This document shows, piece after piece, positions 1 to 40,312 of a DNA stretch of 40,312 nucleotides. The translations under genes and the position numbers were made by a program. The notes under the pieces are model-generated. The model saw nothing but the letters and a program-made list of their open reading frames with translations, was not told the DNA's origin and made no database searches. This DNA is from a virus. The stretch lies in the IMG/VR virus record IMGVR_UViG_3300025141_000247, positions 1 through 40,312 of that record; one strand, given 5' to 3'. How positions within the stretch are numbered: the first letter of the stretch is position 1; each line of letters starts with the position of its first letter.

Positions 1-1
1 T

Positions 2-979
2 TCAAACAAAGATGAAGTTAAAGATGCTGATTTATTAGATAAATATTATAAAACTTGGGATGGGTCTAAGTGGCAGCTATTGCCTAGAGAAGTATATAAA
101 AATTTATTTTCTTCCGCGGGCATGATGGTATATCACCATAGTGAAACCCCCGGCGCCGCCACACTCGGTTCTGGATATGAAAAACTATTTGGGCCCGCTT
201 CATGGCCCGCATTTAAAAAACAAGGAGGAGCCGACTGGCCAGGGAATTCCTTTGTTCCAGAAGGTCCGGGTTATACCGAGCCAGCAGATTTTAATCTTCT
301 TCCAGATAAAGATATACCAAGCCAATTTTATTATAAAGCTTTTTTTAACAATAACTTGTTTAATATTCCTGCCGGCGATGCCCTGCGCAATGCTGGAGTC
401 GCAGCGAATAGCAACCTACCAAATATTTTCAAAATATCAAGTTTTCTCAAGGCCACCCAGTACGTCGAGGATGTCATCGCGAGCAACAACGCTGCTAAAA
501 TTGCGTCAATACCTGCCAACACCAAGCCGCTGCCTGTGAAACAAATATTTGGACATCCCTTATCTAAGGAAATTACGAATTATGGTACCCTTATCGACCC
601 AACATACGAGTCCTTTCTTTATATACACGCAAACTTATTATCAGAAATACAAAGATATACTGGGCCCACTCTGACTGGTGTCCCGACAGCCGGCACTCTT
701 TTCGGGGATAGCTATCACCCTCTTAAATCTGATGAAGGCAGCTGGAAAAAACTAAACACTTCTGACTTGGAAAACATTGGAAATGGTTCTTATTTATGTA
801 GAATAGTATTATACAACGAGAGTGCTGCGCAAGGAGTAAAGCTACCAATAATAAACAAATACTTTTTGTTAACAGGTGAATACCTTGCCCCCCCACCAGC
901 CGAAGTCGCCATCAGCTCCATCAACTCCACCCCCACGCTGACGCAAGGTCTCGGCGGTCTGGGGAACTACTATGATTAA
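2..979 (+). CDS. Unassigned virion-type protein, 5' end outside window
   Basis: The reading frame is open from the first bases of the window, so the gene starts upstream; at least 325 residues are visible. The TTG at 80 is an internal codon, because sense codons continue upstream of it. I do not recognise the family. The sequence is rich in Asn, Pro, Gly and aromatic residues, has no signal peptide or membrane segment in the visible part, and ends in a Gly/Tyr tail (GLGNYYD). It sits 21 bases before another large protein of similar composition and upstream of three structural-type genes, so a baseplate or tail-associated virion role is inferred from context only. Confidence 0.6.
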   Translation, partial: SNKDEVKDADLLDKYYKTWDGSKWQLLPREVYKNLFSSAGMMVYHHSETPGAATLGSGYEKLFGPASWPAFKKQGGADWPGNSFVPEGPGYTEPADFNLLPDKDIPSQFYYKAFFNNNLFNIPAGDALRNAGVAANSNLPNIFKISSFLKATQYVEDVIASNNAAKIASIPANTKPLPVKQIFGHPLSKEITNYGTLIDPTYESFLYIHANLLSEIQRYTGPTLTGVPTAGTLFGDSYHPLKSDEGSWKKLNTSDLENIGNGSYLCRIVLYNESAAQGVKLPIINKYFLLTGEYLAPPPAEVAISSINSTPTLTQGLGGLGNYYD

Positions 980-1000
980 GACAAGCGAGGTATATATTTA

Positions 1001-4000
1001 GTGGCAGCTTCAAAAGAAATAGTGGGCAAGAAGACAATAGTTGTTGATAAAAACAGCTTTTTAGACCTTGCAAGAGACTCATTTGGGCAGATTCCATCCG
1101 GCTTATACGAAGTTTTAGGCGGATCCTACCTTCCATTTGCCGATGTTGACACGGTAAGACTTGCTTTGGGAAAATATTGGGACTATAATGTACCATTGAC
1201 ATCTGATACCAATCCATTATCAATTTTACCAAATACAAAAATATTTAATAACGACCATCTTAAATTAAATGTCTTTTGTAACACACCATTAAGTTTAAAA
1301 GATTGCGATCCCGGTGAGCAACAAGCAACACCGGGAAACTTAATTTATGCTGATCCCGAAACCGGTGGCAGCGTGGAAGAGGACGGCGCCGCACCGTGGA
1401 CACCAATGATCGGATATTCGGAAAAGTTTTATTTAGAATGTTCGGTCCCCGGAGACAAATTTGTTCTTTCGTTTAATGAGTATGTCACAACAGATGATCC
1501 GATTGCTGAACTAGACCATGATATTAATTTTTGGGTTTATTTAATGAAATATGGCATCAAAGTTAACGGCCAACATTTGCCCCCCATTATAAAGTCATTG
1601 CCATCTTCTTTGGACTCCCCGGCAGAAACGATGCTTCCCTTCCTCGGCGGAAACGCCGGCGACTATATCGTATATGACGTGCAAGACGGCAACACAACGA
1701 AAAAAATTAATTATTATTATGACCATTATCATGAAAGTTTATCTCCTTTTACTCTTGCGGAGCTAGAACAAGAAGAACCATATGGAAAAGCATACTTTGC
1801 AGATTATAAAGCATATTACAATGACAGAGTAGATTACGGAGGCAGCGGCGCGCCCCTGATGAATTATGAAAACCTTATAGCCGGTTCATTCTATCAGAAC
1901 TCCATTCCCAATGTATATTCATTTATTAAAATTATCAATAACCAAGAGCTGGCTGAAAATGGAGCCTTTGCATTAAACGAAATTGTTTACGGCGGCGCCG
2001 ACTATATAAATTCATATAATGACAACATTTTCCTCCGACAATACTACGCCGGCTCCGGCCAAGCAGTCGCCGCGTCGGCAATATACACCACCTTATTTAA
2101 GTATTATCCTCTAGAGGCTAGCTTATTGTTATATGGTTCTCCTGGTATATATTCAGCCGGGCCGGCCGGATTTAATCCTGCAGGCGTCGGCCCGAACTCG
2201 CCATCGCGATTATTAAAGATAAACCCAAAAACTATTGATGCAACAGCCTTGTTTAACGACTATATTAATGACTGGACCTTCACGATGCATCATGATTCCA
2301 ACATGAGTAAGCTGGGTATTGATACGGATAACACCTCGGCGAATACAAATCGAATAGGTGTAAGTCCGTTAACCAAACTCGGCGCCTTGGAATACATAGC
2401 CTCTAATTTAGTATTTAGCCCAGAAGCTTTGCCGGCCTTAAAAGAAGTATCACAATTTAAGAAACACTTTCCAATGTATTTTGAAATGAATTTTACTGCG
2501 CAGCTTGAAACTTTAATTGGTGATTATATGAAAAAAACTCACCTCACTAAGACCTTGGCCAGCCAAGTGGTTGCAATGCAAGAAACTTTTGGCAGTACGC
2601 CGGAGACAGATCTTAAGTGGTCTCGCTTTTCACAGGATACTTCCACTTCTTATGAGTTTGTTGATTACATGAATAAAAATGTGTATGAGAACCTTATAGA
2701 TTCTAATTTTGTCTCGATCCCTGCTTTAAATGGAGAACCATATGCTCATAATTCTAAGAAAGTTATTCCTTTAGTCAACAGACAGAAGACTGGCATCTTA
2801 GATAAGATAGCTGATAAATTAAACTTTTCTTTTTTGAACTCTCATGAGAGCACTACTCATGGCTGGAATGTCGACGGCACCGTGTCCGGCTGGCATATCG
2901 GACCTGAAGACGTCACCTACCCGCCAGTTAAAGATTTAAGAAATTATATGTCTTATGTTAATTATGGTCCACCGGACGCGTCACATGTTGATAACGATTG
3001 CAATACTTTTTTTCAATTTTTATTCACCAGCGCTTTAAAGCAAAAATTAATAAACGTATATGAGGAGAAAAGAAGATCATATAGAGAAATATTAGATGGA
3101 GTTCCAGCATATACTGAAGATCTTTTCTACCTTATAAAAAAATATAGAAGAGATGAGACGGAAGGCCTGGAGCGTTGTGTACAAAATATAATCATTCCCA
3201 ACACCAGTGACCTGAACATAGTAGAATATATCGATACTCAGGTAAAGTATGGCAAGGATGCTACCTACAGGTACGAAGTTTATGCAGAGCGTGTTGTTTT
3301 TGGATCTAAATATAGATATTATTATGACGAGGCCGGCAGCTCCACAAAAAAAAGCTTCGGTGTCCCTGCAGATGCAATCGATTCTCAGGGGAATTTAGAC
3401 AATCTTTTCGACCCAGCTATATCTACATCACCAGGCTTCCTACCCCCTGACTATGAACAGCAGTCAACTAGAATTTTTACACCAGCAGACGGCGTGAGAA
3501 AATACACTATTACGTTTCATGTGGATGTCGAACCGTCAATTATTTTAGTAGAAGACAAAATTTTTTCAACAGATGATATTAAAGTTTTGGATAACCCACC
3601 TGTCCCGCCAGATGTTAATATTGTTCCTTACCGTGCTAATAGTAAGAAGTTGAAAATAATTTTAGGAGGCACAAGCGATTCGTACAGAGATATACCAATT
3701 AATATATTAGATGAAGATGAAGCAATTTTTAATTTGATTAAGGAATCACAATTTTTTCAACCGCCTCCTTACGGAGACGGAAAAATTGAGTTCTCGTCTG
3801 ACGATAAAGTAAAAGGATTTCAAATATTTAGAATAGAAAATCGTCCTATATCTTATAACGAATTTTTACCACATCCGGATGGATCATTAGCACAAATTGA
3901 TGGCAGTACCGCAGCCTTTGACGACTCAGTACTACCAAATAAAAAATATTATTATACTTTTAGAACAATCGATTATCATGACCACATATCGAATCCGTCG

Positions 4001-4447
4001 TCAGTTTACGAAGTTGAATTAATCGACGAACACGGCGCCGTAAAACCGATAATCAGAACGATTGACATGACTCCCCGGGAAAACAAACTGCCTACTGCGG
4101 AATGCCAAAAATATATTTTATTAAAACCTTCGGCAAAACAGCTTTATTTTCCTGATCAAGAAACCACCAATAGTATTTTTTCAACAGACGATGCAAATAA
4201 TAGAAAAAAATTCAAAATGAGGCTAATCTCTAAGGGTAGCGGTAAGAAGATAGATATAAATTTTTCGTTTGTAAAGAAAATTACAACGCCGGCACCAACC
4301 TTGTATCCGAAGGTCATCTTCTCAGACGCTCAGAAAGCGCTCTTCGAGAAGCATATTCAGATATATAAAGATTCATTGGGGGGCCCAGAGGAGCCGCAGG
4401 ACACTACCAAGACCAACCCGGAGAGCATGGGAGACGAAGATTACTGA
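1001..4447 (+). CDS. Large unassigned virion protein with C-terminal Fn3-like segment
   Basis: This is a 1148-residue protein starting at GTG; the frame is closed by the previous stop at 977-979 and I saw no ATG in between. The body is unfamiliar and rich in Tyr, Asn and Asp. Residues of about 935-1010 look like a fibronectin type III fold: a FQIFRIENRP strand, then YYYTFRTIDYHDHISNPSS and a closing YEVELIDE strand. Fn3 and similar beta-sandwich domains are common on phage surface and baseplate proteins. The C terminus is acidic and Pro-rich. It follows another large protein closely and precedes structural genes, so I infer a baseplate or peripheral tail protein. The exact role is unknown. 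Confidence 0.7.
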   Translation: MAASKEIVGKKTIVVDKNSFLDLARDSFGQIPSGLYEVLGGSYLPFADVDTVRLALGKYWDYNVPLTSDTNPLSILPNTKIFNNDHLKLNVFCNTPLSLKDCDPGEQQATPGNLIYADPETGGSVEEDGAAPWTPMIGYSEKFYLECSVPGDKFVLSFNEYVTTDDPIAELDHDINFWVYLMKYGIKVNGQHLPPIIKSLPSSLDSPAETMLPFLGGNAGDYIVYDVQDGNTTKKINYYYDHYHESLSPFTLAELEQEEPYGKAYFADYKAYYNDRVDYGGSGAPLMNYENLIAGSFYQNSIPNVYSFIKIINNQELAENGAFALNEIVYGGADYINSYNDNIFLRQYYAGSGQAVAASAIYTTLFKYYPLEASLLLYGSPGIYSAGPAGFNPAGVGPNSPSRLLKINPKTIDATALFNDYINDWTFTMHHDSNMSKLGIDTDNTSANTNRIGVSPLTKLGALEYIASNLVFSPEALPALKEVSQFKKHFPMYFEMNFTAQLETLIGDYMKKTHLTKTLASQVVAMQETFGSTPETDLKWSRFSQDTSTSYEFVDYMNKNVYENLIDSNFVSIPALNGEPYAHNSKKVIPLVNRQKTGILDKIADKLNFSFLNSHESTTHGWNVDGTVSGWHIGPEDVTYPPVKDLRNYMSYVNYGPPDASHVDNDCNTFFQFLFTSALKQKLINVYEEKRRSYREILDGVPAYTEDLFYLIKKYRRDETEGLERCVQNIIIPNTSDLNIVEYIDTQVKYGKDATYRYEVYAERVVFGSKYRYYYDEAGSSTKKSFGVPADAIDSQGNLDNLFDPAISTSPGFLPPDYEQQSTRIFTPADGVRKYTITFHVDVEPSIILVEDKIFSTDDIKVLDNPPVPPDVNIVPYRANSKKLKIILGGTSDSYRDIPINILDEDEAIFNLIKESQFFQPPPYGDGKIEFSSDDKVKGFQIFRIENRPISYNEFLPHPDGSLAQIDGSTAAFDDSVLPNKKYYYTFRTIDYHDHISNPSSVYEVELIDEHGAVKPIIRTIDMTPRENKLPTAECQKYILLKPSAKQLYFPDQETTNSIFSTDDANNRKKFKMRLISKGSGKKIDINFSFVKKITTPAPTLYPKVIFSDAQKALFEKHIQIYKDSLGGPEEPQDTTKTNPESMGDEDY

Positions 4448-4501
4448 TCCATATCTGGGCTGGGTTTACATTATAAAATGATAACATAATTAAATTAATC
4501 A

Positions 4502-4510
4502 ACTATTTAT
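4502..4510 (+). promoter_or_regulatory. ACTATTTAT box, copy 1 (possible late promoter)
   Basis: Exact ACTATTTAT in the 80-base gap before the gene at 4528, with 17 bases between its end and the ATG. It is followed by AAAGAGGAG, the ribosome binding site. On the opposite strand it reads TATAAATAGT, which contains the T4 late promoter core TATAAATA. Its direction of action is unresolved. Confidence 0.45.
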
Positions 4511-4527
4511 AAAGAGGAGAATATAAA

Positions 4528-5697
4528 ATGGCATTTTTAGACAATTCAGGCGATATCATTCTTGACGCTGTGTTAACTGACACGGGAAGACTTAGAATGG
4601 CACAAGGTGACGGCAGTTTTAAAATTTCAAAGTTCGCCTTGGGCGATGACGAAATTAATTATGCTCTTTATGACAAGGACCACTTATCTGGTAGTGCATA
4701 TTATGATTTACAAGTATTACAGACGCCTGTCTTAGAAGCTTTTACTAACAATACTTCGAATATAAAAACAAAATTAGTTACCATGGCGAGAACTAATGTT
4801 ATGTATATGCCCGTTTTAAAACTAAATAATAACAATATTGCTGTTTCCACCATACAAAAAGGAAATTCAAAATATTTTTCACGCGCAGGCAATTCGGATA
4901 ACAGCGCCCTCCCCACCGGCGCGAATTTGAGTTCAGGCACCAACGCAGCTGCCGTATCAAAAGGAAAATTTTATATTGCGGTCGACGAAGACACATATAG
5001 GGCCTTTAATCAGTATCGAACCGACGACGACGGTATAACTGATAGCCAGCCCTTCGACGTCGGCAACCTTACTACAGGCTTAATAGCTGGGTTCTCATCA
5101 ACCACCGCTGGCCATGGCGCCGACAGTGCCATTATTCGAGTTGACCATGGTTTGGATACAAGCGAGGTCGCTCCAGCTGTCGGCCTAGACAGCGATTTAC
5201 TAGAAAGTGCCTTTATTGTGGAGCTTGATTATCGACTGGGCCGCGTAAAGCTAGCTGCTTCAGACAGTGTTGCTCCAGTTAACTTTATTGACGACGATAA
5301 TCAAGCAACTTATTATTTGACTAGTGTCGGCGGCGCCGGTTCCTTTATTAATCCTAAACCAAATGGTGCTATTCCAAAAAACACAAACGCCGGCGGCCTT
5401 AGTTTAACAGAACTTAGTACTCAACAGAACCCACAGGTTTTTGCTGGGCCCCGGGGCAATACTTTACATTTTAGAATACATGCATCCCAGGAGCTAAGAC
5501 AGTCCACCTACTTGTATAACCAGATGGGAGCCACTAGCGATTGTGACACCGCAGGCAATATCGGAGGCTTCGCTACTGACGATGGTCTTGTTGACGGCAA
5601 AAAAATATATTATATTGATAGCACAGTCCGTGTCATCGGAGCAAACACGGGATACAGATTAGACATTCCAATACGTTTTATAAAGTTAGCTTTATAA
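4528..5697 (+). CDS. Conserved phage virion structural protein
   Basis: A 389-residue protein with a good ribosome binding site (GAGGAG) before its ATG. The N-terminal 50 residues (FLDNSGDIILDAVLTDTGR, then a KISKFALGDDEINY stretch) look like the compact N-terminal domain of proteins I associate with T4-like marine phage virions, where it resembles a baseplate-attachment or collar-like fold. The rest is Ala/Gly/Asp-rich beta-type sequence without catalytic motifs. It is preceded by an ACTATTTAT box and followed by two paralogous structural proteins, so it probably begins a structural operon. The precise position in the virion is unknown. Confidence 0.65.
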   Translation: MAFLDNSGDIILDAVLTDTGRLRMAQGDGSFKISKFALGDDEINYALYDKDHLSGSAYYDLQVLQTPVLEAFTNNTSNIKTKLVTMARTNVMYMPVLKLNNNNIAVSTIQKGNSKYFSRAGNSDNSALPTGANLSSGTNAAAVSKGKFYIAVDEDTYRAFNQYRTDDDGITDSQPFDVGNLTTGLIAGFSSTTAGHGADSAIIRVDHGLDTSEVAPAVGLDSDLLESAFIVELDYRLGRVKLAASDSVAPVNFIDDDNQATYYLTSVGGAGSFINPKPNGAIPKNTNAGGLSLTELSTQQNPQVFAGPRGNTLHFRIHASQELRQSTYLYNQMGATSDCDTAGNIGGFATDDGLVDGKKIYYIDSTVRVIGANTGYRLDIPIRFIKLAL

Positions 5698-5729
5698 AGC
5701 AGTATAATTAAAACAAAAGGTAATAAATT

Positions 5730-6851
5730 ATGGCTAAATCATTTAAACAACTTTTAGGTGACGACGTAAAAAATACAAGGACGCTACTACACGAATCAAT
5801 ACCAATAACCGGTACTATCTCTTCTGGAACATATAATGATAACAACATTAAAACTTTTTCTCATGGTATTTTTCAAAACATTTATGATTATCCGTATTTA
5901 AGCTCTTCTGCAAATCATATATTTGATATATCTTATGGTCATAGCTCTCACGCGAGCCAATCTTCCGCAACACAAAACGCTAAAAAATTAAATATTTATA
6001 ATCAAATGGCCCAAGTTTTAATGGGATACAATGTTACCGGCGCAATTCGAAATTTTGATTCAGACGGTGAGCTTGACGATGCAACCAGTACCGAGGCGCC
6101 TGGACGGATGGATCAATGTTTTTTCGTTAACTTCTCTAGACTGCTTACAAAAGACGAAATAAAGAAAAATACGTTTAGGCTTAATTTATATAATTCGGGC
6201 ACGGTCGGAATAGGTCAGGTCGGAGGCGCGCCTGAATCCGCTTACACTGGCAGGACAAACAACGTAACAATAGGCGATTATGCCTCTTCAAACGAATACA
6301 GAATCTCACCAGCCGGAGATTATGGACTACTATTTACAGGCTCTGGAAACACTGCTGGGCCTGACAGTGTTGGCCTAGTTTTCTACCAAGCCGGCATTGC
6401 TGTCTTGACATCATCAATTTTTCAAGCAGGGCCTCGCCCATTCCTTGGCGTCGATTCAACCAACATCGTAGAGTTTGGATACGAAGGGGGCCCAACTGAA
6501 AATACTGGAACTGTGTCTGCTGCTACTTTAAACCACACAATCGACCAGTTAGGAGATGGCCTAAGATACAGGATTGATAATATTAGTTTTAACAACACTA
6601 TTGAATTAAATTCAACTATATACTTCTGTCGAGTCAATCATAACGAATTTAACTATAGTTCTAATCCTACTTATTTGTCTGGAAGCAAGCTGGTCACCAA
6701 AAACCAACCATCAGATTTACCAATTAGTTATATTACAACAGTAGGCCTATACTCACCTGACAATGAATTGATGGCAGTTGCTAAATTATCGGAACCGATC
6801 AGAAAGGATCCAAACACGGAGTTAACTTTGAGGGTTAGACTAGATTACTAA
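5730..6851 (+). CDS. Virion structural protein, paralogue A
   Basis: A 373-residue protein. Its C-terminal part shares an ordered set of motifs with the next gene: an Asn-rich NYSSNPTYLS segment, then YITTVGLYSPDNELMAVAKL, then EPIRK and a final LRVRLDY strand. The neighbour has FSCNPTFLTSS, YITKVGIYDKDKNLIAIAAL, NPVRK and FKLKLDI. The two therefore look like duplicated copies of one structural fold. No enzyme motif, signal peptide or membrane span is visible. It follows the previous gene by 32 bases and precedes its paralogue by 11 bases, so the three are probably co-transcribed. A tail or baseplate role is inferred. Confidence 0.65.
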   Translation: MAKSFKQLLGDDVKNTRTLLHESIPITGTISSGTYNDNNIKTFSHGIFQNIYDYPYLSSSANHIFDISYGHSSHASQSSATQNAKKLNIYNQMAQVLMGYNVTGAIRNFDSDGELDDATSTEAPGRMDQCFFVNFSRLLTKDEIKKNTFRLNLYNSGTVGIGQVGGAPESAYTGRTNNVTIGDYASSNEYRISPAGDYGLLFTGSGNTAGPDSVGLVFYQAGIAVLTSSIFQAGPRPFLGVDSTNIVEFGYEGGPTENTGTVSAATLNHTIDQLGDGLRYRIDNISFNNTIELNSTIYFCRVNHNEFNYSSNPTYLSGSKLVTKNQPSDLPISYITTVGLYSPDNELMAVAKLSEPIRKDPNTELTLRVRLDY

Positions 6852-6862
6852 GAGGTAATAGT

Positions 6863-8029
6863 ATGCCCTCAAATAAGCCAGTATACGGAAACTTTTTTGA
6901 GTTTAAAAAAGATGATGTTTTTCATAATAGAATAAAAACCTACCCAAAGGTTGATTTTTTTATTTATACAGGTTCAATATATCTTAACAACGAAAATCAA
7001 AACAAAGAGAATCCTGATATACCGTCTGGATATGTTAGTTTACATGATTTAAACGTTAACCGTCTCTCTTTTGATGCTGGTGGTTCTCAACTAATAAAGC
7101 CGTTTGTTAGCAAGGGTGGTTCTTTCTTTAATATGAAGACCATTTCAACAGACGCATTTAATTTAGATTTTAATTATGGTGATAAGATATATGGATCTTA
7201 TCCTATGACTTCCAGTATATCGAATAGTAGATACGGAAGCACCTTAACAATAGATAAGCGAAATAGACTTTATGCCTTGAGGAATACCCTCAATTATTAT
7301 ACTGTTCTAAGTCCTCATTATGCCTATTCTTCTAGCCTAGGCGATAAAGAACGACAGCCATTAAACCTAGTAAACATACCTTCTATTTTCTATGGATCGA
7401 GTATTAAAAAAGGCAGTATTGTTTTAAAATATTATGTTACTGGTACCTTAATAGCTGAGGCTTCGGACATTGGTAGGAATGGTAATCTGATTCAAACATC
7501 TGGATCTGAAGTCGGAGAGGTCATCGGCGTGGCTTTGTATAATGAAGGCTTCCTTTTTATTACTTCTAGTAAGGGTATTGATTCTCACAAAGAGCAATAT
7601 GAGCCTTCAGACGCCACCTATCATAGCGCATCTTGGCATTACTTTGCTAATACTTCCTCTTTTAATTCTGTGCCCTCTACAAGCTACCGGCTGTCCTTTG
7701 AGGGGGTAAATTATGTTGAAACTATTACAATGTTTGCTCATGCAAGAGAAAATCAACTTAATTTTTCATGTAATCCTACTTTTTTGACTTCGTCATTGAA
7801 CTCTTATGTCTCACCCGACATATATCATGAAGATACACAATCGACAATAAAGAATATAATCACAAGTAGCTATAAAAATCATGAAGCTACTTTTAAGCCA
7901 GTTACTTATATAACAAAAGTTGGTATATATGATAAAGACAAGAATTTAATTGCCATCGCCGCTCTTGCGAACCCCGTAAGAAAACTAGAAGAAAGAAGCT
8001 ATACGTTTAAACTCAAGTTGGATATATAG
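6863..8029 (+). CDS. Virion structural protein, paralogue B
   Basis: A 388-residue protein with a ribosome binding site AGAGGT just before the ATG. The C-terminal third repeats the motif order of the preceding gene (CNPTFL, YITKVGIYDKDKNLIAIA, NPVRK, terminal FKLKLDI). The N-terminal part (FFEFKKDDVFHNRIKTYPK) differs from paralogue A, so N-terminal specialisation after duplication is likely. It is the last structural gene before the DNA-metabolism block. No catalytic residues are evident. It is probably a tail or baseplate protein, inferred only from neighbours and composition. Confidence 0.65.
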   Translation: MPSNKPVYGNFFEFKKDDVFHNRIKTYPKVDFFIYTGSIYLNNENQNKENPDIPSGYVSLHDLNVNRLSFDAGGSQLIKPFVSKGGSFFNMKTISTDAFNLDFNYGDKIYGSYPMTSSISNSRYGSTLTIDKRNRLYALRNTLNYYTVLSPHYAYSSSLGDKERQPLNLVNIPSIFYGSSIKKGSIVLKYYVTGTLIAEASDIGRNGNLIQTSGSEVGEVIGVALYNEGFLFITSSKGIDSHKEQYEPSDATYHSASWHYFANTSSFNSVPSTSYRLSFEGVNYVETITMFAHARENQLNFSCNPTFLTSSLNSYVSPDIYHEDTQSTIKNIITSSYKNHEATFKPVTYITKVGIYDKDKNLIAIAALANPVRKLEERSYTFKLKLDI

Positions 8030-8041
8030 TATAATTACTAT

Positions 8042-8575
8042 ATGATTCTAGGCTTAGATATTAGTACCAGTATAACTGGCGCCACAATTTTGAATGAAGA
8101 CGGGGAAATAATATTCTGTGAAGCTTGGGATATGCGCAATAAAAAGCATTTCCCTTCTTTGTTCGGTAAAGGGCAATTTATTAAAGATAAAATATTGGAA
8201 ATAGAAGATCGTTTTCATATAACTGCTGTTTATATAGAACAGTCTCTGCAGAGTTTTCGAAGTGGCTTCTCTTCAGCTAAGACGCTCTCTGTCCTTTCTC
8301 GTTTTAATGGTATCGTTTCGTGGCTTTGTTATTCAATATTTAAATTGGAGCCAGAATATATTGCTGCTACTTCTGCAAGAAAGAAATGCGGGATTACAAT
8401 ACCAAAGGGCTGCAAAGCAAAGCAAGTTGTTATACAATATGTGGTTGACAATGTGTCAAATGTACCTATAGAGTATACTAAGCATGGAAATCCAAAGCCG
8501 CGGTGTTACGACATGGCTGACAGTTGGGTAATTGCTAACGCCGGCCGGTTGCAATGTCAAACAAAGAAAAAATAG
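8042..8575 (+). CDS. RuvC-like Holliday junction resolvase (RNase H fold)
   Basis: A 177-residue protein with the pattern of the RuvC/RNase H-like nuclease superfamily. The first strand is MILGLDIST with Asp6; the second acidic residue is Glu66 in VYIEQ; the C-terminal helix carries Asp157 and Asp160 in YDMADSWVIA. These acidic residues bind the metal ions that cut DNA junctions. In phages such enzymes resolve branched replication and recombination intermediates before packaging, the job T4 gives to the unrelated gp49. The length fits the family. The gene overlaps the primase gene by 22 bases, consistent with a joint DNA-metabolism role. The Shine-Dalgarno sequence is weak. Confidence 0.8.
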   Translation: MILGLDISTSITGATILNEDGEIIFCEAWDMRNKKHFPSLFGKGQFIKDKILEIEDRFHITAVYIEQSLQSFRSGFSSAKTLSVLSRFNGIVSWLCYSIFKLEPEYIAATSARKKCGITIPKGCKAKQVVIQYVVDNVSNVPIEYTKHGNPKPRCYDMADSWVIANAGRLQCQTKKK

Positions 8576-9501
8576 GTATTTTAATTGATACTTTGGGCGC
8601 CTTTTATAGAGAAGGCCGAGACCAGCTGTTATTCTTCTGTCCCAAGTGTGAGCATCATAAAAAGAAGCTGTCAATTAATATTGATAAAAACGTCTTTAAG
8701 TGTTGGGTATGCGATTTTTCTGGAAGAAATCTCTATAGATTAATTAAGAAGCATGGCACATATGCAAACAAGAAAAAATGGGCTAGACTAACTCAGCATA
8801 TAGAAATAGAAAATTTTTCAGAAAAACTATTTGGCGAGTCAGATGATCATGAAGAAGGGGACCTAACCCTTCCTGAAGAGTTTATTTCTTTGGCAAATAA
8901 ATCGTTACCAAAAACTTCTACATATCCAATAAATTATTTAAAGTCTCGTGGGTTGACTAGAGAGGACATTGTAAAATGGAAGATTGGCTATTGCAGCACA
9001 GGTGTTTATGAAAATAGGGTTATTTTTCCTTCTTTTGATTTAAATGGAAATTTAAATTATTTTGTAGCTAGAAGCTACACTAACGACTGGAAAAGATATT
9101 ATAACCCACCAACTAAGAACAATATTATTTTCAATCATTTGTATCTTGATTTTTTAAAACCTATTGTTCTTGTAGAGGGGGTGTTTGACGCCGTAAAGTC
9201 GGGTTTAAATTCCGTACCACTACTTGGCTCGACTTTGTTAGAAAATTCTATTTTGTTATCAGAGATAGTTAAGAATGATACTACCGTTTATTTGGCATTG
9301 GATTCCGATGCAAATAAAAAAATACAGAAATTAATTGAACTTTTTCTCAAGTATGATATCGAACTTTATGCTGTTGACATACGAACTACAAATTATGAAG
9401 ATGTTGGCGAAATGACAAGTCAAGAGTTCGAAGAGTTAAAATTAAGATCAAAAAGAATAACTACTGAAAGTTATATCACAGACAAAATTATGAATATATA
9501 A
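8554..9501 (+). CDS. DNA primase, T4 gp61/DnaG-like
   Basis: A 315-residue protein. The N terminus is a zinc ribbon with Cys29-x2-Cys32 and Cys50-x2-Cys53, as in DnaG-type primases. A central segment (SRGLTREDIVKWKIGY, then ENRVIFPSFD) matches the primase core layout. A TOPRIM domain follows: the acidic motif LVEGVFDAVKSG near residues 206-217 and the ALDSDANKK motif near 248. TOPRIM catalyses RNA primer synthesis for lagging-strand replication. The size is close to T4 gp61 (342 residues) and far shorter than bacterial DnaG, so a phage gp61-type primase is likely. The partner helicase is not in this window. Confidence 0.85.
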   Translation: MSNKEKIGILIDTLGAFYREGRDQLLFFCPKCEHHKKKLSINIDKNVFKCWVCDFSGRNLYRLIKKHGTYANKKKWARLTQHIEIENFSEKLFGESDDHEEGDLTLPEEFISLANKSLPKTSTYPINYLKSRGLTREDIVKWKIGYCSTGVYENRVIFPSFDLNGNLNYFVARSYTNDWKRYYNPPTKNNIIFNHLYLDFLKPIVLVEGVFDAVKSGLNSVPLLGSTLLENSILLSEIVKNDTTVYLALDSDANKKIQKLIELFLKYDIELYAVDIRTTNYEDVGEMTSQEFEELKLRSKRITTESYITDKIMNI

Positions 9502-9534
9502 AAATTTATTTTTTTAGTTTTGTTATTATATTTT

Positions 9535-9540
9535 TATAAT
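9535..9540 (+). promoter_or_regulatory. Possible -10 element before the recombination gene
   Basis: The 52-base gap between the primase and the next gene is almost pure A/T and holds a TATAAT hexamer 14 bases before the ATG, followed by the ribosome binding site AGGAG. No convincing -35 hexamer stands at the usual distance. In such AT-rich sequence a TATAAT is weak evidence. Confidence 0.2.
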
Positions 9541-9553
9541 ATCAGGAGTCTAT

Positions 9554-12500
9554 ATGAAATTTGCTCACATAGCAGATACACATATTCGTAATTTGAAATA
9601 TCATAAAGAATACCGTGAAGTCTTTTTACAGCTTTATAAAAAGCTCGAACAAGAAAAACCAGATTATATCATTCATTGTGGAGATATAGCACATACAAAG
9701 ACTCAAATAAGTCCTGAGTTTATAGACATGTGCTCAGGTTTCTTTAAGAATTTGGCAGACATTGCACCGACTTATATAATTCTTGGTAATCATGATGGTA
9801 ATTTAAGAAATTCAAGTCGCCAAGATGCACTTTCACCAATAGTTAACGCGCTAAATCATCCAGCATTATGCTTACTTAAAGAGTCTGGAGAGGAAATTTT
9901 AGATGACAATTATACCATCAATATTTTATCAGTTTTTGATAGAGAAAATTGGCAACCTCCCACCGACACAAACAGAATTAATATTGCTTTGTATCACGGC
10001 TCTATTAGTGGAGTAAAAACCGATACTGGCTGGACAATGGACCACGGCGAAGATGATATTAACATTTTTAATAATTTTGACTATGGTTTTCTTGGTGATA
10101 TACACAAAACCAATCAAGCCCTCGACAAAGCGGGAAAAATTCGTTATCCGGGCTCCACGGTACAACAGAACCACGGGGAAACAAACGACAAGGGTTTTCT
10201 GATTTGGAATATTGAGAGTAAAGACTCATTTACTTGTGCACACCATACTTTGTTAAATCCTAAACCTTTTGTCACGATCAAACTAACCCCCAAGGGAAGG
10301 CTTCCTAATAAGCTCAAAGTGCAAAAAAGCGCTAGATTGCGTCTTATTTCTGAGAATAACTTGCCTTTGGATGTAGTGCGTCGAGCTATTGACGTTGCTA
10401 AGGTGCGTTTTGAGCCAGAGGTGGTAACGTACCTGAGCAGATCTGCAGGTGATCGCGGCAATGTAGAGGAACTAACCACTAATCTGATTCAGGAGGACTT
10501 GCGAGATGTTGCAGTTCAAGAAGAGTTTATTGAAGAATACTTGAGTGATTATCAGCCATCTGACAAGACTTTAAAAAATATTTTTGAGATGAACAAGAAG
10601 TATAACTCTCTTGTTGAAAAAGAAGAAGAAATTAGAAGGAATATTAACTGGAGGTTAAAAAAGCTAGAGTGGGATAATCTCTTTAATTACGGAGAATCAA
10701 ACTCAATCGGGTTTATAAACCTAAGTGGAGTTGTAGGTATCTTGGGCAAAAATTTCTCTGGTAAGTCTAGTATTATCGATAGTTTGTTATATACGATGTT
10801 TAACACAACATCCAAGAATAATAGAAAGAATCTAAATCTAATTAACCAAAATGAAGATGAATGTCGTGGCTATGTTGAGATAGACATTGGTACAAAAACA
10901 TACAAGATTGAGCGTGTTAGCAAAAAATATAATAAGAAAGTAAAAGGCAAGGTGACAGAAGAAGCCAAGACTGATGTTGAGTTCTTCGTTCACGATAGCG
11001 CCAGCGGAATAGAAACTTCTTTAAACGGTATCACTAGAATAGAAACAGACAAGAACATTCGTAAAATTTTTGGTACTATTGACGATTTTTTGACAACATC
11101 TATGGCTAGTCAGCTAGATTCCCTCTCGTACCTTAACGAGGGTTCCACGAGGAGAAAGGAGATTCTTGCTAAGTTTCTAGATTTAGAGATTTTTGATCAA
11201 AAATTTAAGTTAGTGAAGGAAGATTCTTCTGACTTGAAAGGGGCAATAAAAAAATTATCTGATCGAGACTATGATTTAGAAATTAAAGACTCAAACGCAG
11301 AACTTGCACGCGTCGAGACAGAGCTGATGTTCAAACAAAGAAGACAAGAAGAGTCTAAAACCGAAATGCAACGAGCCCAGCAAAAACTGCACGAAGCAGA
11401 GCAACAACTAAATTCTATTCCAGAAGAAGTTATTGATATAGGCCAAGTAATTAAAAAGATTAAAAAACTCAAGCAGGAAACTTCAATTATCGAAGTTAAT
11501 ATTGAGAAAAAGCAAGAGGTGTTAAACAGTGAAGAGGCATTTTTACAGAAGATTGAAAACTTCATCGATGGTTTTAATATTGAAGACATTAATGATCAAA
11601 AACAAACTGCAGATGAATATAAACAAAGGCTTGAACGAATTGAGGCAGATATTGAAACCTTTGAAATGCAAAAAGAAACCATAAATAATAAGATTGATTT
11701 ACTTAAAAAAGTTCCATGCACATTTAAATTGAGAGATAAGTGTCATTTTGTTGCTGACGCCAGGGTTGCAATAGACGACGTTAATCGAGTTAAAATTGGC
11801 ATGAACCAGCTAACTTTGAACAAGAAAACGGTCGCTAAGAAATTGGAAGAACTGAACCCTGCAAAACTTAACGAATATACTGAAAAATTCTATATGATTC
11901 AGGATAAAAAGATATCAAAAAGCTCTCAAATATCCGGCCTTAAACTACAGATAGAGAGAGATAAAATTCGCTTAATGCAGGTTAAAAATATACTAGAAAG
12001 CTTTAAAGAAAAAGAACAGCTTTATGAGCAAAACAAAGAAGCGATTGAGAATTTAGATGTTCTAGCGCTCAAAAAAGAAGGCCTGCAAGAGAAGATCGAC
12101 TCTCTGGAAATCAAAGATCAAGATTTTAAGCAAGAATTAATGGAGCTTTACAGGTCTGTCGGCCGCTTAGAACAAAAGAACAAAGAATTAATTAGCCAGA
12201 AGCAAGATTTTTGTAATTTACAAGAAGAATTTACGGCAGCAGATCTTTTCATGCGATGCATGCACCCAAATGGTATTTCTTATGACATTATAAAAAAACG
12301 ATTGCCGGTTATTAATGATGAGATCTCCAAAATTTTAACAAACATCGTTGATTTTGAGGTGTTTTTTGAGAATGACGAAAAGAAGCTCGATATTTTGCTT
12401 AAACACCCCAGGCACGACGCGCGTCCTATTGAAATGGGCTCCGGAGCAGAGAAGACAATCACTGCCATGGCTATACGCTTGGCTCTTCTGAATGTTTCCA

Positions 12501-12709
12501 CCCTTCCAAAGGGTGACATCTTTATTCTTGACGAGCCTGGCACTGCCCTGGACGCTGAAAACATGGAGGGTTTCATTCGTATACTTGATATGATTAAATC
12601 TCAGTTTAAAACTGTAATGTTGATCTCCCATTTGGATTCATTAAAAGACATTGTCGACCAACAAATTTTAATTGAGAAAAATGAAGGTAGGGCATATGTA
12701 AATGAGTGA
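9554..12709 (+). CDS. Fused Mre11-Rad50-type recombination nuclease (gp47-gp46 in one chain)
   Basis: A 1051-residue protein joining two proteins that are separate in T4. Residues 1-330 are an SbcD/Mre11-like nuclease with intact metal motifs: ADTHI, CGDIAH, LGNHDG, LYHGS and GDIHK. From about residue 370 it is an SbcC/Rad50-like ATPase: Walker A GKNFSGKSS near 398, long coiled coils of roughly 550-900, an ABC signature GSGAEK near 962, and Walker B IFILDEPG near 985-992 followed by the D-loop TALD. The hook has Cys-x7-Cys (CTFKLRDKC, about 722-730) instead of CxxC. The complex resects DNA ends for recombination and helps degrade host DNA. No internal stop or likely internal start separates the halves. 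Confidence 0.9.
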   Translation: MKFAHIADTHIRNLKYHKEYREVFLQLYKKLEQEKPDYIIHCGDIAHTKTQISPEFIDMCSGFFKNLADIAPTYIILGNHDGNLRNSSRQDALSPIVNALNHPALCLLKESGEEILDDNYTINILSVFDRENWQPPTDTNRINIALYHGSISGVKTDTGWTMDHGEDDINIFNNFDYGFLGDIHKTNQALDKAGKIRYPGSTVQQNHGETNDKGFLIWNIESKDSFTCAHHTLLNPKPFVTIKLTPKGRLPNKLKVQKSARLRLISENNLPLDVVRRAIDVAKVRFEPEVVTYLSRSAGDRGNVEELTTNLIQEDLRDVAVQEEFIEEYLSDYQPSDKTLKNIFEMNKKYNSLVEKEEEIRRNINWRLKKLEWDNLFNYGESNSIGFINLSGVVGILGKNFSGKSSIIDSLLYTMFNTTSKNNRKNLNLINQNEDECRGYVEIDIGTKTYKIERVSKKYNKKVKGKVTEEAKTDVEFFVHDSASGIETSLNGITRIETDKNIRKIFGTIDDFLTTSMASQLDSLSYLNEGSTRRKEILAKFLDLEIFDQKFKLVKEDSSDLKGAIKKLSDRDYDLEIKDSNAELARVETELMFKQRRQEESKTEMQRAQQKLHEAEQQLNSIPEEVIDIGQVIKKIKKLKQETSIIEVNIEKKQEVLNSEEAFLQKIENFIDGFNIEDINDQKQTADEYKQRLERIEADIETFEMQKETINNKIDLLKKVPCTFKLRDKCHFVADARVAIDDVNRVKIGMNQLTLNKKTVAKKLEELNPAKLNEYTEKFYMIQDKKISKSSQISGLKLQIERDKIRLMQVKNILESFKEKEQLYEQNKEAIENLDVLALKKEGLQEKIDSLEIKDQDFKQELMELYRSVGRLEQKNKELISQKQDFCNLQEEFTAADLFMRCMHPNGISYDIIKKRLPVINDEISKILTNIVDFEVFFENDEKKLDILLKHPRHDARPIEMGSGAEKTITAMAIRLALLNVSTLPKGDIFILDEPGTALDAENMEGFIRILDMIKSQFKTVMLISHLDSLKDIVDQQILIEKNEGRAYVNE

Positions 12710-12718
12710 ACTATTTAT
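12710..12718 (+). promoter_or_regulatory. ACTATTTAT box, copy 2 (possible late promoter)
   Basis: Exact ACTATTTAT overlapping the end of the recombination gene and followed by TATAATAGGAGG. Its end lies 17 bases before the ATG of the small membrane protein, the same spacing as copy 1. It would separate the replication genes from a lysis and packaging transcription unit. Confidence 0.45.
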
Positions 12719-12735
12719 TATAATAGGAGGCTTTA

Positions 12736-12933
12736 ATGATGGCAAGAGTAACAGCATGGTTAGACAAACATTTAAATCGATTTATATCCCGTAAATTTTT
12801 AGCATGGGTCACAGCAACTTGGCTGGTTGCAACTAGTTCTTTAACAAGCGAGGACTGGGTGGCAGTCACTTTGTGCTATATTGGTTCAGAAGCGTTAGTT
12901 GATATTGCAGCGAGGTGGAAACATGGGAACTAA
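12736..12933 (+). CDS. Small membrane protein, holin candidate
   Basis: A 65-residue protein with a strong ribosome binding site (AGGAGG). There are tandem ATG codons at 12736 and 12739. A short amphipathic basic N terminus is followed by two hydrophobic stretches, about residues 20-35 (FLAWVTATWLVATSS) and 41-58 (WVAVTLCYIGSEALVDIA), then a basic tail. Size and topology fit a small phage holin or a holin-like membrane protein, which would time lysis by permeabilising the inner membrane. Neighbouring genes encode other membrane and coiled-coil proteins. No sequence motif proves the function, and no endolysin lies beside it. Confidence 0.5.
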   Translation: MMARVTAWLDKHLNRFISRKFLAWVTATWLVATSSLTSEDWVAVTLCYIGSEALVDIAARWKHGN

Positions 12934-13600
12934 AATGAAGCTGCTGTTTGAAGGTTGGCGAAAATATATTAACGAAGCAGAAGAAAGCCCAGAAGAGATT
13001 CTCCGGCACCGCTTCGACCAGGAGGCGTACGATCAGGCTCCTAAAGAACAATGGGCTGTCGATTCTGAGAAAGCAGAAGAATTAATTGAAAAATATAGCC
13101 TTAACTCTGGTCAAAGTTCTCAGCATCGCTGGGGCCGAGGCCTGCCTATAGTAGATTATGATATTGATGCGGAGGGAGGTGAACTACATTTTAATGCGAC
13201 AATACAAATTCAACCACCAGCCATGACCCAAAGGAGCTTCGGAGAGGAGGTCGACCTGGAAAAGAGAGTCCATCAAGTTCTTGAAAGCACTGGTCTTGGC
13301 AAGACCCAGGGCCTCAAGCGGGTTAATATTATGACGGAGCCCTATAGTTCAATACAAATAGAATATTGGCCAGAAACACCCGGTATTGAAAATCTTGAAC
13401 CGTTTCTAAAGCATATTACTGAGATAGCTGCTCGGTTCCAGGAACTAAGAATAACCGATCAGTTGTATAAGCAGCAAGAATTGCCTTTACAAACAGATCC
13501 AAAAAAAGAATTTCGTGACCGCATACGTCGTCTGGGCTCCGGACAAGGGCGGTCACCGTATGCAGACGAAGATCTAGCAAGAGCCAAAGGTGAATTGTAA
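12923..13600 (+). CDS. Unknown protein, 225 aa
   Basis: I choose the ATG at 12923, inside the end of the previous gene and just after GAGGTGG, rather than the TTG at 12899. The protein begins with a short basic helix (KMKLLFEGWRKYINEAEE), an N-terminal pattern I have the impression recurs in marine T4-like phage proteins. The rest is soluble and charged, with no catalytic or metal motif that I recognise. The 11-base overlap with the holin-like gene suggests translational coupling. Function unknown; it sits in the probable lysis or pre-packaging cluster. Confidence 0.6.
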   Translation: MGTKMKLLFEGWRKYINEAEESPEEILRHRFDQEAYDQAPKEQWAVDSEKAEELIEKYSLNSGQSSQHRWGRGLPIVDYDIDAEGGELHFNATIQIQPPAMTQRSFGEEVDLEKRVHQVLESTGLGKTQGLKRVNIMTEPYSSIQIEYWPETPGIENLEPFLKHITEIAARFQELRITDQLYKQQELPLQTDPKKEFRDRIRRLGSGQGRSPYADEDLARAKGEL

Positions 13601-13615
13601 AAAAGGTCTTGAACA

Positions 13616-14020
13616 ATGTTTACTAAAGTTTTCTGGAAAAAAGTATGGACATGGCTTAAACATTATTGGTATTGGCCTGTTATAATAGTATTATTAATAT
13701 TTTCAATAGGTGCTGGAGCAAGTTCAAGAAAAAAAATATTTGGCTTACTTGATAAACAGAAGGAAAACTATGAAAAAGAAATACAAATTATTAAAGAAAC
13801 AACTGAAGAATCCGATAAGAAAAAAACTGAGATCTTCACGGAACACATCAAAGAAATAGAGAAGATAGAAGAAGAACACGATGTTAAGGTAGAAGAACTC
13901 GAAGAAGAAAAACAAAAAGAGCTTGTTGCTACGATTGAAGAAAACAAAGATAGTCCAGACAAGCTAGCAGAGGAGATAGCTAGAATTCTTAGCGCGGAAT
14001 TTCTTAAAAAAAACAGGTAA
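13616..14020 (+). CDS. Membrane-anchored coiled-coil protein, spanin-like candidate
   Basis: A 134-residue protein. Residues 1-16 are basic and Trp-rich, 18-36 form one transmembrane helix (WYWPVIIVLLIFSIGAGA), and most of the rest is a Glu/Lys-rich coiled coil. One N-terminal membrane anchor plus a long periplasmic coiled coil is the layout of inner-membrane spanins (Rz type), which help rupture the outer membrane at lysis. It is next to a signal-peptide protein that could be its partner and close to a holin candidate. Spanins diverge so strongly that this assignment rests on topology and position. A general structural membrane protein is the alternative. Confidence 0.5.
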   Translation: MFTKVFWKKVWTWLKHYWYWPVIIVLLIFSIGAGASSRKKIFGLLDKQKENYEKEIQIIKETTEESDKKKTEIFTEHIKEIEKIEEEHDVKVEELEEEKQKELVATIEENKDSPDKLAEEIARILSAEFLKKNR

Positions 14021-14023
14021 TAT

Positions 14024-14482
14024 ATGTTTAAAAAAATATTAGCATGCTTTATATCGGCTTTAATTATTCTGGTTCCACTCGAAGCAAACGCAGAAGAACT
14101 TGAAGGCAAAGTTACTTCTATTTCGTTGAATGAAGAGGCGCCTTATGCTGGTGTTTTACTGGATCCAATCGCCGCATCGAAAATGATTGTAGATCAAAGA
14201 TATTTAAGATCAGAAATAGAGCTTGAGCTGAGAAAAGAGTTCCAACAAGAATTAGCGAACAAGAGGTTGGCTTTTGATCTTCTTAAAGTAGAGCACGACT
14301 CCCTACAGAAGATTCATAAAGAAATCACCTTGCTAAGAGATCAACAGATTAATGATTTAAACTTGCTTTTAAAAGAAGAGATGGGGAACGATTATGCTGA
14401 GTGGTGGGTTCTCGGCGGTGTTGCTATCGGTATTATTTTATCTGTTGCAGCGTTTTACGCTAGCGTTGAAGTTGCGAAATGA
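14024..14482 (+). CDS. Exported protein with coiled coil and C-terminal membrane anchor
   Basis: A 152-residue protein. It has a classical signal peptide: FKK, a hydrophobic core to about residue 20, and a likely ANA/EE cleavage near residue 24. A helical, charged middle (about 60-118) is followed by a C-terminal transmembrane helix near 128-147 (WVLGGVAIGIILSVAAFYA). The cysteine at position 8 is too close to the N terminus to be a lipobox. It therefore spans the periplasm with its C-terminal end in the inner membrane. It follows the coiled-coil membrane protein by 3 bases, and the two may act together in lysis. The role is inferred from topology, and I do not recognise the family by name. 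Confidence 0.55.
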   Translation: MFKKILACFISALIILVPLEANAEELEGKVTSISLNEEAPYAGVLLDPIAASKMIVDQRYLRSEIELELRKEFQQELANKRLAFDLLKVEHDSLQKIHKEITLLRDQQINDLNLLLKEEMGNDYAEWWVLGGVAIGIILSVAAFYASVEVAK

Positions 14483-14874
14483 AAAAAAGGGACTTGAATT
14501 ATATTGCTGGTTTAGAAAAGGCGATTAAAAAGAAATATGGCGAAGAAGCAATACAAAACCCTGCTTCGCTCTGGGGCCCAAAAAAAGAAAAATCGTACCT
14601 TGAACAACTAAATATATTTGTTGAAAAACAGAAAGAACGCGAAGCCTACACGGAACCAGAAAATGTTAACGGTGTTTTAATAACAAAAAAACTACTTAAT
14701 AAAGAGAGAAAAATTAATTGTTCAGTGTGTTATAACGTAGTGAGAAAAATAAATGATGAAATTTATATATTAAAGTTTGATTGCTGTGAAAAATGTTATA
14801 TACAGTATATAGAAGCCCGCGAAGAGCGCTGGTTAAAAGGATGGAGACCAGAAAATGTCACAAAAAGTATTTGA
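14479..14874 (+). CDS. Small zinc-ribbon protein, function unknown
   Basis: A 131-residue protein whose ATG overlaps the previous stop (ATGA), so it is translationally coupled. The N-terminal half is basic and helical; the C-terminal half holds two cysteine pairs, CSVC at about residues 81-84 and CCEKC at about 102-106, enough for a zinc ribbon. It lies two genes before the large terminase. The T4 small terminase gp16 precedes gp17, but gp16 has no zinc ribbon, so this is at best a loose positional candidate for a packaging accessory factor. Confidence 0.55.
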   Translation: MKKRDLNYIAGLEKAIKKKYGEEAIQNPASLWGPKKEKSYLEQLNIFVEKQKEREAYTEPENVNGVLITKKLLNKERKINCSVCYNVVRKINDEIYILKFDCCEKCYIQYIEAREERWLKGWRPENVTKSI

Positions 14875-15400
14875 AATTATTAGAGGGATATCACAGGCCG
14901 CGGCCGATATCGGATATGACGGCGCCTTAACAGAAGATGGAAAACCATATGACTTTGGAATGAAAAGACAGCAGGGTCATCCGGTTTACAGCTCCAGGGT
15001 AATGGATGGTTTTAATATTGGTATTTCTGGAAAAACTTTAATACTATCTTACCATACAGACCTTAAATTAAAAGAAGTTTATGCACAAAACTTAGAATCT
15101 GAAATTGCCGGCATGATGAAAAAAATTATTAGTGAATTGAAGAAACGCTACAAAGCCAATGAAGGCACGGCGCTTACTTTAAAAAAGAAAGGTGATATCG
15201 ATGTTAGGGTTGAGTCATCAAGCAGAGTGCGTGTTTGGGCCACAGCCAAATGTATATACGAGATTGGCAAAATGGGAGAGACCAAGGATATTCTTGATGA
15301 AGGTCCGCCTGATTTAGAAGGAAATTTTAAAAAATTTCTGGACCAAGGAGGTTTAGGCAGTCGGCCTAAAAATTCTGCTCATAAAACAAAAAAAGCATAA
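14855..15400 (+). CDS. Unknown protein immediately before the large terminase
   Basis: A 181-residue protein overlapping the previous gene by 20 bases and sharing one base with the terminase start (TAATG), a tightly coupled arrangement. It has a soluble mixed alpha/beta appearance: a beta-rich core (MDGFNIGISGKTLILSYHTD) then a Lys-rich helix and a basic tail. In T4 the gene directly before the large terminase is the small terminase gp16. Position therefore makes this a candidate packaging regulator, but I see no coiled-coil or helix-turn-helix signature typical of small terminases. Function unknown. Confidence 0.6.
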   Translation: MSQKVFEIIRGISQAAADIGYDGALTEDGKPYDFGMKRQQGHPVYSSRVMDGFNIGISGKTLILSYHTDLKLKEVYAQNLESEIAGMMKKIISELKKRYKANEGTALTLKKKGDIDVRVESSSRVRVWATAKCIYEIGKMGETKDILDEGPPDLEGNFKKFLDQGGLGSRPKNSAHKTKKA

Positions 15401-16983
15401 TGTCCTTCCATCTTACCAAAGACCAGATCTTAAAAGAGGTCATTGCTTCTGGTAAAGATCCAACTTATTTTATAAATAATTATGCTAAAATTTCTCATCC
15501 TATGAAGGGACTAATTCCTTTTAAAACATATGAGTTTCAGACGGACTTAATACATAGTTTCAATGATCATAGGTTTAACGTAATACTAAAAGCTAGGCAG
15601 CTCGGCATCTCAACTATAACAGCAGCCTATGTTGCTTGGATGATGTTGTTTCATAGAGACAAAAATGTTCTTGTCATAGCTACTAAGTTCGGAACTGCAG
15701 CCAACTTAGTTAAAAAGGTCAAGGCGATACACAGGCATTTGCCTTCTTGGATGAAAATAGCAGAAATATCAATAGACAATAGGACTTCTTTTGAGCTTTC
15801 GAATGGTTCACAAATAAAGGCGTCTTCCACAAGCTCAGACGCCGGCCGCTCCGAGGCCTTGTCTCTCTTAGTTATTGATGAGGCAGCCCACGTCGATGGC
15901 TTAGACGATCTGTGGACCGGCCTATATCCCACTCTCTCCACTGGCGGCCGCTGCATTGCCCTGTCGACACCAAATGGTGTGGGTAATTGGTTCCACCAAA
16001 CATGTGTAGATGCAGAGGTTGAAAATAATGATTTCTATCTAACAAAACTGCAGTGGGATAGACACCCAGACCGTGATCAAGAGTGGTTTGAAAAAGAAAC
16101 AAAAAATATGTCTCGTAGACAAATTGCTCAGGAATTGGAGTGTAACTTTAACATGTCTGGAGAAACAGTTTTCCATCCGGAGGACATGGAGGCCTTGCAG
16201 GCTAACTTGTGTGAGCCAAAATATAAAACCGGCTTTGATAGAAATTTGTGGATTTGGGAAGAGTACAGACCTGAAAATACTTATTTTATCACAGCTGACG
16301 TAGCGCGCGGAGACGGCCAAGATTATTCCACTTTTTTGATATTTAAAATCGAAACCAACGAAATAGTGGCAGAATATCAAGGCAAGGCCACTGTGGACCT
16401 ATTTTCAAATATTTTATTTCAAACTGGTATAGAATACGGAAGTTCTTTAATTATCGTGGAAAACAATTCTGTTGGATGGGCTGTATTGAATAAGCTTGAA
16501 GAGGCAGGATATTCTAACATTTATTATTCTAGAAAATCTACTCATGAGCAAGTCGACTCTTACTTGGCTGAGTCTTCAGGGGTCGTCCCAGGATTTTCTA
16601 CGACCATGAAAACAAGGCCGCTAATTGTTGCTAAAATGGAGGAGTTTGTTAGAAATAAACTAATTAATATAAAGTCTAAACGCTTGTTTAACGAAATGAA
16701 AACATTTATTTGGCATAACGGAAAAGCGCAAGCTATGAAAAAACATAACGATGATTTAATTATAGCCTGCTCTATAGCATGCTGGATTAGAGATACAGTA
16801 TATGCAACAAACCAGAGATCAATGCAGTATAATAAAGCTTTTCTGTCTTCGATGTCATCAACAAATAAACTATTAAACACTTCAATACCTGGTATGATAT
16901 CATATGAAAAACTACAAAGAGATCAAAAATTAGAAAAGGACTTAAGCCAGCATGAAGAGTTTTTGTGGCTGCTAAAAGGATAA
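15400..16983 (+). CDS. 17: Terminase large subunit, gp17-like
   Basis: A 527-residue packaging motor. The N-terminal ATPase has a deviant Walker A, KARQLGIST at residues 64-72, Walker B LLVIDEAAH with Asp150 and Glu151, and the coupling motif ALSTPNG near 177-183. The C-terminal RNase H-like nuclease has Asp300 (ITADVARGD), Glu354 (IIVENN) and Asp451/Asp452 (HNDDLI). It pumps DNA through the portal into the prohead and cuts concatemers. Size is somewhat below T4 gp17 (610). It precedes the portal gene by 3 bases. The P-loop lysine is not at the usual place; Lys64 may serve instead, as in other terminases with deviant Walker A motifs. Confidence 0.95.
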   Translation: MSFHLTKDQILKEVIASGKDPTYFINNYAKISHPMKGLIPFKTYEFQTDLIHSFNDHRFNVILKARQLGISTITAAYVAWMMLFHRDKNVLVIATKFGTAANLVKKVKAIHRHLPSWMKIAEISIDNRTSFELSNGSQIKASSTSSDAGRSEALSLLVIDEAAHVDGLDDLWTGLYPTLSTGGRCIALSTPNGVGNWFHQTCVDAEVENNDFYLTKLQWDRHPDRDQEWFEKETKNMSRRQIAQELECNFNMSGETVFHPEDMEALQANLCEPKYKTGFDRNLWIWEEYRPENTYFITADVARGDGQDYSTFLIFKIETNEIVAEYQGKATVDLFSNILFQTGIEYGSSLIIVENNSVGWAVLNKLEEAGYSNIYYSRKSTHEQVDSYLAESSGVVPGFSTTMKTRPLIVAKMEEFVRNKLINIKSKRLFNEMKTFIWHNGKAQAMKKHNDDLIIACSIACWIRDTVYATNQRSMQYNKAFLSSMSSTNKLLNTSIPGMISYEKLQRDQKLEKDLSQHEEFLWLLKG

Positions 16984-16986
16984 TAT

Positions 16987-18960
16987 ATGGCGAAACCTAT
17001 AAATAAAAAAAGCAGTAGAAATCCGTCGAGTCCGCTTTTTAAACAGTTAACAAAGCTTTTGTCCGGCCCCTTGGTCAAATATAGAAGACAAGATACTAGG
17101 CAGCTAAAAAGAAGATATTTAGATAAATACAAAACTAGGTTTAGATCTGCTTCTGGACAAGAATTTAAAACTTCTAGATATAGTGACGTCTATAGTGCCT
17201 TGCAATCTGATTATTATGCCAATCAAAATCGCATGGATAGATATGTCGATTTTGATCAAATGGAATATACACCCGAAATTGCATCTTCCTTGGACATATA
17301 TGCTGATGAGATGACGACCTCTTCTCTCTTCACAACAATACTAAATATCAATTGCAGAAACCAAGAAATTAAAAGTGTTCTAGAAACGTTGTTTTATAAC
17401 ATTCTTAATATAGAATTTAATTTATATGGCTGGGCTCGCTCTATGTGCAAGTATGGTGACTATTTTTTATATCTAGATATTGAACAAGATGAGGGGATTA
17501 AAAACGTCATTGGCTTGCCTTCTAACGAAATCGAAAGACTAGAAGGAGAAGATGATAACAATCCTAATTATATCCAATATCAGTGGAATACTGCTGGTAT
17601 AACCTTGGAAAACTGGCAGGTTGGTCATTTTAGAATCTTAGGAAATGATAGGTTTGCCCCTTACGGAACTTCTATTTTAGAGCCTGCAAGAAGAATATGG
17701 AGGCAGTTAACCCTTCTTGAAGATGCCGTTATGGCGTATCGAATTGTTCGTTCACCCGAGCGCCGTGTTTTTAAAATCGACGTCGGGAACATCCCCCCGG
17801 AAGATGTCGAACAATATATGCAGCGCGTTATGACGCAAATGAAAAGAAATCAAATTGTTGATGTTAATACCGGCCGCGTTGATTTAAGATATAATCCCTT
17901 GAGTATTGAAGAGGACTACTATATACCAGTTCGAGGTACGGCTTCCGGAACAGACATCACAACTGTCGGCGGCGGAAAATATACTGGTGATATTGATGAC
18001 GTAAAATATTTGAGAGATAAGCTTTTTAGTGCGTTAAAGGTACCGATGTCTTATCTTTCTCGCGGCGAGGGCTCGGATGAAGACAAGGCTACTTTAGCAC
18101 AAAAAGATATTAGATTTGCGAGGACAGTTCAACGCCTTCAACGGTCTGTTATATCTGAATTAGAAAAAATAGCCGTCGTACACTTATTCACTCTTGGCTA
18201 CCGAGGAAATGATTTATTATCATTTAAGTTGTCGTTAAACAATCCTTCTAAATTAGCCGAGCTGCAGGAATTAGAACATTGGGGCGCTAGATTTACAGCA
18301 GCAGATAACGCTTCAGCAGGATATTTCAGTCGTCGATGGGTTGCTAAGAACATCCTCAATGTTAGCGAAGAACAGTTTGCCCGAATGCAGGCAGAGATGT
18401 TCTATGATAGAAAGCATGATTTTGCCCTTGAGCAGGTGGGCGAGGCCGCCATGGCCGAGGCCGGCGGCGGCATGGGGGATCTAGGTGCACCAGAAGATCT
18501 CGGTGGGCCCGGCGACGACCTAGGCGCCCCCATGGAGGACATGCCCGAAGAGGCCCCTGAAGAGCCCGGATCGCTTCTCGCGGCCCCCGGCGCCGCAGAG
18601 CCGGCCGGCCTGGATGAACCAGCCACCCCGCCGCCCGCCAAGCGCGACTGGCAGGGGTCCTATACCGAGAACAAGGGCAAAAAATACTACCACAAAGGCG
18701 GCCGAAAAGGCGCTACATCCCCCGGTAATCCTTTACGGCTCGCTATGAGGGGCCAGTATGCTGCTGGCCCAAGAGATACTTTTCCTGGTAAGAGAGATTT
18801 AGATGAAATAACGGGTATTTCTTATAAACTTTCAGAATCAGAGGGTCTGGGCTCTAATTATTATGAAGAAGAAGAAGAAAAGCTGTTTCAAGACAATCAT
18901 GATATCCGGGTGCTGGTTGAATCTTTGAAGTCCCGAGAGGAGTCAAAAGATGAAGTTTAA
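16987..18960 (+). CDS. 20: Portal vertex protein, gp20-like
   Basis: A 657-residue portal protein. The segment around residues 75-110 (YVDFDQMEYTPEIASSLDIYADE), the clip and stem part with IVRSPERRVFKIDVGN near 250-270, and the KVPMSYLSRGEG segment near 350 fit gp20-family portals. The dodecamer forms the DNA gate and docks terminase and neck. It is longer than T4 gp20 (524) because of a C-terminal low-complexity tail at about 490-560, rich in Gly, Pro, Ala, Asp and Glu, encoded by a markedly GC-rich patch (about 18440-18660). The stop overlaps the next gene by 11 bases. Confidence 0.95.
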   Translation: MAKPINKKSSRNPSSPLFKQLTKLLSGPLVKYRRQDTRQLKRRYLDKYKTRFRSASGQEFKTSRYSDVYSALQSDYYANQNRMDRYVDFDQMEYTPEIASSLDIYADEMTTSSLFTTILNINCRNQEIKSVLETLFYNILNIEFNLYGWARSMCKYGDYFLYLDIEQDEGIKNVIGLPSNEIERLEGEDDNNPNYIQYQWNTAGITLENWQVGHFRILGNDRFAPYGTSILEPARRIWRQLTLLEDAVMAYRIVRSPERRVFKIDVGNIPPEDVEQYMQRVMTQMKRNQIVDVNTGRVDLRYNPLSIEEDYYIPVRGTASGTDITTVGGGKYTGDIDDVKYLRDKLFSALKVPMSYLSRGEGSDEDKATLAQKDIRFARTVQRLQRSVISELEKIAVVHLFTLGYRGNDLLSFKLSLNNPSKLAELQELEHWGARFTAADNASAGYFSRRWVAKNILNVSEEQFARMQAEMFYDRKHDFALEQVGEAAMAEAGGGMGDLGAPEDLGGPGDDLGAPMEDMPEEAPEEPGSLLAAPGAAEPAGLDEPATPPPAKRDWQGSYTENKGKKYYHKGGRKGATSPGNPLRLAMRGQYAAGPRDTFPGKRDLDEITGISYKLSESEGLGSNYYEEEEEKLFQDNHDIRVLVESLKSREESKDEV

Positions 18961-19753
18961 TCATAATAAAAAAAGAAATACTGCTTTTATGTATGAAGTG
19001 CTCATTGTTGAGCTTTCCAAGTCTTCAATGTCTAATAATATATCTCGTAAAAATAAACTGATGAGCATGCTAAAAGAATATTTTTCTAAGGGGAGAGCCT
19101 TGAGGAAAGATTTAGACATATATAAGTCGTTTGAAGATACTTCTAGCCTGGCCCCCGACACTTTAATAAATCTAGTCCAAGAAGCGAAGAGACAATTTCA
19201 TTCGCTCGATCGAGGATCTATATACTCTCAACAGACTAATTTAATTAACAAAATTAACAAAGAAATAGGGCACCAAACATGGTCGAACTTTATTCCAACC
19301 TACAAAAGAATAGCCACGGTTAATCAAGTTTTAAATGAGGGGCTTTCTCCTAAAAAACAAGTTTTAATGGAGAAAAAACTAGTTGACCTGTTATCAAAAC
19401 CCACATCAGAAAAAAAACCATTTCCCAATGTTAATAATCTGGCTGTAAAAACTTTTATTGAAAAGTTTAATAAAGAGTACGAACAAAGTCTCGATAACGA
19501 ACAAAAAATACTTTTAGAAAAGTATATCATGTCGCCTAACGACGATGGCTTAGAGTTTAAAGTGTATTTTTACGAAGAGGTCGACCGTCTTCGAAGCGTT
19601 ATTAAAGAGAAAATTAGCGCCGATGTATCCACGCCGGCCGGCCTGCAGAAGATATCAGATCAAATGGGGGCTTACAACACCAGGCCACTAAATCGTGAAT
19701 TGATAACAGAAGTAATGAGAATACAAACACTAGTAAGAGAGATTAATAGCTAA
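18950..19753 (+). CDS. Unknown protein downstream of portal
   Basis: A 267-residue, mostly helical and charged protein. It starts 11 bases inside the portal gene and its stop shares a base with the next start (TAATG), so it is embedded in the packaging operon. It has no membrane span, cysteine cluster or catalytic motif I can identify. Tight coupling to portal suggests a head-assembly or portal-associated role, perhaps in the prohead core, but this is inference. Confidence 0.6.
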   Translation: MKFNHNKKRNTAFMYEVLIVELSKSSMSNNISRKNKLMSMLKEYFSKGRALRKDLDIYKSFEDTSSLAPDTLINLVQEAKRQFHSLDRGSIYSQQTNLINKINKEIGHQTWSNFIPTYKRIATVNQVLNEGLSPKKQVLMEKKLVDLLSKPTSEKKPFPNVNNLAVKTFIEKFNKEYEQSLDNEQKILLEKYIMSPNDDGLEFKVYFYEEVDRLRSVIKEKISADVSTPAGLQKISDQMGAYNTRPLNRELITEVMRIQTLVREINS

Positions 19754-20280
19754 TGGCTTTAAAATTAAAAATAACTATTGATAATCGTATAATAGAAAAA
19801 ATATTATTGAATGCTAGGAAAACGATTGATGGCAATATTATTATTCGTGACCATCCAGAAATTGATATTTTGATTTTAACAACTAAGAATAAAGTAGTTT
19901 CCTTTCCCAAAGATGAAATGGATGATGAAGTACACGACTCACAAGATAGATTATTTAAGCATTTAGTTAAAAAAGGAGTTATTGATTATTCAAGTATACA
20001 GGCTGGGAATCTTTTTATGTCCATGGAGGCTTCTATTCCTGAGGCGGACAAGGGAGAAAATATACAGTTTGTTTTATACGCAATTTCTGGCTTTGTTGAC
20101 GAAGAACAGCCTTTCTATGACAATATGGATGAATTTGAGAAAGAAATGGAAAAACAACTCTTAGAACCAGAGGTAGACGAATATACTGAATTTGATCCTG
20201 AGGAACATCATTCGGATAATAAGGGATCTCTGCCCCCACGTTTCGCGCGCTGGGGTATTAGCAGCATATATAGAATATAG
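19753..20280 (+). CDS. Unknown acidic protein, 175 aa
   Basis: The start codon shares a base with the previous stop, indicating coupling. The protein has a beta-type N terminus (LKLKITIDNRIIEKIL), then a mixed region, and an acidic C-terminal third (MDEFEKEMEKQLLEPEVDEYTEFDPEEHH). Highly acidic small proteins in this genome position often belong to the prohead core in T4-like phages (compare T4 gp67 and gp68), but there is no clear sequence match, so the function stays open. Confidence 0.55.
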   Translation: MALKLKITIDNRIIEKILLNARKTIDGNIIIRDHPEIDILILTTKNKVVSFPKDEMDDEVHDSQDRLFKHLVKKGVIDYSSIQAGNLFMSMEASIPEADKGENIQFVLYAISGFVDEEQPFYDNMDEFEKEMEKQLLEPEVDEYTEFDPEEHHSDNKGSLPPRFARWGISSIYRI

Positions 20281-20287
20281 GTGAATA

Positions 20288-20596
20288 GTGCAATTACTTT
20301 ATTTTATTTTATGTGCATACGGCCTTACATACATATTAATCTACGGGTCAATATTTAACAAGATCAGACCATCGAAAGGCAAGCTGGGAGAACTGTTCCA
20401 TTGCCCGCTTTGTACGGGTTTTTGGGTGGGTATATTTTTGTGGAGTATCAATTGTTTCACAGAACTATTTACTTACGACTACAATTTAATCAATGGTTTG
20501 CTTTTGGGATGGTTATCAGCCGGGACAAGTTATTTCTTAAGTATGATTTTGAATGATTTCGGCTTAAAATTTAGAAATACACAAGGAGGTGAGTAA
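20288..20596 (+). CDS. Membrane protein with CPLC motif (DUF1360-like)
   Basis: A 102-residue protein starting at GTG. It has an N-terminal hydrophobic segment (LLYFILCAYGLTYILIYG), then CPLCTGFWVG near residues 39-48, and at least one more hydrophobic segment (INGLLLGWLSAGTSYFLSMIL). The C-P-x-C-x-G-FWVG pattern in a small membrane protein recalls the DUF1360 family of unknown function. Its stop codon lies within the strong ribosome binding site of the next small ORF. The setting among prohead genes is odd for a membrane protein; assembly of T4-like proheads does begin at the inner membrane, so a membrane-tethering role is conceivable. Confidence 0.55.
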   Translation: MQLLYFILCAYGLTYILIYGSIFNKIRPSKGKLGELFHCPLCTGFWVGIFLWSINCFTELFTYDYNLINGLLLGWLSAGTSYFLSMILNDFGLKFRNTQGGE

Positions 20597-20598
20597 CA

Positions 20599-20664
20599 AT
20601 GAAACGGCGTAACATTCCAAAAACGAGACGCTGCTGTAATGGTAGTTATATCATGCGAGGGTGA
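20599..20664 (+). CDS. Micro-ORF, 21 residues, basic with Cys-Cys
   Basis: A tiny frame beginning MKRRNIPKTRRCC and ending with IMRG. It has an almost perfect Shine-Dalgarno sequence, AGGAGGTGA at 20584-20592, 6 bases before the ATG and stronger than at most genes here. Its stop codon lies in the loop of the hairpin at 20655-20671. It could be a real small basic protein or a leader peptide controlling read-through into the downstream genes. Confidence 0.4.
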   Translation: MKRRNIPKTRRCCNGSYIMRG

Positions 20665-20686
20665 GCCTCGCTTTATAATTTGTTTT
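20655..20686 (+). terminator. Weak terminator or attenuator hairpin
   Basis: GCGAGG (20655-20660) pairs with CCTCGC (20666-20671) around a 5-base loop, followed by an interrupted T-rich run (TTTATAATTTGTTTT). The stem is only 6 bp, and the stop codon of the micro-ORF is in the loop, so translation of that ORF would disturb the hairpin. This fits partial termination or attenuation between the packaging genes and the prohead protease operon. Confidence 0.45.
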
Positions 20687-20705
20687 AATAAAAAGGAGAA
20701 AAAAA

Positions 20706-20876
20706 ATGAGTGAAGGTAATCCTAAAGCCCCTAAGGGCCATGGCCCCGGCCCAGGCGTATTTGGCGTAAAAAATGTTAGTAAGGTAGGCAACCAGGCGCC
20801 TCCAGGCGCCGGCAAGGGTGTCATTGGAAAAAAAGTAGGTAAAGTTAACCCTGGGAGCAAAAAAGGTACAGAGTAA
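20706..20876 (+). CDS. Small Gly/Pro/Lys-rich protein, 56 aa
   Basis: A 56-residue basic protein with ribosome binding site AAGGAG. The sequence is dominated by Gly, Pro, Lys and Val (GHGPGPGVFGVKNV, APPGAGKGVIGKKVGKV), so it is probably unstructured. Its stop shares a base with the prohead protease start (TAATG), a coupled arrangement supporting real translation. Small basic prohead proteins may be internal head proteins, but that role is only suggested by position. Confidence 0.55.
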   Translation: MSEGNPKAPKGHGPGPGVFGVKNVSKVGNQAPPGAGKGVIGKKVGKVNPGSKKGTE

Positions 20877-21505
20877 TGTCCAAACAGCTTCTTCAGGAAT
20901 ATATTGAATTATGTCCCGAAGGTAGATGCCCCGTGCACATCCTAACAGAATCTGAAAAAAGAAAAGTTATGGATGGGGCAGTTTACTTGGTGGGTATATG
21001 TCAACGCGCTGGTGTCAAAAATGGCAATGGACGAGTGTATCGTAAAGAGACCCTGCAAAGAGAAGTGGAAAATTATCAAAAGGCGATTGGTGAACGACGA
21101 TCGCTGGGCGAGTTAGATCATCCTGACGACTCGGTGATCAATCTCAAAAATGCTTCGCATCTAGCTACAAAAATGTGGTGGGATGGTGAAAGTGTGATGG
21201 GCAAATTTGAAGTATTAGATACGCCTTCCGGCAAAATTCTTAAAGAGCTGGTAAGATCTAATGTGAAGCTGGGTATCTCATCTCGTGGTTTGGGATCGGT
21301 TAAAAGCGAAAAAGGAAAAACAATTGTTGAAGACGACTTCCAGTTGATATGTTTTGACATGGTTTCAGAGCCCTCCACCCCCAATGCATATTTATCCCCA
21401 ACAAAAGAGCCTAATATTAATATGGATCAAACAATTAAAATGTATATAAAAGAAGAAAAAGAAAATAAAATTGATAATCTGATTGACTCGATACTGAGAG
21501 ATTAA
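20876..21505 (+). CDS. 21: Prohead core protease, gp21-like
   Basis: A 209-residue serine protease of the herpesvirus-assemblin-like fold used by T4 gp21. The catalytic His is His82 in GELDHPDD and the serine lies in GISSRGLGS (Ser135/Ser136); a conserved FDMVSEPS segment follows near 160-167. It cleaves scaffold and capsid protein after assembly, making room for DNA and triggering head maturation. The length matches T4 gp21 (212). It is coupled to a 56-residue gene upstream and is followed 1 base later by another small gene. Confidence 0.92.
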   Translation: MSKQLLQEYIELCPEGRCPVHILTESEKRKVMDGAVYLVGICQRAGVKNGNGRVYRKETLQREVENYQKAIGERRSLGELDHPDDSVINLKNASHLATKMWWDGESVMGKFEVLDTPSGKILKELVRSNVKLGISSRGLGSVKSEKGKTIVEDDFQLICFDMVSEPSTPNAYLSPTKEPNINMDQTIKMYIKEEKENKIDNLIDSILRD

Positions 21506-21506
21506 A

Positions 21507-21884
21507 ATGAAAACTAATGAATTTAAAAAAATATTAAAACCTTTGATAAGGCAGACAGTAAAAGAAGTCATTCTCGACGAGGGCCTTCTGTCGGGCATTA
21601 TTACTGAGGTAGCAAGGGGGCTTCAAGGAACCTTACTTACTGAGAAGAAAAAGAAAATACCTTCCCATAATTTAGAAAGAGAAGACGAGCGTGAAAGAGA
21701 CAGACAAAAAAGAATAAAAAGACTTAATGAGGCAAGCCAAGTTGGTAATGTTTTTAATGGGGCCCAGGAGATACAAGAAAAGCCTCAGTCCGGGGCCCTA
21801 TCGGGCGTTTCTCCGCATGATAGTGGTGTGGATATAACAGAAATAGAAAAAATAGCCAATGGAAAGTGGAAACACCTATTATAA
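21507..21884 (+). CDS. Unknown charged protein, 125 aa
   Basis: It starts directly after the protease stop. The N-terminal third is helical (FKKILKPLIRQTVKEVIL), the middle is a highly charged Arg/Glu/Lys helix (EREDERERDRQKRIKRL), and the C-terminal part is Gly/Ser-rich, ending in a short helix (ITEIEKIANGKWKHLL). There is no recognisable domain. The stop overlaps the ribosome binding region of the bS21 gene. A prohead-core or accessory assembly role is possible but unproven. Confidence 0.55.
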   Translation: MKTNEFKKILKPLIRQTVKEVILDEGLLSGIITEVARGLQGTLLTEKKKKIPSHNLEREDERERDRQKRIKRLNEASQVGNVFNGAQEIQEKPQSGALSGVSPHDSGVDITEIEKIANGKWKHLL

Positions 21885-21894
21885 GGAAAGGAGC

Positions 21895-22131
21895 ATGTCA
21901 AGAAAAAGACCAGTAAACGTTGAGGTAACATTAAAAGAGGCACGAGGGGATATTAATAAACTCATTCGTAGGTTTATGAAGAAGGTCAAAAAAGAAAGAA
22001 TTATTGAAGACTATTTAGATAGAAGATTTTATGAAAAGCCCTCTGCCAAAAGAAGAAGAGAAAATCTTCAAAAAAAACGTAACGCTCAAAAAGCAGAACA
22101 AGAAAGAAACAAAAAACTAGATATAAGGTAG
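21895..22131 (+). CDS. rpsU: Ribosomal protein bS21 homologue
   Basis: I choose the ATG at 21895, which has TAAGGA upstream and follows the previous stop, over the ATG at 21859 that lacks a ribosome binding site. The 78-residue product starts MSRKRPVNVEVTLKEARG and carries the bS21 signature: INKLIRRFMKKVKKE, then RRFYEKPSAKRRRE, followed by a Lys/Arg-rich tail, aligning with the bacterial RRREFYEKP segment and basic C terminus. bS21 binds the 30S platform near the anti-Shine-Dalgarno sequence and affects initiation. Phage-encoded bS21 is known in several phages. A phage copy could bias host ribosomes toward phage mRNAs. Confidence 0.82.
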   Translation: MSRKRPVNVEVTLKEARGDINKLIRRFMKKVKKERIIEDYLDRRFYEKPSAKRRRENLQKKRNAQKAEQERNKKLDIR

Positions 22132-22141
22132 GAGAAAATAA

Positions 22142-22636
22142 ATGGCAACAGATGCAAATTCAGCAATTCGGACTGTAGGCCACGGGGTTGGTTTAAGAAA
22201 TGTGGGCTCATATCAAGTTTCTGGCATGCCGTGGATTACCGGGTCCGCAGATTTAGATAGTGGCAGGGTGCATATGATTCAATTTCCATACGTGACAAAA
22301 AAAGTCCACGTAATAAACACTAGTGCAAAAATAATTTTGGTCCACTTTCAAAGCGGAAGCGCGACGATTCCCGCTCCCGGCGCACCCGGCGCCGCGTTTG
22401 CAAACGATAATCCAGTATATGCAGGGTTTCATTACGTGCCCCTGGCGGCAAACGGGTCTATACAAATGAATGTGAAATGCAAGGAAATGTTTATTTCTAA
22501 TTTGACCCTCGAGGCGGCCTTTGGAAGCTCCGCGACGGATAATTTGTCCTACACAGTTTCTGCGGAGTTGACTAACATCCCGACGAGCAGGATGCCACAC
22601 TTAACTGGTTCTGGAATTACCGATGCTCAACCATAA
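22142..22636 (+). CDS. Possible capsid-associated structural protein, 164 aa
   Basis: It has a good ribosome binding site (TAGGAG) in the 10-base gap after the bS21 gene. The 164-residue protein looks beta-rich: HMIQFPYVTKKVHVIN, KIILVHFQSGSATI and NGSIQMNVKCKEMFISN read as strands of a small sandwich, with an Ala/Pro/Gly loop. There is no catalytic motif. It could be a decoration, fibre-attachment or whisker protein given its place between prohead genes and fibre genes. Family not recognised with certainty. Confidence 0.55.
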   Translation: MATDANSAIRTVGHGVGLRNVGSYQVSGMPWITGSADLDSGRVHMIQFPYVTKKVHVINTSAKIILVHFQSGSATIPAPGAPGAAFANDNPVYAGFHYVPLAANGSIQMNVKCKEMFISNLTLEAAFGSSATDNLSYTVSAELTNIPTSRMPHLTGSGITDAQP

Positions 22637-22680
22637 TGCTTCCCCATTATAGGAAAAGAAACATAAAAAGGAAATAATGA

Positions 22681-25395
22681 ATGGCAACAGCATCAGGAAG
22701 TATAGCATTTCTAGGAGCAGCAAGGTTTCAAGGCTTTTGGAATGCGTCTACTAATGAAGCCACTGGTTCAGGACTCCTTGGCGCCACAGACCAACCGTAT
22801 ACAAATCTTTTTGATGCTGGAGATTCCGGATATCCGGGAGGCTATCATGATTCAACTCTTTTAACTGCTTCTATTGGGCATTATTGGCAAGTTACAGGAT
22901 CAGGGACCACTGAAGTTGATGGTCACACTTCGTGGAATCTTAATGACTGGGTTATTTATTCGGGGTCCATGGCTGGCTCTGCTGGATCATGGACCAGATT
23001 AGCTTATGAAGATACAATTGCTTCAATAATTCTTGGTAGTATATCAGGTGACGAGACATTTCATTTAACTGGTAGTGCTGATAAACACGTGCTGTTTATT
23101 AGTGGTTCATCTGATTTGGCTATTAGGATGAGCGGTTCTGATAATTTTACTTATGATCATAATAGCGCATTTGGGAGGCTCTGTATCGGACCCGGTTCAG
23201 AAACCGGCGTTTTCGGGGCCACAGTTACTGGCCCGTATTCCGATTTACTAACGCTACGTAGTGATGGTGACGCTTATAGCGCCGGCGCACTTGCAGTGTT
23301 AGAAACTAATTCAAATACTGATAGTTACCACTCTTCTATAGGCTTTTTGAAATCTGGCGGAAGCAAGGGATCAGAAACAGTCGTCGCTGACGACGAGGTG
23401 GTGGGCGCCCTCCATTTCTTAGGTCATGATGGCACAAATTATGAAAATGCTGCCTCTATTAGAGCGCTTGTTGACGGCACCCCCAACGATGATGCCACTG
23501 ACATGCCCGGTCGAATTGAATTCCAGACCACACCGAATGGCAGTGATACGGTCGCGACCCGCATGACCATCAAAAATGATGGCAAAGTCGGCATCGGAAC
23601 GGGGTCTCCTTCAAACAAACTGCAGGTCGATCATACTGGCGCAGACGGCGACGATGGCTTAATGATCGTTCGTGCGGATAGTTCAACTGCAGACACTGAT
23701 TTGCTCGGCGGCATCGGCTTTGATTCAACAGACGGCAATGTGCCTAGCACGATTACAGAAGCTTCTGTATTTATTGCTGCGTACGCTGCAGAAGCTCATG
23801 GCGCCGGCGATAAAGGTGGTGACCTTGTGTTCGGTACATCCGTTATTGACGAAGACGACGATACGACTTCGACTGAGCACATGAGAATCCTCGATAGCGG
23901 CAACGTCGGCATCGGAACGGATAGCCCAGATAATCCACTAGAACTGTTATCTAGTACGGAACCACAGTTTAGAATAACAAATACTGATGCCGTAGATTAT
24001 GCTACATTCGCAGTAGACACTGACGGACAACTTGATATTACAACTGTCGGCGGTGGCTCTAATCTTAGTCACGTATGTCTTATGCCTGAAGGCAACGTCG
24101 GCATTGGCACAATTACTCCAGATTATACTCTAGACGTCGCCGGCGATGTAGGAGTCGATCGATATATCTATCACAATGGCGATGACGATACAAAGATCGA
24201 GTTTACAAGTGACAAAATTCAATTTACTGCTGGTACCTCGAACGAGAGTTCGCCGGCAGCTATGTTAACTTTGTGGGAAACCGCTATCGCAGACCAAGTC
24301 CAAATTAATACTGACGCCGTAGACATAGATTTTCTCGTCAGGTCTACCGGGAGCCTGGGTGGTGGGTCTGCAATGTTCATCTCCGGCTCTGATGGTATTA
24401 TCCACTCAAATTACGGTATAAACATAGATGATGGCAAGAACCTTACTTTTGGTTTAACTAGCGGCGGCCCCCAGGTCGTCCATGACCCAGTTAGCAACTT
24501 CTTGCATATATCAGGGTCAGACGGAGGCCTGGTTTTATCCGGATCCGCGATTGTTTTCGACGGCATAATTAGGCCCAAAGCTGATTCAGATTTAAACATA
24601 GCTTCAGATAGAAATGTTATTTTTGTCGTTGATAGCGATGACGATGAGAGCACCACAGGTGTCGTAGTGCGCAACAGCGCCGGCGCCACGGTGCATGCGC
24701 TCGTAGAGACTGGTGATTATTTACTGGCAGGTAGTATATTCAGCGGTAATGCTAGTACTAGTGATTTCATGCATATAACTGGAACTTTGCAGGGCCTTGC
24801 ACTGTCGGGCTCGAATGTCGTCGTTGATGGATATCTCAAAGGAGGATCAAGTCTTGCTGGTGGAGTCACAGATTTAAAAATTGGAAGCGATATCGTTGGG
24901 CCCGAAGGCGCCTCGTTCACCATCACATCTGATCGGAATATTAGTCTAAAGCTGGACAAAGATCAAGCCGGCAGCACCTACTATCGATATATTCTTAACG
25001 GCGCCGGCAACTGGGTCCACAGGATTGACGAGGCCGGCCATGTGCGCTTGGTCGAGAACGCTATATTGGGGTGGGGGTCAAATGCAGATGCTGAATGCTT
25101 TATCACATATGAAGACACACCAGACTGGATGCATATTTCAGGCTCTACTAACGGACTAGTCCTTTCAGGCTCAAATGTTGTCGTTGATGCAGCCGGCGGT
25201 CTTATTCCAAATGTCGACAACGTATACGATTTAGGCTCTGCATCAAAACGCTGGGCCGTGGCTCACTTGGGCGACTTACATCTTAGAAATGACAGAGGTG
25301 ATTGGACTCTTGTCGAGGAAGAAGACTATTTATCAATACGCAATAACAAAACTGATAAGTTGTATAAATTTGTCTTAGAGGAGGTGGAAGAGTAG
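22681..25395 (+). CDS. Fibre-like protein with VGIGT repeats
   Basis: A 904-residue protein with repeated segments typical of tail fibres. The motif VGIGT followed by SP or TP and a short hydrophobic strand occurs near residues 303, 408 and 472. A second repeat, HISGS or HITGT followed by GL and LSGS, occurs near 608, 700 and 818. The end (VYDLGSASKRWAVAHLGDL, then LRNDRGDWTLVEEEDYLSIRNN) resembles fibre C-terminal tips. No peptidase S74 domain is present, unlike the next fibre gene. An upstream ATG at 22677 is in another frame. It probably forms a trimeric fibre or whisker used in host binding. Confidence 0.75.
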   Translation: MATASGSIAFLGAARFQGFWNASTNEATGSGLLGATDQPYTNLFDAGDSGYPGGYHDSTLLTASIGHYWQVTGSGTTEVDGHTSWNLNDWVIYSGSMAGSAGSWTRLAYEDTIASIILGSISGDETFHLTGSADKHVLFISGSSDLAIRMSGSDNFTYDHNSAFGRLCIGPGSETGVFGATVTGPYSDLLTLRSDGDAYSAGALAVLETNSNTDSYHSSIGFLKSGGSKGSETVVADDEVVGALHFLGHDGTNYENAASIRALVDGTPNDDATDMPGRIEFQTTPNGSDTVATRMTIKNDGKVGIGTGSPSNKLQVDHTGADGDDGLMIVRADSSTADTDLLGGIGFDSTDGNVPSTITEASVFIAAYAAEAHGAGDKGGDLVFGTSVIDEDDDTTSTEHMRILDSGNVGIGTDSPDNPLELLSSTEPQFRITNTDAVDYATFAVDTDGQLDITTVGGGSNLSHVCLMPEGNVGIGTITPDYTLDVAGDVGVDRYIYHNGDDDTKIEFTSDKIQFTAGTSNESSPAAMLTLWETAIADQVQINTDAVDIDFLVRSTGSLGGGSAMFISGSDGIIHSNYGINIDDGKNLTFGLTSGGPQVVHDPVSNFLHISGSDGGLVLSGSAIVFDGIIRPKADSDLNIASDRNVIFVVDSDDDESTTGVVVRNSAGATVHALVETGDYLLAGSIFSGNASTSDFMHITGTLQGLALSGSNVVVDGYLKGGSSLAGGVTDLKIGSDIVGPEGASFTITSDRNISLKLDKDQAGSTYYRYILNGAGNWVHRIDEAGHVRLVENAILGWGSNADAECFITYEDTPDWMHISGSTNGLVLSGSNVVVDAAGGLIPNVDNVYDLGSASKRWAVAHLGDLHLRNDRGDWTLVEEEDYLSIRNNKTDKLYKFVLEEVEE

Positions 25396-25625
25396 TGCCG
25401 TTAATAACTTCAGCAATATCTGGTTCAGTTGGCGCCACCAGTCTCTCGATAGACACTGTTCTTAATGTTCCGTTTGTCTCTAATCTTCATACAATAGTAA
25501 CAGACGTATCTACTTTGGCGAATACTAATTCTCTTATATATGGGCCGATAACTGTGTCTAACACCAAATCATTGACGGTAACCGCTGGCAGCAATATAAA
25601 AATTAAAGACATTTCTGACGCTTAA
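25395..25625 (+). CDS. Small beta-rich protein between fibre genes
   Basis: A 76-residue protein starting at GTG, which shares one base with the fibre stop (TAGTG). The sequence is Ser/Thr/Val-rich and strand-like (VGATSLSIDTVLNVPFV, then KSLTVTAGSNIKIKDIS), with no charge clusters or cysteines. Tight coupling to the fibre gene suggests a fibre accessory or a small fibre-tip component. Function not recognised. Confidence 0.5.
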   Translation: MPLITSAISGSVGATSLSIDTVLNVPFVSNLHTIVTDVSTLANTNSLIYGPITVSNTKSLTVTAGSNIKIKDISDA

Positions 25626-25651
25626 ATATACTTATATAGAGGAAAACAAAT

Positions 25652-27367
25652 ATGAGCACACTGTACGTAAATAACATCAATGCAGCAACTGGGTCTTTGG
25701 TGACGTTTGGAGGCGGAGCTGCAGTAACTGGAGATCTCCTGGTTACAGGCACATTAAACGCCAAGGTGACAGATTTTGTTGTTTCAGCTAACTCAACAAC
25801 TCTTGGCGATGCTGCAAGTGATACAGTTACCATTAATGCTCGCGACATCGCCGTTCCCAATAATATAAGATTTAATGAAAATACACTACACATAAGTGCA
25901 TCAGCAAGAACAGTTGGCATAGGAATTGAGCCCCAGTTTGGCCCCAGCGCGACGAAGTTGCACGTGCTGTCGACTGGTTCTCAACAACAGTGGTCATATG
26001 ACCCGGCTAGTTATGCAAAAATGACCGTTGCAGATGCTAGCCACACAACTTTGGCAACTGGTGAGAGCGGGAATCTAACCCTTGATGCTGCTGGCAACAT
26101 CATACTCGATGCTGACGGTGGTTCACTCATTTTTAAAGATGGCACTTCAGGCGATGCCGGGACCATTGGTACTATATACAATGATAGTACTAGGCTACAT
26201 ATATCTGCTTCGCAAGCCGGCGCCGGCCTTATGTTTTCTGCAGGACCATCGAACCAAGATATCGTTTTCAAAGGTAATGATGCAGGAACAGCCATCACCG
26301 CCCTCACTCTTGACATGTCAGAAGCAGGCGCAGCAATATTCAATGACAAAGTAACAGCCGCTAGCGCGGAGATCAATGGTCACCTGGATGTTGACGGAAA
26401 AGTCACCGTCGACGCCGGCGCCTCTGCTGGAGCAGCAAGTGTTGCCGTCACTCATACCGACGTCGATGAGCATGCTGTATCCATCTCCACCACAAACATC
26501 CTTAGACCGGCCAACCTTATATCCCTTGATCACAATGATAGTGCAACGTCAGCTGTCAATCCAATTTCAATGTATCTTGATTTTGATAAGACCGGGGTTA
26601 CAGCTGCCGACGTGGGCTCAGCATACACCGGATCGTTTATGCATATGTATGATGCCGCCACAAACCACGCCGACGCCGTAGTTACCATGACTGGTCAACT
26701 GATATCTGTTGATTCTGCAAATACTCAAGGAACATTGACCAACATTGGCTTGGCCGTGACCGCCACCGGAGCAGATAACAACTATGCTGCTTTGTTTAAT
26801 AGCGGATACGTTGGAATTGGCGACAGCGCCCCGGGTAGAACGTTGTCTGTATTTGGTGCACATCTCAGCGGCGCCGTCGCAAGTTTTTCAAACAATGCAC
26901 CGGGTGGTAATAATCAATCTTATCATGGTATTATGATAGCCGGCGGAGCCAATGATGGTAGTGGCACCACTTATTATGTCACATGTTATGATGGTGATTA
27001 CGACGGAGGCAGTGGCGCGAACACTCCAATTGGCTATATTGCTAATACTAATGGTACTTTTGCTTTAACTGATCCTTCTGACGAAAGACTTAAAGATAAC
27101 ATTCGTGATGTTTCTTTTTCCGGCCTCGAAATTGTTGAAGATATTAGAGTGCGCGATTTTGAGCTGAAAAAGAACGGCATTACAAAGACTGGTTTCATTG
27201 CACAAGAACTAGAAGAAGTATACCCTCCTGCTGTGGTCGAACCAGACGGACATATGACAACTATGATGGGAGTTGCCAACACACAGCTTATCCCAGTTCT
27301 TGTCAAAGCAGTCCAAGAATTAACAGAAAAAGTGAAAAGTTTAGAAGATCAATTAAGCAAAAAATAG
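25652..27367 (+). CDS. Tail fibre with C-terminal peptidase S74 chaperone domain
   Basis: A 571-residue protein. The body has fibre-type beta repeats, including SARTVGIGIEP near residue 90 and YVGIGDSAPGRTLSVFG near 385. The C-terminal 100 residues are an S74 intramolecular chaperone: the Ser-Asp-x-Arg-x-Lys self-cleavage motif (PSDERLKDNI near 475), FELKKNGITKTGFIAQELEE, PVLVKAVQELTEKV and a terminal coiled coil. The domain trimerises the fibre and then cleaves itself off, as in endosialidases and T5 L-shaped fibres. It follows another fibre-like gene with the same repeat type and is probably a receptor-binding or head fibre. Confidence 0.85.
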   Translation: MSTLYVNNINAATGSLVTFGGGAAVTGDLLVTGTLNAKVTDFVVSANSTTLGDAASDTVTINARDIAVPNNIRFNENTLHISASARTVGIGIEPQFGPSATKLHVLSTGSQQQWSYDPASYAKMTVADASHTTLATGESGNLTLDAAGNIILDADGGSLIFKDGTSGDAGTIGTIYNDSTRLHISASQAGAGLMFSAGPSNQDIVFKGNDAGTAITALTLDMSEAGAAIFNDKVTAASAEINGHLDVDGKVTVDAGASAGAASVAVTHTDVDEHAVSISTTNILRPANLISLDHNDSATSAVNPISMYLDFDKTGVTAADVGSAYTGSFMHMYDAATNHADAVVTMTGQLISVDSANTQGTLTNIGLAVTATGADNNYAALFNSGYVGIGDSAPGRTLSVFGAHLSGAVASFSNNAPGGNNQSYHGIMIAGGANDGSGTTYYVTCYDGDYDGGSGANTPIGYIANTNGTFALTDPSDERLKDNIRDVSFSGLEIVEDIRVRDFELKKNGITKTGFIAQELEEVYPPAVVEPDGHMTTMMGVANTQLIPVLVKAVQELTEKVKSLEDQLSKK

Positions 27368-27416
27368 AAGCACCAATTATGATAAATTCAAAAAACAGCC
27401 ATTTAAAGACTAAACT

Positions 27417-27425
27417 ACTATTTAT
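27417..27425 (+). promoter_or_regulatory. ACTATTTAT box, copy 3 (possible late promoter)
   Basis: Exact ACTATTTAT in the 89-base gap between the S74 fibre and the scaffold gene, 31 bases before the scaffold ATG. It is followed by TATGAATAATTATTTTCC and the ribosome binding site TAGGAG. Confidence 0.45.
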
Positions 27426-27456
27426 TATGAATAATTATTTTCCTAGGAGTTAATAA

Positions 27457-28620
27457 ATGTCTGACATGTTAGAACAAGCTATAATAGACGCAGAAGCTTT
27501 AAAGAAGGCTGCTGTTAAAAATGCAGAAACCTTAGTGTTAGAAAAGTATTCAAACCAAATTAGAGATGCAGTGGAAAGCCTTCTTGAACAGGATGATCCT
27601 GCAGCGTCGCCGCTCATGGCCGCGCCCGAATCTGACATGCCAGCAGATCCAATGGCAGATCCAATGGCTGATCCAATGGCAGCAGATCCAATGGCCGTTC
27701 CACCAGACGCCGATATCACTGCGGTTGACAAACCCTCTATTTTAGAGCATATCCCTCTAGCTGCTACTTCGAAGCATGAAGATGAGATTGAAATTCCTTT
27801 AGACAAACTGATGGAAGAATTATCAGCTCTTAACGAAAGCTTTAGATTTGGAGGAGATTCGCATAACATATCAGAATTGTATGAGCACAATCTGGCGGAA
27901 CTAGATGAAAAAGAGCTAGAAGAGGCATTAGAAGAAGATTTGGACGAAGATCTCGATGAAGATTTGGACGAAGATCTCGATGAAAACGTTGATTTGGACG
28001 AAGATCTAATTGAAAAAATTGCAGAACAATTAGTGGTCGACCTCCCTGGGCCCCAGAAGACTGGCTGGGCTGGATCGCCACAATCTTTGGTGGAGTTAGC
28101 AGAAGAAGAAATTTTAGCCATTGAACAGGATTCAAAAGTTAGGGAAGCGAATGCAGCCAAGAGAAAGGCGGTTAAAAAACTAGAAAACGTTAACGAGAGC
28201 TTAAATCTTAAAAACAAAAAATATGAAAAGATTTTCAAAGAATCGAAAAGTCAGCTGTTAAAATCAAAAGATGTTATTACAATTTTACAAGAAAAACTAA
28301 AAGAATCTAATTTAACAAATGCAAAATTATTATACCAGAACAAGGCCTTGACCAGTAACTCCCTGAATGAGCGACAAAAGAACAAACTTGTCGAAGCTGT
28401 GTCAAATGCCGAAACTATTGAAGAAGCAAGAGTAATATTTGAGACCCTTGAGAGCACAGTGGGCAGCACCTCTCGCAAATCGCGGCCAAAATCACTGAGC
28501 GAGGCAGTTGAAAAATCTTCTTCGATGATCTTGTCAGCTAGAAAACAAAGTTCTAGAAGGCAAAAAAGTAGTCCAACGTTAGATCGTTGGAAATTCCTTG
28601 CGGGAATAGACAAAAAATAA
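27457..28620 (+). CDS. 22: Prohead scaffold (core) protein, gp22-like
   Basis: A 387-residue acidic, highly helical protein directly before the major capsid gene, the T4 gp22 position. Features in order: an N-terminal helix (residues 1-50); a PMAD repeat near 62-80; a strongly acidic block with tandem DLDE near 160-185; a basic coiled-coil region (about 225-300); and a Ser/Lys/Arg-rich C terminus. Scaffolds of this kind fill the prohead and are degraded by gp21. It is longer than T4 gp22 (269 residues). Assignment rests on composition and position, since scaffold sequences diverge rapidly. Confidence 0.8.
   Translation: MSDMLEQAIIDAEALKKAAVKNAETLVLEKYSNQIRDAVESLLEQDDPAASPLMAAPESDMPADPMADPMADPMAADPMAVPPDADITAVDKPSILEHIPLAATSKHEDEIEIPLDKLMEELSALNESFRFGGDSHNISELYEHNLAELDEKELEEALEEDLDEDLDEDLDEDLDENVDLDEDLIEKIAEQLVVDLPGPQKTGWAGSPQSLVELAEEEILAIEQDSKVREANAAKRKAVKKLENVNESLNLKNKKYEKIFKESKSQLLKSKDVITILQEKLKESNLTNAKLLYQNKALTSNSLNERQKNKLVEAVSNAETIEEARVIFETLESTVGSTSRKSRPKSLSEAVEKSSSMILSARKQSSRRQKSSPTLDRWKFLAGIDKK
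27646..27696 (+). repeat. Tandem 12-bp repeat encoding PMAD units
   Basis: GATCCAATGGCA-type units occur four times, starting at 27646, 27658, 27670 and 27685, the last separated by an extra GCA codon. They encode DPMA repeats in the scaffold. The near-identical DNA suggests recent slippage expansion. Confidence 0.8.
27934..28008 (+). repeat. 24-bp tandem repeat encoding DLDE units
   Basis: A 24-bp unit at 27934-27957 is repeated exactly at 27958-27981, and an 18-base relic follows at 27991-28008. Within the unit the two DLDE copies use different codons, so the duplicated DNA unit is the 24-mer rather than the 12-mer. Confidence 0.8.
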
Positions 28621-28647
28621 ACAATATATTATAAGGAGATTTAAAAA

Positions 28648-30483
28648 ATGTCTGTTTTAAAAAAACTAACTGAAGGCATCGTTGAAAGATCCCTTCAAAG
28701 AGAGGGTGCTGCTTTACTTGACAAGTGGGAAGCTACCGGACTTCTTGAGGGTATCGAAAACGATAGCAAAAGACAGGGTATGGCCCGTCTATTAGAGAAC
28801 CAGGCCTCGCAGCTTCTAAAAGAAGCTTCATCCATGGCAGCTGGTGATGTTGAGGGTTTCGCTTCCGTGGCGTTCCCCATTGTCCGTCGTGTATTCGGTG
28901 GACTACTTGCGAATGACCTCGTGTCGGTTCAGCCTATGAGCCTTCCGTCTGGTCTCATCTTCTTCCTGGACTTTACCTACGAAAGTAACCGTCTTGGAGT
29001 GGACGCTTCGGATTCCATTTATGGTGGTGGTGTGGTTGCTGCGCAGATCACTGGTGGTGTTTCTGATATCACCGAAGCCGGCGGCGGTTTCTACAACCTT
29101 GCGAACGCTTATTCGCATGCGACTGGTACAGTTGCACTCGGCGACGGCGCCGGCGCAATTGGCGACGTCACAGACGATCAAATCGGCGATGGAGGCCTGA
29201 CGGGCCTCAACGCGCCTCTTGGTGTTACACCGGTTGCTATTAGCGCTTTGACTCCAGGTCAGAAAAAACAGCTTCGCTATGATCCTGATGTTTTGAATTT
29301 GACATCGACTTTGGAGGTGTTTACTGTTGTTGTGAAGCTAGCCGCGGCAAAGATGGCAGATCTTAATCTAGATGCGCTAGCAATGTGCAATTTAACAGAT
29401 GACGACATGTCTAAATTAAATGACGCCGCCGGCGAACTAAACGTTATTCGTCGCCTGACTCATTTGGGCTATCTTAACGCTGCAGGAAACGTCGTTGACG
29501 GTTCGAAAGCTCAACATCTTACCATGTATCTTCAGGGTGCGGCGAGTTCAAACAACACCATCGATGCTGGGGCAACTTTCCACTATCCTGTTTCTGACAG
29601 TTTCGCCGGCGGAGACGCTATTGGTTCTGTGACGCCCGGGACACCGTGGCCTCTCGAAGAACCGACTCCTGGCACTGGTAATTTCGGTGATAACACTAAT
29701 AAAGATACCATTGGCGAAATCGATATCAAGGTTGATAGTATCGCTGTTACTGCGCAGACCAAGAAACTCAAGGCCAAGTGGTCGCCTGAGCTTGGCCAGG
29801 ATCTTAATGCCTATCATAACCTTGATGCGGAAGTTGAACTTACTCAGATTCTCTCAGAGCAAATTGCTCTAGAAATTGATCGTGAGATTCTCAACGACCT
29901 CGTCACAGGCGCGAAGGCATCTACGTATTACTGGTCACGTGCTCCAGGCTTGTTTGTTAACAAGCAGACTGGTGCTGAACTCGGTGCATCCGCCGCGGCT
30001 CCGGACTTCACCGGTACGGTAAGCGAGTGGTACGAGACTCTCGTCGAGACCATTAACGACGTGTCAGCTCAGATCCACAGAAAGACTCTTCGCGGTGGAG
30101 CTAACTTCCTGGTGACGTCACCTGAAGTTGCTAACATCCTTGAGTTCACTTCTGGTTTCCGTGCTAGTGTCACGCATGATGCTGATAAGGGATCCGTTGG
30201 TGCTGTCAATGTTGGCAGTATGTCACGCAAGTGGGATGTTTGGGTTGATCCTTACTTCCCGAGAAACCTTGTTCTTGTCGGCCGTAAGGGTGGCAGCTTC
30301 CTGGAAAGTGGTTTTGTGTACGCTCCGTATGTGCCTCTACAGGTCACTCCGACAATCTTCGGTACTGAGGATTTCGTGCCCCGCAAGGGTGTCATGACTC
30401 GGTACGCCAAGAAGATGGTCCGACCTGATATGTATGGCCTCGTTGTTGTACGCGGACTCCTTGGTGAGGAGGGCTCTAGCTAA
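28648..30483 (+). CDS. 23: Major capsid protein, gp23-like
   Basis: A 611-residue HK97-fold capsid protein of the T4 gp23 family. The FPIVRRVFGGLLANDLVSVQPM segment near residues 75-97 matches the gp23 core start, and the C-terminal region (YVPLQVTPTIFGTEDFVPRKGVMTRYAKKMV) is also typical. The first 59 residues are helical and end in LKE/A at 59-60, a plausible gp21 cleavage site comparable to T4 gp23 Glu65/Ala66. It is longer than T4 gp23 (521), with a Gly/Ala-rich stretch near 120-190. It has a strong ribosome binding site (AAGGAG) and a strong terminator after it, as expected for the most abundant virion protein. Confidence 0.95.
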   Translation: MSVLKKLTEGIVERSLQREGAALLDKWEATGLLEGIENDSKRQGMARLLENQASQLLKEASSMAAGDVEGFASVAFPIVRRVFGGLLANDLVSVQPMSLPSGLIFFLDFTYESNRLGVDASDSIYGGGVVAAQITGGVSDITEAGGGFYNLANAYSHATGTVALGDGAGAIGDVTDDQIGDGGLTGLNAPLGVTPVAISALTPGQKKQLRYDPDVLNLTSTLEVFTVVVKLAAAKMADLNLDALAMCNLTDDDMSKLNDAAGELNVIRRLTHLGYLNAAGNVVDGSKAQHLTMYLQGAASSNNTIDAGATFHYPVSDSFAGGDAIGSVTPGTPWPLEEPTPGTGNFGDNTNKDTIGEIDIKVDSIAVTAQTKKLKAKWSPELGQDLNAYHNLDAEVELTQILSEQIALEIDREILNDLVTGAKASTYYWSRAPGLFVNKQTGAELGASAAAPDFTGTVSEWYETLVETINDVSAQIHRKTLRGGANFLVTSPEVANILEFTSGFRASVTHDADKGSVGAVNVGSMSRKWDVWVDPYFPRNLVLVGRKGGSFLESGFVYAPYVPLQVTPTIFGTEDFVPRKGVMTRYAKKMVRPDMYGLVVVRGLLGEEGSS

Positions 30484-30504
30484 TCACTAAAGCTTGATTG
30501 ATCT

Positions 30505-30542
30505 AACCCCGTCTTGGTTATACCTTGGCGGGGTTTTTTTTT
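30505..30542 (+). terminator. Rho-independent terminator after major capsid gene
   Basis: AACCCCGTC (30505-30513) pairs with GGCGGGGTT (30527-30535), a 9-bp stem with one G-T pair and a 13-base loop, and runs into nine Ts (30534-30542). It stands 22 bases after the capsid stop codon. Confidence 0.9.
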
Positions 30543-30609
30543 GACTTTTGAAAAGCCGGCAAGCCAAAAAAATATTGCTGCTAATTTTTGAGATTTTGTT
30601 ATATTAATT

Positions 30610-30618
30610 ACTATTTAC
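30610..30618 (+). promoter_or_regulatory. Variant ACTATTTAC box in capsid-downstream leader
   Basis: One base different from the ACTATTTAT box, embedded in ATTAATTACTATTTACATTAC. It lies after the capsid terminator and before the structured leader, where a promoter for the next unit would be expected. It is 128 bases before the ATG at 30747, much farther than the other copies. Confidence 0.3.
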
Positions 30619-30643
30619 ATTACAACTTGAAATTATTCTCCTT

Positions 30644-30697
30644 GGTCGAGGCCACTGACCTTTGAAGAAACATAGCCGAAGTGGCTGGTTATGTTTC
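30644..30697 (+). ncRNA. Structured leader with two complementary hairpin loops
   Basis: Within the 263-base gene-free stretch 30484-30746. Hairpin 1: GGTC (30644-30647) with GACC (30657-30660), loop GAGGCCACT. Hairpin 2: GAAACATAGCC (30667-30677) with GGTTATGTTTC (30687-30697), 11 bp including one G-T pair, loop GAAGTGGCT. The two 9-base loops share a perfect 6-bp complement, GCCACT with AGTGGC, allowing a kissing-loop or pseudoknot. It is probably a 5' leader element of the next gene; whether it is a regulator or a separate RNA is unknown. Confidence 0.5.
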
Positions 30698-30711
30698 GTG
30701 ATTAAAATCAA

Positions 30712-30725
30712 GTTATTGCAATAAC
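30712..30725 (+). promoter_or_regulatory. Perfect 14-bp palindrome before ribosome binding site
   Basis: GTTATTGCAATAAC is its own reverse complement and is followed by A8 and GGAG. It could be an operator for a dimeric DNA-binding protein, or in RNA a dimerising or hairpin element just upstream of the start site of the gene at 30747. Confidence 0.35.
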
Positions 30726-30746
30726 AAAAAAAAGGAGAAACAAAAG

Positions 30747-31427
30747 ATGGGAAACAGAAGACTTGGAGCAAAAAGAATTAATGCTCTCATGGGAAGTAAT
30801 TTAGCAGAGGACAACAGCAACGCAACCGCGACTGCTATGAAAAATGCTGTTGTGTCAAACACGATTACAAGAAGAGGCTCGGAAATCGTAACTGAAATTT
30901 GTGTCGATCTTGGCACACCGTTAGCAGTTATCGCCAGCACACAAAATCAACCTGCCGAGGGAGGCGCCGATTATCAACAAATTATTGGCGTTTCTAGTAG
31001 TTTGCCGACACACCAGCCCAGTTATCTGACGCGTCTTACTCCAGCAGTTAATGGGTACATTATTGCAGCGGAAATGATCTGCACTGAGCTGCCCGTCGAC
31101 GGCGAACTCGATATTGATCTCTGGACGAGTGACATTGCCACCGGATCATATAGCGGTTCTGCCCTCGGTATGACCAACGGCGCCGCGCTCATCGCCCCCG
31201 GTGGCGACTGGTCCCTCGGCTCGGTGGATAACTACGGTGCAGACATCGAAGACGCCAAGCTCGACAGTGGTCTAGACAGCCAGTACGTATACCTGGTTAA
31301 CGGCGCGGCCTCGGCCGCCTCGGCTGCAGCTGTTGCCGGCGGAGCAGGCAACTTGGGTGCGGAATACACATCTGGCAAATTTGTAGTTAGGTTTACCGGT
31401 GTGCGTGACTTTGACGACAAAGCTTAA
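30747..31427 (+). CDS. Probable capsid-associated (decoration-type) protein
   Basis: A 226-residue protein with ribosome binding site AAAGGAG. The N terminus is basic (MGNRRLGAKRINALM), then helical, followed by beta-type sequence (SEIVTEICVDLGTPLAVIAS), a Gly/Ala-rich segment (AASAASAAAVAGGAGNLG) and a final strand (SGKFVVRFTGVRDFDDKA). There is no catalytic motif. I have a weak memory of similar MGNRRLG-type proteins beside capsid genes in uncultured marine myoviruses. Placed between two terminators, next to the capsid gene, with its own leader, it is probably an abundant virion protein such as a decoration protein. Confidence 0.55.
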   Translation: MGNRRLGAKRINALMGSNLAEDNSNATATAMKNAVVSNTITRRGSEIVTEICVDLGTPLAVIASTQNQPAEGGADYQQIIGVSSSLPTHQPSYLTRLTPAVNGYIIAAEMICTELPVDGELDIDLWTSDIATGSYSGSALGMTNGAALIAPGGDWSLGSVDNYGADIEDAKLDSGLDSQYVYLVNGAASAASAAAVAGGAGNLGAEYTSGKFVVRFTGVRDFDDKA

Positions 31428-31441
31428 CAGGGGGTTGAAAT

Positions 31442-31597
31442 ATGAGTTATCGTAGAATTGTTAAAACGATCCGTGATCGTCAACAAGCAACTGATCCGCC
31501 ACCTGTTGTTGAGAAAGTGAAACCCAAGGCGAAGCCAAAGGCGAAGCCTAAAGTGAAGCCTAAAGCTGGTATTTTTACGAAGAAAAAAGAAGAATAA
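31442..31597 (+). CDS. Small basic Lys/Pro-repeat protein, 51 aa
   Basis: A 51-residue frame with a GGGGG ribosome binding site and a short 14-base gap after the previous gene. The N terminus is MSYRRIVKTIRDRQQ, followed by a KPKAKPKAKPKVKPKA repeat and a basic end (FTKKKEE). Such Lys/Pro/Ala repeats resemble DNA-binding tails. It ends 22 bases before a strong terminator. It may be an internal head or DNA-binding protein, or a partner of the previous gene; function is not established. Confidence 0.6.
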   Translation: MSYRRIVKTIRDRQQATDPPPVVEKVKPKAKPKAKPKVKPKAGIFTKKKEE

Positions 31598-31619
31598 CAT
31601 AATTAAAATCATGTTATAT

Positions 31620-31658
31620 AACCCTGCCTTGGACATTCCAGGCAGGGTTTTGTTTTAT
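31620..31658 (+). terminator. Rho-independent terminator
   Basis: AACCCTGCCT (31620-31629) pairs with AGGCAGGGTT (31640-31649), a 10-bp stem that can extend by GG/CC past a one-base bulge, and is followed by a T-rich run. It closes the two-gene unit that begins at 30747. Confidence 0.9.
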
Positions 31659-31695
31659 AGAACACCATGTCTACGGGATAATTCATTATCTCCCA

Positions 31696-31704
31696 ACTAT
31701 TTAT
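31696..31704 (+). promoter_or_regulatory. ACTATTTAT box, copy 4 (possible late promoter)
   Basis: Exact ACTATTTAT, 20 bases before the start of the neck gene at 31725 and after a terminator. It is followed by ATTGATAGGAG. The opposite strand reads TATAAATAGT. Confidence 0.5.
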
Positions 31705-31724
31705 ATTGATAGGAGACCCAATGA

Positions 31725-33002
31725 ATGGCGACACCAACTTTAACACCAAGCTCACAGACGTCTGCTGTGGTATTGCCTGCTACCGGGTCCTATGCTGCAG
31801 CTAGCGCGTCGGTAAATTACCCATATGGATTGTATGTCGATTCATCTTCTCAATTATACGATACTAATTTTGTTACTGGTGCTGTTGAACAAGTAACCTA
31901 CATTTATAGAAAGCTCGGCGGCGAGGTACTTGATTTAGAAGTAACTGACAAGATTGTTTATTCGGCATATGAAGAGGCTGTTTTAGAATATTCCTATATT
32001 GTTAATATCCACCAATCAAAAAATGTGCTTCATAGCGCTCTAGGCGCCGCAACAGGATCATTTGATTCTGATGGCCAAAGAACAGATTTATTAAGTGGCA
32101 GCAATGTAGAATTAAAATATCCAAAATTCCACTTTAGCTATGCTAAAAGAGTCATGGATACAACTATCTCTGATACCGGACTAGGCGGCACCACACCTAT
32201 ATATTCTGCTTCATTTGACATTGCTCATCTTAAGCAAAATTATGATTTGCAAGCTATTATTTCAAGTTCGGCCACTGACTCTGACGCCTCTTTTTATAAC
32301 AAAGTTGGTGATAAAAGAATAATTGTGAAAAAAGTTTTCTATAAGACACCGCATGCAATGTGGAGATTTTATGGCTACTACGGTGGTATGAACAGCGTTG
32401 GCAACTTGTCAACTTACGGAATGTTCTCAGATGATTCAACCTTTGAGGTAATTCCACCATGGCAGAACAAGTTGCAGGCCATGGCATATGAAGATGCCAT
32501 ATATACAAGAAATTCCCACTATTCATATGAAATTAAAAACAATAATCTAAGAATTTGGCCGATACCAACATCAGTTTCTCCGAAAAAAATGTGGATTGAA
32601 TTCTCAGTTAAAGAAGAGCCGTGGGACATACAGTCCGATAGGCAAGATGGTCAGTCTGGCGTTAATAATATGAATACTTTGCCATTGGCAAACTTACCAT
32701 ATGCTAATATAAATTCAATTGGCAAACAGTGGATTAGAAGGTTCACTTTGGCTCTCGTCAAGGAAACCTTGGGGGAGATCAGATCTAAGTTCAACAACAT
32801 TCCAATTCCTGGTCAAACAGTTACATTAAATGGCAAGGATTTGATTACACAAGCCAGGGAAGAACAAAAAAATCTAAGAGAAGAATTAACAAAAGTTCTT
32901 GATGAATTAACATATCAGAAGATTACAGAAATACAAAGCACCATAACCAAAAATACGACGGAAATGGTAAGGACTTATCCTTATTTTATTTTTACAGGAT
33001 AG
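31725..33002 (+). CDS. 13: Neck protein, gp13-like
   Basis: A 425-residue protein at the start of the neck block. I place it with T4 gp13 by position (before gp14-, gp15-, gp18- and gp19-like genes) and by its helical N-terminal core (LEVTDKIVYSAYEEAVLEYS) with a C-terminal helical region after LNGKDLITQAREEQ. It is longer than T4 gp13 (309). gp13 and gp14 close the portal after packaging and join head to tail. The start at 31725 is preceded by an out-of-frame ATG at 31721. Identification is by synteny and overall pattern rather than by a catalytic motif. Confidence 0.7.
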   Translation: MATPTLTPSSQTSAVVLPATGSYAAASASVNYPYGLYVDSSSQLYDTNFVTGAVEQVTYIYRKLGGEVLDLEVTDKIVYSAYEEAVLEYSYIVNIHQSKNVLHSALGAATGSFDSDGQRTDLLSGSNVELKYPKFHFSYAKRVMDTTISDTGLGGTTPIYSASFDIAHLKQNYDLQAIISSSATDSDASFYNKVGDKRIIVKKVFYKTPHAMWRFYGYYGGMNSVGNLSTYGMFSDDSTFEVIPPWQNKLQAMAYEDAIYTRNSHYSYEIKNNNLRIWPIPTSVSPKKMWIEFSVKEEPWDIQSDRQDGQSGVNNMNTLPLANLPYANINSIGKQWIRRFTLALVKETLGEIRSKFNNIPIPGQTVTLNGKDLITQAREEQKNLREELTKVLDELTYQKITEIQSTITKNTTEMVRTYPYFIFTG

Positions 33003-33009
33003 CTGATTA

Positions 33010-33504
33010 ATGGCAGATGAAACAAACAAATGGTCACAGCCAACGCAACCACCGCCACCACTTTTTCTTGGTGAAAAAGAGCGTGATTTGGTTAAACAAG
33101 TTAATGATGAACTAATAGAGCGTATTGTTGGACAGGTGTTAGCTTATTATCCTATAGATCTTCAACATACAAATTTTCATCCACTTTATAACGAGGCAAT
33201 TGTTAAAACATTTTTGCCCCCCGTCAGGATTCATGCTTTGGTTGAATTTATGGGGCAGACCACAGAAACTGATAAGTATGGCATAGATAAATCTGTAAAA
33301 ATAAAGGTCCATTTTCATAAGAGAAGATTAACTGAAGATCAAAATCTTTTTGTGAGAGAAGGAGACTTTGTTGCTTATGGCGAAAATTACTATGAAATAG
33401 TAAAACTGGAGGAGCCAAAAGAGTTATTTGGTCAGGCAGATAGAAGGATTGCAATAATTGCTGAGTGCATTAAGTCTAGGGAGGGCTTGTTCGATGGCAC
33501 ATAA
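33010..33504 (+). CDS. 14: Neck protein, gp14-like
   Basis: A 164-residue protein 7 bases after the gp13-like gene. It contains an acidic helical segment (EKERDLVKQVNDELIERIVG), a segment with DKYGIDKSVKIKVHFHKRRL, and a GDFVAYGENYYEIVKL strand pair, which I read as resembling the gp14-type pattern of a diagonal beta-barrel. It is shorter than T4 gp14 (256). Together with gp13 it forms the neck ring that docks the tail. The end overlaps the next gene by 11 bases (ATGGCACATAA). Confidence 0.7.
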   Translation: MADETNKWSQPTQPPPPLFLGEKERDLVKQVNDELIERIVGQVLAYYPIDLQHTNFHPLYNEAIVKTFLPPVRIHALVEFMGQTTETDKYGIDKSVKIKVHFHKRRLTEDQNLFVREGDFVAYGENYYEIVKLEEPKELFGQADRRIAIIAECIKSREGLFDGT

Positions 33505-34351
33505 AGGCTCAATAAACGAAGAGACATCTCCAGTGGAGGTCAGTAAGTATTCTTCGACGTTGGAAGATATCGATTTTGCTGTATACAACTTCTTTGATGT
33601 TGCCATGGATCTTCGTACGAAAACTAATAAAGGATTTCGCAAGGCTCCAGTTATTTGGTCTGGGTCGGAAAGAGCGCATAATATAAAAAATGATAAAATC
33701 AAGAGGGATGCAGTTGGACAAATAATCTTGCCAGTAATTAGTATTGAAAGAGGCGGTGTTAGTAAATCAGAAAAAAGTCGTTCTATCCCTTACGCTTCTG
33801 TTGATCCTGTTGGGGATTTAAAAGGGGGTTTTCTCCGCGTCAACAAGATCATTAAACAAGACAAAACAAGAAACTTTGCCAACGCAGATGCGCATCGTAG
33901 AAAGGGACAAGACAATTACCCACTTTACTATAGAGGGAAGAAAAAAAATAAAAAAGTGGTTTGGGAGACATTAACAATCCCTATACCGATATATATTGAC
34001 GTTGAATATAAAGTTGTCTTGAGGACCGAATATCAAGAACAAATGAACGATCTTTTGACACCAATTATTCGAAGTTCAAACGCTCATAGAAGAATTTACT
34101 TGGGCTATAAAACAAACATGTATGAAGCCTTTGTATCAGAAGACTATAATGTGGAAAACAATATATCAAATTATGAAACAAACGAAAGAAAATACGAAAC
34201 AACCATTACCATGAATGTTTTTGGTTATTTAATAGGCGATGGTAAAAATCAAGTACAGCCTAGGGTCGTGAGAAGAGAAAATGCAGTACAAATACGTTTT
34301 GCAAGAGAAAGGATAGTAGTTCAAGATGAGAATGGTGAATTCAGATTTTAA
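33494..34351 (+). CDS. 15: Tail terminator / sheath stabiliser, gp15-like
   Basis: I choose the ATG at 33494, preceded by GGGAGGG, over the TTG at 33458; this gives 285 residues. The middle holds LTIPIPIYIDVEYKVVLRTEYQEQMNDLL and the later part TTITMNVFGYLIGDG, matching the gp15-type order of a PIxIxYEL-like strand, an inter-subunit helix and a TxxFxVxGW-like strand. T4 gp15 has 272 residues and caps the tail tube and sheath, where it meets the neck. The gene is coupled to the gp14-like gene and precedes the sheath, the expected order. Confidence 0.78.
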   Translation: MAHKGSINEETSPVEVSKYSSTLEDIDFAVYNFFDVAMDLRTKTNKGFRKAPVIWSGSERAHNIKNDKIKRDAVGQIILPVISIERGGVSKSEKSRSIPYASVDPVGDLKGGFLRVNKIIKQDKTRNFANADAHRRKGQDNYPLYYRGKKKNKKVVWETLTIPIPIYIDVEYKVVLRTEYQEQMNDLLTPIIRSSNAHRRIYLGYKTNMYEAFVSEDYNVENNISNYETNERKYETTITMNVFGYLIGDGKNQVQPRVVRRENAVQIRFARERIVVQDENGEFRF

Positions 34352-34372
34352 AGGATTTTGTAGAGTAGCCAG

Positions 34373-34381
34373 ACTATTTAT
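34373..34381 (+). promoter_or_regulatory. ACTATTTAT box, copy 5 (possible late promoter)
   Basis: Exact ACTATTTAT in the 83-base gap before the sheath gene, 53 bases before its ATG. The leader between them is AT-rich and ends in the ribosome binding site AAGGAG. Confidence 0.45.
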
Positions 34382-34434
34382 TAAAGAAAAAAGTTTATAA
34401 AAATTAAACTAGCTTGTGATAAGGAGCAAAAAAC

Positions 34435-37400
34435 ATGTCAGTTGATAAATTTAAGTTTGTATCTCCAGGTGTTTTCATCCATGAAATTGATGAATCAATA
34501 CTTGAGCCCTTGCCAGAGAAGATGGGCCCCCTGGTCATCGGTCGTTTTCAAAAAGGACCAGCTAACAGACCCACTAAAGTAAGCTCATTCAGGGAGTTTG
34601 TTTCTATTTTTGGATATCCTTCTTCTGGCAACTCTTCGGGTGATATATGGCGTACTGGCGAAATGACTGCTCCTACATACGCCGCATATGCCGTACAAGC
34701 TTGGTTAAAAAATAATAGTCCATGCACAGTATACCGCTGCCTGGGCGAGCAGCGCGCCGACGCCGAGCCCGGCACAGATGGAGAATCTGGCTGGTCGACA
34801 ACTAACACTTTTTCAAATGGAACGGGATCTTCAATTGCTAATGCAGGCGGCGCCTATGGTTTATTTATTATGCCTAACCCGGATTTGCAGGATACAACAA
34901 CGACCTCAATTGGAACAGAATATTTACTGATTAGTGGTACTGCTGATTCAGGCGATGCCTGGAATTTCGCCGGCCCCATAAGCGGCACCCTGATGGGTGC
35001 TAATTATTCTTTCTATGTGCCATATGGCGCCGGCGCTGAGCTGGACAAGAATACAACAACAATCCATATTACTAGCTCACACGACGCCGACGGCGTCGCG
35101 GCCTCGCCCGCCGCAGGCCAAATTTTTATTTCTGGTAGTTCCAACTTAGAGTTACAGTCCTCACTAATAGCGGCTATTAATGGTACAGCGGCCGACGACG
35201 TTACCTTTGGCAGCGGCCGCTCCACGGGTGTCCTTGGCATTACTGCCACATCCGGATCCGGGCTGTCGGTTACTCTTACTGCCACAAAAGCGGGTGTCTA
35301 TGGTTCTCAGATTACTATTACTGGCTCCGCGGGTCTCGTGACTCAGGGTGGTACATTGGATGTTGGAGCTGCCACACACAGTCATATCGAAGACAACCCG
35401 AGCTCCGGCGGAACAAATTCATTATTTTCGGCTGGCCCGGAAGCCGCCGGCTCTTGGGCCCTGGCCTTAACCGCCTCCACTGCGGCACCTGTTACCGGCA
35501 CCTTGGCTGCTATTTGGTATGTCAACGCCGGCGCTGTCGTGTTGACAGGAACCCAGCGAAATGGCCAAGCCGCGCAAGGCTGCCATGAACTTATTAAAGG
35601 CACGAATGGCAACTTCACTGCAAAAATCTATTCTTCAGACACAACAGTTGAAAAAGCTGCCACGTTCAATTTTGACAGAGATTCTAACTTCTTCATTAGA
35701 AAAGTTTTCAACACAGATCCCACTAAAATAAACGACGAGGTAACCGTAACAGGGGTTGAACAATACTGGCTAGGCGAAACTTTCGAATCTAATTTAAAGA
35801 GTGCAGAAAATAGCCAACTAAAATCGGATGGAAGTGAACCCAGTAGCACAGGACAACTGGGGGTCATCTTGGCTTTGGACGGAACAACCGCCGGCTCAGG
35901 CTTAAAATGGCACGACCGCGCCGGCGCACTGGAGGGTTTTGCAGCTAAAACCGGTTGGTTCTTCTCGCAAGATTTAAGGGGCACCACATATGCTGATTTC
36001 GATCCAACGAATACGAGCCATGTTTCTGCTTTGTTCAGGTTTGTGGCCTTGGACAGCGGTGAATCAGCGAACAAAGATATTAAAATTTCTATCCAAGACA
36101 TCCAACTACCATCAAGCAACTTTAATGCTTTTGGTACCTTTACAGTTCTCGTTAGATCGGCGTGGGATAGCGACAACGCTCCAGTTATCTTAGAACGCTA
36201 TAGCAACATGAATTTAGATCCAACTTCAACCAACTACATTGCGAAGGTAATTGGAGATAGATATTATACTTTTGACAATACTAATAAGACTCTTCTTGAA
36301 TTAGGGAATTACCCAAATAAATCAAGATATGTTAGAGTTGTAATGAACGAAAATGTTCAGAATGGCGCTGCAAAAGACGGCTGGCTTCCATTTGGTGTTT
36401 ATGGTCCCGTGGTTCCTAAAACTATTGTCGTTAGCTCGGGATCAGCAGTAACTGACGACGCCCTCGATGGCGCGTGGTTCTCCGGCCGAAGCGTGGCCAA
36501 CGCTGTGCCATTCCAGGCCCTGGCCCCCGCCGCGAGCACCCCCTCAGGTGTCCCCACAGCGCTCCAGCTCGACCACGTTTTTAATACCGATGCCGATATA
36601 ACAGCTTCACTAGAATTTCCGACCAGCAGAATGAGAGTATCTTCTTCTGAAGGTGGGCTGGTTCTTGGAAGGAAGGCTTATTTTGGATATCAATCTAACA
36701 TCATTGACACCAAGCGTCACGATGGCACAACCGTTGATCTGTTACGTTCTCGCCCGGCCGCCGCCGCAGCTTCTCCGTTCTCCAAGGGGGACGATAACCA
36801 ATATTCATGGGTTTTCACTCTTGATAACATAGTTCCGTCGGTTGAAGACAGTTCTCATGCTGTACATGTTGTTGGCGGCCGCGCCTCAATGCGTTCTTAT
36901 ACAGCAGTTAGCTCTAGTGACGGTAAAACAACAAAAGAAGTGCTGTTAGCTGGGTATAATAGATTCAACTCGCCTATGTTTGGCGGCCAGGACGGCTTCG
37001 ACATTACTGAGCCGGATCCATTTAGAAATTCGTTCCTTGACGACACACCTGGAGAAAAGACGAATTATGCTTATTACAGTTTGAAGAAGGCCGTTGACAT
37101 GACTGCAGATGCAGAATTTATTGAATATGATCTTGCCTGTATGCCTGGTATAACTAATAGTTCTCTTAATACAGCACTGGTTAACTCGTGCGAAGAGAGG
37201 GGCGACGCTTTGGCGATTGTTGACCTACCGGGTGGTTACACTCCAGCTCACGAAAACCTCTTGGACGAGGCATCTAGACTTGGAACGGTGCAGGCTGTCG
37301 TCGACGCTGCAAACGACCTGGGCCTCAATTCTAGTTATGGCTGCACTTTTTATCCATATGTAATGGTCAGAGATACAATTGATGACTCTGTGCTCTATGT

Positions 37401-37977
37401 GCCTCCTTCAGTTGTCGCTCTCGGTACTTTCTCTAGCTCACAGCGAAAATCAGCTGTTTGGTTCGCACCTGCTGGCTTTACTAGAGGTGGCCTCAGTGAG
37501 GGTAGTGCCGGCCTGCCGGTCCTGGGAGTAAGACAGCGTCTTACTTCTGATGACAGAGACAAGTTATACGAAGCAAATATTAATCCGATTGCCTCTTTCC
37601 CGGCAGAAGGAATTGTTATCTTCGGGCAGAAAACTCTTCAGGTAACGCAGTCGGCCTTGGACAGAATCAATGTACGTAGGCTAATGATTCATGTGAAAAA
37701 AGAGATTTCAAGATTTGCTGCTACTACCTTGTTCGAACAGAATATCACGGCAACCTGGGATAGATTCAAGAATAAAGTCATACCCTTTCTTGAAAGAGTT
37801 AAGGCCGGTAAAGGCCTTACAGACTTCAAGGTGCTATTAGATAGTACTACGACTACACCTGATCTGGTTGATAGAAATATACTCTATGCTAAAATTTACT
37901 TGAAACCAGCACGTGCAATCGAATTTATCGCGCTAGATTTCATTATTACGAAGAGCGGAGCTTCTTTTGATGACTAA
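34435..37977 (+). CDS. 18: Contractile tail sheath protein, gp18-like, enlarged
   Basis: A 1180-residue sheath protein. The N terminus (FVSPGVFIHEIDES, GPLVIGRFQKGPANRP, then AYAVQAWLKNNSPCTVYR) and the C-terminal 300 residues (ALAIVDLPGGYTP, VRDTIDDSVLYVPPS, SSQRKSAVWFAPAGFTRG, then IEFIALDFIITKSG) match sheath proteins of contractile tails. The centre is greatly expanded compared with T4 gp18 (659 residues); residues of about 110-400 are Gly/Thr/Ala-rich beta-type sequence with SSLIAAINGTAADDVTF and LTATKAGVYGSQITITGS, like an inserted surface domain. The sheath contracts to drive the tube through the cell envelope. Confidence 0.93.
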   Translation: MSVDKFKFVSPGVFIHEIDESILEPLPEKMGPLVIGRFQKGPANRPTKVSSFREFVSIFGYPSSGNSSGDIWRTGEMTAPTYAAYAVQAWLKNNSPCTVYRCLGEQRADAEPGTDGESGWSTTNTFSNGTGSSIANAGGAYGLFIMPNPDLQDTTTTSIGTEYLLISGTADSGDAWNFAGPISGTLMGANYSFYVPYGAGAELDKNTTTIHITSSHDADGVAASPAAGQIFISGSSNLELQSSLIAAINGTAADDVTFGSGRSTGVLGITATSGSGLSVTLTATKAGVYGSQITITGSAGLVTQGGTLDVGAATHSHIEDNPSSGGTNSLFSAGPEAAGSWALALTASTAAPVTGTLAAIWYVNAGAVVLTGTQRNGQAAQGCHELIKGTNGNFTAKIYSSDTTVEKAATFNFDRDSNFFIRKVFNTDPTKINDEVTVTGVEQYWLGETFESNLKSAENSQLKSDGSEPSSTGQLGVILALDGTTAGSGLKWHDRAGALEGFAAKTGWFFSQDLRGTTYADFDPTNTSHVSALFRFVALDSGESANKDIKISIQDIQLPSSNFNAFGTFTVLVRSAWDSDNAPVILERYSNMNLDPTSTNYIAKVIGDRYYTFDNTNKTLLELGNYPNKSRYVRVVMNENVQNGAAKDGWLPFGVYGPVVPKTIVVSSGSAVTDDALDGAWFSGRSVANAVPFQALAPAASTPSGVPTALQLDHVFNTDADITASLEFPTSRMRVSSSEGGLVLGRKAYFGYQSNIIDTKRHDGTTVDLLRSRPAAAAASPFSKGDDNQYSWVFTLDNIVPSVEDSSHAVHVVGGRASMRSYTAVSSSDGKTTKEVLLAGYNRFNSPMFGGQDGFDITEPDPFRNSFLDDTPGEKTNYAYYSLKKAVDMTADAEFIEYDLACMPGITNSSLNTALVNSCEERGDALAIVDLPGGYTPAHENLLDEASRLGTVQAVVDAANDLGLNSSYGCTFYPYVMVRDTIDDSVLYVPPSVVALGTFSSSQRKSAVWFAPAGFTRGGLSEGSAGLPVLGVRQRLTSDDRDKLYEANINPIASFPAEGIVIFGQKTLQVTQSALDRINVRRLMIHVKKEISRFAATTLFEQNITATWDRFKNKVIPFLERVKAGKGLTDFKVLLDSTTTTPDLVDRNILYAKIYLKPARAIEFIALDFIITKSGASFDD

Positions 37978-37992
37978 AAATTTAATGAGTTT

Positions 37993-38001
37993 ACTATTTA
38001 T
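37993..38001 (+). promoter_or_regulatory. ACTATTTAT box, copy 6 (possible late promoter)
   Basis: Exact ACTATTTAT in the 64-base gap before the tube gene, 40 bases before its ATG, followed by TATAGAGCAC and a GGGAG ribosome binding site. Confidence 0.45.
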
Positions 38002-38041
38002 TATAGAGCACAAAATTACTATACCACGGGAGACCAAGTAG

Positions 38042-38644
38042 ATGCCATTTTTTAACGATACACAGTTCCAGCCGAAAAGAAAATTTCGGTTTTTGGTATC
38101 TTTCTCTAATTTAGGAGAAGATTTAATATATATGGTTACGAAAGCTACGCGTCCATCATTTGAATTGACTAACGTCACTGAGCATAGAATTCTAAATCAC
38201 ACTTTTAAATTCCCGGGTATTGTTAAGTGGAATGATATAGATATCACTTTAATTGATGCCATTGAACCAAATGTGGGATCTAGATTTTATAATGTTTTAA
38301 GAAATATGGGGTACGTTCAACCAGGTGACGCTGATCAATTAGCGGCTGGCATTACAAAACAACAGGCCAACGCAGCCCTCGGCAACGTTGTTATCCGACA
38401 GCTTGATGGAGGCGGTCACGGATCCCCAGATAAGTCAGATTTAAATCCTGTTTCCCTTAGTATCACCTCTGCGGCAAAGGCTCACGAGGAATGGACACTC
38501 AAAAATGCGTTTATAAAAAGTATAAAGTGGGGTGATGTAGACTATACATCTGAAGACATAGTTAATGTAGATATTGGTATTGCATATGATTTTGCTACTT
38601 ATGATATAGTTAATCCCCCTGACGGCTTTGATTATAAGTTATAA
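38042..38644 (+). CDS. 19: Tail tube protein, gp19-like
   Basis: A 200-residue protein with the T4 gp19 pattern: an N-terminal QPKRKFRFLVSF strand, KATRPSFELTNVTEHRILNH, and the central FKFPGIVKWNDIDITLID segment. The C-terminal half closes with IKSIKWGDVDYTSEDIVNVDI and IAYDFATYD, a typical tube-protein ending. Hexamers stack to form the inner tail tube. T4 gp19 has 163 residues. Its position directly after the sheath gene agrees. Ribosome binding site GGGAG. Confidence 0.92.
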   Translation: MPFFNDTQFQPKRKFRFLVSFSNLGEDLIYMVTKATRPSFELTNVTEHRILNHTFKFPGIVKWNDIDITLIDAIEPNVGSRFYNVLRNMGYVQPGDADQLAAGITKQQANAALGNVVIRQLDGGGHGSPDKSDLNPVSLSITSAAKAHEEWTLKNAFIKSIKWGDVDYTSEDIVNVDIGIAYDFATYDIVNPPDGFDYKL

Positions 38645-38678
38645 TTTAAATAGAGAGACAAGGAAAGGCGAGGTTTAA

Positions 38679-39503
38679 ATGAGAAACAATCAGGATCGAT
38701 TAGGCAAGGCTGCACAAGGCGCGCCACCAACACCAGCATCGCCTAATATGGGTTTTGTTGTACCTACGGAGTTTGTGGAGCTTCCTTCAAGAGGGAAGTT
38801 TTATTCAAGCGAACATCCGCTACACAATCAAGAAACTATTGAAATAAAATTTATGACGGCCAGAGAAGAAGACATTTTGGCCTCTTCGACTTTATTTGAA
38901 AAAGGTCTGGCAATCGAGAGACTTTTACAAAATATTGTTGTCCCGGAGTTAGATACAGCAACCCTACTTATAGGCGACCGTAACGCAATAATGATAGCCG
39001 CCCGGGCATCCGCTTATGGCAATCATTATTTTGCGCAAGTTACATGTAGCGAATGTCTCACAAAGCAAGAGTATGATTTTGACTTAAACAAAATAAGTTA
39101 TAATTTAGACTGTTTTAACCCTGAGTTGCTTGAGGAAAGAAAAATAATCTTTAATGAGGAAGAAGGCCTTTTTGAATATACCTTGCCAAAGTCCGGTGTT
39201 AAAGTTGGCATAAGTCTGTTAACTGGTGCTGAAGAGACTAAGCCAGAATCTGAAAAAGATGATGAGTCAGCAGTAACAAAATCCTTGTTAAGATTCATTG
39301 CTTCTGTCAACGGAAATAAAGAGAGTGAATATATATCACAATTTGTTAATTCAATGCTGGCGTGGGACTCGAAAGAATTGAGGGCGGTATTGCCAACTAT
39401 AGTGCCAAATATAGATCTAAGACAAGAATTTGATTGTGGTTATTGCGCGAATAAAGAAACCATGGAGGTGCCGCTTACTGCGGCGTTTTTTTGGCCTCGA
39501 TGA
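38679..39503 (+). CDS. 26: gp26-like baseplate hub / tail assembly protein with zinc ribbon
   Basis: A 274-residue protein. It has an N-terminal FVELPSRGKFYSSEHPL motif, an EEDILASSTLFEKGLAIERLL helix, and two cysteine pairs: CSEC at about residues 126-129 and CGYC at about 255-258, which can form one zinc ribbon. It ends in FFWPR. This pattern fits the gp26-type baseplate hub subunits of T4-like phages. The gene lies between tube and tape measure, where many other phages have tail assembly chaperones made by programmed frameshift. Its last codons include a T7 run over which the overlapping gp51-like frame could be joined. Confidence 0.72.
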   Translation: MRNNQDRLGKAAQGAPPTPASPNMGFVVPTEFVELPSRGKFYSSEHPLHNQETIEIKFMTAREEDILASSTLFEKGLAIERLLQNIVVPELDTATLLIGDRNAIMIAARASAYGNHYFAQVTCSECLTKQEYDFDLNKISYNLDCFNPELLEERKIIFNEEEGLFEYTLPKSGVKVGISLLTGAEETKPESEKDDESAVTKSLLRFIASVNGNKESEYISQFVNSMLAWDSKELRAVLPTIVPNIDLRQEFDCGYCANKETMEVPLTAAFFWPR

Positions 39504-39672
39504 AGACTATATAGAAAAAATATATGAGCACTTCTTTTATTTGAAATATCACGGCGGCTGGAGCTTCACTGAAGCTTATAATTTGCCTGTTGGGCTTCGA
39601 AACTGGTTTGTAAGGAAATTATCTGATCAGATTAAAAGCGAGAACGAGGCAAGGAAAGAAGCTTATAAATAA
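39430..39672 (+). CDS. 51: gp51-like tail assembly frame without ATG; frameshift extension candidate
   Basis: This frame opens after a stop at 39418-39420 and contains no ATG. The TTG at 39430 and GTG at 39436 lack ribosome binding sites; a CTG at 39478 follows GGAGG at 39464-39468. The protein-like part begins with GLDEDYIEKIYEHFFYLKYH (from 39493) and continues GGWSFTEAYNLPVGLRNWFV, which I read as the short tail-assembly (gp51-type) pattern. A +1 or -2 shift on TTTTTTT at 39486-39492 would fuse it to the gp26-like protein after Phe271, giving about 330 residues. Separate initiation at a rare codon is the alternative. The given start is only the first possible one. Confidence 0.6.
   Translation: MIVVIARIKKPWRCRLLRRFFGLDEDYIEKIYEHFFYLKYHGGWSFTEAYNLPVGLRNWFVRKLSDQIKSENEARKEAYK
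39486..39492 (+). promoter_or_regulatory. T7 run, candidate frameshift site
   Basis: The run reads GCG TTT TTT TGG in the gp26-like frame. Phe-tRNA can re-pair perfectly with TTT after a +1 or -2 slip, placing the ribosome on GGC CTC GAT of the downstream frame. A -1 slip reaches a TAG within about 10 codons and does not join the frames. Confidence 0.5.
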
Positions 39673-39679
39673 AACACCC

Positions 39680-39702
39680 AACCCCTAATCAGGGGTTTTT
39701 TT
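39680..39702 (+). terminator. Rho-independent terminator after gp26/gp51 pair
   Basis: AACCCCT (39680-39686) pairs with AGGGGTT (39691-39697) around an AATC loop, followed by a run of Ts to 39702. It lies 7 bases after the gp51-like stop. Confidence 0.85.
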
Positions 39703-39716
39703 ATTTCCTACAAGAT

Positions 39717-39725
39717 ACTATTTAT
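39717..39725 (+). promoter_or_regulatory. ACTATTTAT box, copy 7 (possible late promoter)
   Basis: Exact ACTATTTAT after the terminator and 21 bases before the ATG at 39747. It is followed by ATTATCTAGGAG. A terminator-box-gene order recurs here and at copy 4, which supports a promoter function. Confidence 0.5.
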
Positions 39726-39746
39726 ATTATCTAGGAGTAATTTCAT

Positions 39747-40312
39747 ATGGCCGACGAACCAACAGACTCACCAGGAACATCAGAAGGCGCCGGAGATAAA
39801 AAATCTTCGACTCTTGGTGATGCATATAACTGGTTAACTGGTCAGACAGAATTTTCTAAGAAAAATATAGATGAACAAATCGCCCAGGTTGAAAGGCTCA
39901 AAAAAGGGACTGAAGAGTTAACAATTCTAGAGGAAAAAAGGGCTTTAAGCGCTGCAGCTCGTTTGGAGAGCCTAAGGAACGAAGAAGGGATTCAAGGGCT
40001 CATTCAACAGCGTACAGAATCTATTAAGAAAATCAAAGATAGAGAAGATATTATATCAAAAGAAAGAGTAAAAAATCTTCAACAGGAAAAAACGGAACTA
40101 ACGAAAATTCGCGATGCCGCCGGCGGCCTTAGAGGGAAAATTGACGATACACTGACCCTCCGTAAAGCAGAACTGGATCTCCTAAGAAAACAGGCTAACG
40201 AATCAAGGAGGGTCGGAACAGAACTTCAAAGAATAGAAGCTTTATACAGCAGAAAAATAGCCCCCGGCGCAAAGAAAGCTGCCGGAGAAGGATTAAAGTT
40301 CTCTGAACAAGT
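39747..40312 (+). CDS. N-terminal part of coiled-coil tape-measure or hub protein (runs off window)
   Basis: The ATG has ribosome binding site TAGGAG and the frame is open to the last base, giving 188 visible residues. After an unstructured N terminus (MADEPTDSPGTSEGAG) comes a short DAYNWLTGQTEFSKKN segment, then continuous Lys/Glu-rich helical coiled coil to the edge. Long coiled-coil proteins directly after tube and chaperone genes set the tail length (tape measure; T4 gp29 is the hub-linked equivalent). With only the start visible, family assignment is tentative. Confidence 0.65.
   Translation, partial: MADEPTDSPGTSEGAGDKKSSTLGDAYNWLTGQTEFSKKNIDEQIAQVERLKKGTEELTILEEKRALSAAARLESLRNEEGIQGLIQQRTESIKKIKDREDIISKERVKNLQQEKTELTKIRDAAGGLRGKIDDTLTLRKAELDLLRKQANESRRVGTELQRIEALYSRKIAPGAKKAAGEGLKFSEQ

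Follow-up and report, generated by a model that had tools for sequence, protein, structure and literature searches.

Programmed frameshifting in tail chaperone genes is a known class of mechanism; the gpG/gpGT type was treated by Xu, Hendrix and Duda (2004) and later reviewed (PMC5009743). In phage lambda the tape measure is bound by both gpG and gpGT, with the tube protein recruited through the T part of gpGT, and both proteins are gone before completion (PMC5009743). According to the same review, from 2016, G-T frameshifting is widely conserved 'except T4' (PMC5009743). T4 gp51 is required for assembly, is not in the particle and is of unknown function (PMC3004832).

We analysed a window that comprises a whole virus record of 40,312 bases, marked as a T4-type myovirus by Pfam matches for terminase, portal gp20, capsid gp23 and a nuclease/SMC-type protein. 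It is very likely, in our judgement, that a +1 frameshift at the end of the gp26-like gene of this virus yields a short and a long tail assembly chaperone, and that the shift is stimulated by a Shine-Dalgarno-like (SD) element and by hairpins. A search of open-access papers returned no report of a gp26/gp51-type frameshift, which leaves room for one in the subscription literature. Frameshifting in this protein family and in a T4-type phage, a reason why T4 is the exception, and a cassette with a 5' hairpin are all, as far as the literature was searched, undescribed.

The gp26-like gene and its overlapping frame

The features of the locus, in window coordinates, are these:

38042..38644, + strand: tail tube protein (gp19-like), upstream neighbour (phrog_4542, 1.3e-29)
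38679..39503, + strand: gp26-like short form, 274 aa (PF12322 T4_baseplate, E 1e-13; phrog_150, 2.9e-13)
38679..39672, + strand: predicted long form by +1 frameshift, 330 aa, junction TAAFF-GLDED (inferred, with TGGC read as one step)
39464..39469, + strand: Shine-Dalgarno-like GGAGGT, 5' of the shift site (GAG choice at Glu codon -24)
39470..39484, + strand: 5' RNA hairpin GCCGC-UUACU-GCGGC, between GGAGGT and G-TTT-TTT
39486..39492, + strand: T7 slippery run, with putative P-site slip codon 39489-39491 (TTT to TTT, +1) and A-site TGG 39492-39494
39493..39672, + strand: +1-frame extension, 59 aa and stop, DUF6760-like (PF20546, 0.0018, under the curated cut-off)
39501..39503, + strand: stop codon TGA that ends the short form in the 0 frame, 4 codons past the slip codon (from the sequence)
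39508..39526, + strand: weak A/T 3' hairpin UAUAUA / UAUAUG, stronger in relatives
39747..40312, + strand: start of a long coiled-coil ORF, by position the probable tape measure; it ends at the contig edge

The gp26-like protein is a member of the PF12322 family, scoring 52 bits against a cut-off of 24.5 over profile positions 14-219. The extension falls outside DUF6760 (PF20546) as curated, with 18.8 bits against a cut-off of 27. Its frame is open from 39421 to 39672, encodes FGLDEDYIEKIYEHFFYLKYHGGWSF... and, as the sequence-only reading had stated, contains no ATG. That reading had also placed the overlap of the two frames exactly at the T7 run (GCG TTT TTT TGG), and there it lies: the 0 frame reads TTT TTT TGG CCT CGA TGA, and the same stretch minus one T reads TTT TTT GGC CTC GAT (FFGLD). 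A fusion product of about 330 residues starting at 38679 had been expected, and the predicted one has 271 + 59 = 330. Within the window, the predicted tryptic peptide ETMEVPLTAAFFGLDEDYIEK would be diagnostic of the shifted form and ETMEVPLTAAFFWPR of the short form.

The genes on either side agree with the proposed position of the pair between tube and tape-measure genes. Upstream stands the gp19-like gene and downstream the long ORF, whose counterpart in relatives is mostly 500-1150 aa in length and in one relative (L058) matches the tape measure family phrog_167 (2.5e-6); in Flavobacterium phage immuto the downstream gene carries a tape measure annotation. Two other elements of this region can be recorded here. 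The tail sheath protein at 34435-37977 is unusually long (1180 aa), with its sheath-family match limited to the C-terminal quarter, and a terminator-like CCCCTAATCAGGGG followed by seven T occupies 39678-39705, just after the extension stop and upstream of the probable tape measure gene.

Conservation of the junction and alternative readings

We assembled 80 viral loci by protein similarity and, through the alignment, 17 loci from bacterial or archaeal bins and 79 more viral ones; phage records were added. Both parts, each recognised by a profile, are present in 180 loci, and the frame relation is +1 in 179 of these, far beyond chance, and -1 in one. No extension was found in two further loci; the contig stops within the first gene in one and 21 bases past the stop of that gene in the other. 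The loci give 160 distinct junctions, and all but a few divergent or mis-anchored ones have [T/C]TT TGG at the site. Clustering of the junctions at 80% identity gave 132 clusters; the motif anchors 126 of them, and the others are again divergent or mis-anchored sites. The slip codon is TTT in 121 clusters, CTT in five and TTC in none, although in the rest of the gene only 0.76 of the Phe codons are TTT. The 0-frame stop of the homologues likewise follows a few codons past the YTT codon. In Rhodothermus phage RM378 the TTT TTT TGG site is identical, and gene 030 of its annotation corresponds to the last part of the +1 extension. Conservation of the frame relation, the lack of ATG and the T run had been named as the check on the original proposal, and within this group of phages it comes out in its favour on the frame and on YTT TGG, as it does below on downstream starts. 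One apparent exception with its own ATG (L085) was discarded as such, having T TTT TTC and a -1 extension. Separately, a single 305,838-bp contig of a Methylococcaceae MAG carries two gp26-like phage regions (L099 and L100).

Many assemblies and several sequenced isolates of phages share this arrangement, at 160 distinct junctions. That leaves a negligible chance that a sequencing error or a broken gene has disrupted one in-frame gene in this contig, common as errors are in homopolymers. Transcriptional slippage, by which some mRNAs would drop one base on the T run, is in our view highly unlikely. Most members do have seven T, but the arrangement is unchanged at sites with just three or four consecutive T, CTT TGG sites offer no long T run, and selection on the hairpin and the SD-like element points to the ribosome. 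Transcriptional slippage usually needs longer runs.

The sequence-only reading allowed for Phe-tRNA re-pairing on the T run by either +1 or -2. A -2 shift of the kind known from phage Mu would add one Phe, and in most members the T7 run permits re-pairing two bases back. At CTT TGG (17 of the 160 distinct junctions), however, re-pairing at -2 is impossible, whereas the site suits a prfB-like move from CUU to UUU; the TTT-C sites of two divergent relatives (L083 and L102) also fit +1 better. We therefore favour +1 and regard -2 shifting as highly unlikely.

The remaining alternative is internal initiation, in which the extension would be a separate small protein begun inside the gp26-like gene; candidate starts are CTG 39478, which GGAGGT precedes, and the ATG of relatives that have AAT GCG. 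It had been claimed that the early alternative starts lack proper ribosome binding sites. The only TTG and GTG codons of the frame (39430, 39436) lie far upstream of the conserved part, but CTG 39478, a possible start, follows the perfect GGAGGT (39464-39469) with a spacing of 8 nt; this CTG is not conserved. The codon at -11 in SD-bearing clusters is CTG in 21, ATG in 10 and GTG in one. Within 17 nt upstream of the site, the +1 frame has ATG, GTG or TTG in 28 of 126 clusters and CTG in 21 more, the window included, and some internal initiation may occur in these. In the other 77 clusters, however, none of these four codons occurs from -17 to the site, which excludes internal initiation as the conserved mechanism; many clusters have a stop immediately 5' of the site. 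Of these 77, 49 retain the SD-like element, 11 of them with an intervening stop codon in the +1 frame. In eleven clusters even CTG, ATT, ATC and ATA are lacking over the whole stretch between the point where the frame opens and a point beyond the site. Internal initiation also leaves the conservation of YTT TGG unexplained. We think it improbable overall, and the position of CTG 39478 behind GGAGGT means that some may occur in this window. Across homologues we tested and rejected all four of these alternatives as the general mechanism.

Overlapping starts are found in actinobacterial contractile injection systems, where most DUF6760 ORFs have an RTG-A start of this kind, a point in favour of internal initiation. 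Eighteen actinobacterial genomes have DUF6760 over the cut-off. In these another ORF precedes the domain, whose frame is -1/+2 and whose start mostly overlaps; in about two thirds (judged by eye) the preceding ORF has a gp26-like CPxC C-terminus. This frame and start arrangement implies that DUF6760 is usually a separate protein there, and with the other frame, the RTG-A starts and no +1 site we rejected these systems as users of the +1 shift. Many of the 18 loci (L184-L201) share an almost unchanging CTGGGGGAATCGTGACG at the overlap. Two of the 18 (L190 and L193) have CTG where the overlapping start is expected, and in both a -1 shift at a G run is possible.

RNA signals and the proposed +1 shift

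The GGAGGT element is under selection, including in clusters that lack a start: for Glu at -24, 88 clusters use GAG and two use GAA, against a GAG usage of 0.35 elsewhere. In described cases the SD lies 3 nt away in +1 shifting and 9-14 nt away in -1 shifting (PMC5009743). The spacing here is not of the prfB type: GGAGGT ends 19 nt 5' of the slip codon, or about 4 nt if the hairpin is looped out. At 19 nt, action of the SD would require a model that includes the hairpin.

Structure in this spacer is under selection. Folding of the segment from -21 to -4 in the 126 clusters gave a mean MFE of -5.08 kcal/mol, against -0.99 kcal/mol for controls that randomise synonymous codons and do not preserve dinucleotides (z = -34); seven other windows of the gp26-like gene gave z between -2.9 and +0.6. 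A stem of at least 4 bp lies upstream of the slip site in 110 of the 126 clusters, in several registers, and the stems covary. A column-pair test of a stem in fixed register showed little covariation; the signal emerged once registers were allowed to differ and the synonymous-codon null was used. On the 3' side, a structure signal starts near +16 (36-nt window, z = -9 against synonymous codons).

From these patterns we infer the shift itself and its efficiency. Ribosomes on the gp26-like gene would arrive at GCG TTT TTT TGG, and the majority would decode TGG and terminate at TGA, giving the 274-aa short form. Some would slip +1 with the P-site tRNA-Phe on 39489-39491 (UUU to UUU) and read GGC next, giving the 330-aa form. 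The candidate stimulators are the selected GGAGGT and two hairpins, one separating it from the slip site and one on the 3' side. The 5' hairpin could absorb the spacer and so let the SD act near the slip codon, in the manner of bacterial prfB with its 3-nt spacing. Alternatively, it could zip up behind the ribosome and pull it forward, as proposed for T4 gene 60, where a 5' stem loop is thought to pull the mRNA as the ribosome advances (PMC5009743). A hairpin behind the ribosome and the +1 direction fit both models, and a choice between them would be a matter of inference. If true, a +1 cassette in which SD and slip codon are separated by a hairpin would offer a new model for how mRNA elements set the direction of a shift.

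T4-type relatives and known systems

In Kyanoviridae and other T4-type phages we find a -1 version. A T TTT TT(C/T) site near the end of the gp26-like gene, followed by a -1 extension, is present in S-RIM8, S-RIM2, P-SSM3, P-TIM68, HTVC008M and Melnitz, and also in Ochrobactrum OC, Aeromonas 65.2, SRB7757, Paride, Atu_ph07, XacN1 and RAS14; in several of these phages a stop codon just 5' of the site opens the -1 frame. Eighty further viral loci enlarged the set to 92 distinct loci. The -1 relation holds in all 92, and the site is T TTT TTC in 88, with TTT as the last codon in three and TTG in one. The extension profiles of the +1 and -1 groups are homologous (hhalign 94.4%, 8.6e-8). The 61 clusters of the -1 group favour GAG at -15 (43 to 12, usage 0.29) and have strong 3' structure (z = -14) and a weak 5' hairpin; stimulators thus vary with the direction of the shift, as expected from the literature.

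Of the 92 -1 loci, 69 do have a start codon, located before the slip or no more than 14 codons past it. This accounts for the inconsistency of annotated gp51 starts and implies that a separate extension product is also possible in some -1 phages. In the Kyanoviridae loci L208-L221 the annotated gp51 starts are varied ATGs, up to 19 codons within the conserved domain. Pseudomonas phage Cygsa01 (L209, ~2809) and Vibrio phage BX-1 (L222, ~2241) have a TAATG overlap in place of the slip site, with separate coupled starts. Salmonella phage Vi01 (L223, ~2325) has an unannotated gp51-like extension in the -1 frame after gp26, without T TTT TTC or ATG; an ATT start or another shift site is possible there.

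PF12322 matches both T4 gp26 and T4 gp51 across the full profile (8.8e-64 and 3.9e-52), and covers just residues 1-201 of the 249 in gp51. The remainder of gp51 matches phrog_634, which from about position 54 on matches the -1 extension beginning at the slip site; the -1 extension and the gp51 C-terminus align directly (hhalign 97.5%, 8e-12). The +1 extension and the T4 gp51 C-terminus, compared directly with a T4 set of four sequences, gave no significant match (hhalign, 0.28), so the link runs through the -1 group. Judged by these profiles, T4 gp51 is a gp26 paralogue with an extension homologous to the -1-frame segment. The label 'gp51-like' first given to the segment in the window is accordingly right for about 50 C-terminal residues of gp51 and wrong for gp51 as a whole, which carries its extension in frame.

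T4, 44RR, EC-F2 and ZZ1 each have two PF12322 copies, and frameshifting records have one wherever the model matched; the diverged copies of Mel-JY01 and immuto were missed. Aeromonas phage 65.2, which like T4 belongs to Straboviridae, combines one copy with the -1 site. In Acinetobacter phage ZZ1 (L226, 1201-1955), gp51 lies in two frames near a T run (FFF) and is annotated as two overlapping CDS, a break that may be a sequence error or real. In T4 and its close relatives, then, the short form appears to be encoded by gene 26 and the long form by gene 51, two duplicated genes. Most simply, gene duplication would have taken the place of the shift in T4-like phages, in that presumed order. A link between the T4 proteins and the general frameshift system had been offered as a guess; the -1-joined pair in other T4-type families makes it stronger than that.

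We consider it probable that the gp26 frameshift is ancestral to much of the T4-type superfamily, that T4 gp26 and gp51 are its short and long tail assembly chaperones, left by a duplication that replaced the shift, and that the +1 hairpin stimulator is new; this reading places the -1 and +1 shifts at the same homologous point and has the hairpin set the SD distance or push the ribosome forward. If it is true, the T4 exception disappears, the same short and long pair being kept as duplicated genes, and gp51 gains a testable role in tape measure loading and tube recruitment. Annotations of T4-type phages could also be corrected where the extension is missing or its start arbitrary.

The short and long forms would most likely act as chaperones like lambda gpG and gpGT, loading the tape measure protein and bringing the tube subunit; this division of labour we infer by analogy. 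An AF2 model of the short form (pLDDT 86.7) matches the fold of other viral baseplate hub proteins. A fold search of the PDB with it gave nothing significant (HK97 chaperone 2ob9, E=3.4, prob 0.15), and a sequence search of the PDB with the gp26-like protein gave no match.

The window pair shares with lambda gpG/gpGT the short and long forms, the position between tube and tape measure genes and a late shift into a small overlapping segment. Like other pairs of this kind it has a fixed second frame without a conserved start, and a conserved slippery site with stimulators (YTT TGG, 5' hairpin, SD). The direction of such shifts differs among phages (-1, -2, +1). Such pairs are further marked by two products in a fixed ratio, both missing from the virion. 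Unlike lambda gpG and HK97 gp15, the window protein is of the PF12322 family, with no demonstrated homology to them. The haloarchaeal myovirus HSTV-2, whose tail chaperone is very likely made by +1 shifting (PMC5009743), is similar in direction and in tail chaperone position. DUF6760 of actinobacterial contractile injection loci resembles the extension as a small domain, with a weak profile match, that overlaps the preceding ORF. Bacterial prfB has in common with our site a CUU-U or UUU-U slip in the P site and an upstream SD-like element, and one clade here has CTT TGG. The prfB site, however, is CUU UGA, with a stop codon in the A site and the SD 3 nt upstream, whereas here a sense codon, UGG, stands in the A site, the SD is separated from the slip codon by a hairpin, and no autoregulation is expected. 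T4 gp26 and gp51, known as hub assembly chaperones, are of the same PF12322 family as the window pair, and the extension of gp51 is homologous to the -1 extension of its relatives; T4 would make its short and long forms from two unshifted genes, and the virus of the window from a single gene and a shift.
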